A stretch of DNA of 47,981 nt. It comes from Pseudomonadota bacterium. GTDB taxonomy: Bacteria; Desulfobacterota; Desulfobulbia; Desulfobulbales; CALZHT01. Positions 1 through 47,981 of this stretch are shown here, one piece after another. Every line of letters starts with the position of its first letter. Positions within the stretch are counted from its first letter, which is position 1. The position numbers and the translations under genes were made by a program. Under the pieces are notes generated by a model. The model made no database searches. It saw only the letters and a list, made by a program, of their open reading frames with translations, and was not told the DNA's origin. The stretch spans positions 1 through 47,981 of the forward strand of contig JAHJJF010000091.1 of assembly GCA_018823135.1 (NCBI GenBank), written 5' to 3'.

Positions 1-265
1 AAAAAACCTAACAACCCTGACAACTGGTGTCAACATTTATTTTTTTCAGGACGCGACAGGCAACTATTGGGATTTACACACGAACAGATAATGAAACAAC
101 CGATGCTACCGAATCAACTAGTTGATATTTCAATAATTCTGATTCGCTGCATGAAAATGTTTGGAATGCGCCTGCGGGGAAAATTGAGGCAGGCACAAAA
201 GATGGGATTACAGAAATCGCCACTAAAAAGATAAATGAGAATCGGCTATCGGTTCTAACGGTTTG
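1..265. other. Gene-free left edge
   Basis: I see no supportable gene here. The longest open stretch on the plus strand (about 131-266) has no start codon or ribosome site and no recognisable motif. It could be the decayed tail of a gene outside the window. Base composition is AT-rich. Confidence 0.4.
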
Positions 266-300
266 AAAAAAAAGAAGCGGGAGGAAATCATCCCTCCCGC
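266..300 (-). terminator. Rho-independent terminator of the multihaem cytochrome gene
   Basis: Read on the minus strand, an 8-bp perfect stem GCGGGAGG/CCTCCCGC (277-284 with 293-300, 8-nt loop) is followed by TTC and a run of eight T. It lies about 70 bases past the stop of the minus-strand cytochrome gene, so it most likely ends that transcript. Confidence 0.85.
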
Positions 301-370
301 TGTATTTACCGGTTCACATCTTTATCCCGAATAGTATCACCGTAGACTCTTTAACGGCGGACACCAGGGA

Positions 371-2716
371 TCATTCCTTAACATCATACCTGACAACAAA
401 GCCCTTCTCGGTATGGCAGCCGATGCAGAGCAGGCTTAAATCCTCGTTTCTCACCCGCTGATTGATATCCGCTGAATGGCCGATATGGCAGGACTGACAG
501 GTCATACGCCCGTCAGGCAGCACCGGGTATTCGGCCGGGAATTTCATGCCCCGACGGGGTGGCACATTAACCACATGGCCTCTGCGGTATTCATGGCAGT
601 TATAACAGATATCAATATTCATCATTCTTCTGCTGGTCATGATCGGATGATCTTCCGGGAGCAGCCATTCCTTTGCGGCAAAGGCATCCGGAAGCCTCGC
701 GAGCTGTAAAAACATGGGTTGATTGGCGGTAAATCTGACAATATAGTTATCTTCATAACAGAAAAACTCATTGGCCAGGTCCATTGACCCTTTTATCTTT
801 TGTTCCCTGGTTTCCAGGATGTCTTCTTTGGTGGAAAAACGATGAATGCCGGACTCAGCTTTCTTGCCCTGGAGATCATTGGCAATGATTGAAAACTGAT
901 ACCTGGTGTCTTGTCTCAACTCGGAAAGAGTAATTTCATGTTCATAGCCCCAGCTCCGGTCGATAATCGGCGAATTATCCAATTGATCAATGCCTGAATT
1001 AATGATTGCCCTGGACAACCGGTTTGTTTTCCAGGTGATGGTGGCGGTGGTAAAAAGATCATGCTTTATTTCACTTACCCGTACATCATGAATTTTCAAC
1101 GGCCCCTTATCCGCATCCAACTCCGGCAGGGTTTTCATCGGCGGCAGAAAAATTTTCTGGTAATAATCCCGGGCGTCATCAGTTTGAGCGTGGACATAAA
1201 TCCTTTCATCCTCCTCTCTTTCGAGAGTTGCCATAACCGTCTTTTTTTCTCTTTCGGTCAACGGCTTGTCATTCTTGCCGTCATAGGATTCCTTCTGGGC
1301 GACAAATTTATAAAAGTGGAGCATTTCGATTTTCATCGCCTGCCGATTTTTCAATGAGACATGACACACCGGGCAATCCTTTTTAAGCACCGGCAGATGG
1401 ACATATTTCTTCTCCATGATTTTCGCATAATCAGCCTTATGGCACTTATCGCATTCCAAGGGTTGGTACGAATCGGCGTTAAACTTGTAGCGTTGCGGAT
1501 CAGAGCGGTCAAGGATCCTTGCATCCTGCGTTTTGATTTCCCGGGGTTTTGGAAACACAAACCATTGCTCTGCGGATGACTCCATGCTTTCATCAATCCG
1601 CATCATGAACTGTCTATCAACTATCTGGTCAATGACTGACGACCGCCCCGGCCGGCCTTTCCCTTGAATCGGCCTGAAAACAATGGGTAGCATCTTCTCA
1701 AGCCTGTCCCATTCACCCGGAGTCACCCTGCGGACAAAACCTATCTCCTTATCCGGTGCAAGATCCACCGCAGTCCTGGCTGCCTGGATCACCCGCTTGT
1801 TGCCTGCCTTATCACTGACCTCAAGGCTTCGGCCCTGGCTGATTTCCAGCACATAGAGCTGATCGCCTTCAGGGTCGGAGACAACCATAACCTCTGTGCC
1901 TTTTATACGGATTTCGGCAAGGGACGATTTGAGCGTAAATTTCTCAGGATTAATTTTTGCAATGCTGCCGGCAAGGACCCGGTATCTGCCATGGGACATC
2001 AGCATCAGCAACGTTGAGTCGTCCTCGTTTTCAGGGCTGAAAACATACTCGTTAATGACAATTCTGCTGTTTTCGCCCATGGCAAGAATAGTGTTGTCAC
2101 TGAAATGGATTTCTATACGGCTCAGTTCCCTGGTGACGATAATATTATTTTTATAGATCGGACTGCCGGTTTGAAGGGGCAGCGAGATTGAGCCTTCCTC
2201 ACTGTAGGCCTGCCCGACAACATAGACAACCTCGCCAACGGCCTTGAATGACGCATCGCCATGATGACTCTCGACAACCGCTTCGGCAGAAAGAATATTT
2301 ACCAGCACTTCGCTTTCAAACTTGAATGACCCGTCGGGATTACGGGACAATGTCCAGTCCAGCACCTTATTACCCATCACCAGTCCCGGAATAATCAAGG
2401 TGTTCACACTGGGATAAAACACCGCCGGTTTTGTCTCGGATTTCACCTTGGATTTCGCTTCGGAAATTATAGTGAACTGCCCCTTTTTCCGAGCGCTTTC
2501 CTGCAGTAACCAGCTCAACTGCTCGCCGCGGACATCCACACAGGGAATATCGAGTACTCTTTTTTCCGGGTCATAGGTTGGTGAATCCGGACCGGATCCC
2601 ATGGAAATCCCGCAAAACAGAATCAGGAGGAAAAGAACCATAAGGGCCGCAGGGATCAGGCAGACCTTTTTTCTAAACAAAATACCAACGCGTAACCAGG
2701 GAGAGCAATGGGCCAT
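371..2716 (-). CDS. Secreted FecR-domain / Fn3 protein with five CxxCH haem sites
   Basis: This 781-residue protein begins with a basic N-terminus and one hydrophobic segment (about residues 16-40: signal peptide or anchor), so it should act outside the cytoplasmic membrane. Residues about 160-285 resemble a FecR domain (beta-rich, ending around RIKGTEVMVVSDPEG). Residues about 545-630 resemble a fibronectin type III fold. Five CxxCH motifs for covalent c-type haem are visible: C422 (CDKCH), C448 (CPVCH), C704 (CYNCH), C740 (CQSCH) and C764 (CIGCH), so two haems precede and three follow the Fn3 region. The start is supported by GGAGGTG seven bases upstream. It stands alone with its own terminator. 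FecR domains usually bind ligands or peptidoglycan-type polymers; joining one to a split pentahaem module suggests an envelope-tethered electron carrier. The partner and acceptor cannot be read from the sequence. Confidence 0.85.
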   Translation of the reverse strand: MAHCSPWLRVGILFRKKVCLIPAALMVLFLLILFCGISMGSGPDSPTYDPEKRVLDIPCVDVRGEQLSWLLQESARKKGQFTIISEAKSKVKSETKPAVFYPSVNTLIIPGLVMGNKVLDWTLSRNPDGSFKFESEVLVNILSAEAVVESHHGDASFKAVGEVVYVVGQAYSEEGSISLPLQTGSPIYKNNIIVTRELSRIEIHFSDNTILAMGENSRIVINEYVFSPENEDDSTLLMLMSHGRYRVLAGSIAKINPEKFTLKSSLAEIRIKGTEVMVVSDPEGDQLYVLEISQGRSLEVSDKAGNKRVIQAARTAVDLAPDKEIGFVRRVTPGEWDRLEKMLPIVFRPIQGKGRPGRSSVIDQIVDRQFMMRIDESMESSAEQWFVFPKPREIKTQDARILDRSDPQRYKFNADSYQPLECDKCHKADYAKIMEKKYVHLPVLKKDCPVCHVSLKNRQAMKIEMLHFYKFVAQKESYDGKNDKPLTEREKKTVMATLEREEDERIYVHAQTDDARDYYQKIFLPPMKTLPELDADKGPLKIHDVRVSEIKHDLFTTATITWKTNRLSRAIINSGIDQLDNSPIIDRSWGYEHEITLSELRQDTRYQFSIIANDLQGKKAESGIHRFSTKEDILETREQKIKGSMDLANEFFCYEDNYIVRFTANQPMFLQLARLPDAFAAKEWLLPEDHPIMTSRRMMNIDICYNCHEYRRGHVVNVPPRRGMKFPAEYPVLPDGRMTCQSCHIGHSADINQRVRNEDLSLLCIGCHTEKGFVVRYDVKE

Positions 2717-2887
2717 GAAACTTCACCTCCAGTATCTTGACTGCTGAACGGGTAATGAAAACGTGTCATGATATATATACAATAAAAGTATGATCTAGGC
2801 AAAAATCATCTTTCTTTTCTACCCGGTCAATATATAAAAGTCCAAATTCATCACAGGGTCATTCCTGTTCTTGCCTTTGACTATCAA

Positions 2888-3115
2888 ACAATTTATGATG
2901 AAATCGGTAAAAGACTGATTTCATCGAGTTATCCCCTTGTAACATGTTGATTTTGCTTGGTGGACCTTTTACTGCGACAACGACTTACGAGTCCGACAAT
3001 TTATGATGAAATCGCAGATATGGAATACTGAATTATCGCCTCCCGTAATTTCAACAAGGTAACGGCGGAATACGCGTCCGACGAGCGCTTCGTGCGAGTC
3101 CGACAATTTTTGATG
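2888..3115. repeat. Tandem ~107-bp intergenic repeat (copy A of a dispersed element)
   Basis: The 19-base string ACAATTTATGATGAAATCG occurs at 2888-2906 and 2996-3014, and a degenerate third start lies at 3103; CGAGTCCGACAATTT recurs at 2988 and 3095. The period is therefore 107-108 bp. The first unit carries a 9-bp hairpin, GATGAAATC (2897-2905) with GATTTCATC (2917-2925). The stretch 2897-2995 is about 75% identical, with one 1-base gap in the loop, to 15965-16065. The 2717-3182 gap holds no gene that I can support; this array fills much of it. Confidence 0.75.
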
Positions 3116-3182
3116 CTGCTTAGTTCTTATCTTTACTGAGAAATCTTTCAGATCACTTATGACTTAATCGGGCAAAGAAAGG

Positions 3183-3884
3183 ATGGAAGAGCACAGAAAA
3201 GAAAAAAGGGTTTTGCCTCTGGAGCTTGAACCTGTCGAAGTGCAGATCATGGGAGACGGCTTTCTTGATATCCTCAATGCGCGGGACATCGGCAGAAACG
3301 GCATCGGCATTTTTGTGCCGCCGAGCTTTGCCAGCGCCGGCATTGAAAAGGAAGTCACCTTGATCATTTCTCTTCCCGGTTTCAAAAGTTTTGATGCCGC
3401 CGGCGTCATCATGCACAAAAAACTCCAGGACAATGATTCCGGCAATATCTGTTTTGGGATCAACTTCACCAAAATCCGCTCCTATGACCAGGAAATCCTC
3501 AGAACATATGTTGAAAATAGAATCAGGGATAACCGGTTGCATGTCCGGGTGCATCCTTCCCCGGAAGAACCCCTCGATGCCCGGGCAATCAAGGATGACA
3601 AAACCGAAAATGTCGATATTCAGGATATCAGCCTTGGAGGGTTAAAGGCTGGCGGCGCCAAGATTATTACCCAGATACCGCCGGACGACGCCATTGACTT
3701 TGTTGTGGTCCTTCCCGGTGGAGACAAGCTCGAGATAACCGGTCATCTGAAGCATATTGATCAAGACAACAAAACCTTTGGATTATGCTTCTCAGAACTG
3801 GGCAGGGAACAGACCAGCCTGCTGGAAAAATATATCAGCCGCCGGGTGAAGGAACTTCAGAAGCAGGTGGATTATCAAAGCTGA
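3183..3884 (+). CDS. Tandem PilZ-domain protein
   Basis: The 233-residue soluble protein looks like two consecutive PilZ-type beta-barrel domains, which in this family bind cyclic di-GMP and pass the signal to motility, polysaccharide or regulatory partners. The first half opens with RKEKR (RxxxR arrangement, residues 5-9) and has DIGRNGIG, a variant of the D/NxSxxG motif lacking the serine. The second half has a canonical DISLGG around residue 142 but a less clear arginine pair. Binding in the first domain may therefore be altered. The start ATG is preceded by a weak AAAGG with almost no spacing, so the exact start is not certain. The gene stands alone between repeats; its stop codon overlaps the left arm of the palindromic element at 3883. 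A GGDEF cyclase gene lies 29 kb away in the same window. Confidence 0.75.
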   Translation: MEEHRKEKRVLPLELEPVEVQIMGDGFLDILNARDIGRNGIGIFVPPSFASAGIEKEVTLIISLPGFKSFDAAGVIMHKKLQDNDSGNICFGINFTKIRSYDQEILRTYVENRIRDNRLHVRVHPSPEEPLDARAIKDDKTENVDIQDISLGGLKAGGAKIITQIPPDDAIDFVVVLPGGDKLEITGHLKHIDQDNKTFGLCFSELGREQTSLLEKYISRRVKELQKQVDYQS

Positions 3885-4009
3885 TGGCAAAGTAATAAGC
3901 TCAATCTACTTCGTTGTAATAATTTTTTAGCTGCTCGGCATACCCGTTGTATTGCCTCGCACCTAAAAAATCAATACGCCTCGTATCTCAAGCTTCTTAC
4001 TTTGCCATC
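3883..4009. repeat. 127-bp imperfect palindromic element (MITE/REP-like)
   Basis: The terminal arms GATGGCAAAGTAATAAGCT (3883-3901) and AGCTTCTTACTTTGCCATC (3991-4009) are inverted repeats matching at 18 of 19 positions. A second inner pair, ATTTTTTAG (3922-3930) and CTAAAAAAT (3963-3971), is perfect, and the sequence between is partly complementary, so almost the whole element can fold. It begins inside the stop codon of the PilZ gene and lies between two convergent genes, where it could also act as a two-way terminator. No ORF is carried, so any movement would need a transposase elsewhere. Confidence 0.8.
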
Positions 4010-4056
4010 CCAATACTTTTTACGAGGCTGACAAGTCTGGAGATTGAGAGGAGCCC

Positions 4057-5148
4057 TTAATGGAGCTCTGTATAAAATTTTCTTTCTTCCTTCTCGTCTG
4101 ACAATGTCACAGTAAAACTGATCCGGCCGATTTCAAGACCGTTTTCGGTTTCCACCTTTGCCCGCCATTCGCCCTGATCATAATTCTGTTTATAGGCATG
4201 ACCGCGAAACCCGTCGGCGCGGCCCCCTACAATATTCATCGGAATCCTGTCCGAGGTTTTCCACTCCCCGTTCCTCAGATGGTATTGGAAGTGAAGAAAA
4301 ACCTTGCCCTTAAAACCGCCCGGAGAAAAAATCTTGGCAAACAGATAAATCCGGTCGCCGGGCCGCGCCACAAACTCCTGATCGCCTTTTGACCAGAACC
4401 GCCAGTTCGGCGTCTGCCTGTAGAGAATATATTGGTCGCCGGACACCTCCATGGCATGGTAAATCCCCAGATGCTTGAGACTCAGCGGTATGGGCGGGAT
4501 TATTTTCAGGGCATAGAGCAGCACAAAGCCAAGCAGAACGCAACCTGCCGGGATTACAAGATTTTTATAAATTTTTCTTCTGTCAATCTGCTTTCTGAAA
4601 AGATAATACCAGAACCCGGCAAGCACCACACAGGCACAAAAAACACTCAAGGCAAAAATACCGGTGCCGGTCTTTCCAAGGGTGACCGGCACCAGATAAA
4701 TGAAATAACTGACCAAACTGATAACAATCAGTGCGACCTTTAATGCCGGACCCTGTTTTTTAAAAATCTGCAATTCGTTGGCGATGAGCAGAACCGCGAG
4801 AATCATGAGGAGCACAAAGGTGTTGGCAACCGAGCCGCTCTTGAAATAAAAAATCACAAAGGCGTTGAGCAGAGCGCCCAACAGAAAATGCAGCAATTCA
4901 TTCTGGTATTCAAAAAAAAGCAGGATGCCCCTGTGTGCATGGGGGGGTGCTGCTGCTCCAACTATCTGATTTCTAAGAATAAATATTACAGCCAAGAGAT
5001 AGGCGCCATGGCTGAGGATATTCAGGATATTGTCAATCCGGCCCAGAGTGACCACATCAAAAAAGAACCCGGATGTAAAAAACAGGGCCGTTAAATATGG
5101 CAAGAGCCGTTTATAGGCGTTCTCCACTTTCGGAGGAAGCTTTTTCAT
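4057..5148 (-). CDS. DUF2914-type polytopic membrane protein
   Basis: This protein of about 363 residues has six to seven hydrophobic segments in its first two-thirds (for example around LTALFFTSGFFFDVVTLG and AFVIFYFKSGSVANTFVLLM). A soluble C-terminal beta-rich region follows (about 260-363, with VFLHFQYHLRNGEW and YDQGEWRAKVETENG) that resembles DUF2914. That domain has no established biochemical role that I know of. The ATG at 5148 has AGGAG ten bases upstream; an in-frame TTG at 5172 is also possible but has no better signal. It is divergent from the MoxR/Bat cluster across a 167-bp AT-rich gap and convergent with the PilZ gene. No catalytic motif is visible. Confidence 0.7.
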   Translation of the reverse strand: MKKLPPKVENAYKRLLPYLTALFFTSGFFFDVVTLGRIDNILNILSHGAYLLAVIFILRNQIVGAAAPPHAHRGILLFFEYQNELLHFLLGALLNAFVIFYFKSGSVANTFVLLMILAVLLIANELQIFKKQGPALKVALIVISLVSYFIYLVPVTLGKTGTGIFALSVFCACVVLAGFWYYLFRKQIDRRKIYKNLVIPAGCVLLGFVLLYALKIIPPIPLSLKHLGIYHAMEVSGDQYILYRQTPNWRFWSKGDQEFVARPGDRIYLFAKIFSPGGFKGKVFLHFQYHLRNGEWKTSDRIPMNIVGGRADGFRGHAYKQNYDQGEWRAKVETENGLEIGRISFTVTLSDEKEERKFYTELH

Positions 5149-5315
5149 TGTGTTCACACTCCTGCTTGACAAGATTCCGACAACGTCATAATTTTTCTGA
5201 AACTTTTTTTCATGCTACAGATCATACTACAAATAAATCTTGAAAAAACCGGTTATAGATAAAATCCACAAAAAAATATATTTTTTGATTTCTTGCATTA
5301 TAAGGGGGAACAATC

Positions 5316-6305
5316 ATGTCTTTGGATATTCAACAGATAAATGAACAGGTTGAAAAAGAAAGCCTTTTGCTTGCAAAGGTTCGCGATGAAATCGGCCGGG
5401 TAATAATCGGCCAGACCAAACTGGTCGACCGGCTGCTGATTGCCCTGCTCTGCAATCAGCATGTGCTCATCGAAGGCGTGCCGGGTCTTGCCAAAACCCT
5501 GTCGGTAACCACCCTTGCCCAGACCATCCAGGCATCATTTCAGCGCATCCAGTTCACCCCGGACCTGCTTCCCGGCGACCTGATCGGCACCCTGATCTAT
5601 AATCCAAAATCCGGGGAGTTCACCACTCGCAAAGGGCCGCTTTTCGCCAATATCATCCTTGCCGATGAAATCAATCGCGCCCCGGCAAAAGTACAAAGCG
5701 CACTCCTTGAGGCCATGCAGGAACGGCAGGTGACCATCGGCAACGAAAGCTTTGCCCTTGGCGAGCCGTTCATGGTACTCGCCACCCAGAACCCGGTGGA
5801 ACAGGAAGGCACCTATCCCCTGCCCGAAGCCCAGGTTGACCGTTTCATGCTCAAGCTTTCCATCACCTATCCCTCAAAAGAGGAGGAACATAAAATCCTC
5901 AAGCTCATGGCGCGATCCTCCCGCGACATTAAAGCAGACCCGGTGATTTCCCCCCAGGATATCATCAGACTCAGGCAGCTTGTTGATACCATTTACATGG
6001 ACGAAAAAATAGAGACCTATATCGTCGATCTGGTCAACGCCACCCGCAACCCATCGGAATACGGTCTTAAAATCGGCGATCTCATCCGTTACGGCGCCTC
6101 ACCCCGGGCCACCATCTATCTTGCCATGGCAGCAAGGGCAGTAGCCCTTCTTGCAGGCCGCGGCTATGTGACCCCGCAGGATGTGAAAACCATTGCCCCG
6201 GATGTCCTCAGGCACCGGGTGATTGTCACCTATGAAGCGGAAGCCGAAGAAAAAACCTCCGAAGACATTGTCCGTCAGATCCTTGAATCCGTCGAAGTGC
6301 CATGA
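5316..6305 (+). CDS. MoxR-family AAA+ ATPase
   Basis: The 329-residue protein has the MoxR hallmarks: Walker A GVPGLAKT (54-61), Walker B IILADEIN (113-120) and the sensor region ATQNPVEQEGTYPLPEAQVDRF near 156-177. MoxR ATPases are thought to act as chaperones that insert metals or assemble complexes with von Willebrand factor A (VWA) proteins, and VWA genes follow here in the usual order. GGGGGA lies six bases before the ATG. The next gene starts inside its last codons (ATGA overlap at 6302-6305), indicating one transcript and translational coupling. It heads the Bat cluster, so any promoter should lie in the AT-rich 5149-5315 interval; I could not pick a convincing -35/-10 pair there. Confidence 0.93.
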   Translation: MSLDIQQINEQVEKESLLLAKVRDEIGRVIIGQTKLVDRLLIALLCNQHVLIEGVPGLAKTLSVTTLAQTIQASFQRIQFTPDLLPGDLIGTLIYNPKSGEFTTRKGPLFANIILADEINRAPAKVQSALLEAMQERQVTIGNESFALGEPFMVLATQNPVEQEGTYPLPEAQVDRFMLKLSITYPSKEEEHKILKLMARSSRDIKADPVISPQDIIRLRQLVDTIYMDEKIETYIVDLVNATRNPSEYGLKIGDLIRYGASPRATIYLAMAARAVALLAGRGYVTPQDVKTIAPDVLRHRVIVTYEAEAEEKTSEDIVRQILESVEVP

Positions 6306-7180
6306 TCTCTAAGGAACTCGCCAAAAAAATCAGAAAAATCCAGATATACACCAGCAAGGCGGTAAACGATGTCCTGGCCGGTGAATACGAAAGTGTGTTC
6401 AAGGGCCGCGGCATGCAGTTCGACGAAGTACGCGAATACCAGCCCGGCGACGAAATCCGCACCATTGACTGGAACGTCACCGCCAGAACCGGCCACCCCT
6501 ATGTTAAGCAGTATGTTGAGGAACGGGAGCTCACCGTGGTTTTTCTGGTGGATCTTTCCGCCTCCGGCTCCTTTGGCAGCAGTGAAAAAACCAAGAATGA
6601 AATTGCCGCTGAATTCTGCGCGCTCCTCGCCTTTTCAGCGATAAAGAACAACGACAAGGTCGGGCTCATCGCTTTTACGGACCGCATCGAGCTGTTCATC
6701 CCGCCGAAAAAAGGTGTCTCCCACGTCCTCAGGCTGATCCGCGAGCTGCTTTGCTTTACTCCGCAAGGGACCCGGACCGATATCGGCAGTGCCCTTGATT
6801 ATCTCGGCCGGGTGATCCATAAACGGGGGGTGGTTTTTCTGGTTTCCGATTTCATCGCCCCGGACTTTAAAAAACCCCTTCGAGTTCTTTCCAAACGGCA
6901 TGATCTCATCGCAGTTTCCGTGTCTGACCCAAGGGAAATAATCCTTCCGGACGTCGGCCTCATAGAATTGGAAGATGCAGAAACCGGCCAACTGGTGCTG
7001 ATTGACACCGGCAGCCAAAAGATTCGGGAAAACTATTCCAGACTGGCCCGGGAACGACAGGAAAGCATTCGGGAAAACTTCAGGGCAAATTCCGTAGACC
7101 ATATCAAGCTTTTGACGGATCACGATTATCTTCTGGATCTCATTCACTTTTTCAAGAGAAGGGAACGGAGGCGACACTAG
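6302..7180 (+). CDS. DUF58 (VWA-like) protein
   Basis: This 292-residue cytoplasmic protein contains the DUF58 signature around residues 35-75 (FDEVREYQPGDEIRTIDWN, then VKQYVEERE). A VWA-like beta strand with a partial metal-site motif, FLVDLSASGS, follows. DUF58 proteins are regularly encoded between MoxR and VWA genes and probably act as adaptors for the ATPase; the biochemical role is not established. It overlaps the MoxR gene by four bases and ends three bases before the next start, so it belongs to the same operon. Confidence 0.9.
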   Translation: MISKELAKKIRKIQIYTSKAVNDVLAGEYESVFKGRGMQFDEVREYQPGDEIRTIDWNVTARTGHPYVKQYVEERELTVVFLVDLSASGSFGSSEKTKNEIAAEFCALLAFSAIKNNDKVGLIAFTDRIELFIPPKKGVSHVLRLIRELLCFTPQGTRTDIGSALDYLGRVIHKRGVVFLVSDFIAPDFKKPLRVLSKRHDLIAVSVSDPREIILPDVGLIELEDAETGQLVLIDTGSQKIRENYSRLARERQESIRENFRANSVDHIKLLTDHDYLLDLIHFFKRRERRRH

Positions 7181-7183
7181 CAA

Positions 7184-8200
7184 ATGGACCGTTCATATAT
7201 GTTGGGGAAAAATCATTTTGCTTCGCTTATTATTATGGTTGCCTTGCTTTGCCTTCTGGTTTCAGGCTGCGAACGTAAAGCCCCCGAGACCGCAGAGATA
7301 TCTACGGCAATTACCAAATCCTTTGAACAGGGGCCGGCAAAAATATTACTTGTTGTTGATACAAATGAAATCACCGTTGCGGATCGCATAACCCTTTCCC
7401 TGACCACCATCGCTCCGGAAGGATATGAGGTGGTGATGCCGAATCCGGAAAACTCATTTGGCGAGTTCACGGTGGTTGATTTCAGCAATACCGAACCATT
7501 TCTTGCCGCTGACAACACCATTCGCAGGATGCGTACCTATATCCTCGAACCCTTTCTGGCCGGCGTTTACACAATTCCATCATTGACCATCATCTTCAAC
7601 CCGGGAAAGGAAACCAAACCACTTGAAATCAGCACCGAGGAGCTTGCAGTCACCGTCAAGTCCCTGCTCCCTGAAAACACCACCAGGCCGGATATCGCCG
7701 ACATAGCAGACATTGTGGAACCTCCGCCTGATAGAACCCTGCTCTATAGCCTGGCGGCAATTTTCGCCTTGTTGGCAATCGCTGCCCTGGTGTACTGGTT
7801 TTATTTCCACAAAAATAAACCTGAAAAACAGGCGCCGCCGGTTCCGGCCCATATCCGTGCGTATCAGGAGCTTGATGCCCTTGTCGCCCTCGGCCTGGTT
7901 GAGCGTGGTGAAATAAAACGTTTTTACTCAAAAGTCTCAGACATTTTCAGGCATTACATTGAAAACAGATTTTTCATAAAAGCGCCGGAGCAGACCACCG
8001 AGGAATTCTTTGGCGAACTGGGTTCAAACCAGATAATTCCTTCCCAGCATAAACCGCAGCTTAAAAACTTCCTTACCCATTGCGATCTGGTAAAATTTGC
8101 AAAACACCGACCCAGTGATGAAAAAACCCGTGAAACCGTGGGCCTTCTGCGCAATTTCATCAAGGAAACCGAACCGCACCAGGAGGAGCGCACCCTATGA
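7184..8200 (+). CDS. Bat-cluster lipoprotein with DUF4381-like C-terminus
   Basis: The 338-residue product has a hydrophobic N-terminus ending in a lipobox (LLVSGC, Cys near residue 29), a beta-rich extracytoplasmic part (about 45-165) and a single transmembrane helix (about 187-207, LLYSLAAIFALLAIAALVYW). A cytoplasmic helical tail follows, with a DUF4381-like stretch (FYSKVSDIFRHYIENRF, then APEQTTEEFF). Its first half resembles the beta domains of BatD, so it may be a shortened BatD-like partner of the VWA proteins. It has both a lipid-anchor signal and a transmembrane helix, so topology is uncertain. A second in-frame ATG lies at 7199; GGAGG is 12 bases before the first one. It overlaps batA by four bases. 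Confidence 0.75.
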   Translation: MDRSYMLGKNHFASLIIMVALLCLLVSGCERKAPETAEISTAITKSFEQGPAKILLVVDTNEITVADRITLSLTTIAPEGYEVVMPNPENSFGEFTVVDFSNTEPFLAADNTIRRMRTYILEPFLAGVYTIPSLTIIFNPGKETKPLEISTEELAVTVKSLLPENTTRPDIADIADIVEPPPDRTLLYSLAAIFALLAIAALVYWFYFHKNKPEKQAPPVPAHIRAYQELDALVALGLVERGEIKRFYSKVSDIFRHYIENRFFIKAPEQTTEEFFGELGSNQIIPSQHKPQLKNFLTHCDLVKFAKHRPSDEKTRETVGLLRNFIKETEPHQEERTL

Positions 8201-9255
8201 GATTCGCAACTCCCTGGGCATTCCTTGTCCTGCTGGTCATTCCGCTTATCCTCTATTTTCAGCTGAGACGCACCAATCGGTCGGGTGTGCGTTTTTCCTC
8301 AAACAGCTTCACCCTCTCTGCCGGACACTCGCTGAGAAACAGCCTTATCCAGTTACCGCTGCTGCTCAGGATTATCGCGGTGATCCTCCTCACCGTTGCC
8401 CTGGCAAGGCCCCAGGCCGGCACCGAAAAAATCATCGATATCAGCAAGGGCATTGCCATTGAAATGGTAGTGGATCGTTCCAGCAGCATGGGCCAGGAAA
8501 TGGACTATAAAGGGGAACGCCTCAACCGCCTTGAGGTCGTTAAACGGCTCTTTACCGAATTTGTTCAGGGAAATGATACGTCGCTGTCCGGCAGGACAAA
8601 CGACCTTATCGGCATGATCAGCTTTGCCCGTTATCCGGACACCATCTGCCCCTTGACTCTGGCCCATGGCGCCCTGGACCGCTTTATGGATAATGTCCAA
8701 CTGGTTACCCAGCGCCCGGAAGACGGCACTGCCATCGGCGATGCCCTGATGCTGGCTGCAGCCCGGCTTAAGACCGCTGAAGAAACTCTGGCGCGGACCA
8801 ATTCCGATTCAGACAAAAAATATGAAATAAAAAGCAAAATCATCGTCCTGCTCACTGACGGCGAAAACAATGCAGGCAAAACCTCGCCCCTTGACGCTGC
8901 GGCTCTTGCCGAGGAATGGGGCATAAAAATCTATGCCATCGGGGTGGGCGGCGATGACGGCCTGATGAAGATTAAAACCTTTTTCGGGACGCAGGTGGTC
9001 CAGACCGGCCGCGGCGTGGATGACAAGACGCTGACCCGGATTGCTGAAAAAACCGGCGGCATGTATCGGGTGGCTGATACCGAAAAAGCCTTGCGGGCAA
9101 TTTATGAAGAGATCAACCAGCTTGAAAAAAGCGAGGTGGAAAGCGTCCGCTACATGGATTACAAAGAATATTTCAGCCGCTTTGCGCTGATGGCTTTCTG
9201 CCTGCTGGCTCTCGAAACAGTATTACGCACAACGGTATTCAGGAAGATACCATGA
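8197..9255 (+). CDS. batA: BatA-type VWA membrane protein
   Basis: The 352-residue protein has transmembrane segments near residues 7-22 and 55-71 and another near the C-terminus (FALMAFCLLALETVL). Between them is a VWA domain with an intact metal-ion-dependent adhesion site, D93-R-S95-S-S97, plus a TDGENN loop. In Bacteroides and spirochaetes, BatA and BatB are linked to oxygen or oxidative-stress tolerance; the molecular target is unknown. It overlaps the gene before and the gene after by ATGA, so translation is coupled through the cluster. The order MoxR, DUF58, lipoprotein, BatA, BatB supports the assignment. Confidence 0.88.
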   Translation: MRFATPWAFLVLLVIPLILYFQLRRTNRSGVRFSSNSFTLSAGHSLRNSLIQLPLLLRIIAVILLTVALARPQAGTEKIIDISKGIAIEMVVDRSSSMGQEMDYKGERLNRLEVVKRLFTEFVQGNDTSLSGRTNDLIGMISFARYPDTICPLTLAHGALDRFMDNVQLVTQRPEDGTAIGDALMLAAARLKTAEETLARTNSDSDKKYEIKSKIIVLLTDGENNAGKTSPLDAAALAEEWGIKIYAIGVGGDDGLMKIKTFFGTQVVQTGRGVDDKTLTRIAEKTGGMYRVADTEKALRAIYEEINQLEKSEVESVRYMDYKEYFSRFALMAFCLLALETVLRTTVFRKIP

Positions 9256-10289
9256 CCGCTTTCAAGCTCAATACCATTGAAATGCTGTTTCTCCTCTGGG
9301 CGCTGCCCTTCCTTCTGGGGCTGTTTATCTATGCCGCCAGAAAGAGGAAAACAGCCATGCTCAATTTTATCAGCGCCGGACTCTACGCAAAAAACCCTCC
9401 TCCCATAAGCCCAATGCGGCGGGGCTGGAAAGCGGCGCTTGTGCTTGCAGCTTTTGGCTGCATAGTCTTTGCCCTGGCGCGTCCGGCCTGGAACCCCAGC
9501 GAGGCAACGGTAAAACGCTCCGGTCGCGATGTTGTCTTCATGCTTGATGTTTCACGGAGCATGCTTGCCGAAGATCTCGTTCCCAACCGTCTTGAACGGG
9601 CCAAACTCGCAATCCTCGATGCAGTGGGCCGTCTGCAGGGTGACCGCGTGGCCCTGGTGGCGTTTGCCGGAACCGCGACCATCAAGTGCCCCTTGACTCT
9701 GGATTATGGTTTTTTCAGGATGATGCTTGATGATATTTCAACGGAAAGCACCAGCCGCGGCGGCACGCTTTTAGGCGATGCGATCCGCACCGTGCTGGAT
9801 CAGGTGTTTGACGATCAGGTGAAAAAATATAAGGATATAATTCTGATCACCGATGGCGAAGATCATGAGAGTTTTCCGGTGGAGGCGGCCCGTATGGCCG
9901 GAGAGAAAGGCATACGGCTGATCATCATCGGCCTTGGTGACGAAAAAGAAGGACAGAGAATTCCGCTAACCGATGCCCAGGGGCAGAAAACCTTTCTCAA
10001 ATACCAGGGCCGTGAGGTCTGGACCAAGCTCGACGCCGACACCCTGCGCCAGATGGCCGACGCGACCCCCGGCGGCCGTTACCTGCCGGTTGCCACCGGC
10101 ACCATCGACCTGGGAGATGTCTACGCACAGCTCATTGCCCTGGCCGAAAAAAAAGAACTTGCCGCCAAGACCTTCAAACGCTACGAAGAAAAATTTCAGC
10201 TGTTTATCGGCCTGGCCCTCATGCTGTTGATAATTGAAGCACTGATTTCGGATAAACGGCAGAATGGAATGCATTCCGGAGGTAGCTGA
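9252..10289 (+). CDS. batB: BatB-type VWA membrane protein
   Basis: The 345-residue paralogue of BatA has two N-terminal membrane segments (about 11-29 and 60-78), a VWA domain with a complete metal site (D99-V-S101-R-S103 and ITDGEDHE) and a C-terminal helix (LFIGLALMLLIIEALI). It starts within the end of batA (ATGA, 9252-9255). A 266-bp gap containing a palindromic repeat then separates it from batC, the only large break in the cluster. The product presumably sits in the inner membrane with BatA, its VWA domain in the periplasm. Confidence 0.88.
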   Translation: MTAFKLNTIEMLFLLWALPFLLGLFIYAARKRKTAMLNFISAGLYAKNPPPISPMRRGWKAALVLAAFGCIVFALARPAWNPSEATVKRSGRDVVFMLDVSRSMLAEDLVPNRLERAKLAILDAVGRLQGDRVALVAFAGTATIKCPLTLDYGFFRMMLDDISTESTSRGGTLLGDAIRTVLDQVFDDQVKKYKDIILITDGEDHESFPVEAARMAGEKGIRLIIIGLGDEKEGQRIPLTDAQGQKTFLKYQGREVWTKLDADTLRQMADATPGGRYLPVATGTIDLGDVYAQLIALAEKKELAAKTFKRYEEKFQLFIGLALMLLIIEALISDKRQNGMHSGGS

Positions 10290-10330
10290 ATTTCGATGGC
10301 AATCACAAATTTGTATCCGATGAAGAGCCA

Positions 10331-10473
10331 GGTTCCGGGGTGTAGCTACAGGGCCGGTGTCGGAAGCCCAGCTGGTCTCTGCAAATTATCCGTAGGGACC
10401 CTTTCTTCTTGGCGCGAAAATGTTGAAAACGCCTCAGCGTCTTGGCCGGCACCTGCAGCTACACCCCGGAACC
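10331..10473. repeat. 143-bp inverted-repeat element between batB and batC
   Basis: Two 22-base arms (10331-10352 and 10452-10473; the left begins GGTTCCGGGGTGTAGCTACA) are inverted copies differing at a single position. The 99-bp interior carries no convincing gene; a 69-codon open frame crossing it lacks coding character. The arms are GC-rich compared with the flanks. It interrupts an otherwise tightly overlapping operon and may act as an RNA structure, a terminator or a small non-autonomous mobile element. Confidence 0.75.
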
Positions 10474-10555
10474 GGCATGCGTGGTATACGGTCAACATCC
10501 TTTAGGTGATAAGCAGTTTTTTCATCATTAAAAATAATTTTTTGTTCCCGGCACT

Positions 10556-11704
10556 ATGACAAAATTTAATTCATACACACTGCTCTGCTTTCTCCTGATC
10601 AGCTTGGCTCCTGCAGCATCTTGGGCGGAATCGGCAAATGATCTGATCCGGGAGGGCAATACTGCTTTTCAGGAGGGGAAATTCGACCAGGCCATACAAG
10701 CTTATGATCAGGCCCTTGAAAAAAAACCAGCTGCGGCCATCGCCGAATATAATAAGGGAGCAGCGCTGTATCGCCTTGATAATCCATCAGAGGCAATCCC
10801 GGCTTTTGAGCGTTCATCGATAGATCAGAAAACACCCGGGTTAGCGGCCAAAAGCAGGTATAATCTCGGCAATGCCCATTTCCGGGAGGCGCAGAAAAAA
10901 TTGCAGGAACACCCGGAACAGTCCCTTGACAATTTCCGCCAGAGTCTCGGGTATTATCGGCAGGCCCTGGAGCTTGACCCCACCTTGAAAGCAGCGGCAG
11001 AAAATATCGAAGTGACCCGGTTAAACATCAAACTGGCCATGGAACAGATGCAACAGCAGGCTCAGCAATGCCAGGAACAGCAACAAAAACAGGAAGAACT
11101 TGCCGATGACCTGCAAAAGCTCATCGACCAACAGGAGAAGGCATCGCAGAAAAGCGAGGGCCTTGCCAAGGATAAATCGCCTGAAAACGATACCGGCGAA
11201 GAAGCGATGAAACAAGCAGCGGAGCAGGGAGACCTCCGGGAACAGACAGAAAACCTGGCTGAAAAAATGGCGCAGAGCAGTTCAAAAAACCAGGATGCAA
11301 CAAATGATGCGACGCAGAAAAACATCCAGGATGCCATAGAATCCCAGAAAAAAGCAGAAAAAGCCCTTCAAAATAACAACCCGAAAGAAGCGCATGAGTC
11401 CCAGAAAAAGGCGGAGGAAAAACTTGCAGGCGCCTTAAATGAATTAAATAAAAAGGAAGAACAAAGCAAATCTGAAAAGTCTGACGAACAGGCGGACAAG
11501 AACCAGGGAAAACAGGACCAGGGCCAGCAGGGAGAACAGCAGGATTCGCCTGCCAGCCAACCCCAGCAGGATCAGCAATCCATGCAGGCCATGGCCCCGA
11601 ACCAGACCGCCAAAGATATCCTCAACCAGGAAAAGCAGAATCTCAACCTGCGCCGCAGCAGGCAGCAGGCTTCCGGTTACAGTCAGGTAGAAAAGGACTG
11701 GTAA
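10556..11704 (+). CDS. batC: BatC-type TPR protein with long Gln/Lys/Glu-rich tail
   Basis: The 382-residue secreted protein has a signal peptide (about 1-24, ending SWAES) and then TPR helices (about 27-155, including FQEGKFDQAIQAYDQALEK and YRQALELDPTLKAAAENI). A long, low-complexity, highly charged, glutamine-rich region with coiled-coil character follows (about 160-360). TPR proteins of this type follow the VWA genes in Bat clusters and probably scaffold the complex in the periplasm. No strong Shine-Dalgarno is visible before the ATG, which is unusual for this cluster and comes after the palindromic insert. Its stop overlaps the batD start (TAATG). Confidence 0.83.
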   Translation: MTKFNSYTLLCFLLISLAPAASWAESANDLIREGNTAFQEGKFDQAIQAYDQALEKKPAAAIAEYNKGAALYRLDNPSEAIPAFERSSIDQKTPGLAAKSRYNLGNAHFREAQKKLQEHPEQSLDNFRQSLGYYRQALELDPTLKAAAENIEVTRLNIKLAMEQMQQQAQQCQEQQQKQEELADDLQKLIDQQEKASQKSEGLAKDKSPENDTGEEAMKQAAEQGDLREQTENLAEKMAQSSSKNQDATNDATQKNIQDAIESQKKAEKALQNNNPKEAHESQKKAEEKLAGALNELNKKEEQSKSEKSDEQADKNQGKQDQGQQGEQQDSPASQPQQDQQSMQAMAPNQTAKDILNQEKQNLNLRRSRQQASGYSQVEKDW

Positions 11705-13566
11705 TGAATCAATTGCGAAACATCTTTATTATTGCATGGATACTAGCCGTCATCTTTCTGCCGGTTCTTGCCTCCGGGCAGGAACTCGCGGCGCGTGCAG
11801 CGGTTGAAAAACAGGAGGTTTTCGTGGGTGAATCCTTTCTGTTTCAAGTCCAGGTGGAAGGCGATGAAGCCCCGGCTCAACCCGACTTAAGCAGCCTTGA
11901 TGCTGCTTTCCATGTTCAGCAGAAAGGCGGCCAGACCAATAGTGGCAAATCCATAACGATTATCAACGGCAAGGTCACCCAGGTGTCAAAAAGCGGCTAT
12001 GTGTTCAGTTACAGCCTGACCCCGAAGCGGGCCGGCACCCATACCATACCGCCGATTACGGTGGTTGCCGGCAATAAAAACCTGGTGACCGATCCGGTGA
12101 CGATCATTGCCAGAAAACCCTTGGAGACCGATGAATTTAAATTGCGGATAACCCTGAGTAAAGATCAATGCTATGTGGGAGAACCCATCACCCTTACGGT
12201 TACCTGGTATGTCAGCAAAGATGTGCGGGACATTGAGTTCAATATGCCGTTTCTGGATGATGACCGCTTTAGTTTCGAGGACTTTGAAGATCCCGCTCAA
12301 ATGCATGACGCAGTGCGGATTCCCCTTGGCAGCGGCGAGGTGATCGGCGACCGGGGGAAAGCCGTCCTGGACGGCAAGGAATACATGACCCTGGAATTCC
12401 GCAAAACCATGACCCCAAAGCCGGTCGGGAAAATCACCCTGCCCCAGGCAACCGTATCCAGCAAGATATTAACAGGATACAACAGGAATCAAAGCCGTGA
12501 CCCCTTTTCCATGTTTGATGATGACTTTTTCGGGCGTGGCCGCAGAGGAGTTTACACAACGGTTGTCACTCCCTCCAATCAACCGGAGTTGCTGGTACAA
12601 GCCTTGCCGGCAAATGGCAGGCCTGCAGATTTTTCAGGTCTGATCGGCAAATTCAGTCTCACCGCCAACGCCGAACCCTTGGATGTCAGCATCGGCGATC
12701 CCATTACCCTGACTGTGCAGGTTGCCGGAAAACATATAAAAAATGTCGAGCTGCCCGCACTTGAATCCCTTCCAGGTTTTAGAGAACACTTCAAGATTCC
12801 TCAGGAAATTGCCCCGGGCGAGACTGCGCCCATGGTCAAAACCTTCACCCAGACCATCCGTGCAAAACAAACTACGGTAAATGAAATCCCGCCGGTGAGC
12901 TTGAATTTCTTCAACACCGACACCGGGCGTTACGAAACCGCCCAAAGCCCGCCCATTCCAATTACCGTCAAAGCAACAAAGGTTGTCACCGCAACCGATG
13001 CCGAAGGCCGGGTTCTTTCTGTGGCTCAAAAGGAACTGCAAACGGTAAAAGAAGGTATCGCCCATAATTATGCCGGCCCGGACGTCCTTGAAATGCAACA
13101 ACCGGTCTCAGAGAGGAAACCGACGCCCTTCTGGCTGGTGGTTCTCCTCCTGCCGCCGGCTTGTTTTATGCTGCTGTATCTCGGCTTATTTTTTATTCAA
13201 AGACGTGCAAAGAACCCTGCAGCCAGAAACACCCGAAAAGCGTATTCATTGTTTCTCCAATCCATGAAAGGCGTTTCCGGCAATACCGAGTCCGAACAGG
13301 CATATGAGACCATGGCAACCGCCCTGCAGACCTATCTTGGGTATAAAATGGGGATTAAGCCGGGGGCGATCACCTTTGATGATATTGAGACGCCCCTTGC
13401 CGAAAAAGGAGCCTCCCCGCAAAATATTGCGGCCCTCATGGATCTGTTCACAACCTTTGAAGCCAGGCGTTATGCCGGTGGCTCAGCCTCCCCGCAAAAC
13501 ATCAATGATCTGAAAAATCGCGGCATCGCGCTGGTCGGCCAACTTGAGAAGGACCTTGGTTCATGA
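11704..13566 (+). CDS. batD: BatD-type membrane-anchored beta-domain protein
   Basis: The 620-residue protein has a signal peptide (about 1-26). A large periplasmic region of repeated immunoglobulin-like beta domains follows, with typical phrases such as VFVGESFLFQVQVEG, CYVGEPITLTVTWYV and SIGDPITLTVQVAG. One transmembrane helix (about 477-499, PFWLVVLLLPPACFMLLYLG) precedes a cytoplasmic helical tail. This matches BatD/oxygen-tolerance proteins. It overlaps batC and batE by a few bases. It probably forms the periplasmic part of the BatA/BatB complex; its binding partner is not known. Confidence 0.88.
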   Translation: MNQLRNIFIIAWILAVIFLPVLASGQELAARAAVEKQEVFVGESFLFQVQVEGDEAPAQPDLSSLDAAFHVQQKGGQTNSGKSITIINGKVTQVSKSGYVFSYSLTPKRAGTHTIPPITVVAGNKNLVTDPVTIIARKPLETDEFKLRITLSKDQCYVGEPITLTVTWYVSKDVRDIEFNMPFLDDDRFSFEDFEDPAQMHDAVRIPLGSGEVIGDRGKAVLDGKEYMTLEFRKTMTPKPVGKITLPQATVSSKILTGYNRNQSRDPFSMFDDDFFGRGRRGVYTTVVTPSNQPELLVQALPANGRPADFSGLIGKFSLTANAEPLDVSIGDPITLTVQVAGKHIKNVELPALESLPGFREHFKIPQEIAPGETAPMVKTFTQTIRAKQTTVNEIPPVSLNFFNTDTGRYETAQSPPIPITVKATKVVTATDAEGRVLSVAQKELQTVKEGIAHNYAGPDVLEMQQPVSERKPTPFWLVVLLLPPACFMLLYLGLFFIQRRAKNPAARNTRKAYSLFLQSMKGVSGNTESEQAYETMATALQTYLGYKMGIKPGAITFDDIETPLAEKGASPQNIAALMDLFTTFEARRYAGGSASPQNINDLKNRGIALVGQLEKDLGS

Positions 13567-14393
13567 AAAAACATATTTCTTCCCTGCTCTTTCTGCTCCT
13601 TTGTCTTTCCTTCCCTTTTGCAGGGCATGCCGAGGATTTTGCCCTTTCGGACCACGAAAAGGTGGAACTCCTGCAACAGGCAAATGACTTTTTCCAGCAG
13701 GCAAACGAAGCCTATGACGCCGACCGGCAGGCTGCTGAAGAACTGTACCGTAAATCTCTTTTCCGCTTTGAGCGCCTTTCAAAAAGCGGCATCGAAAACG
13801 GCAAGCTCCTGTATAATATCGGTAACATCTATTTCAGACTCGACGATATCGGCCGGGCAATCCTGCATTACCGCAAAGCCCAGCGGTATATTCCCGATGA
13901 TCCGAGCCTGGCGCAAAACCTTGCTTATGCTGAAAGCCAACGCCAGGACAAAATTGATCCCAGGCAGGAAGAAAAAATTGTCAAAACCCTGTTCTTCTGG
14001 CATTACGACTTGTCCTTCAAGGTCCGGTTGATGCTCTTTGCCCTGTTCTACGCGACCTTCTGGGTGATCTCCACCGCTAAACTTTTTTCCGGAAGGGCCT
14101 TATCAAAATGGGCCATGGCTATTCCTCTGGTCCTCGCCCTGCTCATTGGCGGCTCGTTATCATACCACCTGCTCTTTCCTCCTGCCCCGGAAGGCGTTAT
14201 CCTTGCCCCGGAAACCATCGCCCGTAAAGGCGACGGCCACACCTATCAGCCGAGCTTCAAAGAACCCCTGCATGCGGGCACCGACTTCACGCTTATTGAA
14301 GACCGCGGTCAATGGCTCCATATCGAGCTTGCCGACGGCCGGCAGTGCTGGATTTCCGCAGGGTCTGCCGGTCTTATCTCTTCAAAACCCTGA
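13563..14393 (+). CDS. batE: BatE-type TPR/SH3-like membrane protein
   Basis: The 276-residue product starts with a signal peptide (to about residue 24). TPR helices follow (about 35-125; YNIGNIYFRLDDIGRAILHY is one unit), then two transmembrane helices (about 158-178 and 186-203). The C-terminal beta region (about 215-276, ending DRGQWLHIELADGRQCWI) resembles a bacterial SH3 domain, which often binds cell wall. TPR-2TM-SH3 is the usual BatE plan. It overlaps batD by ATGA and is the last gene of the cluster; the next gene begins 204 bases downstream. Confidence 0.85.
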   Translation: MKKHISSLLFLLLCLSFPFAGHAEDFALSDHEKVELLQQANDFFQQANEAYDADRQAAEELYRKSLFRFERLSKSGIENGKLLYNIGNIYFRLDDIGRAILHYRKAQRYIPDDPSLAQNLAYAESQRQDKIDPRQEEKIVKTLFFWHYDLSFKVRLMLFALFYATFWVISTAKLFSGRALSKWAMAIPLVLALLIGGSLSYHLLFPPAPEGVILAPETIARKGDGHTYQPSFKEPLHAGTDFTLIEDRGQWLHIELADGRQCWISAGSAGLISSKP

Positions 14394-14596
14394 AAAAAGA
14401 GACCTGCCTCCGCATTGTTATCCAGGCTGATAAATAGTGTTTGGCAAGTTCACGACTTCATAGTAATCTAACCGGAATTTCTCACGGCCCAATTCATTCT
14501 ATTTGCATAAGGCCTTACATTGCTTCGTCTGATAATCCTGCGATCACCAACATAGTTCCAAAATCCATTACCGTCTTTAAGGGAGGAAGAGATAAC

Positions 14597-15772
14597 ATGG
14601 GTATGAATCATTCATCAATAAGCGATCTGACTTTCAGCAATTCGCCCAAAAAAACCGTCGCCATACTCTGTATCGGAGTTGCCAGCCTGATCCTTTCCGG
14701 TTGTGCCTCTACTGGCTTATTCAGCGAAAGAACTGCCGGGATTTCTTCCGTAAACGCCCATTCGTTGTCCAAGGCGGCACTAGACAGCCGGGCCGCCTAC
14801 ACAAACGAAAGCCTCCCCCTCATTCCCAGGGAAGCCCGTGCTGAGGTAAAGGAAGAAGGCCGGGCCCAGGCAAGCCTTTCTCTTGTGGGAAAAAGCCTGA
14901 GCTCAGCCAATGATAAAAATATCAAGATCGAGCTTTTCACCGACAAAATAAATTACAGTACCGGCTATGTAAAGGTGCTTGCTCAGGATAACGCCGGCCA
15001 GGATGAATTCTGGCCGATTATTGCCCATGATAATGTTGGCAGTCATAGTGGTGTTTTTGAATACATCTACATCCTGAGCCTGCCCCGGGGCGGCATCCGC
15101 TATCTTGTTTTAAACGGCGGCCCCTATGCCAACGGTGAAAAAAAATACACCGGATTTGAGGGTTCTCTTATTGAACCGGGAAGCAGCAACAACACCAGTG
15201 AACCGGACAAGGTGGTAAAAATTGATTTCGGTTTTAATTTTCCCACACCGCCGATCTATGCCGAAGATACGGACCTGGCTGATGACGTGGTGGATGTGAT
15301 TTCAGGAAAAATTGCAGCGATCAAGTCAACAAAAGCAAAAATCATCAAGACTAAAAATGAGCTCGCCCAACTGCAGAGCACCGAGACAACCCCTGAAAAA
15401 GAAGCCAAGAAGCAACTGAAAATTCAGGGCCTTGAAAAGAAGGTTACCGAACTTCAGGATGAGCTCACCTTTGAAATAGAGTCGACCCAGACCAGATTGC
15501 TTGATTATTTCGGTTTAAGGCAGCAGATCTCAAACAATTATGACAGTTTCATCAAAAGCAATCATTACCACTGGGCTGATGCGTCTCAAAAGCAGGACTA
15601 CAGGAACACAATATTAAAAATGGTCGCAATAGACAAGGAAGTACATACTGCGTATAGCGCCTTTCTTGAAGATTCGCCGGATAAACAGAAACTGGACGTT
15701 CAGCATAACAACATGACCGTGCTCATCGACCTGAACAAGGATTTTGATAAGACTGCCCCTGATACCAAATAA
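14597..15772 (+). CDS. Predicted lipoprotein with coiled coil, function unknown
   Basis: I do not recognise this family. The start at 14597 is chosen because GGGAGG lies just upstream and a clear lipoprotein signal follows (VAILCIGVASLILSGC, Cys near residue 40); an open frame continues upstream without a signal. The mature protein, about 350 residues, begins with a beta-rich region (about 100-230). A lysine/glutamate-rich coiled coil follows (about 245-300, KLKIQGLEKKVTELQDEL), then a helical C-terminus. The lipobox has Ser-Gly before Cys and Ala at +2, which would send it to the outer membrane if the usual sorting rule holds. It follows the Bat cluster but with a 203-bp gap, so co-transcription is doubtful. 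Confidence 0.7.
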   Translation: MGMNHSSISDLTFSNSPKKTVAILCIGVASLILSGCASTGLFSERTAGISSVNAHSLSKAALDSRAAYTNESLPLIPREARAEVKEEGRAQASLSLVGKSLSSANDKNIKIELFTDKINYSTGYVKVLAQDNAGQDEFWPIIAHDNVGSHSGVFEYIYILSLPRGGIRYLVLNGGPYANGEKKYTGFEGSLIEPGSSNNTSEPDKVVKIDFGFNFPTPPIYAEDTDLADDVVDVISGKIAAIKSTKAKIIKTKNELAQLQSTETTPEKEAKKQLKIQGLEKKVTELQDELTFEIESTQTRLLDYFGLRQQISNNYDSFIKSNHYHWADASQKQDYRNTILKMVAIDKEVHTAYSAFLEDSPDKQKLDVQHNNMTVLIDLNKDFDKTAPDTK

Positions 15773-15776
15773 ACCA

Positions 15777-15808
15777 CCCCGCAGTAGATAAGCACCAGAC
15801 TTCGGGTC
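15777..15808 (+). repeat. 32-bp dispersed motif, copy 1
   Basis: This stretch begins CCCCGCAGTAGATAAGC. It aligns without gaps to 30797-30828, with 25 of 32 bases identical; all seven differences are transitions. Both copies are intergenic and follow a gene end or precede a non-coding region. Confidence 0.5.
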
Positions 15809-15819
15809 GCAAGGCATCA

Positions 15820-16120
15820 GGAGCCAGAAGCCTGGAGACAGAAGTCAGCGCTGCCGCCTGCGCTGGAATGAAAGAAAGTAAGCATCTTCGACTTGCTACA
15901 CATTCATACAACTTGAGAAGTTTCACAAAAGAAGCCAGAGAAAAAAGCAGCATAGTTTTCTTTGAATGAAATCGTAAAAAAGACTGATTTCATTGAGTTA
16001 TTTCCATGCAACATGTTGATTTCACCTGGTAAACCTTAAGCTGCAACAACTTTTTGCAAGTCCGCCTGCTTTGTCTTTTTCAGTTTTTCTTCTGACTCCT
16101 GACTCCTGGCTTCTGGCTTC
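15820..16120. repeat. Composite intergenic repeat bounded by 29-bp inverted arms
   Basis: Arms at 15820-15848 (GGAGCCAGAAGCCTGGAGAC...) and 16092-16120 are inverted copies matching at about 25 of 29 positions and made of repeated CAGGAG/CCAGAAG words. Between them lies the second copy (15965-16065) of the 107-bp element found at 2888. The unit fills nearly all of the 351-bp gap between the lipoprotein gene and the sigma-54 regulator; no gene is visible. Confidence 0.65.
15965..16065 (+). repeat. Copy B of the 107-bp dispersed element with covarying hairpin
   Basis: The hairpin AATGAAATC (15965-15973) with GATTTCATT (15986-15994) matches copy A except that the outer G-C pair has become A-T, a compensatory change. 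The following 70 bases align without gaps to copy A, including the shared core AACATGTTGATT. Confidence 0.75.
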
Positions 16121-16123
16121 AAA

Positions 16124-17500
16124 TCAGAACAGATCCCGTTCCAGGTCGATGCCGTACTTACGGATCCGCTTCCACACCGTCACCCGGCTGACGCCAAGGA
16201 GTCTGGCCGCTTCACTCTGATTGCCTCCGGTCCGGCACAGGGCATCGATGAGTTGATCCTTTGCACCCAACACATCCGTATGCCTCCTGCCTGAGGTGTT
16301 CGGAAATTCCCCGGAATTTGCAATTTTCGGCGGCAGATGCTGGACATCAATTTCCCCCTGCGGGCACAGAACAAACGCGTAGTCGATGGCGTTTCTCAGT
16401 TCCCTGATGTTTCCGGGCCAGGGATAACGCCAGAGTTTTTCCATGGCCCCCGCCGTAACCCCATTAAGTTTTTTATCCTTGCTGAATGAATTATTGTTTG
16501 AGATGAAATGCTGTACAATGATCGGCAGATCCTCCCGTCTTTCCGCAAGGGTCGGGCAATACAGGGGAAAGACATTGATCCGGAAATAAAAATCCTTTCG
16601 GAATGCACCTGCGGCTATTAACTGATCAAGATCTCTGTTGGTGGCAGTTACAACCCTGACGTCAACAGGAATCGGCGTGTTATCGCCGACCCTTTCAATC
16701 TCTTTTTCCTCAAGCACCCGCAATAATTTCACCTGTATGGACAGAGGAATATCCCCGATCTCATCCAGAAAGAGCGTGCCGTTATGCGCCGCCTCAAATC
16801 GCCCGATCCGCAGCTGATCTGCGCCGGTAAACGCTCCTTTGACATGGCCGAACAATTCACTCTCAAGCAGGTTTTCGTTCAACGCCGCGCAATTGACTTT
16901 AATAAACGAATTTTTTCTTCTGTGGCTGCTCAGATGAATCGCCCGGGCAACCATTTCCTTTCCAGTCCCGCTCTGCCCGTGGATCATCACCGGCGCATCC
17001 GACATGGAGACATTATCAATAAGCCCAAAAAGCTTTTGCATGACCTCAGACTTGCCGAGAATGCCATGAAAACCATCGTCCAGCATGAAGATTTTTCTGA
17101 GGCTGGTGATCTCCTGATGCTGGCGCTCAATTTCCGACATGTCGGTGAGGGTCTCAACTGCACCTACTACCGCCCCCAGCTTATCACGCAAGACCGTAGC
17201 ACTTTTGAGAATCTGGACAATATGCTTGTCTTTGCCGGTGATCTGGCATTTTTTATCTCTGCTCTTGCCCACGGTAAACAATTTGCACCACGGCTCATCC
17301 AGATCAGTATTCCCCACCGTCTTGCAGCCGGTACAGTTTAACACCCTGCATGATTTGCCGATCAACTCCTCAGCCTTATAGCCGGTCAATGTTTCAGTTG
17401 CCGCATTAACCGCCAGAATATTGCCGTTTCGATCGACGACCAGCAACCCATCCCGCAAGGTATCTGCAACAGTTTTCCAATTAGCAGCAATCTCATCCAA
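16124..17500 (-). CDS. Sigma-54-dependent activator with Cys-rich PAS sensor domain
   Basis: The 458-residue regulator has an N-terminal PAS domain (about 8-120), a central AAA+ domain (about 145-380) and a Fis-type helix-turn-helix (about 425-455, NQSEAARLLGVSRVTVWKRI). The AAA+ domain has Walker A GQSGTGKE (175-182), the sigma-54 contact loop GAFTGAD (222-228) and Walker B GTLFLDEIGD (241-250). There is no receiver domain, so the PAS domain itself should sense the signal. It holds five cysteines (51, 56, 59, 72, 85), including CTGC, which suggests a metal, Fe-S or thiol switch. The start is TTG at 17500, the only in-frame start after an upstream stop, with AAGGGGGT just before it. It is divergent from a consensus sigma-54 promoter at 17649, which it very probably controls. 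Confidence 0.9.
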   Translation of the reverse strand: MDEIAANWKTVADTLRDGLLVVDRNGNILAVNAATETLTGYKAEELIGKSCRVLNCTGCKTVGNTDLDEPWCKLFTVGKSRDKKCQITGKDKHIVQILKSATVLRDKLGAVVGAVETLTDMSEIERQHQEITSLRKIFMLDDGFHGILGKSEVMQKLFGLIDNVSMSDAPVMIHGQSGTGKEMVARAIHLSSHRRKNSFIKVNCAALNENLLESELFGHVKGAFTGADQLRIGRFEAAHNGTLFLDEIGDIPLSIQVKLLRVLEEKEIERVGDNTPIPVDVRVVTATNRDLDQLIAAGAFRKDFYFRINVFPLYCPTLAERREDLPIIVQHFISNNNSFSKDKKLNGVTAGAMEKLWRYPWPGNIRELRNAIDYAFVLCPQGEIDVQHLPPKIANSGEFPNTSGRRHTDVLGAKDQLIDALCRTGGNQSEAARLLGVSRVTVWKRIRKYGIDLERDLF

Positions 17501-17515
17501 ACCTGTTACCCCCTT

Positions 17516-17532
17516 ATGTTAACCGTTAACAT
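17516..17532. promoter_or_regulatory. Palindromic operator/UAS in the divergent promoter region
   Basis: ATGTTAAC-C-GTTAACAT is a perfect 17-bp palindrome, 117 bases upstream of the sigma-54 -24 element. A related inverted half (TTAACATAAGG, 17549-17559) mirrors CCTTATGTTAA at 17512-17522. This is the expected place and form for the enhancer bound by the Fis-type HTH of the adjacent activator. It also lies close to the regulator's own start, so autoregulation is likely. Confidence 0.65.
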
Positions 17533-17648
17533 GTACAGCTTACACTAATTAACATAAGGTTTACACTCCAACTTGGCAAGCAAATATTTAATTGTTAAAA
17601 ATCCAACAAAATCAAATAAGTAAAGCTTTTAATTAATTTTTTACCTAC

Positions 17649-17664
17649 TGGCATGAACTTTGCT
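17649..17664 (+). promoter_or_regulatory. Sigma-54 (-24/-12) promoter
   Basis: TGGCATGAACTTTGCT matches the RpoN consensus TGGCAC-N5-TTGCA closely, with GG and GC exactly ten bases apart. It points towards the porin gene, giving a leader of roughly 110 bases. Confidence 0.85.
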
Positions 17665-17785
17665 CTTGACTTTAGATGGTCTTATCCTGACAATCTGGAG
17701 TGAACGGGGAACGTTCGCTTACTGAAAAAACAGACTAAGACTATGTAATTGGGAGGTTTCATAAAACATTGTACAGGAGGTAAAA

Positions 17786-19456
17786 ATGAGAATGTTATCA
17801 ACTAGAAAGGCGGCATTTTTCTCGTTTGCGGCCGGTTCATTTCTCTTAATGAACGCGTTTTCCCCGTCGCAAGTAGTGGCAAGTACTGAAATTGACGAAC
17901 TTAAAAAGAAAATCACCGACATGCAGGAGACCATCGACGAGATGGACGACCGCCTCAACGAGGCGGAACTGCACACCTCAACGGACAAGGTATCCTTCGG
18001 TGTAGAAATGCGCACCAAGGCAGACAGCATCCATTATGACAATATGCAGTTTGCGCCGCAATCCATGATCCAGGGGTTTTTCACTCCATTTACCTTTGTC
18101 GGGGATCCATTTGGAGGTTTTCAAGGCGCAACCCTTCAACAAGCAACAGACATGATGGACATGATGAAGACCTTTGGAATGGTACCCCCCACAGAAAGTT
18201 ATGATTTTGATAACGGCAACATCTGGACCAGCAAATTCCATCTCAACATGAAATCCAAGGTGAACAACAACCTGTCCTTTGCGGGCCGACTTGCCGCCTA
18301 TAAGGTCTGGGGTGACAGTTCCGGGGTCAAATTCAATTCAGGAAGTCTGGGCGACGTCACTTTTGACGGCAACACCACAAGCCTTCCCCACGGCGACACC
18401 ATGCGCCTGGAAAGGGCCTATTTCAACTACAAAAACCAGGCCGGCTCCGTGCCTTTCAACCTATCATTCGGACGCAGACCTTCCACCGACGGCCCACCCC
18501 GTGAATACGGCAATTACAGCCTTGAGGGCGGCTCACCCATAGCCACCATCATCAACTGGCAGTTTGACGGCGCATCTTTGAGCTTCGGCCTTGAAGAGCT
18601 CGCGACAATTCCAGGCTTTGCATTCAAACTCTGCTACGGTGTCGGCTTTGAAGGCGACTGGGGCAATTCCTACTCCATCAACGCAACCGCCGATGTCGAC
18701 GATGTCCATCTGATGGGATTCATCTGGTCGTTATTTGACGATGATACCCACAAGGTCGAAATGAACTATGCCCATGCCTCGGATATCACCGACGGCTTCA
18801 CCGGTCTTACTGTAATGCCTTTCATCGTTTCCAAGTCGGATCATGACGGCAATCCTGCTACAGACGATATATATACCTTTACCCAGAATGCCGGCGGCTT
18901 TATCAGCCGTATGCAGCCCATGACCAATATCGGCGACTGGGATGCGTTAACCATGCTCTTCCGTACGAACGTTGCTGATTTTGACATGTTCCTTTCCGGA
19001 TCATGGAGTCATACCGAACCTGAACATATCTCCACAAACCCATTCTATGAATTGATGGGCCAGGGTCTGTTGAACTCAAACGGCGACATGGAAAAACGCG
19101 ACGGCTACATGATTCTTGTGGGCGCAGTCATTCCCATGCCTCTTGAGGCTAAACTGGGCCTGGAATACAACTGGGGTTCCAAGTACTGGTTCAACTTCAC
19201 CGGTGCTGAAGATTCACTGATCGGCAGCAAGATGGCAGTAAGGGGTCAAGTATATGAAGGCTATTACATTCAACCAATTTATGGTGATACTTTCTTCCTG
19301 AAAGCTGCCTATCAGTATTATGACTACGAATATACCGGCAGTGGCAACCCTATGGGCGAGCCGGTGAAAATTGATGAAGCAACCGGCCTGGATGCACTCT
19401 TCCCGATTGTTGACAAGGCTTGGACTGCAAATCTCTCAGCAACATTGCGCTTCTAA
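17786..19456 (+). CDS. DUF3373-type outer-membrane porin
   Basis: The 556-residue protein has a signal peptide (about 1-32), a short coiled coil (about 35-60, EIDELKKKITDMQETIDEMD) and a long region of alternating aromatic beta strands. It ends in phenylalanine (LSATLRF), the usual mark of an outer-membrane barrel. Coiled coil plus barrel matches the DUF3373 family of anaerobic Proteobacteria. AGGAGGT four bases before the ATG is a strong ribosome site, consistent with abundant product. It is the first gene after the sigma-54 promoter and is followed by a transporter and a cytochrome c, so it probably admits the same substrate, perhaps an oxidised sulfur compound. Confidence 0.8.
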   Translation: MRMLSTRKAAFFSFAAGSFLLMNAFSPSQVVASTEIDELKKKITDMQETIDEMDDRLNEAELHTSTDKVSFGVEMRTKADSIHYDNMQFAPQSMIQGFFTPFTFVGDPFGGFQGATLQQATDMMDMMKTFGMVPPTESYDFDNGNIWTSKFHLNMKSKVNNNLSFAGRLAAYKVWGDSSGVKFNSGSLGDVTFDGNTTSLPHGDTMRLERAYFNYKNQAGSVPFNLSFGRRPSTDGPPREYGNYSLEGGSPIATIINWQFDGASLSFGLEELATIPGFAFKLCYGVGFEGDWGNSYSINATADVDDVHLMGFIWSLFDDDTHKVEMNYAHASDITDGFTGLTVMPFIVSKSDHDGNPATDDIYTFTQNAGGFISRMQPMTNIGDWDALTMLFRTNVADFDMFLSGSWSHTEPEHISTNPFYELMGQGLLNSNGDMEKRDGYMILVGAVIPMPLEAKLGLEYNWGSKYWFNFTGAEDSLIGSKMAVRGQVYEGYYIQPIYGDTFFLKAAYQYYDYEYTGSGNPMGEPVKIDEATGLDALFPIVDKAWTANLSATLRF

Positions 19457-19475
19457 TACAATTTAATCCTTAGCT

Positions 19476-19515
19476 GGGGATCTCCTGCAACACCCCCCCG
19501 TTGCAGGAGATCTCC
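19476..19515 (+). promoter_or_regulatory. Strong intercistronic hairpin
   Basis: A 16-bp stem with one G-U pair (19476-19491 with 19500-19515) closes on an A-C7 loop. There is no T-tract, so it is not a standard terminator; it more likely stabilises the upstream porin mRNA or marks a processing site. Its right arm contains a GGAG that could be mistaken for the next gene's ribosome site. Confidence 0.75.
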
Positions 19516-19532
19516 ACCAAATGGAGTTCATC

Positions 19533-20723
19533 ATGGATAACGAAAGTTTTTTAAGCAGCGTCAAGGAAGACCTTAAGGGCGCCTACAACGCTCTCTTCCA
19601 GAACGAATGGCCCACATGGCTTGCCGGGATTCTCATGGCGATCATGGCTCTGCTTATCTTTCTCTGGCAGGGTCCCTGGGGAATTGCCGGCGGGTATAAA
19701 AACTGGGGACAGTGGTTTTATTATCTGGTGGGGATCTCAAATACCGCCCCGGATACCACCCCCTTTACCAATACCATGTCACTCACCAATATCGGCCTGC
19801 TTTCCGGCGCATTGATTTCGGCGCTGATAAGCAAGCAATTTGCTATCCGCGGCACCTCAGGCCGGGAATACACCAAGGGTCTCCTTGGCGGCATGCTCAT
19901 GGGTACCGGCGCGGCCCTGGCCGGCGGTTGCAACGTCGGCGGCTTTTATACTGCGATCGGCATGTTTTCCATGGGCGGCTATGCCATGATGATCGGCCTT
20001 GGCGTCGGAGCAAATCTCGGTTTGCGGGTACTGCTCTGGGAAATGGATCATCTGCCGGTCAAACCATCCCCCCCAAAACCCCCGAAAACTCCGCCCATGG
20101 ACTGGTCAAAGATTCAGCCCTACCTGGGCGGACTTTTAATGATCGGCATAATCGGCGCATTTTACTTCTATGATGCACTGGATAAGACCCAGCTGGGCGG
20201 CCTGCTGTTTTTCGGTTTTCTCATCGGCATCATCATGCACCGCTCGAGATTCTGTTTTTCCAGGGCTTTCCGATGTCCTTTCATGACCGGCGAATCGGAA
20301 ATGGTCAAGGCGGTGTCCATCAGCCTCATCGTCTATGGCATTGGCTCGGCCGTCATCAAATGGAATTATCTGCAGCCTGACATGATGGGCGTCTACCATC
20401 CGTTCTGGATCGGCAGCCTTCTCGGCGGCACGATCTTCGGCATTGGAATGCTGCTTGCCGGCGGTTGCGCCAGCAGCACCCTCTGGCGGGTGGGCGAAGG
20501 GCACACCAAATTAATGGTTACCCTGGTTGCTTTTGCACTGACCAATCCCATGGTAAGCCTCTTGCTCAATACAAGCGGCCTTGAACCCAAACTCGGCACA
20601 GGAACGTTTTTGCCCAAGGTTATCACCTGGTATTTTACCCCACCGGTATTTCTGCTGATATTAATAGTCTGGATCCTCTGGGCCCGTTGGAACGAAAAAC
20701 ACGACAAATGCGTACTCGTATAA
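19533..20723 (+). CDS. YeeE/YedE-family transporter (sulfur or selenium compounds)
   Basis: The 396-residue protein has about ten transmembrane helices arranged as two YeeE-type halves. Conserved cysteine-bearing pieces are visible: AALAGGCNVGGF in the first half, MHRSRFCFSRAFRCPF in the middle and LLAGGCASSTLW in the second. Family members import thiosulfate through a chain of cysteines; a related branch (YedE/FdhT) is tied to selenium metabolism. The context (porin before, cytochrome c after, sigma-54 control) points to a redox-active sulfur anion, but selenium cannot be excluded, because this genome appears to make selenoproteins. The ATG at 19533 is preferred because GGAG sits six bases upstream; an in-frame ATG at 19521 lies just past the hairpin. 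Confidence 0.88.
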   Translation: MDNESFLSSVKEDLKGAYNALFQNEWPTWLAGILMAIMALLIFLWQGPWGIAGGYKNWGQWFYYLVGISNTAPDTTPFTNTMSLTNIGLLSGALISALISKQFAIRGTSGREYTKGLLGGMLMGTGAALAGGCNVGGFYTAIGMFSMGGYAMMIGLGVGANLGLRVLLWEMDHLPVKPSPPKPPKTPPMDWSKIQPYLGGLLMIGIIGAFYFYDALDKTQLGGLLFFGFLIGIIMHRSRFCFSRAFRCPFMTGESEMVKAVSISLIVYGIGSAVIKWNYLQPDMMGVYHPFWIGSLLGGTIFGIGMLLAGGCASSTLWRVGEGHTKLMVTLVAFALTNPMVSLLLNTSGLEPKLGTGTFLPKVITWYFTPPVFLLILIVWILWARWNEKHDKCVLV

Positions 20724-20736
20724 AGGAGATTTACAA

Positions 20737-21069
20737 ATGAAAAAAACAGTTATCACAGCAATTCTCATCGTACTTTCGATCTGTTTGCTCAGCGCCGGAA
20801 TGGCTTCGGCAAAGGGTGACGAACGCAAAGGAAAATACTTTTTCCGCAAAAACTGCCGTGAGTGCCACAAACCAGACGGCTCAGCCGCTGAATTAGGCCC
20901 TGACAGCAAAACCATGAAACAATGGCAACGGGTTTTTGAAAAAGATAAATACATGGGTCTCAAGTGCAATGCCGAATGGCAGAAACAATCCGACCAAGAG
21001 CTTGAGGACGTCTTGAGCTATCTTTACAACCATGCGTACGACTCACCTTCTCCTGCAAAATGTAAATAA
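20737..21069 (+). CDS. Small periplasmic cytochrome c
   Basis: The 110-residue product has a signal peptide (about 1-26, ending GMASAKG) and one haem-binding CRECH motif near residue 46, followed by the helices of a class I cytochrome c. A methionine near MKQWQR or KYMGLK could be the sixth ligand. It begins 13 bases after the YeeE gene with AAGGAG upstream and ends before a strong terminator, so it closes the three-gene operon. It probably carries electrons for the reaction supported by the porin and transporter. Confidence 0.85.
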   Translation: MKKTVITAILIVLSICLLSAGMASAKGDERKGKYFFRKNCRECHKPDGSAAELGPDSKTMKQWQRVFEKDKYMGLKCNAEWQKQSDQELEDVLSYLYNHAYDSPSPAKCK

Positions 21070-21113
21070 CCCCCCCTCCCCAAAAATGCAGGAGAAGTTG
21101 AATCCTCCCCGAA

Positions 21114-21152
21114 GTCACCGGATCAGTTCTTGGTCCGGTGACTTTTTTCTTT
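21114..21152 (+). terminator. Rho-independent terminator of the porin-YeeE-cytochrome operon
   Basis: A perfect 9-bp stem, GTCACCGGA (21114-21122) with TCCGGTGAC (21134-21142), is followed by six T, then CTTTT. Confidence 0.9.
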
Positions 21153-21212
21153 TGTATCCTCTTGATATGATCTACTATGTATCCAACGTCGTCATCAACC
21201 CGGAGGCTGCCA

Positions 21213-22082
21213 ATGCATAGATCAATTCCTTTTTCTTTTCTTTGTGTTCTTTTCCTTTTCAGTCCTGCCCTGGCCGACCAGACTTTGGTTTCTGCAAAAA
21301 TTTCCACCGTACCGATTATTGACGGAAAGGCAGAGGATGACGCGTGGGCCGTGGCAAAGGCCATAACCACCCACGACATGGTTGCCGATCTCGATATCAT
21401 CATTAAATCCGTATACACCGATGAACAGATATTTTTCCTTGTTACCTTTGCCGATGCCGACGAGTCCCGGTTGCACCGCAGCTGGAAATGGGACAAAACA
21501 AAACAACTGTACGGCATGGGTCCTGACCGGGAAGACATCTTTGTCCTGAAATGGAACCTGTCGCAGCACCCGGTGGATTTAAGCATCTATGCCGACAATC
21601 CCTATACCGCCGACATCTGGTTCTGGAAGGCGTGCCGGACAGATCCACAAGGATATGCCGATGATAAGATCCAGGTGCTTTCATCGGAACCGCAGAACAA
21701 GGCAGAAGATGTTTTTTCCAAATCCGGCAAGACAATGTTTCTGCTCAGAACCGGCGACCAGGGCAAAAGCACTTATAAGTCGACGATTCTGCTGGATTAT
21801 CAAGGAGATATTGTCCCGCAATTCACCTACCGGCAACCCACTGCCAGCCGTGCCGACGTACAGGCAAAAGGAATATGGGCAAACGGCCGATGGACTCTTG
21901 AGTTTGCTCGCAAGCTGAACACCCGGCATCTTGATGACATTCAATTTACCCCGGTCGCCGCGTATCAGTTCGGCGTCTCCCGCTATGAAATTGCCGGCCG
22001 CCCAGAGGAGCCGGAATCCGAACAACCGAAATACGGCACCGGAGACGTATCTGAAAACCTCACCCTTATTTTCGGAAAATAA
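21213..22082 (+). CDS. Periplasmic EB_dh-type haem-binding protein
   Basis: The 289-residue protein starts with a signal peptide (MHRSIPFSFLCVLFLFSPALA). The rest resembles the ethylbenzene-dehydrogenase gamma-subunit-like domain, which binds b-type haem non-covalently. Typical pieces are PIIDGKAEDDAWAVAKA, then VYTDEQIFFLVTFADADES and REDIFVLKWNLS. The ATG at 21213 has GGAGG seven bases upstream and gives the signal peptide directly; a longer frame from 21177 does not. It lies after a terminator and 12 bases before a hybrid kinase gene, so the pair is probably one operon. A haem-binding periplasmic protein next to a membrane kinase may form a redox-sensing unit; that is inference. Confidence 0.78.
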   Translation: MHRSIPFSFLCVLFLFSPALADQTLVSAKISTVPIIDGKAEDDAWAVAKAITTHDMVADLDIIIKSVYTDEQIFFLVTFADADESRLHRSWKWDKTKQLYGMGPDREDIFVLKWNLSQHPVDLSIYADNPYTADIWFWKACRTDPQGYADDKIQVLSSEPQNKAEDVFSKSGKTMFLLRTGDQGKSTYKSTILLDYQGDIVPQFTYRQPTASRADVQAKGIWANGRWTLEFARKLNTRHLDDIQFTPVAAYQFGVSRYEIAGRPEEPESEQPKYGTGDVSENLTLIFGK

Positions 22083-22094
22083 CCTGAGCCATTC

Positions 22095-24461
22095 ATGATC
22101 AAAACGTTTTCCATCAAAAATATTCTTCACTGGGGATTAGGTATTCTAGCGTCTTTATTCATCATCAGTTTGTTATTATTCTACAGAAGCCATGAACAAA
22201 TAGACACGGACCTTGAAAAGATCATCCTCGTTGAACGGCCCAGCCTTGACTTTCTGATCAACATTCAAGAGAAAATCGGGGAAAGCGCTCCCCTGATACA
22301 GAGCTACCTGCTTGGCAAAATCGACAACTATCAGCCGATAATCGACCGGCTCACAGAGATTCAGGCCCTGCTTGAAAAGCCCCCCTTTGCCTTTGTTTCC
22401 CGTGAGGAAGTTCTTCATGCCGGGCTCAAGAAAAACATCAAAGAAATTGCCTATATCATTTCACTGTTCCGTGATGCCTTTTTTTACGATTCCTCCGGTT
22501 CCTTTGTTGAAGAAATGGATGAGTCCATACTTGAAAAAACCCTGGAGGCTAAAACCTCTCTTACCACCCTGATCCATCTGAATCGCTTCCGGATCAAGGA
22601 ACTTGACGAATCAATTTATAGGAAAAATGAAACCCTTTCGCGCTTTATTCTCTCTTTCATGTTCGGCGTCGTTATTCTCATGGGTATCACTGCACTGACA
22701 ACCGTCGCCCTGATTCAGAAAAAGCTGAAAATCCTCGAGACCGGGGCGCAAGAATTCGGCAGGGGCAATCTTGCCTTCCGGTTTGAACATATCAGCACCG
22801 ATGAAGTCGGTAAAATCTGTTCAGCCTTCAACGCCATGGCTGAGCAGGTGAACAACTCCTATGAAGATCTGGTTACGGAAAAACACAAGGCCGAAGAAGC
22901 CAATCGTGTAAAAAGTGAATTTCTCGCCAACATGAGTCATGAAATCCGCACGCCGATGAACGGCATTCTCGGCATGAACGAACTTGCCATGCAGACTGAA
23001 CTCACCGATGAGCAAAGAGACCTTCTCGGCAACGTCAGGATATCGGCTGATTCTCTGTTGACGATAATCAATGATATTCTTGATTTTTCAAAAATTGAGG
23101 CCGGCAAGCTGGACCTGGAACCCATCGATTTTTATCTGCGCGATGCGCTGGACGAAATAATTGATACTCTTTCCTTAAAGGCTGACGAAAAAAATCTCGA
23201 GCTTATTCTCGATATGAAAAATGACGTGCCCGATGCCTTGATCGGCGACCCGGGAAGGCTTAAACAGATCATCATCAACCTTGTGGGCAATGCAATTAAA
23301 TTCACCGCAGAAGGTGAAGTAGTACTCAGGGTCCACGCCGATCAGGTGACTGCTGATGCGGCCACTCTGCATTTTACGGTCATTGACAGCGGTATCGGCA
23401 TTCCGGAAGACAAGATCGATACAATTTTTGAAGCGTTCTCCCAGGCAGACGGTTCAACGACCCGCCTATACGGCGGAACAGGCCTGGGCCTTTCCATTTC
23501 TGCAAAACTGGCAAATATGATGGGTGCCGGACTCCGCGTGAAAAGTGCTGTTTCCCAGGGGAGCGAATTTTCCTTTACCGCAGCTTTCGGCCTTCAGCAC
23601 CATGCGCGCATAAAAATTGAACGGGCATCTATGGAATCCCTCAAAGATATGGCGGTGCTCATTGTTGACGATAATGCAACAAACCGGCGCATCCTCCATG
23701 ATGTTCTTGCAGGGTGGCACATGAAGCCGATAACCGCTGAAAATGCCGCTGCCGCTATGGAAATTCTCTCGGAAAAATGTTTATCAGGCGCCCCCATCCC
23801 CCTCATGCTTCTCGATTATCAGATGCCAAGGATGAACGGCCTGGAGCTGGTTGAGCAACTGTCGCAAGATGGCCGTTGCAAGGAAATGAAAATCATTATT
23901 TTGAGTTCCATCGGCGAAAGAGGCGAGGCGTTGCTCTGCACCAAACTGAAGGTCAACGGTTACCTTTCAAAGCCGGTAAAACAGGCGGAGCTGCTTGATG
24001 CAATCCTTACGGTTTTAGGTAAATCCACCGCTTCAACGCCAACCATGGTAACAAGGCACAGTCTGCGGGAAGACGCCCCCAAGTTCAAAATTCTGCTGGT
24101 TGAGGACAACAAGGTAAACCAGAAACTTGCAATGATGATGCTGAAAAAACGCGGCCATACTCTTCAGCTTGCTGAAAACGGCAGAGAGGCCCTTGACGCC
24201 CTGGCGGAAAACATCTTTGATCTTGTGCTGATGGACATTCAAATGCCGGAAATGGATGGCATGACGGCAACCAGAAAAATCCGCGAAGATGAAAAGCTGA
24301 CAGGGCAACACATTCCAATTGTTGCGATGACAGCCCATGCCCTGAAAGGAGACAGAGAACGATGTCTTGATGCGGGCATGGATGATTATGTTTCAAAGCC
24401 GATAAAACCAAAAGAGCTTTTCATGGTGATCGAAAAAACCGCTTCACGCCATACCGGTTAA
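22095..24461 (+). CDS. Hybrid histidine kinase (TM-HAMP-HisKA-HATPase-REC-REC)
   Basis: The 788-residue sensor has two transmembrane helices (about 14-32 and 188-209) flanking a mostly helical periplasmic domain, then HAMP (about 210-262). A HisKA box holds the phosphorylated His282 (MSHEIRTPMNG). The ATPase domain has an N box (GRLKQIIINLVGNAIKFT), DSGIGIPEDK and GGTGLGLS. Two receiver domains follow: the first with D574 (LLDYQMP) and the second with D714 (LMDIQMPEMDG), both with acidic pockets and a conserved SKP lysine. No HPt or output domain is present, so phosphate must pass to separate proteins. It follows the EB_dh gene by 12 bases. A small stand-alone receiver lies 10 kb away at 34494, but a link is unproven. 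Confidence 0.93.
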   Translation: MIKTFSIKNILHWGLGILASLFIISLLLFYRSHEQIDTDLEKIILVERPSLDFLINIQEKIGESAPLIQSYLLGKIDNYQPIIDRLTEIQALLEKPPFAFVSREEVLHAGLKKNIKEIAYIISLFRDAFFYDSSGSFVEEMDESILEKTLEAKTSLTTLIHLNRFRIKELDESIYRKNETLSRFILSFMFGVVILMGITALTTVALIQKKLKILETGAQEFGRGNLAFRFEHISTDEVGKICSAFNAMAEQVNNSYEDLVTEKHKAEEANRVKSEFLANMSHEIRTPMNGILGMNELAMQTELTDEQRDLLGNVRISADSLLTIINDILDFSKIEAGKLDLEPIDFYLRDALDEIIDTLSLKADEKNLELILDMKNDVPDALIGDPGRLKQIIINLVGNAIKFTAEGEVVLRVHADQVTADAATLHFTVIDSGIGIPEDKIDTIFEAFSQADGSTTRLYGGTGLGLSISAKLANMMGAGLRVKSAVSQGSEFSFTAAFGLQHHARIKIERASMESLKDMAVLIVDDNATNRRILHDVLAGWHMKPITAENAAAAMEILSEKCLSGAPIPLMLLDYQMPRMNGLELVEQLSQDGRCKEMKIIILSSIGERGEALLCTKLKVNGYLSKPVKQAELLDAILTVLGKSTASTPTMVTRHSLREDAPKFKILLVEDNKVNQKLAMMMLKKRGHTLQLAENGREALDALAENIFDLVLMDIQMPEMDGMTATRKIREDEKLTGQHIPIVAMTAHALKGDRERCLDAGMDDYVSKPIKPKELFMVIEKTASRHTG

Positions 24462-24495
24462 AAGAGGACTACTGATCACCCTCTTTGCCTCAGAT

Positions 24496-25575
24496 TCAAT
24501 GCATTAAACCGAGGGGTGCGAGAAGCTCCTGCTCGATTTTCTGCCTTGTAATCTCTCCAGGTGCGTCGCTATTGCCAACAATCTCCGCAAGTTTCCGGGC
24601 ACGAATAAGGTTGTTTTCGCGGCTCACAGACCTTGCCTCTTCAATGCGGTCCCAGTTCCGGTCAATAAGAAAATGATCAAAAGCGTCTAAAAGTTCAGGG
24701 GCAAGCATTCTCCTGATCCCAGAGAGAAATGAAATATAAAAAGCCAGAGAGGTCTCCTTTCTAGTCCTGAGGATATAACTGAGCATTCCCTTCTCGTGGG
24801 TGTCCGCCAGCACATCCTTTAATGCCCGTGAAAAAAATTCTATCAGGCTGTCAGGATAATCCCTGATAAGCCGCCGACTGATATCACCGCTTACTTCTTT
24901 TTCTTTTATTTCGCCGATTTCGTGATAGATAAGCGGTTCCATCTCCTCATCCACCAGATAATCAAAGGTGTTTTTCAGGCTGTCCCTGTCCAGATGATCA
25001 TCCCGGTCAAGAACACCGTACAGTTTCAGGGCATGTTGAATAGCCGCTTTCGCTGAAGGCCTCGCCTCCTGAAGATGATCCCAGAAGAAAAACCGCAACG
25101 ACTCCCTGCGCAGATAAATAACCCCGTCCTGAGACATTGCAAAAGGACTGGCAAGCTCCCGGGCTTCTTCGTGCCCGAGAATAAAGACCTGATAGTCTTC
25201 GACCCGGCGCTCTTCAAGAATCTCGGCAAGAAAAAACACTGCCTTCAAAGACCTGCCGTAGCCAGCGCCGTAAAGCTGTTTGCCTTTGCTTAAAGACTCA
25301 TTCACCGACCGGATATCAAAAGGATCCAAGGCCTTGCCATTTACCGAAAGCCTGGCATAATCATCTCCAAGCAGGGTCTTCCAGCAAGACTCCCTGGTGT
25401 CAATCCAATCGAGTACTGCATGGGATTCGGGCTCCTCCCATGGTTCCAGGCCTTTTTCCCATTTATAGAGATTGCGGAGTTTTAATACCAGAATACAGAT
25501 TGAGTATATGCCATTGTCCCTGGCGTCGGAAATATCGCAATTTCTCTTGATTATACGGGTAAGGGAGTCTGGCAT
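24496..25575 (-). CDS. Conserved protein of unknown function (possibly Sfum_1244 family)
   Basis: The 359-residue protein is soluble, mostly helical and highly charged, without a signal peptide, membrane segment or recognisable catalytic motif. The N-terminal part (IKRNCDISDARDNGIYSIC, then LYKWEKGLEPW) reminds me of a deltaproteobacterial conserved family named after Sfum_1244; this is memory of a pattern, not a search result. ATG at 25575 is chosen with AAGG upstream; a GTG lies one codon earlier. It is convergent with the hybrid kinase and lies 177 bases after the HTH/MinD pair on the same strand. Confidence 0.6.
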   Translation of the reverse strand: MPDSLTRIIKRNCDISDARDNGIYSICILVLKLRNLYKWEKGLEPWEEPESHAVLDWIDTRESCWKTLLGDDYARLSVNGKALDPFDIRSVNESLSKGKQLYGAGYGRSLKAVFFLAEILEERRVEDYQVFILGHEEARELASPFAMSQDGVIYLRRESLRFFFWDHLQEARPSAKAAIQHALKLYGVLDRDDHLDRDSLKNTFDYLVDEEMEPLIYHEIGEIKEKEVSGDISRRLIRDYPDSLIEFFSRALKDVLADTHEKGMLSYILRTRKETSLAFYISFLSGIRRMLAPELLDAFDHFLIDRNWDRIEEARSVSRENNLIRARKLAEIVGNSDAPGEITRQKIEQELLAPLGLMH

Positions 25576-25752
25576 CACAGGAACCTTGGTCCGGGTCTTT
25601 TCAGAACGGATTCCCGGAGAGATGAACTTTCAGGAATAATATCTTTTGAAAAATACGCCCCCGGCTCTAACCTGGATATTTCGCACGGTACGCTTTGGGT
25701 TCTGAAACACCTTCAGCCTCTCTCCCAAACAGCAACTCCGGGCTTTCCAGGC

Positions 25753-26283
25753 TTAGGGATTTTCTTTTTTCCAGTCGGCAAAACGCTTCATATAATCCTG
25801 GGCAACCTTTTCCGGATCAAGGGACAGATATTTTGCCAAAAGCACAACAAATCCTCTGGTATAAACCGGGACCGGCAGGGCTGCGAAGTCCTCTTCTTCA
25901 ATATTCTTTAGATGCCGGAGTTGAACCTTTGTTGTGTCGGCCACATCCTCGAGGTCGACGTGCAGGGCAATCCTTATCTGCCTTAACGCATGGCCGTCAA
26001 ATTCAGATATTTCGTCAACCAGGCGCTTCAGCTCATAATCAAGGGCCTTACCCTCCTCCTTGAACAAGAGAAGCAGATGCTGGTATGCATCTTCGATTGA
26101 TTCAAGAATCTCCGCAACGCTTTCGTTGGAAATCTCCCCTGCCGCCGGCAAAGTGACAATGGAATCCGTTGAATACAGCTCTTTCAGATAATTATACGAT
26201 GTCCGTATTTCCTGCAATGACGAATCAAGAGGAAGCTCGAGCACTTCAAAGTGATTTCTGAACTCGTCCCTGTTTATTTTCAT
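25753..26283 (-). CDS. J-like domain plus RodZ-type helix-turn-helix protein
   Basis: The 176-residue soluble protein has two parts. Residues 1-75 (FEVLELPLDSSLQEIRTSYNYL, then AYQHLLLLF) have the spacing of a DnaJ-like domain but lack the HPD motif. Residues 98-170 (LRQIRIALHVDLEDVADTT, then LPVPVYTRGFVVLLAKYL) match the helix-turn-helix found at the N-terminus of RodZ. Unlike RodZ there is no membrane helix. The start overlaps the end of the MinD-like gene by ATGA, so the two are translated together. A cytoskeletal or positioning role with the ATPase is a reasonable inference. This domain pairing is unusual. Confidence 0.75.
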   Translation of the reverse strand: MKINRDEFRNHFEVLELPLDSSLQEIRTSYNYLKELYSTDSIVTLPAAGEISNESVAEILESIEDAYQHLLLLFKEEGKALDYELKRLVDEISEFDGHALRQIRIALHVDLEDVADTTKVQLRHLKNIEEEDFAALPVPVYTRGFVVLLAKYLSLDPEKVAQDYMKRFADWKKENP

Positions 26284-27206
26284 CCGGCCATTCCTACCTG
26301 CCGACCCTCAATGAGGTTGTCAATGACCTTATCGAGTTGCTTGGTTGTTTTTGAGGCCGGATGCTGCTGCACATAGACCTGCCTTTTGTTGGTGCTCCTG
26401 GTGACGAACTCGTCAAACTCTACATGCCCGACGTATTTTGCATTGAAGCCGAAATACTTCATACAGACGCTTTTAGCTGAATGTCCGACTTGAGCGTCCT
26501 TGCCGTTTTTCGACTTATTCAACAGAATATTTACGGTGAAACTATTCAGTTCACTGGTGATTACCTCTTCGACTTGTTCGGAATATCCTTTAAGATAATC
26601 CAGCAATTGTTTGAGGGTCTCAATGCCGAGCTTTCCCCTGTTTTTCCAGGAAGCGGTTACAACGTCCTTTTTACCGGCCATGGTCATGGCGGTAACCAGT
26701 TTCCGAAAAAACACGTTTTTCAGAAAATAATACATATTTTCTATGGCGATCATCTCAGGAACGATCACCGCAATCATCTTATCGGCAAGCAGGAAGGTAT
26801 CAATGGTATTGAAATGGGTCCCGGCGCCGAGATCTATGAGGATGTGGTCGGCATCGAGTTCTTTGATGTGGTGAAAAAACTTTCGTTTCTGCGCGTGCTT
26901 AATGCTGTCAGAGGAGAGCGAATTGACTGTACCGCTCAAAAGCTTGAGATTAGGGATGCCGGACTCGACAAGCAAATCCTCTAAAGGGGCTTTTTTATCA
27001 AAGAAATCAGAAAGGGAGGTTTTCGGGCGGCTCATGCCGAGGAACGAATGCAAATTGGCGCCGCCCAAATCAGCGTCTATGAGCACGACTTTTTTGCCGC
27101 GCATCGCCAGCGTGCTGCCGATACTGCTGATGATAAAGCTCTTGCCGATACCGCCTTTACCACCGCCTATGGCCCAGATTTCCCTTTCTGTTTTTCGCTC
27201 AGTCAT
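26280..27206 (-). CDS. MinD/FlhG-like P-loop ATPase
   Basis: The 308-residue protein has the deviant Walker A motif GGGKGGIGKS (residues 14-23) with the signature lysine, a switch region VLIDADLGGANLH (about 41-53) and HILIDLGAGTHFNT (Walker B-like, about 120). This places it among the MinD/ParA/FlhG ATPases that form ATP-dependent dimers on membranes or DNA. The C-terminal part lacks a clear amphipathic MinD membrane helix. It is coupled by a 4-base overlap to the J-like/HTH protein, which may be its partner. No flagellar or min genes are nearby, so which process it positions is unknown. Confidence 0.88.
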   Translation of the reverse strand: MTERKTEREIWAIGGGKGGIGKSFIISSIGSTLAMRGKKVVLIDADLGGANLHSFLGMSRPKTSLSDFFDKKAPLEDLLVESGIPNLKLLSGTVNSLSSDSIKHAQKRKFFHHIKELDADHILIDLGAGTHFNTIDTFLLADKMIAVIVPEMIAIENMYYFLKNVFFRKLVTAMTMAGKKDVVTASWKNRGKLGIETLKQLLDYLKGYSEQVEEVITSELNSFTVNILLNKSKNGKDAQVGHSAKSVCMKYFGFNAKYVGHVEFDEFVTRSTNKRQVYVQQHPASKTTKQLDKVIDNLIEGRQVGMAG

Positions 27207-27364
27207 CCCTTACTGAATTCCGATAATCATTAAACACCAGCCTGAAAATTCTCTCTTTGCAAGATCTGGCAATTTGGGGCTAACAACAGTATTACTCATG
27301 GTAATATCGAGAAATTACGCTAAACCTTTTCAGGAAACGGGTCAACCAATAAATTTCTGCTCCC

Positions 27365-27568
27365 TTAAGGTGCGCGGTCCTTGTCTTCCACAAGATAATC
27401 CTTCAATTTCTCAAGCAAGGAATCCGGCAGCGGTTCGTTATAAAGAAAGGCCTGCGCCTCCTCACCGGTAATCTGCTGTTTCACCTCAATGGGCAGGGAT
27501 CGTAAAATCGCCATTCTGTCTGGATCGGGCTTTTCCTTTCTCGGACCTGCATGATCGTCTTTCATCAT
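27365..27568 (-). CDS. Small acidic/basic hypothetical protein
   Basis: This 67-residue soluble protein has no recognisable domain. It is supported by AAGGAAAAT directly before the start and by coding-like composition. The text between (MAILRSLPIEVKQQITGEE, then FLYNEPLPDSLLEKLKDYL) predicts two or three helices. It lies alone between the MinD-like gene and the metallophosphoesterase. Function unknown. Confidence 0.6.
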   Translation of the reverse strand: MMKDDHAGPRKEKPDPDRMAILRSLPIEVKQQITGEEAQAFLYNEPLPDSLLEKLKDYLVEDKDRAP

Positions 27569-27820
27569 ATTTTCCTTTTTGTGAATCTTTATAATTCTCA
27601 GCTGCGAGCAGGATACGACAATGACCTGAAACGTTTTGATCAGAAGATCAGGATCATTTTTCCTTTGTTCCTGGGGTTGATGCTATAATAATTTCTCTGG
27701 TGAAACTCCCCGCGCCAAAAACAGTGCAATAATCTTTACTTGCTTATTAGTAATACGACCAGTTAAAAAGGTGAGATGATTATCCCACATCACAAGAGCA
27801 ACATTTTTCTATAAAAAACC

Positions 27821-29017
27821 ATGTCCCTTTTTCTGCTCACATTTCTTGCTATTTACGGTTCTGCACATCTTTATTTCTTCATAAAGGCCAAAAGCGCTTT
27901 CAAGTTCGGGCGTAATAGAATTTCTCTGCTCTGCCTGTTCCTGTCAGTAATGACAGCAGCACCGATCATTGTCCGTCTGCTGGAAAGGTCCGCCCATGAA
28001 ACTCCGGCATTACTCATGGCGTGGATTGGCTACTGCTGGATGGGGTTCCTGTTCCTCTTTGTTTCCATTGCCGTTGTGGTGGACTTCCTGAGAGTGGCCT
28101 CAAAACTCCAGGAATTCTTCACAAGAAAAAAGTTCCCGGCCTTTCAGCTGAATCCAGCGCTGGTCTTTTTCGTTCCCCTGGCGCTGTCCTCGGCGATCTG
28201 CATTTATGGTTTTTTCGAAGCCCGAAATATAAGCATGGAGACAATCACCATTGAAACAGAAAAATTACCATCTAACACCTCATTGCGAATCGTGCAGATT
28301 TCTGACGTACACCTGGGGCTTCTTGTCGGAGAAAAAAGGCTTCAACAAATACTTTCGGCGGTCAAGGCCGCAGAGCCGGATCTGCTTGTTTCAACCGGCG
28401 ATCTTGTTGACGGCTCTATAATTCGACCGGTTGATCTTGCCGCAATGTTTCAGGAAATAAAGCCCCGGTATGGAAAATATGCCGTTACCGGCAATCATGA
28501 ATATTACGCAGGATTATCAAAATCAGTGTCTTTTACCGAAAGTGCCGGCTTTACTTTGCTTCACGGTAATTACCTGTCGATAACCAACACCCTGATCCTT
28601 GCAGGTGTTGACGATGAAACGAGTCATTTTATCACCCAGCGCCCTGCTTTACCGGAAAAGACATTTCTTTCCGGCATCATCCCCGAAAAGTTTGTGCTTT
28701 TCCTGAAACACCGGCCAGAGGTTGACCCGGACAGTGCACCCTTTTTTGATCTTCAACTCTCGGGCCATTTCCATAAGGGGCAGATCTTTCCGTTTAATCT
28801 CCTGACCTGGTTTCGATATCCGGTGAGGGCCGGCCATCTCAACAGGAAAAACGGCACATTACTGTATGTGAGCAGAGGGTCTGGAACCTGGGGTCCGCCG
28901 ATTCGATTTCTCGCTCCCCCGGAAGTTACGGTGATCAATCTTGTCGGAATCGTATCAAGTTGCAGCAGCAAAAGGTCCACCTCACAAAATCAACACGTTA
29001 CAACCCCTGTCGATTAA
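27821..29017 (+). CDS. Membrane-anchored metallophosphoesterase
   Basis: The 398-residue protein has four hydrophobic segments in its first 140 residues, then a calcineurin-like phosphoesterase domain. The metal-binding motifs appear in order: ISDVHLG (DxH), STGDLVDG (GDxxD), VTGNHEYY (GNHE) and, near the end, LSGHFHKGQ (GHxH). Such proteins hydrolyse phosphodiester or pyrophosphate bonds; membrane forms such as YkuE-like enzymes act on lipid-linked substrates. The catalytic domain probably faces the periplasm or is membrane-proximal. The ribosome site before the ATG is weak. The last ~25 residues are serine-rich and look unrelated to the domain. Confidence 0.88.
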   Translation: MSLFLLTFLAIYGSAHLYFFIKAKSAFKFGRNRISLLCLFLSVMTAAPIIVRLLERSAHETPALLMAWIGYCWMGFLFLFVSIAVVVDFLRVASKLQEFFTRKKFPAFQLNPALVFFVPLALSSAICIYGFFEARNISMETITIETEKLPSNTSLRIVQISDVHLGLLVGEKRLQQILSAVKAAEPDLLVSTGDLVDGSIIRPVDLAAMFQEIKPRYGKYAVTGNHEYYAGLSKSVSFTESAGFTLLHGNYLSITNTLILAGVDDETSHFITQRPALPEKTFLSGIIPEKFVLFLKHRPEVDPDSAPFFDLQLSGHFHKGQIFPFNLLTWFRYPVRAGHLNRKNGTLLYVSRGSGTWGPPIRFLAPPEVTVINLVGIVSSCSSKRSTSQNQHVTTPVD

Positions 29018-29097
29018 ATCAGTCTGTTCCAAGTCTCTTTGCATTCGCTATCTGCGATTTCATCAATCCTGTTAATCCGGCAACCCACCCGGAAAAC

Positions 29098-29139
29098 AAA
29101 AAAATAAGCGGCGGGAGCCTTAAAACTTCCGCCGCTTAT
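29098..29139 (-). terminator. Rho-independent terminator of the small membrane protein gene
   Basis: On the minus strand a 14-bp stem with one G-U pair (29104-29117 with 29126-29139) is followed by a run of seven T. It lies about 40 bases past the stop of the 29178-29480 gene; as it is symmetrical it may also stop plus-strand transcripts from the phosphoesterase gene. Confidence 0.88.
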
Positions 29140-29177
29140 GAAAAAATGCACTTTATCTATGAACGAGACTGGAGGGG

Positions 29178-29480
29178 TTAACCCCTGATAGCGTACTGCT
29201 CCTTGAAGCCTGCATAGAGCAATGCACCGCCCAGAAAAAGTAACGCTATCTGTACGAAACTGAAAAACAGCGGCTGAACAATAATTCCCGATGCCGCCGC
29301 AAGAACCACCACCAGATAGGCAACTCCAATGGGTGCGTTCTTGGTTTCCCCGAGGAGTTTATTATGGATCGGCGCGAGCAGAAGACCTGCGGCAATACAG
29401 AGGAAAAAAGGCCATGCCGACTCAAATTGAAATTTAAGCGCAATTATTGATATGAGCAATGAACCAATGATAATATTCAT
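29178..29480 (-). CDS. Small three-helix membrane protein
   Basis: This 100-residue protein consists of three hydrophobic helices (about 1-17, 22-40 and 50-90 as a longer pair) with few charged residues between. No family is recognised. AGGAG five bases before the ATG and a strong downstream terminator show it is a real single-gene transcript. No conserved polar residues suggest an enzyme or channel. Confidence 0.7.
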   Translation of the reverse strand: MNIIIGSLLISIIALKFQFESAWPFFLCIAAGLLLAPIHNKLLGETKNAPIGVAYLVVVLAAASGIIVQPLFFSFVQIALLFLGGALLYAGFKEQYAIRG

Positions 29481-29604
29481 GGTATCTCCTGTTTTCTTTT
29501 TTGTTCAGATCCGTGTTTAAACGCATGATTTCAGACGCAGCATCTCACCGATTACCACAAACCCACACATGCAGTCAACCGGGATATCATAATTGTTAAG
29601 AAAA

Positions 29605-29802
29605 TTATCTTTTCCTGCTCTTCCGAGGTTTATCGCCTTTTTCCGTCTTTATCTTTTTGGATGCCGTTCCCTCGTCGCCCGGATTGACAGAGCCAAGGCC
29701 GAGGCATTGCGGGCATTCTTCCGTGGAAAGCAAAAACCGGCTGACCCCCTTAAAATAGCTTATCTGGCCCGATCCGCCACACACTTCACAGACTTTCTTC
29801 AT
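29605..29802 (-). CDS. Small zinc-ribbon protein (DnaJ-type CxxCxGxG)
   Basis: The 65-residue protein has CEVCGGSG near its start and CPQCLGLGS about 25 residues later: two CxxCxGxG knuckles that together bind one zinc ion, as in DnaJ. A lysine/arginine-rich tail follows (KKIKTEKGDKPRKSRKR). I start it at the Met before KKVCEVCGG; a frame continues upstream but has no coding character. The ribosome site is weak. It follows the ATP-grasp gene on the same strand by about 145 bases. A chaperone- or RNA-related role is possible, but nothing shows which. Confidence 0.65.
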   Translation of the reverse strand: MKKVCEVCGGSGQISYFKGVSRFLLSTEECPQCLGLGSVNPGDEGTASKKIKTEKGDKPRKSRKR

Positions 29803-29945
29803 GAAATTACCAGGATAATCAAAGCGTTTAAGCGATAACGAGCGTAGCCCGGGCCTGTTGCTCCGCCGCGCGAAAATACCAGCCGGAAAAACCACAGAAA
29901 TGCTTCCGTTTTTGGCATTCACGGGGACAGCAGCATAAACACAGA

Positions 29946-30740
29946 TCAAGGGGATGAAAACAACTCCCCGGACAAGAGCTTTTCACGAATTACTTCCTTG
30001 AGAACCATTTTCTTCTTCCTGAAGCCCTCTCGCCCATACTGCATGTTGGCTTCGATAATATACCATGAATCATCATGGAGCAATAAATCCAGCCCAACGT
30101 CATTAAACTTACAGCGCCTGGCATATTTTTCCGCAAGACCTATGGCCTCCTCGGGCACATTATCAAAATCAATTTCCCCTCCCTGTGAGATATTGGCCCT
30201 GAAATTACCGGGGGCGCACTTTCTCCAGTATGCAAGGACACACCGGTAATTGATCAACACGACTCGCAGGTCTCTGCTGTGCGGCAGGTATTCTTGAATA
30301 TAACCCACTTTTACGACTCGCAGGTATTGTTCAAGTTCCGGGAGATTGGTGATTTTAAAAACTCCCTTGCCCATGGATGACGCGCGTGGAATTTTAGCGA
30401 TGAATGGAAAAGTGAAATCATCAAGGATATCCGCCTTCTTCCGTGAATAATAAAATCTCGTTCTCGGATGAGGAATTTCCAGCAGATTAAAAAGCGTTGT
30501 CTGCTTTATTTTCTCATCAGCATACAGGTAGGTTTCAACACTGGGGAATATCTTTCTCCCGGCCGTGGTAAAAAACTGCGCATAATTCAATGATGGATAA
30601 AGAATCAGCTTAGCCTGGTTAATCATTTGTCTTTCGCGGGGAGTGTAATCATGGTAATTGGGCTTGACCCCAAGGGTCTGCACCTCTGGAATCGCCCGCA
30701 TCCGGCTGCCTAACGCCACAAAAGAGACTTCACCCCCCAT
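29946..30740 (-). CDS. RimK-like ATP-grasp protein
   Basis: The 264-residue protein has the ATP-grasp layout: an ADP-binding lysine and loop in FPFIAKIPRASSMGKGVFKI (about 133-152), a hinge in GYIQEYLPHSRDLRVVLI (about 170-187) and the metal-binding end DVGLDLLLHDDSWYIIEANM (about 217-236, with Glu and Asn in the IEAN motif). RimK-type enzymes ligate an amino acid or carboxylate to an amine, forming a peptide-like bond at the cost of ATP. The substrate is not readable. It is somewhat short for a full RimK. It stands alone between unrelated genes. GAGGTGAGG precedes the ATG. Confidence 0.82.
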   Translation of the reverse strand: MGGEVSFVALGSRMRAIPEVQTLGVKPNYHDYTPRERQMINQAKLILYPSLNYAQFFTTAGRKIFPSVETYLYADEKIKQTTLFNLLEIPHPRTRFYYSRKKADILDDFTFPFIAKIPRASSMGKGVFKITNLPELEQYLRVVKVGYIQEYLPHSRDLRVVLINYRCVLAYWRKCAPGNFRANISQGGEIDFDNVPEEAIGLAEKYARRCKFNDVGLDLLLHDDSWYIIEANMQYGREGFRKKKMVLKEVIREKLLSGELFSSP

Positions 30741-30796
30741 GACCTCACCTCTTTTTAATTTCTTGATAATCGAACAATATTTACCGGATTGAAGCT

Positions 30797-30906
30797 CCCC
30801 GCGGCAGATAAGCGCCAGGCTTTGAGCCTCGGAGAATGCACTCGCAGGTCCTGTTTAAAATTCGAACCGCTCAAATCAGGATAGATCGAACCATTCGTCT
30901 ATCCTG
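30797..30906. repeat. Second copy of the 32-bp motif and a long hairpin
   Basis: The 30741-31178 gap has no supportable gene. It holds copy 2 (30797-30828) of the motif at 15777 and a hairpin: CAGGATAGA (30877-30885) pairs with TCTATCCTG (30898-30906), and inside it CGAA pairs with TTCG. No T-tract follows, so it is not a clear terminator. Confidence 0.5.
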
Positions 30907-31178
30907 CCACAAAGATTCAACCATAGTAAAGGCAAACCTGCTCAAACAGGATTTAACTCACATGACAGATTGAACCCGAGCCGCGACAGTTTATGCCTGG
31001 CGGGAATTCCTTGCGCTTCTTAAATCCCTGATTTTCTGTTACCACACTCTCAACCCATGGAGCATCTTGTATAATAACCATTTTGACAGCCGTATAAAAT
31101 CCGGTATATGTGCTTTGACAAACCCGGTGATACATATTTTAATAGGATCTTTAAAACGTTAATTCAAAAAGGAACAAC

Positions 31179-32009
31179 ATGACGGAAATCCCTTTCGGTT
31201 ACGCAAAACTTGATCACCCTGATATTCTTGCCGTTCTCTTCCATCCGCGCAAAGACGTAAGCACACAACCGCCACCCAATGCTGTTGCACATGATATCAG
31301 CGTTGCCGATGGCATTACCGTTGAAGGGCGCCTGCATCTTTCTGACCCAGCCGCCCCGCACATCCTTTTCTTTCACGGAAACGGCGAGATCGTCAGCGAT
31401 TATGACGACATCGGGCCCATGTATAACGCTGTCGGACTTAATTTTCTGGCTGTTGATTATCGCGGCTACGGCAACAGCACAGGAACGCCCACTGCCAGCT
31501 CCATGATGGCCGATGCTCACACAATCTTTAGCTGGATTAAAGAATGGATGTCGCGGGAAAACCGTACCGGGTCCCTGATCGTCATGGGCCGTTCCCTTGG
31601 GAGCGCCTGTGCCATTGAACTTGCCGCTTCCTACCCGGAAGACATTGTCGGCCTGATCATTGAAAGCGGCTTTGCCCACACCCTGCCTTTACTGCTGACG
31701 CTGGGGGTGGACGCTAATACGCTGGATTTCTCTGAAATGAACGGCTTCAAAAACGCCCAGAAAATCTCCGGTATCGCCAAACCTACGCTTATCCTCCATG
31801 GCCAGTTCGACGAGATTATTCCGGTAGCAAGCGCCGAAATACTGCAATCGCTGAGCCCTGCCAAGGGCAAGGAATTTCAGATGGTGCCGGGCGCCGACCA
31901 CAATACGATCATTGAAAAGACGGGCAGAATGTATTTCGAGGTAATTAAAAGATTCACTGATAAGATCGCCTGCATAAAACCGAAGCGATATGTGAGCAGG
32001 CGAAAATAG
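31179..32009 (+). CDS. Alpha/beta hydrolase (serine esterase type)
   Basis: The 276-residue protein shows the alpha/beta-hydrolase sequence: oxyanion region LFFHGNGEIVSDYDD (about 66-80), nucleophile elbow GRSLGSA (Ser near residue 137), acid in LHGQFDEIIPV (Asp near 210) and catalytic histidine in PGADHNTI (near 241). It resembles the BEM46/YfhR-like group of uncharacterised hydrolases. No signal peptide is seen, so it should be cytoplasmic. AAGGA lies five bases before the ATG. The next gene begins about 95 bases downstream on the same strand. The natural substrate is unknown. Confidence 0.88.
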   Translation: MTEIPFGYAKLDHPDILAVLFHPRKDVSTQPPPNAVAHDISVADGITVEGRLHLSDPAAPHILFFHGNGEIVSDYDDIGPMYNAVGLNFLAVDYRGYGNSTGTPTASSMMADAHTIFSWIKEWMSRENRTGSLIVMGRSLGSACAIELAASYPEDIVGLIIESGFAHTLPLLLTLGVDANTLDFSEMNGFKNAQKISGIAKPTLILHGQFDEIIPVASAEILQSLSPAKGKEFQMVPGADHNTIIEKTGRMYFEVIKRFTDKIACIKPKRYVSRRK

Positions 32010-32103
32010 ATTCGCTGGCCGCACAGAAAACAAGAGCCGACTTCTCAAGGGTTTGCCAGACCGATTTTTCCAGAAATTTATCCTTTGTCCGCAGGAGAAG
32101 CCG

Positions 32104-34251
32104 TTGTCCAGAAAAAAGCAGTCCCGGTTCAGCGAAACAGGTTTTCTTCTCATCAGAAACTGGTACGGATCGCTATTCGGCATTATTGGCGTCGCCGCTG
32201 TCGCCATGGGCCTGTTCGAGCCGGACTCAAATGTTTTGCTGCAAATCATTGTCGTCGGTCTCTTGATCTTTGCAAGCTGCCGCGATCTCTACCCTCGGCT
32301 GCAGGGAAAAATTTCCGACCGGTATCTTGATGCTGTTACCGGCCCTTTACTCTGGACCATCCTGATCTGGATCCTTTTTCGCCGGCTGGTTCCTTTTGCC
32401 GAACATGCTCTTTTCCTCCCGGCCTGTTTTGCTGCCTGGCTCTATGTGTCTTTTCCCATCAAACAACTCATCCTGCCGACCATGGCAGCTGTTTTCATGG
32501 AGATCGGACTCTTTGCTGCCGACGCGCAGTCGATTATTGTTCTTGTGCTCAATCTCATTTTTTATACCGCAGCCATAACCGCTTTAAGCCTTTTTACAGA
32601 CAGCAAGGCTTATCGCAGAAGAATGCGCCAGTCCCTGGCACGATCTAAAGCCCAGGCGGAAACAGATGAATATGCTTTGGATTTCGCCCTCATGGGCGAC
32701 ACGCCGTCTCTCTTGAACTCCCTGAATTTAACGGAAGACCTCGACAAGCCGCAAAACAGCCGCCCAGCAGTGGAAGCGGTCACCGCTTCTTTCAATCTCC
32801 AGCTTGAATTGCTGAGAAAAGCCCTGGGACTCACCACTGTTGCAATTTTATCCCTTGACCCGACAGGCTCGGAACTGCGCCTCAGAAACCTTACCACCTC
32901 AAGAAAAGATATTTTTTCCGGGCCCTATCCCGGTCAAGGCGGCTTTGTCAGCGCTCTGAAATCAGCCGGCAGTGAAGTCGCACTTGCCCCGGCCAAAGGT
33001 GGCTCCTGGAGCCTGCCGTATTATAAAAACCAGCAAGGCGTGGGAAGTCTCTTTGCCCTCAGGGTGGAGGACGATTTGGCGCCTGATGATGAAAATCAAT
33101 CCCCTAAAATAACCGCGATTCTCTGTGTTGATCGCACCAGTGACGATTCCTGGACGGAAACGGAACGAAATGTCCTGCGCACTGCAGCCCGCAAATTCTC
33201 CCTTGAACTTTCGATGAATCGAAAAATGCTGACTCTGGACAAAGAAAAATCAGCCATGCAGCGCGTTTGTGTCGGCCTTCGTGAACTCAACTCCGTCCTT
33301 GGCCTGGAACATGTATTTGATGCGACATTCACGGTGATCCGCACCCTGGTTGATGCCGACTGTATTGCCATAAGCCTTCGCAACAAAGACAAACACCGCG
33401 TGGTCCGGGCCGAGGGACTGCTTGCCGAGCAATTTCAAGACCTGGAAAAATCCGCAACTGAGGGGCTGGTCGGTCAGGCCTTCAAACTCCAGAGGACGGT
33501 TCCCTTAACCGCAGAATACCGCGGCCCCGCGCCGATCTTCAGCAACGATGAAAAAATTTCCGAATTTCGCTCTCTGCTGATCATGCCTCTTCTAAAAGAG
33601 GAAGGGGAGGTTATCGGCGCCTTGATCGTTGCGGCGTGCCGGCCTGGGGTTTTCACAAAACACCGCCGTGACATGCTGGAACTGATCGCCGCCCAGATCG
33701 CCATCAAAATTGATCTGGGCCAGGCCCATGAAAAAATCAACACCATGGCATCAACCGACGGACTTACCGGACTTGCAAACCACCGTACTTTTCAGCATGG
33801 TTTCGTTATCATGCTGGAGCGCGCCCGCAGGCAAAAAACTCCACTTTGCCTCATCCTCTGTGATATCGATTTTTTCAAAAAAGTTAACGACACCTACGGC
33901 CATCCCTTCGGCGACCAGGTATTGATGGCTGTTGCCAGAATACTTTCTGAAACAGTCCGGACCGTTGACCTCGCGGCCCGATACGGCGGCGAAGAATTTG
34001 CCATCGTCCTTGAAGGCTCGGATCAGGAGGGCGGCCGCCTCATGGCTGAAAGAATCAGAAACGCCATAGAAGAGATGACTGTCCGGCATGAAGGCCAGAC
34101 CGCCAATGTCACACTTTCACTGGGGCTTACCGTATTTCCTGTCTTCAGCGAAGAGAAATCCACACTGATAAGCCAGGCGGACCAGGCCCTTTACCGCGCA
34201 AAAAATCTCGGCAGAAACCAGGTCGTCTGCTGGTCTGAACTGAACCGGTGA
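32104..34251 (+). CDS. Membrane GAF-GGDEF diguanylate cyclase
   Basis: The protein of about 715 residues has five to six transmembrane helices in its first 170 residues. Two GAF-like regions follow (about 225-385 and 390-550), then a C-terminal GGDEF domain with an active GGEEF site (about 628-632). An RTVD motif five residues before it is the inhibitory I-site. It should therefore make cyclic di-GMP from two GTP and be feedback-inhibited by product. I choose TTG at 32104 because AGGAG lies nine bases upstream; an in-frame ATG at 32053 has no signal and would add 17 residues. The GAF domains probably sense a small ligand or redox state. The PilZ protein at 3183 is a possible receptor. Confidence 0.9.
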   Translation: MSRKKQSRFSETGFLLIRNWYGSLFGIIGVAAVAMGLFEPDSNVLLQIIVVGLLIFASCRDLYPRLQGKISDRYLDAVTGPLLWTILIWILFRRLVPFAEHALFLPACFAAWLYVSFPIKQLILPTMAAVFMEIGLFAADAQSIIVLVLNLIFYTAAITALSLFTDSKAYRRRMRQSLARSKAQAETDEYALDFALMGDTPSLLNSLNLTEDLDKPQNSRPAVEAVTASFNLQLELLRKALGLTTVAILSLDPTGSELRLRNLTTSRKDIFSGPYPGQGGFVSALKSAGSEVALAPAKGGSWSLPYYKNQQGVGSLFALRVEDDLAPDDENQSPKITAILCVDRTSDDSWTETERNVLRTAARKFSLELSMNRKMLTLDKEKSAMQRVCVGLRELNSVLGLEHVFDATFTVIRTLVDADCIAISLRNKDKHRVVRAEGLLAEQFQDLEKSATEGLVGQAFKLQRTVPLTAEYRGPAPIFSNDEKISEFRSLLIMPLLKEEGEVIGALIVAACRPGVFTKHRRDMLELIAAQIAIKIDLGQAHEKINTMASTDGLTGLANHRTFQHGFVIMLERARRQKTPLCLILCDIDFFKKVNDTYGHPFGDQVLMAVARILSETVRTVDLAARYGGEEFAIVLEGSDQEGGRLMAERIRNAIEEMTVRHEGQTANVTLSLGLTVFPVFSEEKSTLISQADQALYRAKNLGRNQVVCWSELNR

Positions 34252-34493
34252 AAATACTTGCGGTTATATTCCTGTTTAATTTTTGTCTCTAAATAGGTAT
34301 ACTGCATACACTTTAAAAATCACTCCCGTGGACAGCAAGAGGCGTGCTGTGGCCACAACATGCCTGAGCACTTAGAAACCACCGCTGAGTTTTACTGATT
34401 TTTCGTTCACACCCGGACAGAACTCTCCTGCATCATGAAAGCCGGGACTCAACGCTGTAGCGTGATACAATAAATTTTAAATGGAGCCTGTTG

Positions 34494-34892
34494 ATGTCAA
34501 AGCTCAAAGTTCTTATAGCTGAAGATTCCAAGCAGATCCAACTGTTTTATAAACGTGGCCTGTCGGAAAATGAATTCGAGATCAAGATGGCAAATGATGG
34601 AATGGAAGCCATTGCAATCTACGAGGAATGGAAACCGGATGTTATTCTGCTTGATTACATGATGCCGAATCTGAACGGCTATCAGTTTCTAAAAGATTTG
34701 CGTGAAAATAAAAAAGACACCTGGACGACGGTGATCGTTGTTACAGGAGTCACTGAAAAAAACGACATTGTTGCTTTTGCCAAACTGGGCATTCAAGGGT
34801 ATATCGTTAAGCCTTTCTTGGTTGAAGATCTTGCTTTAACCGTAAAAAAACACCACAAGGCAAATTCCGCCCGTATTGCCTCGGCAAAATAG
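34494..34892 (+). CDS. Stand-alone response regulator receiver (CheY-like)
   Basis: The 132-residue protein is one receiver domain: acidic pair in VLIAEDS, phospho-acceptor Asp in VILLDYMMP (near residue 54), a Thr in VVTGVT and the conserved lysine in YIVKPF. There is no output domain, so it works by protein contact like CheY or in a phosphorelay. GGAG seven bases upstream supports ATG 34494; a TTG lies one codon earlier. It follows the diguanylate cyclase by about 240 bases with no clear terminator between, so the two may be functionally linked. Confidence 0.92.
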   Translation: MSKLKVLIAEDSKQIQLFYKRGLSENEFEIKMANDGMEAIAIYEEWKPDVILLDYMMPNLNGYQFLKDLRENKKDTWTTVIVVTGVTEKNDIVAFAKLGIQGYIVKPFLVEDLALTVKKHHKANSARIASAK

Positions 34893-34937
34893 CCCGACCC
34901 TGCACTGTTGGCCCAAACAACGCAGGATCCCCGCATA

Positions 34938-35459
34938 TTACAAAGAATTAATCACCTTTTCCGTGCCATCCGGCATGATCAACACTCCCTGCTCAGCAAC
35001 GCCCTTGCTGTATTGCCCGACATATTTTCTCCCATCAGGATGGGTATAGGTCCCATTCCCGTGCGGCTTGTCCTCAAACCAGCCGCCCTCGTAGACACCG
35101 CCGCCGGGAAGGGTCAGGACCCCGTGGCCGTGATAGTTGCCGTCCTTCCATTCCCCTTCGTATTTTGTTCCGTCAGGATTGGTCTGTACTCCTTGTCCGC
35201 TGGGCAGATCTTTTTCCCATGACCCGACGTATTGCCGGCCGTCGGCAATTGTAAGGGTTCCCTGGCCATCATAATAGCCTTCCCTGAAAGAACCTGCATA
35301 ACGCCTGCCGTCATCAAAAATCAGGGTGCCGATTCCATTCTGACAATCGCCCTCAATGCATTCCGGGACAGTATTTTGGTTTTTGACGTAAAAAAACAGC
35401 CCTATCAAGATAAGGACCATTGCCACAGTTATTAGTTTGCTGATCGTTTTTTTATTCAT
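34938..35459 (-). CDS. Membrane-anchored MORN-repeat protein
   Basis: The 173-residue protein has one N-terminal transmembrane helix (about 8-24). A short Cys-containing stretch follows (CIEGDCQNGIGT), then about five MORN repeats of the form GxYxGxWxxGxxxGxGxxxxxxG (for example YDGQGTLTIADGRQYVGSW). MORN repeats form beta sheets that bind lipids or partner proteins. A related but longer lipoprotein lies at 44030 and shares the same CIxGxC lead-in. No ribosome site is obvious before the ATG. Confidence 0.85.
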   Translation of the reverse strand: MNKKTISKLITVAMVLILIGLFFYVKNQNTVPECIEGDCQNGIGTLIFDDGRRYAGSFREGYYDGQGTLTIADGRQYVGSWEKDLPSGQGVQTNPDGTKYEGEWKDGNYHGHGVLTLPGGGVYEGGWFEDKPHGNGTYTHPDGRKYVGQYSKGVAEQGVLIMPDGTEKVINSL

Positions 35460-35728
35460 CCGCGTATAGTTTCCACAAAAACCACATGCTTACAATTACT
35501 TTTTTGTGACTCTTAAGAATTCTCTGCTGTTATATGACATCATTCAGGCCCCTTGCGCCCGGCCCTGATTTCGAAGCAATCAGGCCCGCCGGGAGCGTGA
35601 CAGAAAATCACACATCGCCGAGCACGCAGGATAAGGGATTTTTCCCGCCGGTGAAGATGTTCGGAAAAGCCGCGGCTCATGCGCCAAAACAGTATAGCAG
35701 TATATTTATTTGACGGTTACCGCCGGTA

Positions 35729-35872
35729 TCAGGCGGTATGGGTGACGGACTGTTGATGAAACCAGGAGCCGTACCCGTGACGGCTCCTGCCTCCACCAAA
35801 GATTATCGTGAGGAATATTGCAACAGCCAGAAAGATCGCCAGGATAATAAGCAGCAGATCTTTTTTCTGCAT
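35729..35872 (-). CDS. Small single-pass membrane protein coupled to the selenoprotein gene
   Basis: Starting eight bases after the stop of the thioredoxin-like selenoprotein, this 47-residue peptide has one very hydrophobic helix (KKDLLLIILAIFLAVAIFL, about 3-25) and then a glycine/arginine/histidine-rich tail (GGGRSRHGYG). There is no independent Shine-Dalgarno, so translation probably depends on reinitiation after the upstream gene. Function unknown. It may tether or assist the thioredoxin-like protein. Confidence 0.55.
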   Translation of the reverse strand: MQKKDLLLIILAIFLAVAIFLTIIFGGGRSRHGYGSWFHQQSVTHTA

Positions 35873-35880
35873 CGGTTGAC

Positions 35881-36450
35881 TTATAGCAGCCGGTATGGGT
35901 ATGCCCGCCGCGTCCACTCATTCTCCGGCCAGGTGGCGGCAAGCTTTTCATATGCACCTTTGAGCGGTGCGGGATCCTGGGTGCTTTTATATCTGCACAC
36001 CCCTTGCAGATACACAGCCTCAGGTGCGGCATCGCTCTTTGCATAAGTATCCAGAAGTTTGCCAAGAAAGGTCAACGCTACATCGGTTTGATCGGCATCA
36101 AACGCTGTCTTTGCCTGACCCAGAATCAATGACGGAATGAGTTGCGCCGGGTCGAGAAACCCTACGGTGCGGTGATGTTCTTCGCCTTTGCCGTCCAGGG
36201 TAATCAGCGAAGGGGTCCATTTAATGTTAAAATCCGTGGCAAGGGGTTGGCTGTCAGATTTAACCCTCACCGGGATTATGTTCTCCATAATAAACGCGGC
36301 AACACTGCTGTCAGGATACGTCACGGCATCCATTTGCTGGCAGCCGATTCAATGTGGATTATGAAAATCAAGCAAAACTGTTTTCCCCTGCGCTTTGGCC
36401 TTTTTCACGGCCGCAGCCAAATCCGTCTCCCAGACAATTAATTTCGTCAT
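35881..36450 (-). CDS. Thioredoxin-like selenoprotein (UxxC active site)
   Basis: Read from ATG 36450 (AAGGAGC four bases upstream) with one in-frame UGA as selenocysteine, this gives a 189-residue protein. The fold starts with a beta strand VLLDFHNPH and an active site U34-I-G-C37, then a helix (QQMDAVTYPD), the cis-proline loop WTPSL and a C-terminal TPR-like helical region (about 115-189). UxxC in place of CxxC is a common selenoprotein form and should raise redox reactivity. If UGA were a true stop, the upstream 33 codons with a good ribosome site would be unexplained, and the frame continuing after it would lack the active-site Sec/Cys. Ordinary gene calling would begin at Met40 and lose the active site. 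It has no signal peptide, so it is probably cytoplasmic. Sec insertion needs SelABCD encoded elsewhere. Confidence 0.85.
36304..36348 (-). promoter_or_regulatory. Candidate SECIS hairpin after the thioredoxin UGA
   Basis: In the mRNA just after the UGA (36349-36351), CTGC/GCAG can enclose GGAT/ATCC with a ten-base loop starting with G, 21 bases past the UGA. An alternative nearer fold is CGGC/GCCG with CCA/TGG and loop GCAAA. Either fits a bacterial SECIS in part; I cannot compute which is more stable. Confidence 0.45.
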
Positions 36451-36486
36451 AATGCTCCTTTAAGCTTTTGGGCTTTCTCCAAATTG

Positions 36487-36531
36487 AAAAAACCGGATAA
36501 GAAAGCCTGCGGGCACTCAACTCATCCGGTT
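36487..36531 (-). terminator. Terminator of the universal stress protein gene
   Basis: On the minus strand an 8-bp stem AACCGGAT/ATCCGGTT (36491-36498 with 36524-36531) is followed by a T-run. A smaller GCC/GGC hairpin can form in the loop. It lies between the Usp stop and the selenoprotein start, so those genes are transcribed separately. Confidence 0.75.
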
Positions 36532-36582
36532 TTATGAGGTCAGGCTAATCCCAAATTGCCCTGTTCACTGCCGGGCCGGAAA

Positions 36583-37047
36583 CTAGCGCATGATAAGCAC
36601 CGGAATCTCCGCATTATTGGCAACCTCCCGACTGACGCTTCCCATGAACATTTTAGAGACATTTTTGCCGCGGGAACCGATAATAATCATATCAGCCTTG
36701 CTCTCCTGGGCAACTTTGATGATTTCGTCAGCAGGATGCCCGGACCTGACGGTTTTCTTTATTTTTGCACTGCAGCCATTGCCTTCCATGGCCGCTTTAT
36801 AGTAATCAAGTATTTTATGTGCTTTTACATCCAAAGTGTTTTTGTATTCCGACCCCTCAAGGACATTCCTGAGTGTTGAAAGTTCGGCATCACCCAGCAT
36901 ATCATCCATCAAAGATCTTCCTTCAAACATCTCCACATACACAAGGTTTACTTCGGAAGGCGACATACACTTGCACATCTCGCTGCATTTACCAAAAATT
37001 TCCTTAGCGCTCTTCGTGTCATCTACTGCGATGAGAATCTTATTCAT
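36583..37047 (-). CDS. Universal stress protein (UspA family)
   Basis: The 154-residue protein has the Usp fold with an intact ATP-binding motif GSRGKNVSKMFMGSVSRE (G-2x-G-9x-G-S type, about 123-140) and the usual ends MNKILIAVDDT and IPVLIMR. Such proteins bind ATP and are induced by starvation, stress or oxygen exposure. AGGAGGT precedes the ATG at good distance and a terminator follows, so it is a single-gene transcript. Confidence 0.93.
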   Translation of the reverse strand: MNKILIAVDDTKSAKEIFGKCSEMCKCMSPSEVNLVYVEMFEGRSLMDDMLGDAELSTLRNVLEGSEYKNTLDVKAHKILDYYKAAMEGNGCSAKIKKTVRSGHPADEIIKVAQESKADMIIIGSRGKNVSKMFMGSVSREVANNAEIPVLIMR

Positions 37048-37323
37048 ATTCCACCTCCTGGGTTGTAGATATTTTATGATATTCCGCCCACAATGGGTTG
37101 AAAGTTCTAAAAAATCTCCTGCTTCATTCTTATCTTTGTTGTATTACGTGCTTTTTAAAAGTGTCAAGCACAAACAGTTTTTATGTCCCGGCAGTAAAAA
37201 AAACTTGTCCCATAAACGGATAGTTGTTTGATTTATCACCATATAAGTAATATTATCCTCATGCTTGATGTCTCTCCGCAAATCATCGTGCCACTAACAA
37301 ATTCATTCACTTGATCGAACAAA

Positions 37324-37812
37324 ATGAAATCTTACAGAAAAGATAAGCACGGAATACGTATATTTAAAGGGGCAGAAAATATCAATTCCCGCCTTATGGG
37401 TGATGAGAGTGACAGCACAGAGAAGGAACCCGGGTTTGCGGAGCTTCTCAAATCCTGCGACATCCCTTTGCCCTGTCCGGATGCCTTAACTGAAAAACAT
37501 CAACAAGCCGAATCTTTGTCGAAAAGCACCTACCCCGCCCAACCGCAGGCGGAAATTGATCTGCATGGATTCACTGCTGCTGAAGCGCTGATCAAAACCG
37601 AAGCATTTATCCATACGGCCAGAGGCAATGGCTTGAGGGAGATCAGGATTATTACCGGCAAGGGGTTGCATTCCCAGGGCAAGGCGGTTTTGCCGGATGC
37701 GGTTGAGGGCAAACTGCAGGAACTCAGACAGAGAAAGCTTGTTAATTCTTTTAAGTGGGAAAAAAGCAGCAAAGAACGGAGCGGGTCAGTGATCGTCTCC
37801 CTGGGAAAATAA
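37324..37812 (+). CDS. Smr-domain protein
   Basis: The 162-residue protein has a charged N-terminal half and a C-terminal Smr domain (about 77-160). The domain carries the family motifs IDLHGFTAAEA (LDLHG-type, near 78-88) and IITGKGLHSQGKAVL (TGxGxHS-type, near 118-132). Smr domains act as nucleases on DNA or RNA, for example on stalled ribosome mRNA, and a stand-alone domain like this resembles E. coli SmrA/SmrB. No strong Shine-Dalgarno is seen. Its 3' end overlaps the convergent HAD gene by 27 bases. Confidence 0.9.
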   Translation: MKSYRKDKHGIRIFKGAENINSRLMGDESDSTEKEPGFAELLKSCDIPLPCPDALTEKHQQAESLSKSTYPAQPQAEIDLHGFTAAEALIKTEAFIHTARGNGLREIRIITGKGLHSQGKAVLPDAVEGKLQELRQRKLVNSFKWEKSSKERSGSVIVSLGK

Positions 37813-38622
37813 TTTGAAATGAAAACAACCTTCCATAACCCCTTTAACGTATCTTTCCGATGCAAAAAACACCTTATCGGCAATGCCTTTATCCCCTGTC
37901 AGTCGCCGGACTTCCTCTTTTACCGTCCCGGATGCATTTGCCACAACAACCGCATTAAAGCCGCTGACAAACGCCAACAAGTCATTGCCCGAATCTCCGG
38001 CATACACCACCCGCTCTTTCTTCAATCCGAGCTTCCGCCATAAATAGGCTAACGCATAGTCTTTTGCCGCCCGCTGCGGCAGCACATCAACAAGGCCGAT
38101 ATTATTCTGGCAACCAACGCTGTAAATGACGTTGGCCCGGACATTTTTTCCGGCAAGGCGGTCCTTTATCCGGATAGCCATTTCCCGATAATCAAGGGTG
38201 ACAGGAACATAATAACTCTGCTTGAATTCCTTCTGTTTCTCGGCTTCCTGAGGAGTTAACCCTTTAATTCCCCGAAGAATTCGAGCAATATCGCTTCCAG
38301 AAAATCCTTTCCAGGAAGTCTTGAGCCGATTTCGAAACTCCTGATCAACCACCCAGTTTTTCCCCTCGCGGAGATAAATCGTTGTCCCGACGTCACAGAC
38401 AAAAATGTCCGGTACCGGCAACCGGTATTGCGAAACCCCCGCAAGGGCCAGTTCCAGATGTCTGCCGGTGACATATGCCAGACCAACATGTTCATTGTCT
38501 GCCATCAACCGGTTGAATTCCTGAATCTCGGCATCCCTTTCCGGTCCGGGTTCAAAAGGAATGACCGTTCCGTCCAGGTCGCTTGCCAGCAGGGAGGTCT
38601 TTGGCTTGAGGTGCGTCATCAT
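37786..38622 (-). CDS. HAD-superfamily sugar-phosphate phosphatase (sucrose-phosphatase-like)
   Basis: The 278-residue protein begins with the HAD nucleophile motif ASDLDGTV (Asp near residue 14 and the +2 Asp). It has motif II in LAYVTGRH, a conserved lysine near the middle and motif IV GDSGNDLLAF (near 210). The order and length match Cof/sucrose-6-phosphate phosphatase-like (subclass IIB) enzymes, which remove phosphate from sugar phosphates. A partner glycosyltransferase would be expected for compatible-solute synthesis but is not in the window. It ends ten bases after the methyltransferase stop on the same strand, suggesting one operon. Confidence 0.88.
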   Translation of the reverse strand: MMTHLKPKTSLLASDLDGTVIPFEPGPERDAEIQEFNRLMADNEHVGLAYVTGRHLELALAGVSQYRLPVPDIFVCDVGTTIYLREGKNWVVDQEFRNRLKTSWKGFSGSDIARILRGIKGLTPQEAEKQKEFKQSYYVPVTLDYREMAIRIKDRLAGKNVRANVIYSVGCQNNIGLVDVLPQRAAKDYALAYLWRKLGLKKERVVYAGDSGNDLLAFVSGFNAVVVANASGTVKEEVRRLTGDKGIADKVFFASERYVKGVMEGCFHFKLFSQGDDH

Positions 38623-38632
38623 AATGACCGAA

Positions 38633-39631
38633 TCATTTTATCCCGCAGAGAATTGCAGAATCATTAGGGCTCTTGAATGGATGCCGGTAAATATCTCTGA
38701 CCCCGGCGGTTTCCAGCATTGAGGTTAATTCTTCTTCGGAATAGGACCTTCCCGCCGGATTATTGATCAGCATGTTGATTGAAAACAGCGCCGCAAACTC
38801 CGGGGCATCCTTGTTATTATCAAGGATGAACTCATGAATCATGATCAGGCCGCCTGGCTCCATTGCACCAACGGTTTTATTTATCATGTCCTGACATTCA
38901 TCCGGGCCGTTGCTGTGCAGTATATGCGAAAGCCAGGCAACATCGTACGGGCCGCCGGTAATCGAATCGAAATTAATATCGCCACCCGCAAAATCAATCC
39001 GTTCGCCAAGTCCGAAACTGGTTACTGTTTTCCGCGCAAAAGGCTCTGTGGTCGGGCGATCGAAAATAACCGCATTGAGCTCTGGATTTTCCTTACAGAA
39101 ATGAATGGCATAGGTGCCGGGACCACCGCCCAGGTCGAGGAGCCGTTTTTTCCCGGAAAGGTCTGTCTGGGCAGCGACCACAGGCGCGTTTCCCATGGCC
39201 AGATTAAACATGCCCATAAGAAAGCTTTCGCGCTCAATCTCCTCACCGTAGGATCTTGTTTCAACCGGCTTTCCGGTAATAACCGCTTTATCCAGTTGTG
39301 CCCAGCCATCAAGAATATGATGATGATGTAAAATGATATAGCCGATATATTTTTTTGAATCCTTGCAAAGAAATTCCAAGGCGGCTGGTGAATTAACATA
39401 GATCGAAGCTTTTTTGTTCAATAAGCCCATTGCCGACAAGGCATTGAGCAGATACTCGCAACCTCGCTGATCGGCACCGATTTTTTCTGCAATAAATGAG
39501 AGGCTCCTGCACTGATCGCCTATGATTGTAAATACATCAAGCCTGACTCCTGCCTGTAAAGCGCAGCCTTTCCAGAACGCTGTTGAGGTGCTGAGCAATT
39601 TTCCAATAGTCCATTCCTTATTTACCAGCAT
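38633..39631 (-). CDS. SAM-dependent methyltransferase (O-methyltransferase-like, dimerisation domain)
   Basis: The 332-residue enzyme has an N-terminal winged-helix dimerisation region (about 10-95) and a C-terminal Rossmann methyltransferase domain with the SAM-binding glycine loop LLDLGGGPGTYAIHF (about 169-183). The acidic ribose contact lies in VIFDRP. This plan matches acetylserotonin/hydroxyneurosporene-type O-methyltransferases, though N- or other acceptors are possible. GGAGG six bases before the ATG supports the start. It is divergent from the selenobiotic precursor across 276 bases, so it may be an accessory enzyme of that locus, or unrelated; it also sits just upstream of the HAD phosphatase gene. 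Confidence 0.85.
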   Translation of the reverse strand: MLVNKEWTIGKLLSTSTAFWKGCALQAGVRLDVFTIIGDQCRSLSFIAEKIGADQRGCEYLLNALSAMGLLNKKASIYVNSPAALEFLCKDSKKYIGYIILHHHHILDGWAQLDKAVITGKPVETRSYGEEIERESFLMGMFNLAMGNAPVVAAQTDLSGKKRLLDLGGGPGTYAIHFCKENPELNAVIFDRPTTEPFARKTVTSFGLGERIDFAGGDINFDSITGGPYDVAWLSHILHSNGPDECQDMINKTVGAMEPGGLIMIHEFILDNNKDAPEFAALFSINMLINNPAGRSYSEEELTSMLETAGVRDIYRHPFKSPNDSAILCGIK

Positions 39632-39907
39632 TATGTTCCTCCAATTGTAGAATTTCCGTTAAAAAATTCTTCTGCGCAGAATACAGATAATCATACACAA
39701 GCAACTCGGGTTTGCAAGTGTCATAATCCCTGCACCTCTTAAATACGTTTTTTCCATAATTATTTTTTTGACTTGTGCTCATCACGCCTGATACCCTCTG
39801 ATTCTATAAAAGATTCATCATCACAAGACATCTCCGATCCACCGGGTTTCTCATTCCTGGGAGAGGAGCCCTCAATTATTAACCCATAAATACCATGGGA
39901 GGCTTCT

Positions 39908-40108
39908 ATGGATTCAAAAAATCTGAAGAAAATCCTTGCCGGACTTGGTATCGCAAGCCTGTTGGCCGGAGCAGCTTTTTCCATTACCGGTTGCACGAAA
40001 ACAGGCAAAAGCGCTTGAACGGGAGAAAAACCCGGTGCAGGTAGCACCGAAAAACCCGGAACAAGCGCTTGAAGCGGTAGCAAATCCGGTGCAGTTGAGC
40101 ACCGATAA
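39908..40108 (+). CDS. sbtA: Selenobiotic (SbtA-type) RiPP precursor with two in-frame UGA (Sec) codons
   Basis: GGGAGG lies five bases before the ATG. The first 36 codons read MDSKNLKKILAGLGIAS, then SLLAGAAF and a lipobox-like SITGC. This is the characteristic leader of the SbtA thio(seleno)oxazole/selenobiotic RiPP family as I know it. Codon 37 is UGA (40016-40018), yet the frame continues with a repeated core: KSA-U-TGEKPGAGSTEKPG, then TSA-U-SGSKSGAV, with a second UGA at codon 55 (40070-40072). Family members with Cys have KS(S)C-SGEK at the same place, so Sec replaces Cys. The frame as given ends at TAA 40106. Compared with the first unit, the second has one extra base (GTTGAGCACC against GGTAGCACC); removing it would extend the peptide to about 85 residues ending DEGADTCAGCPWRF (stop near 40166). 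A one-base sequencing error, a real mutation or a frameshift signal could explain this. Its maturase lies 148 bases downstream. Confidence 0.82.
40034..40048 (+). promoter_or_regulatory. SECIS-like hairpin 1 in sbtA
   Basis: A perfect 5-bp stem GGTGC/GCACC holds the loop AGGTA. The loop starts 20 bases past the first UGA and has G in its second position, as bacterial SECIS elements require. It closely resembles the E. coli fdhF SECIS tip (stem GGU-GC/GCACC, loop AGGUCU) but lacks the bulged U. Confidence 0.65.
40088..40103 (+). promoter_or_regulatory. SECIS-like hairpin 2 in sbtA
   Basis: The same GGTGC/GCACC stem recurs with loop AGTTGA, again exactly 20 bases past its UGA. The stem is identical to hairpin 1 although neighbouring bases have diverged, which suggests it is conserved for structure. 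Confidence 0.6.
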
Positions 40109-40255
40109 ACGCAAAAAAGTGGATGAGGGGGCTGATACCTGTGCGGGTTGCCCCTGGCGCTTCTAAAAATCACTTGCTTACGGCTCAGGATCAAGGGTAA
40201 CGTTTAAGTTGTTTTCATTAGTCACTAACGTCTTTCGTCCGGCCCAGGACCGGAT

Positions 40256-41851
40256 ATGGAGATACCCGTGCAGGAGACATTAAAAAAAACCCTTGATACA
40301 ATTTTTCCGCTCTGCAAAGCAACCCTTCCCGCTAAAGACTGGAAGAGTGTTGTAGAAGAATGCGGACCGGACTTTGAGCCGGAAAAATTCCTGAACACTC
40401 TCTCTTTCCAGGCGGGCGACGACGATAAAAATTTATTACCGGATCTCGCCCGTCTGGAGCTTGCAGCCCACGCAGCTGAAAACACTGCGGTGGCAACCAA
40501 TCCAGAATCGATTTCCATCAATCCATCTCTCCATCTGCTGGAAATATCCTGGCAAAAACTCCTGCCCCTGCTGAACAAAGTTCATCCCGATGACCAAGAC
40601 AGGGAAAGCGAGATGATTCTTGTCTGGAAGCTGCAACACTCCGGTGAGGTTGTGATGCGGCCGGCCATTGAAACCGACCTGTTAGCGCTTAAAATTATCA
40701 TTGAAGAAATCCCTCCGGAATCATTAATTTCCGGAAGTGATCTTTCTGTGGGCTCGGTGGACCAGACATTGAAAGAAGCCGTCCGCAAAGGAATTCTGCT
40801 GTCCCCGGGATCAAAAATACGCCGGGATCCCCTTTTTCTTAAAGCTGGACCTGCTTTTGACGCATATCAAACCGCTGAAGTTTTTACCCTGCAATGGCAT
40901 ATAACTCAGCAATGCGATCTCAGCTGCAAACATTGTTATGACCGAAGCGACCGAGCTCCCATGCCTCTTGAATACGGCTTGATAGTTCTTGACCAGATGC
41001 GCGCTTTTTGCCTGGAAAATTACGTCGATGGCCAGGTGTCCTTTTCCGGCGGCAACCCCCTGCTTTATCCCTATTTCCACGAGTTATACCGGGCTGCGGT
41101 GGACAGGGGCCTGGGCGTTGCAATCCTCGGAAACCCGACGCCGAAACAGGCAATGGAAAGAATTATTGCCATCAGAAAACCGGCCTTTTACCAGATCAGC
41201 CTTGAAGGCCTTGAAAAACAAAACGACTCCATCCGGGGGGCCGGACATTTCAAGCGTGCCCTCAAGTTTCTTGCGCTTCTGAAAGAACTTGAGATCTATT
41301 CCATGGTCATGCTCACTCTCACCCAAGACAATATGGGTGAAGTCCTGCCGCTGGCGGAGTTTTTAAGGAACAAAACCGATCATTTCACCTTCAACCGCCT
41401 TTCCCGGGTGGGCGAAGGTGCCAACCTGGTCTCAGCCCACCGTGACCGATTCAAGGAATTCCTGGCTGATTATCTGGTTGCAGCGGGGAAAAATCCCATT
41501 CTCGGCCTCAAGGACAACCTCTTTAATATTCTGCAATTTCAGAAAGGCTTGCCCCCCCTTGACGGTTGTGCCGGTTACGGTTGCGGCGCGGCTTTCAACT
41601 TTCTCACCGTCCTGCCTGATGGCGAGGTGCATGCCTGCAGAAAATTTCCATCTCTGATCGGCAATATTTTTGATCAATCCTTAGGTGACATCTATTTTTC
41701 TGGAGGCGCCCAGCGCTACAGAAACGGCTGCACAGACTGCAGCGACTGCCCGATCCGCCCGGCCTGCGGCGGCTGCCTTGCCATTGCCCATAGTGCCGGG
41801 CATGATGTTTTCACAGAGCGTGACCCGTATTGTTTTATCGAATCAGGATGA
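40256..41851 (+). CDS. sbtM: Radical SAM/SPASM maturase of the selenobiotic peptide (SbtM-type)
   Basis: The 531-residue enzyme has a helical N-terminal region (about 1-205) and a radical SAM barrel with CDLSCKHC (C220, C224, C227) holding the 4Fe-4S cluster that cleaves SAM. A C-terminal SPASM region is rich in cysteines: GCAGYGCG near 441-448, CRKF, CTDCSDCPIRPACGGC and a final DPYC, enough for two auxiliary clusters. The layout and the adjacent SbtA-type peptide identify it as the thio(seleno)oxazole-modification maturase. It probably crosslinks or cyclises the Cys/Sec residues of the core. The start could be ATG 40256 (AGGA six bases upstream) or GTG 40268 (GGAG six bases upstream). It follows sbtA on the same strand. 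No transporter or protease of the pathway is seen nearby. Confidence 0.88.
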   Translation: MEIPVQETLKKTLDTIFPLCKATLPAKDWKSVVEECGPDFEPEKFLNTLSFQAGDDDKNLLPDLARLELAAHAAENTAVATNPESISINPSLHLLEISWQKLLPLLNKVHPDDQDRESEMILVWKLQHSGEVVMRPAIETDLLALKIIIEEIPPESLISGSDLSVGSVDQTLKEAVRKGILLSPGSKIRRDPLFLKAGPAFDAYQTAEVFTLQWHITQQCDLSCKHCYDRSDRAPMPLEYGLIVLDQMRAFCLENYVDGQVSFSGGNPLLYPYFHELYRAAVDRGLGVAILGNPTPKQAMERIIAIRKPAFYQISLEGLEKQNDSIRGAGHFKRALKFLALLKELEIYSMVMLTLTQDNMGEVLPLAEFLRNKTDHFTFNRLSRVGEGANLVSAHRDRFKEFLADYLVAAGKNPILGLKDNLFNILQFQKGLPPLDGCAGYGCGAAFNFLTVLPDGEVHACRKFPSLIGNIFDQSLGDIYFSGGAQRYRNGCTDCSDCPIRPACGGCLAIAHSAGHDVFTERDPYCFIESG

Positions 41852-41902
41852 TATTCCGAAAATTTTACAAGGCGTACATCGGAATAGAAAAAGAGTGAGT
41901 CT

Positions 41903-42227
41903 CCTCCAGCATAGCTGGAGGCCTCAGTTAGCCCCCTAAAAGGGGCCTAACTACTACAGATTTGAATATCGAATATCGAACCGCAAAATAACGAATGATG
42001 AAGGATAATACCTACTGATACTTCTTGACCTTCATCGTTTTGAGGAGCGAACTGCCTGCATGAAAGGTCTTCTTCTTTGAACTTCATGCTGTTTACTTCG
42101 ACATTCGATATTGTCCTCTAACAGAACATCGGACGATTGGCACCTTGTTCGATGTTCTGCGGTTTCAAAAACACTGATTTTTCGCCGGATCGGTTGAACC
42201 TTTCCGGGTCCACCACCGGAGGTGGTG
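41903..42227. repeat. Hairpin-rich spacer after sbtM
   Basis: The 403-bp gap to the M23-like gene has no supportable gene. It holds CCTCCAGC-ATA-GCTGGAGG (41903-41921), TTAG-CCCC...GGGG-CTAA (41928-41950), a ten-bp stem CAGAACATCG...CGATGTTCTG around 42130-42165, CACCACC-GGA-GGTGGTG (42211-42227) and repeated ATATCGAA words near 41965. The first could terminate sbtM; the rest look like degraded mobile or REP-type DNA. Confidence 0.6.
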
Positions 42228-42254
42228 AGTTTCATGACAACTAAGGCGTTTGAG

Positions 42255-42830
42255 CTATTGCTGAACCACAACATGGGCCGCAGGAAATAAATCCAGCGGG
42301 TCAAGGATCGTTATCTCACGGGTTTCAGATATTTTCTTCCAGGACAACTGCTCGGGGTTTATTGCATCAGGGATAATGGCTACGGAAACATGAAGATGCG
42401 GTGGGCATTTTACTGCCTTGTCATGGTTGATCATTCCTATACAATCTCCTTCCCGTATCATGCTGCCGATGCATAAATGCTCCAACAATACGACATGACC
42501 GTAAATACTGTACAGAGTCCCGCGTTCTTCTTGAAACAAATGCCTTATAAATACCGACTGCCCTAAGAAATCATCCATGACCAGGACAATCTCTCCATCA
42601 AAAAGCGCCGGAACACGAGCCTTTTGCGGCAAGGGATGTCTCCTGTTGTTTGCGTCGACAAAACAGACAATATCCAGGCCTTCATGGGGTACAGACCGTT
42701 TGGCGGAATCACCCCACCATTGATCCTCAGCAGCAATAAGCATCCCGGGCTCAAAAATCCATGCCTTGAAACCGCAATCATCCAGACGATTCAACCCAAT
42801 GAAATTATTGCTGAAAAATGATTTTTTCAT
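42255..42830 (-). CDS. M23-type (lysostaphin-like) peptidase-fold protein
   Basis: The 191-residue protein keeps both zinc-binding motifs of M23 metallopeptidases: HEGLD (HxxxD) near residue 49 and HLH (HxH) near 146, with the conserved SIYGHV between. M23 enzymes cut peptidoglycan or, in some lineages, act as structural regulators. It has no signal peptide, which is odd for a cell-wall enzyme, so it may work in the cytoplasm or on another substrate. Its start overlaps the DJ-1/PfpI gene by ATGA, so the two are translated together. Confidence 0.75.
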   Translation of the reverse strand: MKKSFFSNNFIGLNRLDDCGFKAWIFEPGMLIAAEDQWWGDSAKRSVPHEGLDIVCFVDANNRRHPLPQKARVPALFDGEIVLVMDDFLGQSVFIRHLFQEERGTLYSIYGHVVLLEHLCIGSMIREGDCIGMINHDKAVKCPPHLHVSVAIIPDAINPEQLSWKKISETREITILDPLDLFPAAHVVVQQ

Positions 42831-43348
42831 GCAACCAGTACAGCAATTATCGCCCTGAGAAAGGCCGGCAGATCATCCGGCGTCCTGCTGGTAACAAGCT
42901 TTCCGTCAACCACCACCGCTTCATCCACAAAGGTTGCTCCGGCATGCACCACGTCATCCTTGATAGCAAAAAAACAGGTGACGGTCCGACCCTGAAGCAC
43001 TTTGGCAGAGGCCAGCATCCATCCCGCATGGCAGATCGCCGCAACCAACTTGTCTTTTTCAACCATGTCCCTGACCAGTTTCACCATGGCCGGATGCCGA
43101 CGCATATGATCCGGCGCATATCCCCCGGGTATGACCAGCCCGTCATATTCATCAGGATTAATCTGCCCGGCCGACTGCTCCGCTACCGCTGGAATGCCTG
43201 CGGCGCCGTTATAGACCCTGCCGGTTTCCGGACCCACAACCGTTACCCTGGCCCCGGCCTCTTTCAGCCGGTAGTAGGGGTACCAGAATTCCCGGTCGTT
43301 ATAGAGATTTTCCACAAGGACTATTATTTTTTTGCCTTTTAATTCCAT
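42827..43348 (-). CDS. DJ-1/PfpI-family protein
   Basis: The 173-residue protein carries the family's nucleophile elbow AICHAGWML (Cys near 106, His next to it), IPGGYAPD and a conserved glutamate in WYPYYRLKEAG. These proteins act as glyoxalase/deglycase, peptidase or stress chaperones; PfpI/YhbO-like members protect against oxidative and carbonyl stress. GGAGG six bases before the ATG. It is the first gene of the pair with the M23-like protein. Confidence 0.9.
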   Translation of the reverse strand: MELKGKKIIVLVENLYNDREFWYPYYRLKEAGARVTVVGPETGRVYNGAAGIPAVAEQSAGQINPDEYDGLVIPGGYAPDHMRRHPAMVKLVRDMVEKDKLVAAICHAGWMLASAKVLQGRTVTCFFAIKDDVVHAGATFVDEAVVVDGKLVTSRTPDDLPAFLRAIIAVLVA

Positions 43349-43623
43349 AGCGCTCCTCCTTTTGCGTTCAAGAATGAACCGTTTGTTTTTTCAAAAATTT
43401 CCCTCAAAACATAAAAAAGCAAAGAGGCTTCCTGTTAAGATGATATTATGCTTTCAGCCCGCTCGATAATCCTGGTAGACAGACAGGGTCTTGTTCATTA
43501 TATTTCAAGCAATCAACCAACGGCTAAAGCAGACAGCCCATGGCAACAGGGATTTAAGGCATATTATTTCTTTGTTACTATGTTGTTTTCATGCGTTCAT
43601 TAAATTTCACATGGAGTAGACTT

Positions 43624-43869
43624 ATGTCACTTAAGACCATAGCTATTGCTGTAGGCTTTTTTTCACTCATTATGGGTTTGCTCACCTATGACACCGAAAT
43701 CCCAACATCTCCCGTACCGGTTGTTTCCGGCGCACTTGTCATACTCCTGGCTGTTTTCGGCCTAATCCCGGAACTGAAAAAATGTCCGTCCTGCAATAAG
43801 AAGAATTTAAAAAAAGCAACTACCTGCAGACATTGCGGCGTCTTGTTTCATCAGGATACAGAAAAGTAA
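43624..43869 (+). CDS. Small membrane protein with zinc ribbon
   Basis: The 81-residue protein has two hydrophobic helices (about 3-20 and 33-50) and a C-terminal zinc ribbon CPSCNKKNLKKATTCRHCG. I start it at 43624, where GGAG lies seven bases upstream; the frame runs 33 bases further without a signal. The metal site faces the cytoplasm if the usual positive-inside rule holds. Function unknown. Confidence 0.7.
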   Translation: MSLKTIAIAVGFFSLIMGLLTYDTEIPTSPVPVVSGALVILLAVFGLIPELKKCPSCNKKNLKKATTCRHCGVLFHQDTEK

Positions 43870-44029
43870 AAGCTTCGCAAACAACATAACGCCATGAAAC
43901 ACCGACCTTTTGCGAATTTCTCTCACCAACAGCGATTCTTTGCTATTCATCTCTTGTATTTATTGAAAAATATCGTAGGATTGCCTGATACAAATTATTA
44001 CCGCCATTTAATCATAATTTCTAATCCCC

Positions 44030-44971
44030 ATGAAAAAATATAAATACCTCATTCTTCTGGTTATCGTGAGCATCATTGTCGCTCACTGTACACCAAAAAA
44101 GCTGGTCAGCACGCCTGAACGCGTCACCCTACCGGACAAATCCCGAGTGATTCAAACCGCGGTCACGAAGCCTCCGTCCACCACTGAGCACCGCACCGAA
44201 ACTCCCTGCATCAAGGGCAATTGCCGGCAGGGCCATGGGGTTTCCCTTTATGCCGATGGCAGCAGTTACGATGGCCAATGGCAAAACGGCAGGTACAACG
44301 GTAAAGGCATTTTTATCACCCCTGGCGGTGAAATTTATTCCGGTGAATGGAACGACAATACCATCAATGGTTCAGGGACCTTTACCCATAACGACGGCAC
44401 AACCTATAACGGCCACTGGCAGAATGGAATTTTTCAGGGCCAGGGCACTCTGGTCTGCAGCGACGGCAGCTGGTATGAAGGCCAATGGGGGAAAAACCTG
44501 TTCCACGGGCACGGAACCTATGCTACGGCAAACGGCATAGTTTATGTCGGCAACTGGGATCAGGGAAAATTTCATGGCTCAGGTGCAAAGATCTGGCCCG
44601 ACGGCAAAAAATATGTCGGCCACTGGAACAATAACCGCCTGGAAGGTTTTGGCATTTACAATGCAGATGACGGCTTTATCTATGAAGGATACTGGCAAAA
44701 CGACAAACCTTCTGGAAAAGGCACTAAAACCTTCCCCAACGGCCAAAAGTTTGCCGGTATCTGGCAGGATGATATATTCATCGACGACTCCCGGGAAAAA
44801 AATTCTGACAACTTCAAATACGGCAATAAACTGCCGCAGATTGTCTTTGCCCTGATGGACAAAAAACAAAGGATGTATAATTCCGGCGCCGCCCCCACTC
44901 TTTGTTTCAGTAATGAGCAATACGCCAAGTTAGCAATCCATGCCTCGTCATCAGTAAATAACCTCCCATAA
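44030..44971 (+). CDS. MORN-repeat lipoprotein
   Basis: The 313-residue protein begins with a lipoprotein signal (LILLVIVSIIVAHC, Cys near 20) and a linker, then CIKGNCRQGHG and at least eight MORN repeats (about 63-245, such as YDGQWQNGRYNGKGIFITPG). The last ~65 residues are not MORN-like. It is a longer relative of the minus-strand MORN protein at 34938; the shared Cys-pair lead-in suggests recent common origin. A role in organising an envelope complex or lipid surface is possible. The transglycosylase gene starts 18 bases downstream, so the two are probably one transcript. Confidence 0.85.
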   Translation: MKKYKYLILLVIVSIIVAHCTPKKLVSTPERVTLPDKSRVIQTAVTKPPSTTEHRTETPCIKGNCRQGHGVSLYADGSSYDGQWQNGRYNGKGIFITPGGEIYSGEWNDNTINGSGTFTHNDGTTYNGHWQNGIFQGQGTLVCSDGSWYEGQWGKNLFHGHGTYATANGIVYVGNWDQGKFHGSGAKIWPDGKKYVGHWNNNRLEGFGIYNADDGFIYEGYWQNDKPSGKGTKTFPNGQKFAGIWQDDIFIDDSREKNSDNFKYGNKLPQIVFALMDKKQRMYNSGAAPTLCFSNEQYAKLAIHASSSVNNLP

Positions 44972-44989
44972 TCTCCATTACCCTGCCCC

Positions 44990-45994
44990 ATGAAACAGAA
45001 TAATCCAACTCCCTCAAATACCACCCCGAAGATCGCCGGTGCATTATTTTTTTTCCTGATCATCCTGCTTTGGAATATTCCCACCACTCATGCGGAAGAC
45101 GATTTTGCACTCTGGCTTGAAAAGCTTAAACAGGAAGCCCATGCTGGCGGAATATCACCCCGGACCACGGAACAGGCATTCCACAACGTTGCACTCAATC
45201 CGCAGATTATCGAACTGGACCGCAACCAGCCTGAATTCAAAAGAACTCTCGAGCAATACCTCAGCGCGGTTGTTACAAAAGGCAGAGTTGACACGGGCCG
45301 CGCCAAACTCGTTGAAAAACAGGAGCTGTTAAAAATAATTGCCAAACAATACGGGGTGCCGCCTCGATTTGTCCTGGCCCTCTGGGGTATTGAAACCAAT
45401 TTCGGGACGATCACCGGAAAAAGCCCGGTGATCAATTCCCTGGTAACCCTGGCCTATGATGCACGCCGCGGCCCTTATTTCAGACGCGAACTCATCCATG
45501 CCCTGCACATCATTGATGCCGGTCACATGACTGTTAACGAAATGCTGGGATCATGGGCCGGCGCCATGGGTTACCTGCAGTTCATGCCCTCGACTTTCCG
45601 GGGGAATGCAGTTGATTTTGATAATAACGGCAAGATTTCACTCTGGGAGGACGGCGCCGACCTTTTTGCTTCCGGCTCAAATTACTTAAAAAAATCCGGC
45701 TGGCAGACCGGCTGGACCTGGGGCCGTGAGGTGCTTCTGCCCAAGGGACTTGATTCTGGCCTCATCGCCTCGCAGAAACTGCCCCTTGAACAATGGCGGC
45801 AACTGGGCGTAAGAAAGGCCGATGGCAGTGATCTTGCCGGCGCAGCAATCACCGCCAGAATCATTCAACCGGATGGTCCGCAGGGCCGCGCCTTTATGGT
45901 GTATGACAATTTCGATGTTATCCTCACCTGGAACCGTTCCTACAGTTTCGGCATTGCGGTGGGCCTGCTCGCCGACGCTATTGGCGGCATTTAA
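44990..45994 (+). CDS. MltB-type lytic murein transglycosylase
   Basis: The 334-residue protein has a signal peptide (about 14-35) and the SLT-fold motif ALWGIETNFG with catalytic Glu135. Further family pieces are AYDARRGPYFRRELI, WAGAMGYLQFMPSTF and a calcium-loop-like DFDNNGKISLWED. MltB enzymes cleave glycan strands of peptidoglycan to 1,6-anhydro ends in the periplasm. No lipobox, so it is a soluble form rather than a lipoprotein. The ribosome site is weak. It is probably co-transcribed with the MORN lipoprotein and followed by another lipoprotein gene 15 bases later. Confidence 0.92.
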   Translation: MKQNNPTPSNTTPKIAGALFFFLIILLWNIPTTHAEDDFALWLEKLKQEAHAGGISPRTTEQAFHNVALNPQIIELDRNQPEFKRTLEQYLSAVVTKGRVDTGRAKLVEKQELLKIIAKQYGVPPRFVLALWGIETNFGTITGKSPVINSLVTLAYDARRGPYFRRELIHALHIIDAGHMTVNEMLGSWAGAMGYLQFMPSTFRGNAVDFDNNGKISLWEDGADLFASGSNYLKKSGWQTGWTWGREVLLPKGLDSGLIASQKLPLEQWRQLGVRKADGSDLAGAAITARIIQPDGPQGRAFMVYDNFDVILTWNRSYSFGIAVGLLADAIGGI

Positions 45995-46009
45995 ACACAG
46001 GAGTTTTCC

Positions 46010-46957
46010 ATGCACATTTCTCCCCTGGTTCTCAAAAGTCTTCTGGCCTTATCCCTCATAACCTTATCCGCCTGCGCAACGGTTCCCTATAAATATGGTG
46101 AAGACATTGAGTCCGTTAACACTTTAATGCTCAAGGAGAATGAAAAACAGATCGTCCGCGGCAGGCCGGTGGGATTTGTCGACGGCCTGGGCCATTACTT
46201 CTTTTCAATACCATCAAAACTCATCCTCTGGAGCTGGAAGGTTGAAAATCACGATATATCAACAGATACGGAAAGCGCTATTTCAAAATATCTTGTGGAC
46301 AATGACCTTAACAATGTAAAAATCCGTATAAATCAATACTCACCTGGCAGCGAATGGCAAAGACTTTTCAAAAACAGGGATATGCCGGGATTTTTCCGTT
46401 TCACCGTGGGCTTTGTCTCCACAACCCTTTATACCATCCTGCCGGGCAGAGTCTTCGGCGGCGATCATTACAATCCTTATACCAACTCCATCAGCCTTTA
46501 TTCAGACAGTCCGGGCATAGCGCTTCATGAAGCTGCCCATGCAAAGGATTTTGTCAAAAAACCCAGGGGGTTCAAGGGATGGTATGCCCTGATGCGCATC
46601 CTCCCCTTCTTTTCTTTATATCAGGAGGCGGTTGCCACTGGCGACGCCATAGGTTATACACGGGAGGAATCATTGCCTGACAGGGAAAAAGAAGCGTACA
46701 AAATACTCTATCCGGCCTATCTGACCTATGTTTCCGGTGAAGGATTGCGCTTTGTCAGCATTGATTTATGGATTTCCTATATTGCACAGTTCACCCTTGC
46801 AATCCCCGGACATATCGTCGGAAGGATTAAAGCCGCTCATGTGGAAGACCAGTCCTCAAAAATTTCATACCTCTACAACCAACCTGCAACGCCTGATGAT
46901 TATTTAGGCAACTGGTATATGGGTACATGGGAATTGCATTATGACTCAGTATTTTGA
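46010..46957 (+). CDS. Predicted lipoprotein with HExxH motif
   Basis: The 315-residue protein has a lipobox (LSAC, Cys near 22). A later HEAAHAKDF (about residues 177-185) looks like a zinc metalloprotease-type HExxH helix. Two hydrophobic stretches (around FTVGFVSTTLYTILPG and YIAQFTLAIPGHI) could contact membrane. The family is not recognised; a peptidase or a remnant of one is possible. AGGAG lies six bases before the ATG. It ends 17 bases into the next gene, so the two overlap and should be co-translated. Confidence 0.72.
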   Translation: MHISPLVLKSLLALSLITLSACATVPYKYGEDIESVNTLMLKENEKQIVRGRPVGFVDGLGHYFFSIPSKLILWSWKVENHDISTDTESAISKYLVDNDLNNVKIRINQYSPGSEWQRLFKNRDMPGFFRFTVGFVSTTLYTILPGRVFGGDHYNPYTNSISLYSDSPGIALHEAAHAKDFVKKPRGFKGWYALMRILPFFSLYQEAVATGDAIGYTREESLPDREKEAYKILYPAYLTYVSGEGLRFVSIDLWISYIAQFTLAIPGHIVGRIKAAHVEDQSSKISYLYNQPATPDDYLGNWYMGTWELHYDSVF

Positions 46958-47498
46958 AAAACCCGGTTTCACAAATACCGAAGAGACCCTTGCCATACTC
47001 AAACAGGGCCTGAACCAATATGGCATCAAGCAGGTAGTGGTTGCCTCAACCGTCGGTTCTACCGGCCTTGCCGCGGCCCGCATGTTTCAGGGAACGGAAG
47101 TGAAAGTGGTGGTTGTCACCCATAATGTCGGGTTTAAAGAGCCCGGCGTCCTAGAAATGCCGCCTGAAACCCGCCAGGAAATAGAAGCAATGGGGGCTGT
47201 TGTTCACACCGGCACCATGCCGTTCCGCACCATCGGCACCGCAATCCGCGCCAAACAGGAATACTCGCAGCAGGATCTGATTGCCAACACCTTGCGGCTC
47301 TTCGGCCAGGGAATAAAAGTTTGTGTGGAAATCGCCATGATGGCCTCTGATGCCGGGCTGATCTCTCCGGATGATGTGTTGACCGTTGCCGGAACAGCCC
47401 GTGGGGCCGACACCGTGGCCTTGATCGCACCGCAATCATCCAACAAACTCTTTGACCTCAAAATAAAACGTATCCTGGCAAAACCTTCCAACTGGTAA
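46941..47498 (+). CDS. Stand-alone pyruvate-kinase C-terminal-like domain protein
   Basis: The 185-residue protein matches the alpha/beta domain found at the C-terminus of pyruvate kinase, here without the catalytic barrel: VVVASTVGSTGLAAARMF, VVVVTHNVGFKEPGV and TVAGTARGADTVALIAP. Free domains of this kind occur in many anaerobes; their ligand is unknown but the fold binds phosphorylated effectors. No catalytic residue of pyruvate kinase is present. It overlaps the upstream lipoprotein by 17 bases, which links an envelope protein with a cytoplasmic one; the reason is unclear. Confidence 0.85.
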   Translation: MTQYFEKPGFTNTEETLAILKQGLNQYGIKQVVVASTVGSTGLAAARMFQGTEVKVVVVTHNVGFKEPGVLEMPPETRQEIEAMGAVVHTGTMPFRTIGTAIRAKQEYSQQDLIANTLRLFGQGIKVCVEIAMMASDAGLISPDDVLTVAGTARGADTVALIAPQSSNKLFDLKIKRILAKPSNW

Positions 47499-47981
47499 TT
47501 AATCCACCGACACCTCAATAACCCCAAGATCAACCGCTGGATTCGCCAAGTCCAGGGAAATGATCCCCGGCGCATTTTTCAGACTGATTTGCTCCACAGC
47601 AATATCATACGGGATGCTTGTCCTGTCGGTTTTGACAGCCAGACGGTAGGAGTGCCGGCCGAGATTCTTGAAAGAAAAAGTTCCCTCACCGCCCAGATCT
47701 GTTATAGCCGCAAGCCTGCTCCCCATGATCCACGGCTCAATCTCCTCAGGATCATTCTCCTTCCAGACGAAAAGGCCGACCCTGGCCCCGGCGGGAACAA
47801 CGCCATTAACCCGCAGTTTGCCGTTGATAACGCCGGATATGAGCCTTGTTTCATCAGGCAATTGCACCTCATTAATGATATGGTCATCGGCGCCCATGGC
47901 AATGCCTTTATCATACCAACTCCTGGCCTCATCACCTTTTCCGAAATGCGAATAGGCACCGGCCAGCTTGATTGCGGCATT
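47499..47981 (-). CDS. C-terminal part of a TPR protein (runs off the window edge)
   Basis: The frame is open to the last base of the window. The first ~28 visible residues (IKLAGAYSHFGKGDEARSWY) are the second half of a TPR motif. The rest (about 130 residues) is a beta-rich domain resembling a carboxypeptidase-regulatory or Ig-like fold (TFSFKNLGRHSYRLAV). The true start lies outside. It converges tail-to-tail with the pyruvate-kinase-like gene with no gap. Confidence 0.7.
   Translation of the reverse strand, partial: NAAIKLAGAYSHFGKGDEARSWYDKGIAMGADDHIINEVQLPDETRLISGVINGKLRVNGVVPAGARVGLFVWKENDPEEIEPWIMGSRLAAITDLGGEGTFSFKNLGRHSYRLAVKTDRTSIPYDIAVEQISLKNAPGIISLDLANPAVDLGVIEVSVD

Follow-up and report, generated by a model that had tools for sequence, protein, structure and literature searches.

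The sbtA gene described here encodes a RiPP precursor of the SbtA family in which two UGA codons are predicted to be read as selenocysteine (Sec), and the resulting residues are likely made into selenooxazole rings by the adjacent maturase SbtM; we put the probability of this overall reading at roughly 85%. The gene itself, with its two units of a UGA codon and a predicted hairpin, is a direct observation from the window, by which we mean the whole 47,981-nucleotide stretch of DNA analysed (Table 1). SbtM chemistry and a two-Sec entry for the family are already in print, so the gene joins a known family, and its unusual part is a third core unit, probably decaying, that lies beyond the stop codon.

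Table 1. Positions of the sbtA locus features and of a neighboring predicted selenoprotein gene, numbered along the window
Feature	Position	Strand	Details and basis
Thioredoxin-fold predicted selenoprotein gene (UIGC)	35881..36450	-	UGA 36351-36349; PF13098
Shine-Dalgarno-like GGGAGG	39897..39902	+	5 nt 5' of the sbtA ATG; sequence
sbtA	39908..40108	+	66 residues with UGA as Sec; ATG 39908, TAA 40106-40108
sbtA leader, residues 1-29	39908..39994	+	Family signature, last residues lipobox-like ITGC; TIGR04081, 45.8 bits
UGA1, codon 37, predicted Sec	40016..40018	+	Sequence and UGA sites of relatives
SECIS-like hairpin 1, predicted	40033..40049	+	6 bp, 5-nt loop AGGUA; z -2.64, score 17
UGA2, codon 55, predicted Sec	40070..40072	+	Sequence and UGA sites of relatives
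SECIS-like hairpin 2, predicted	40087..40104	+	6 bp, 6-nt loop AGUUGA; z -1.67, score 17
Out-of-step stretch (borders approximate)	40096..40118	+	One base off relative to relatives; frame 0 contains the in-frame TAA; aligned to unit 1 of the same gene and to G001
Detached third core unit, KSGUGG and TGA	40115..40135	+	UGA3 40124-40126; frame of the ATG; hairpin below threshold
sbtM, 531-residue radical SAM/SPASM maturase	40256..41851	+	TIGR04082, 672.3 bits; PF04055, PF13186

The precursor gene and its maturase

With UGA translated as U, sbtA encodes the peptide MDSKNLKKILAGLGIASLLAGAAFSITGCTKTGKSAUTGEKPGAGSTEKPGTSAUSGSKSGAVEHR. In a profile search its leader scored 45.8 bits against TIGR04081, the model of the SbtA family thio(seleno)oxazole RiPP precursor (cut-off 30.5, E 3.5e-12), while Pfam at E 0.1 returned no family for the peptide. 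Each UGA codon of the reading frame lies inside one copy of a repeated unit, S-A-U-[TS]-G, with 54 nt from one UGA to the next. Two SAU units of the S-[GA]-U/C type that marks the SbtA core are present in the reading frame, and one SGU unit follows the TAA. The original prediction, made from the DNA letters, of an SbtA-type precursor with two in-frame UGAs at the same place in a repeated core unit is confirmed on both counts. It had also warned that standard annotation would stop at 36 residues, and this is what has happened: a search of a public protein collection with the 66-residue peptide returned a sole match, P0123, a 36-residue entry that is identical to the start of the query and stops at the first UGA. 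P0123 illustrates how the standard code truncates SbtA genes at the first UGA. The same protein search found no close strain with which constraint at the gene could be compared.

The leader carries ITGC at residues 26-29 after a hydrophobic stretch, a lipobox by simple pattern match. Across the leaders of 143 SbtA members, simple patterns of this kind found a lipobox-like motif in 23 and an AxA motif in 117.

A dedicated radical SAM/SPASM enzyme had been expected after sbtA, and the gene found there has a product that scores 672.3 bits against TIGR04082, the SbtM model (cut-off 350), with both radical SAM and SPASM domains. Its frame is open over the full length, it is the only SbtM over the cut-off in the window's genome, and it shares 44-62% identity, over the best segments, with the 7 relatives compared. 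Treatment with SbtM has been reported to remove four hydrogens from each of the Cys and Sec substrates, with NMR identifying the Cys product as a thiooxazole (PMC11002830). The likeness of the window's enzyme to this reported thio(seleno)oxazole former lies in the 672-bit, full-length match and in the radical SAM plus SPASM architecture; the activity of the reported enzyme was observed, whereas that of the window's enzyme is predicted from sequence at the identities given above.

Flanking genes for an O-methyltransferase (38633-39631), a sucrose-phosphatase-like HAD phosphatase, an M23 peptidase and a PfpI protein were left out as cluster members. Each of the four gave 0 tblastn matches in other loci, compared with matches to SbtM in 82, a result that concerns close linkage because the flanks of the other loci extend for at most 3 kb and often for less than 1.5 kb.

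UGA codons and hairpins across the family

SbtA is widespread in the window's class, with matches over the cut-off in 133 of 257 genomes; SbtM was over its cut-off in 128 of the 257, with at most five candidates scored per genome. Loci were taken from the SbtA places listed, leaving out one at a contig edge (G111:C90), and the 173 leader matches among these places gave 152 distinct reads. This set includes weak matches as well as a small number of reads continuing beyond genuine stops; its reads carry no UGA in 6 cases, one in 20, two in 61, three in 40, four in 20, five in 4 and six in 1. Requiring a leader score of at least 18 and a length of at most 180 residues dropped 8 reads with lower scores and 2 longer than 180 residues, and left 142 in which the corresponding numbers, from zero to six UGAs, are 5, 16, 57, 40, 20, 3 and 1. 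The UGAs counted at the core site were those after two small residues (362 of 368), a second TGA after SGU[SG]G or IEGC being treated by rule as a stop, and 134 of the 142 reads contain at least one counted UGA. The nearest relative by kinship, G001, which belongs to the same family as the window's organism, has three: MDAKDLKKILAGLSIAGLLAGAALSATGCCPKSSKSAUSGDKPGAGSTTTPSGQSAUSGAGGAGGTDKPKGTSAUSGK.

Sec is the rule at the core site and Cys is rare. The motif site is UGA in 346 instances across the survey and Cys in 34, with 11 of the Cys sites beyond residue 31. The expectation that Cys would stand at this site in other members therefore holds to the extent that Cys does occur, and it was overstated. 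Loss of conservation after the first UGA had been named as a sign that the prediction was wrong; the homologues carry conserved sequence there.

A hairpin was scored as the best within 50 nt 3' of each UGA preceded by two small residues in the 142 reads, with a threshold of 12. The threshold was reached at 333 of the 346 UGA sites, 277 of which also had GU in the loop, compared with 11 of the 34 Cys sites (3 with loop GU). Some of these Cys controls are lipobox cysteines, and hence the sites past residue 31 were tallied separately, giving 3 of 11 (2 with loop GU). Mononucleotide shuffles reached 12 in 1020 of 6920 cases, and in 181 of 6920 with loop GU. Plain folding energy separated UGA from Cys sites less well than did the hairpin score: the means over 40 nt were -11.59 kcal/mol for internal UGAs, -10.17 for last UGAs, -9.66 for Cys sites and -6.46 for shuffled sequence, the closeness of the Cys controls being due in part to some of them lying just 5' of a UGA.

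The difference in hairpin frequency between UGA and Cys sites gives the repeated core the look of a UGA-plus-SECIS cassette. Among the loops AGGTA is the most frequent (72 sites), and 292 of the 333 scored hairpins have a loop of 5 nt. Within the 12 residues after an internal UGA, a GA[GV]ST-like motif ([SG][AST][GV][SG][TASV]) occurs at 204 of 253 sites; because GGTGCAGGTAGCACC encodes GAGST and can also fold as a hairpin, we infer that this motif is the coding footprint of the hairpin. The repeat supplies a reason for linker conservation downstream of each Sec. A review has already stated that a Sec insertion element directly follows the TGA in SbtA precursors (PMC11002830); the class-wide count of hairpins per UGA comes from the present analysis.

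Both UGAs of the window's reading frame are followed by such a hairpin, CGGTGC-AGGTA-GCACCG after the first and CGGTGC-AGTTGA-GCACCG after the second. The second is the weaker when compared with dinucleotide-preserving shuffles, from which the z values in Table 1 derive. Its 6-nt loop, one base longer than usual, is shared by 5 of the 333 scored hairpins, which suggests that UGA2 may be decoded less well.

Bacterial Sec decoding is put to a stringent test by genes that hold several UGAs, and SbtA mostly presents two or three UGA-plus-hairpin cassettes, with up to six. Several UGAs per message are also seen in selenoprotein P of animals, which is unrelated to SbtA. The Sec signals of selenoprotein P are in the 3' UTR, in contrast to the hairpin after each UGA in SbtA. 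Within the selenoprotein family table of the review PMC13188914, TIGR04081 is entered as 'selenobacteriocin' with the motif SGUG and a figure of 2 that we understand as its Sec count. The window's gene resembles this family in its leader, its S-[GA]-U units, its UGAs with a hairpin downstream and its neighboring SbtM; it differs in that the units of its reading frame are SAU, its leader ends in the lipobox-like ITGC and a third unit is severed by a frame break.

Predicted selenocysteine decoding in the host genome

A check of the assembly for selA to selD had been proposed, and three of the four genes are present: selA (641.6 bits in a profile search), selD (348 bits, with one in-frame TGA, in CGU) and selC, the tRNA-Sec gene (70.5 bits, confirmed by ARAGORN). 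The genome thus has the selA, tRNA-Sec and selD by which a bacterial selenoprotein may be recognized. The fourth, selB, was found neither by a profile search, in which the best match was an EF-Tu-like open reading frame, nor with the SelB protein of G001 as query. Among genomes of the same family, selB was found in G001, and none was over the cut-off in G002. The failure to find selB counts against Sec decoding here, but the assembly is 95.33% complete and in 157 contigs, so a gap at selB is possible. Two neighbors of selB in G001, identified by eye, were followed into the window's genome: the best score there for the HflX-like protein, 23 bits, is too low for a true match, and the MBL-like gene stands in a different context. 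Both selB and the hflX-like gene were sought in the assembly and not found, a shared gap or loss. The dependence of the core on UGA, as originally proposed, is borne out by the conservation of UGA and hairpin in relatives together with the Sec machinery of this genome.

A second predicted selenoprotein gene, which speaks for Sec decoding, lies 3.5 kb from sbtA and encodes a thioredoxin-fold protein with the motif UIGC. Reading through its UGA raises the PF13098 match from 25.3 bits and partial to 52.6 bits and nearly full length. Among the 120 homologues listed of 1,046, 12 were aligned at full length, and the Sec place is Cys in 3 of them and Trp in 9; we interpret the Trp as UGA translated under a code that assigns TGA to Trp. 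A further 4 aligned homologues, as well as the window's own database entry (150 residues), start just after the UGA, and 102 of the 120 are 149-151 residues long. The fold after this UGA was not significant (z -0.27).

A detached third unit and alternative readings of the gene

The 66-residue reading frame of the original prediction stands; what it missed is a third unit and a frame break past the TAA. Beginning 6 nt 3' of the TAA is a KSGUGG unit, which is the C-terminal unit of the family, and the UGAs of the three units start at 40016, 40070 and 40124, a spacing of exactly 54 nt. A search of 205 loci (1,009,258 codon positions) for KSGU[SG]G directly before a stop gave 35 matches at 31 distinct places; a loose substring test puts 34 of them inside SbtA reads, and the remaining one is the window's third unit. 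Between units 2 and 3, a linker like that of relatives (STDK) appears only when the sequence is read one frame over. Alignment with the window's own unit 1 and with G001 assigns one extra base to the hairpin 2 loop, and a stretch of about 20 nt that includes the TAA is out of step with both flanks.

We regard the third unit as probably vestigial, the remnant of a gene end that is decaying through small insertions and deletions. The same bases would be seen if the frame break and TAA were errors of sequencing or assembly and the gene had three intact units, its product carrying three Sec and ending in KSGUGG by an otherwise unchanged mechanism. Units 2 and 3 do share a frame at the regular spacing, the shifted stretch does yield a family-like linker one frame over, and members with three UGAs are frequent (40 of 152 reads). 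Decay is favored over such an error, which we consider rather unlikely, by the hairpin of unit 3, which scores 10 (z 0.34) and so falls below the threshold that 90 of 94 last-unit UGA sites of relatives reach. Also against an error is P0002, a 144-residue antisense open reading frame spanning 39760-40194, which is present letter for letter in public protein data on one 3,475-base contig; a second contig, possibly built from the same reads, thus seems to carry the same bases across the break, in support of decay. This argument is weakened by two other window proteins, P0003 and P0123, which are also on a 131,297-base contig for which P0002 is not listed. Recoding, with a shift near the hairpin 2 loop and a shift back near the A-run at 40113-40118 to give a minor three-Sec form, would explain why the frame is identical on both sides of the break and why its borders fall at conceivable slip points, a hairpin loop and an A6 run. 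It would, however, require the frame to shift twice, in opposite directions, over about 20 nt, and only one other of 143 members (G001:C171) has a detached final unit, KSGUSG past the stop and in a different frame, which makes recoding the least credible of the readings weighed here. With this second case, loss of the last unit may recur.

A more radical possibility is that the UGAs are ordinary stops and that the locus is a pseudogene or has a 36-residue peptide as its product. The single database match, with its 36-residue product, and the failure to find selB in the window's genome are in keeping with it; the family-wide conservation of UGA and hairpin, the presence of Sec machinery and other selenoprotein genes, and an sbtM that is open over its whole length make it very improbable.

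Two further candidates were set aside. The +1 frame past the break is open to a TAA (STDKRKKVDEGADTCAGCPWRF), and its Cys-rich end was rejected as the true C-terminus, the KSGUGG end of the family being in frame 0. Matches to a detached unit in two other loci (L008 and L142) lie inside an open reading frame of another frame and were judged to be chance.

Proposed maturation and function

If the two UGAs are read as Sec, SelB and tRNA-Sec would decode each with the help of the hairpin that starts about 14 nt downstream, and the present product would contain two Sec and end at the TAA. SbtM would then remove four hydrogens per Sec site to give a selenooxazole, by extension from the in vitro report on another SbtM. 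The leader, which resembles a lipoprotein signal peptide, would route SbtA outward, and, to judge from the motif match, Cys29 may be lipidated.

Absorbance near 305 nm has been described for 5-thiooxazole compounds and for modified SbtMa, and 5-thiooxazole peptides made by other enzymes bind copper (PMC12668002). The captophorins and bufferins, which are 5-thiooxazole copper-binding RiPPs, are alike in this absorbance (PMC12668002); they differ in being made by MNIO enzymes, a different enzyme family from SbtM, and in that copper binding is theirs, whereas for SbtA products it is putative and argued by analogy. No MNIO enzyme was present among the 8 window proteins scanned. Given these copper-binding peptides and the signal-like leaders, an exported metal ligand is the function that we prefer for the SbtA product, with low confidence. 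It is tempting to go further and speculate, very tentatively, that SbtA peptides are exported multi-selenooxazole metal ligands, lipid-anchored in this clade, in which tandem copying of the UGA-hairpin cassette, to as many as six UGAs per message, loads a surface peptide with selenium ligands. Perhaps, then, GA[GV]ST exists for the coding of the hairpin and not for any need of the enzyme. The repeat offers ready targets for testing the role of a selenium peptide.

Variation among precursors

Viral contigs were scanned for exact copies of the window's unit 2 stretch, and none was found. Four SbtA-like reads (L011, L105, L119 and L136) have Cys and one or no UGA and are natural Cys versions. Other reads (L069, L073, L074, L078, L080 and L096) end in AIEGC and not in the SGUSG unit; an [IV]EGC end, with its conserved C-terminal cysteine, occurs in 16 of the 152 distinct reads. 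The window's genome contains a second sbtA (L081, G000:C98:57023) with one UGA, a long acidic tail and APGY repeats.
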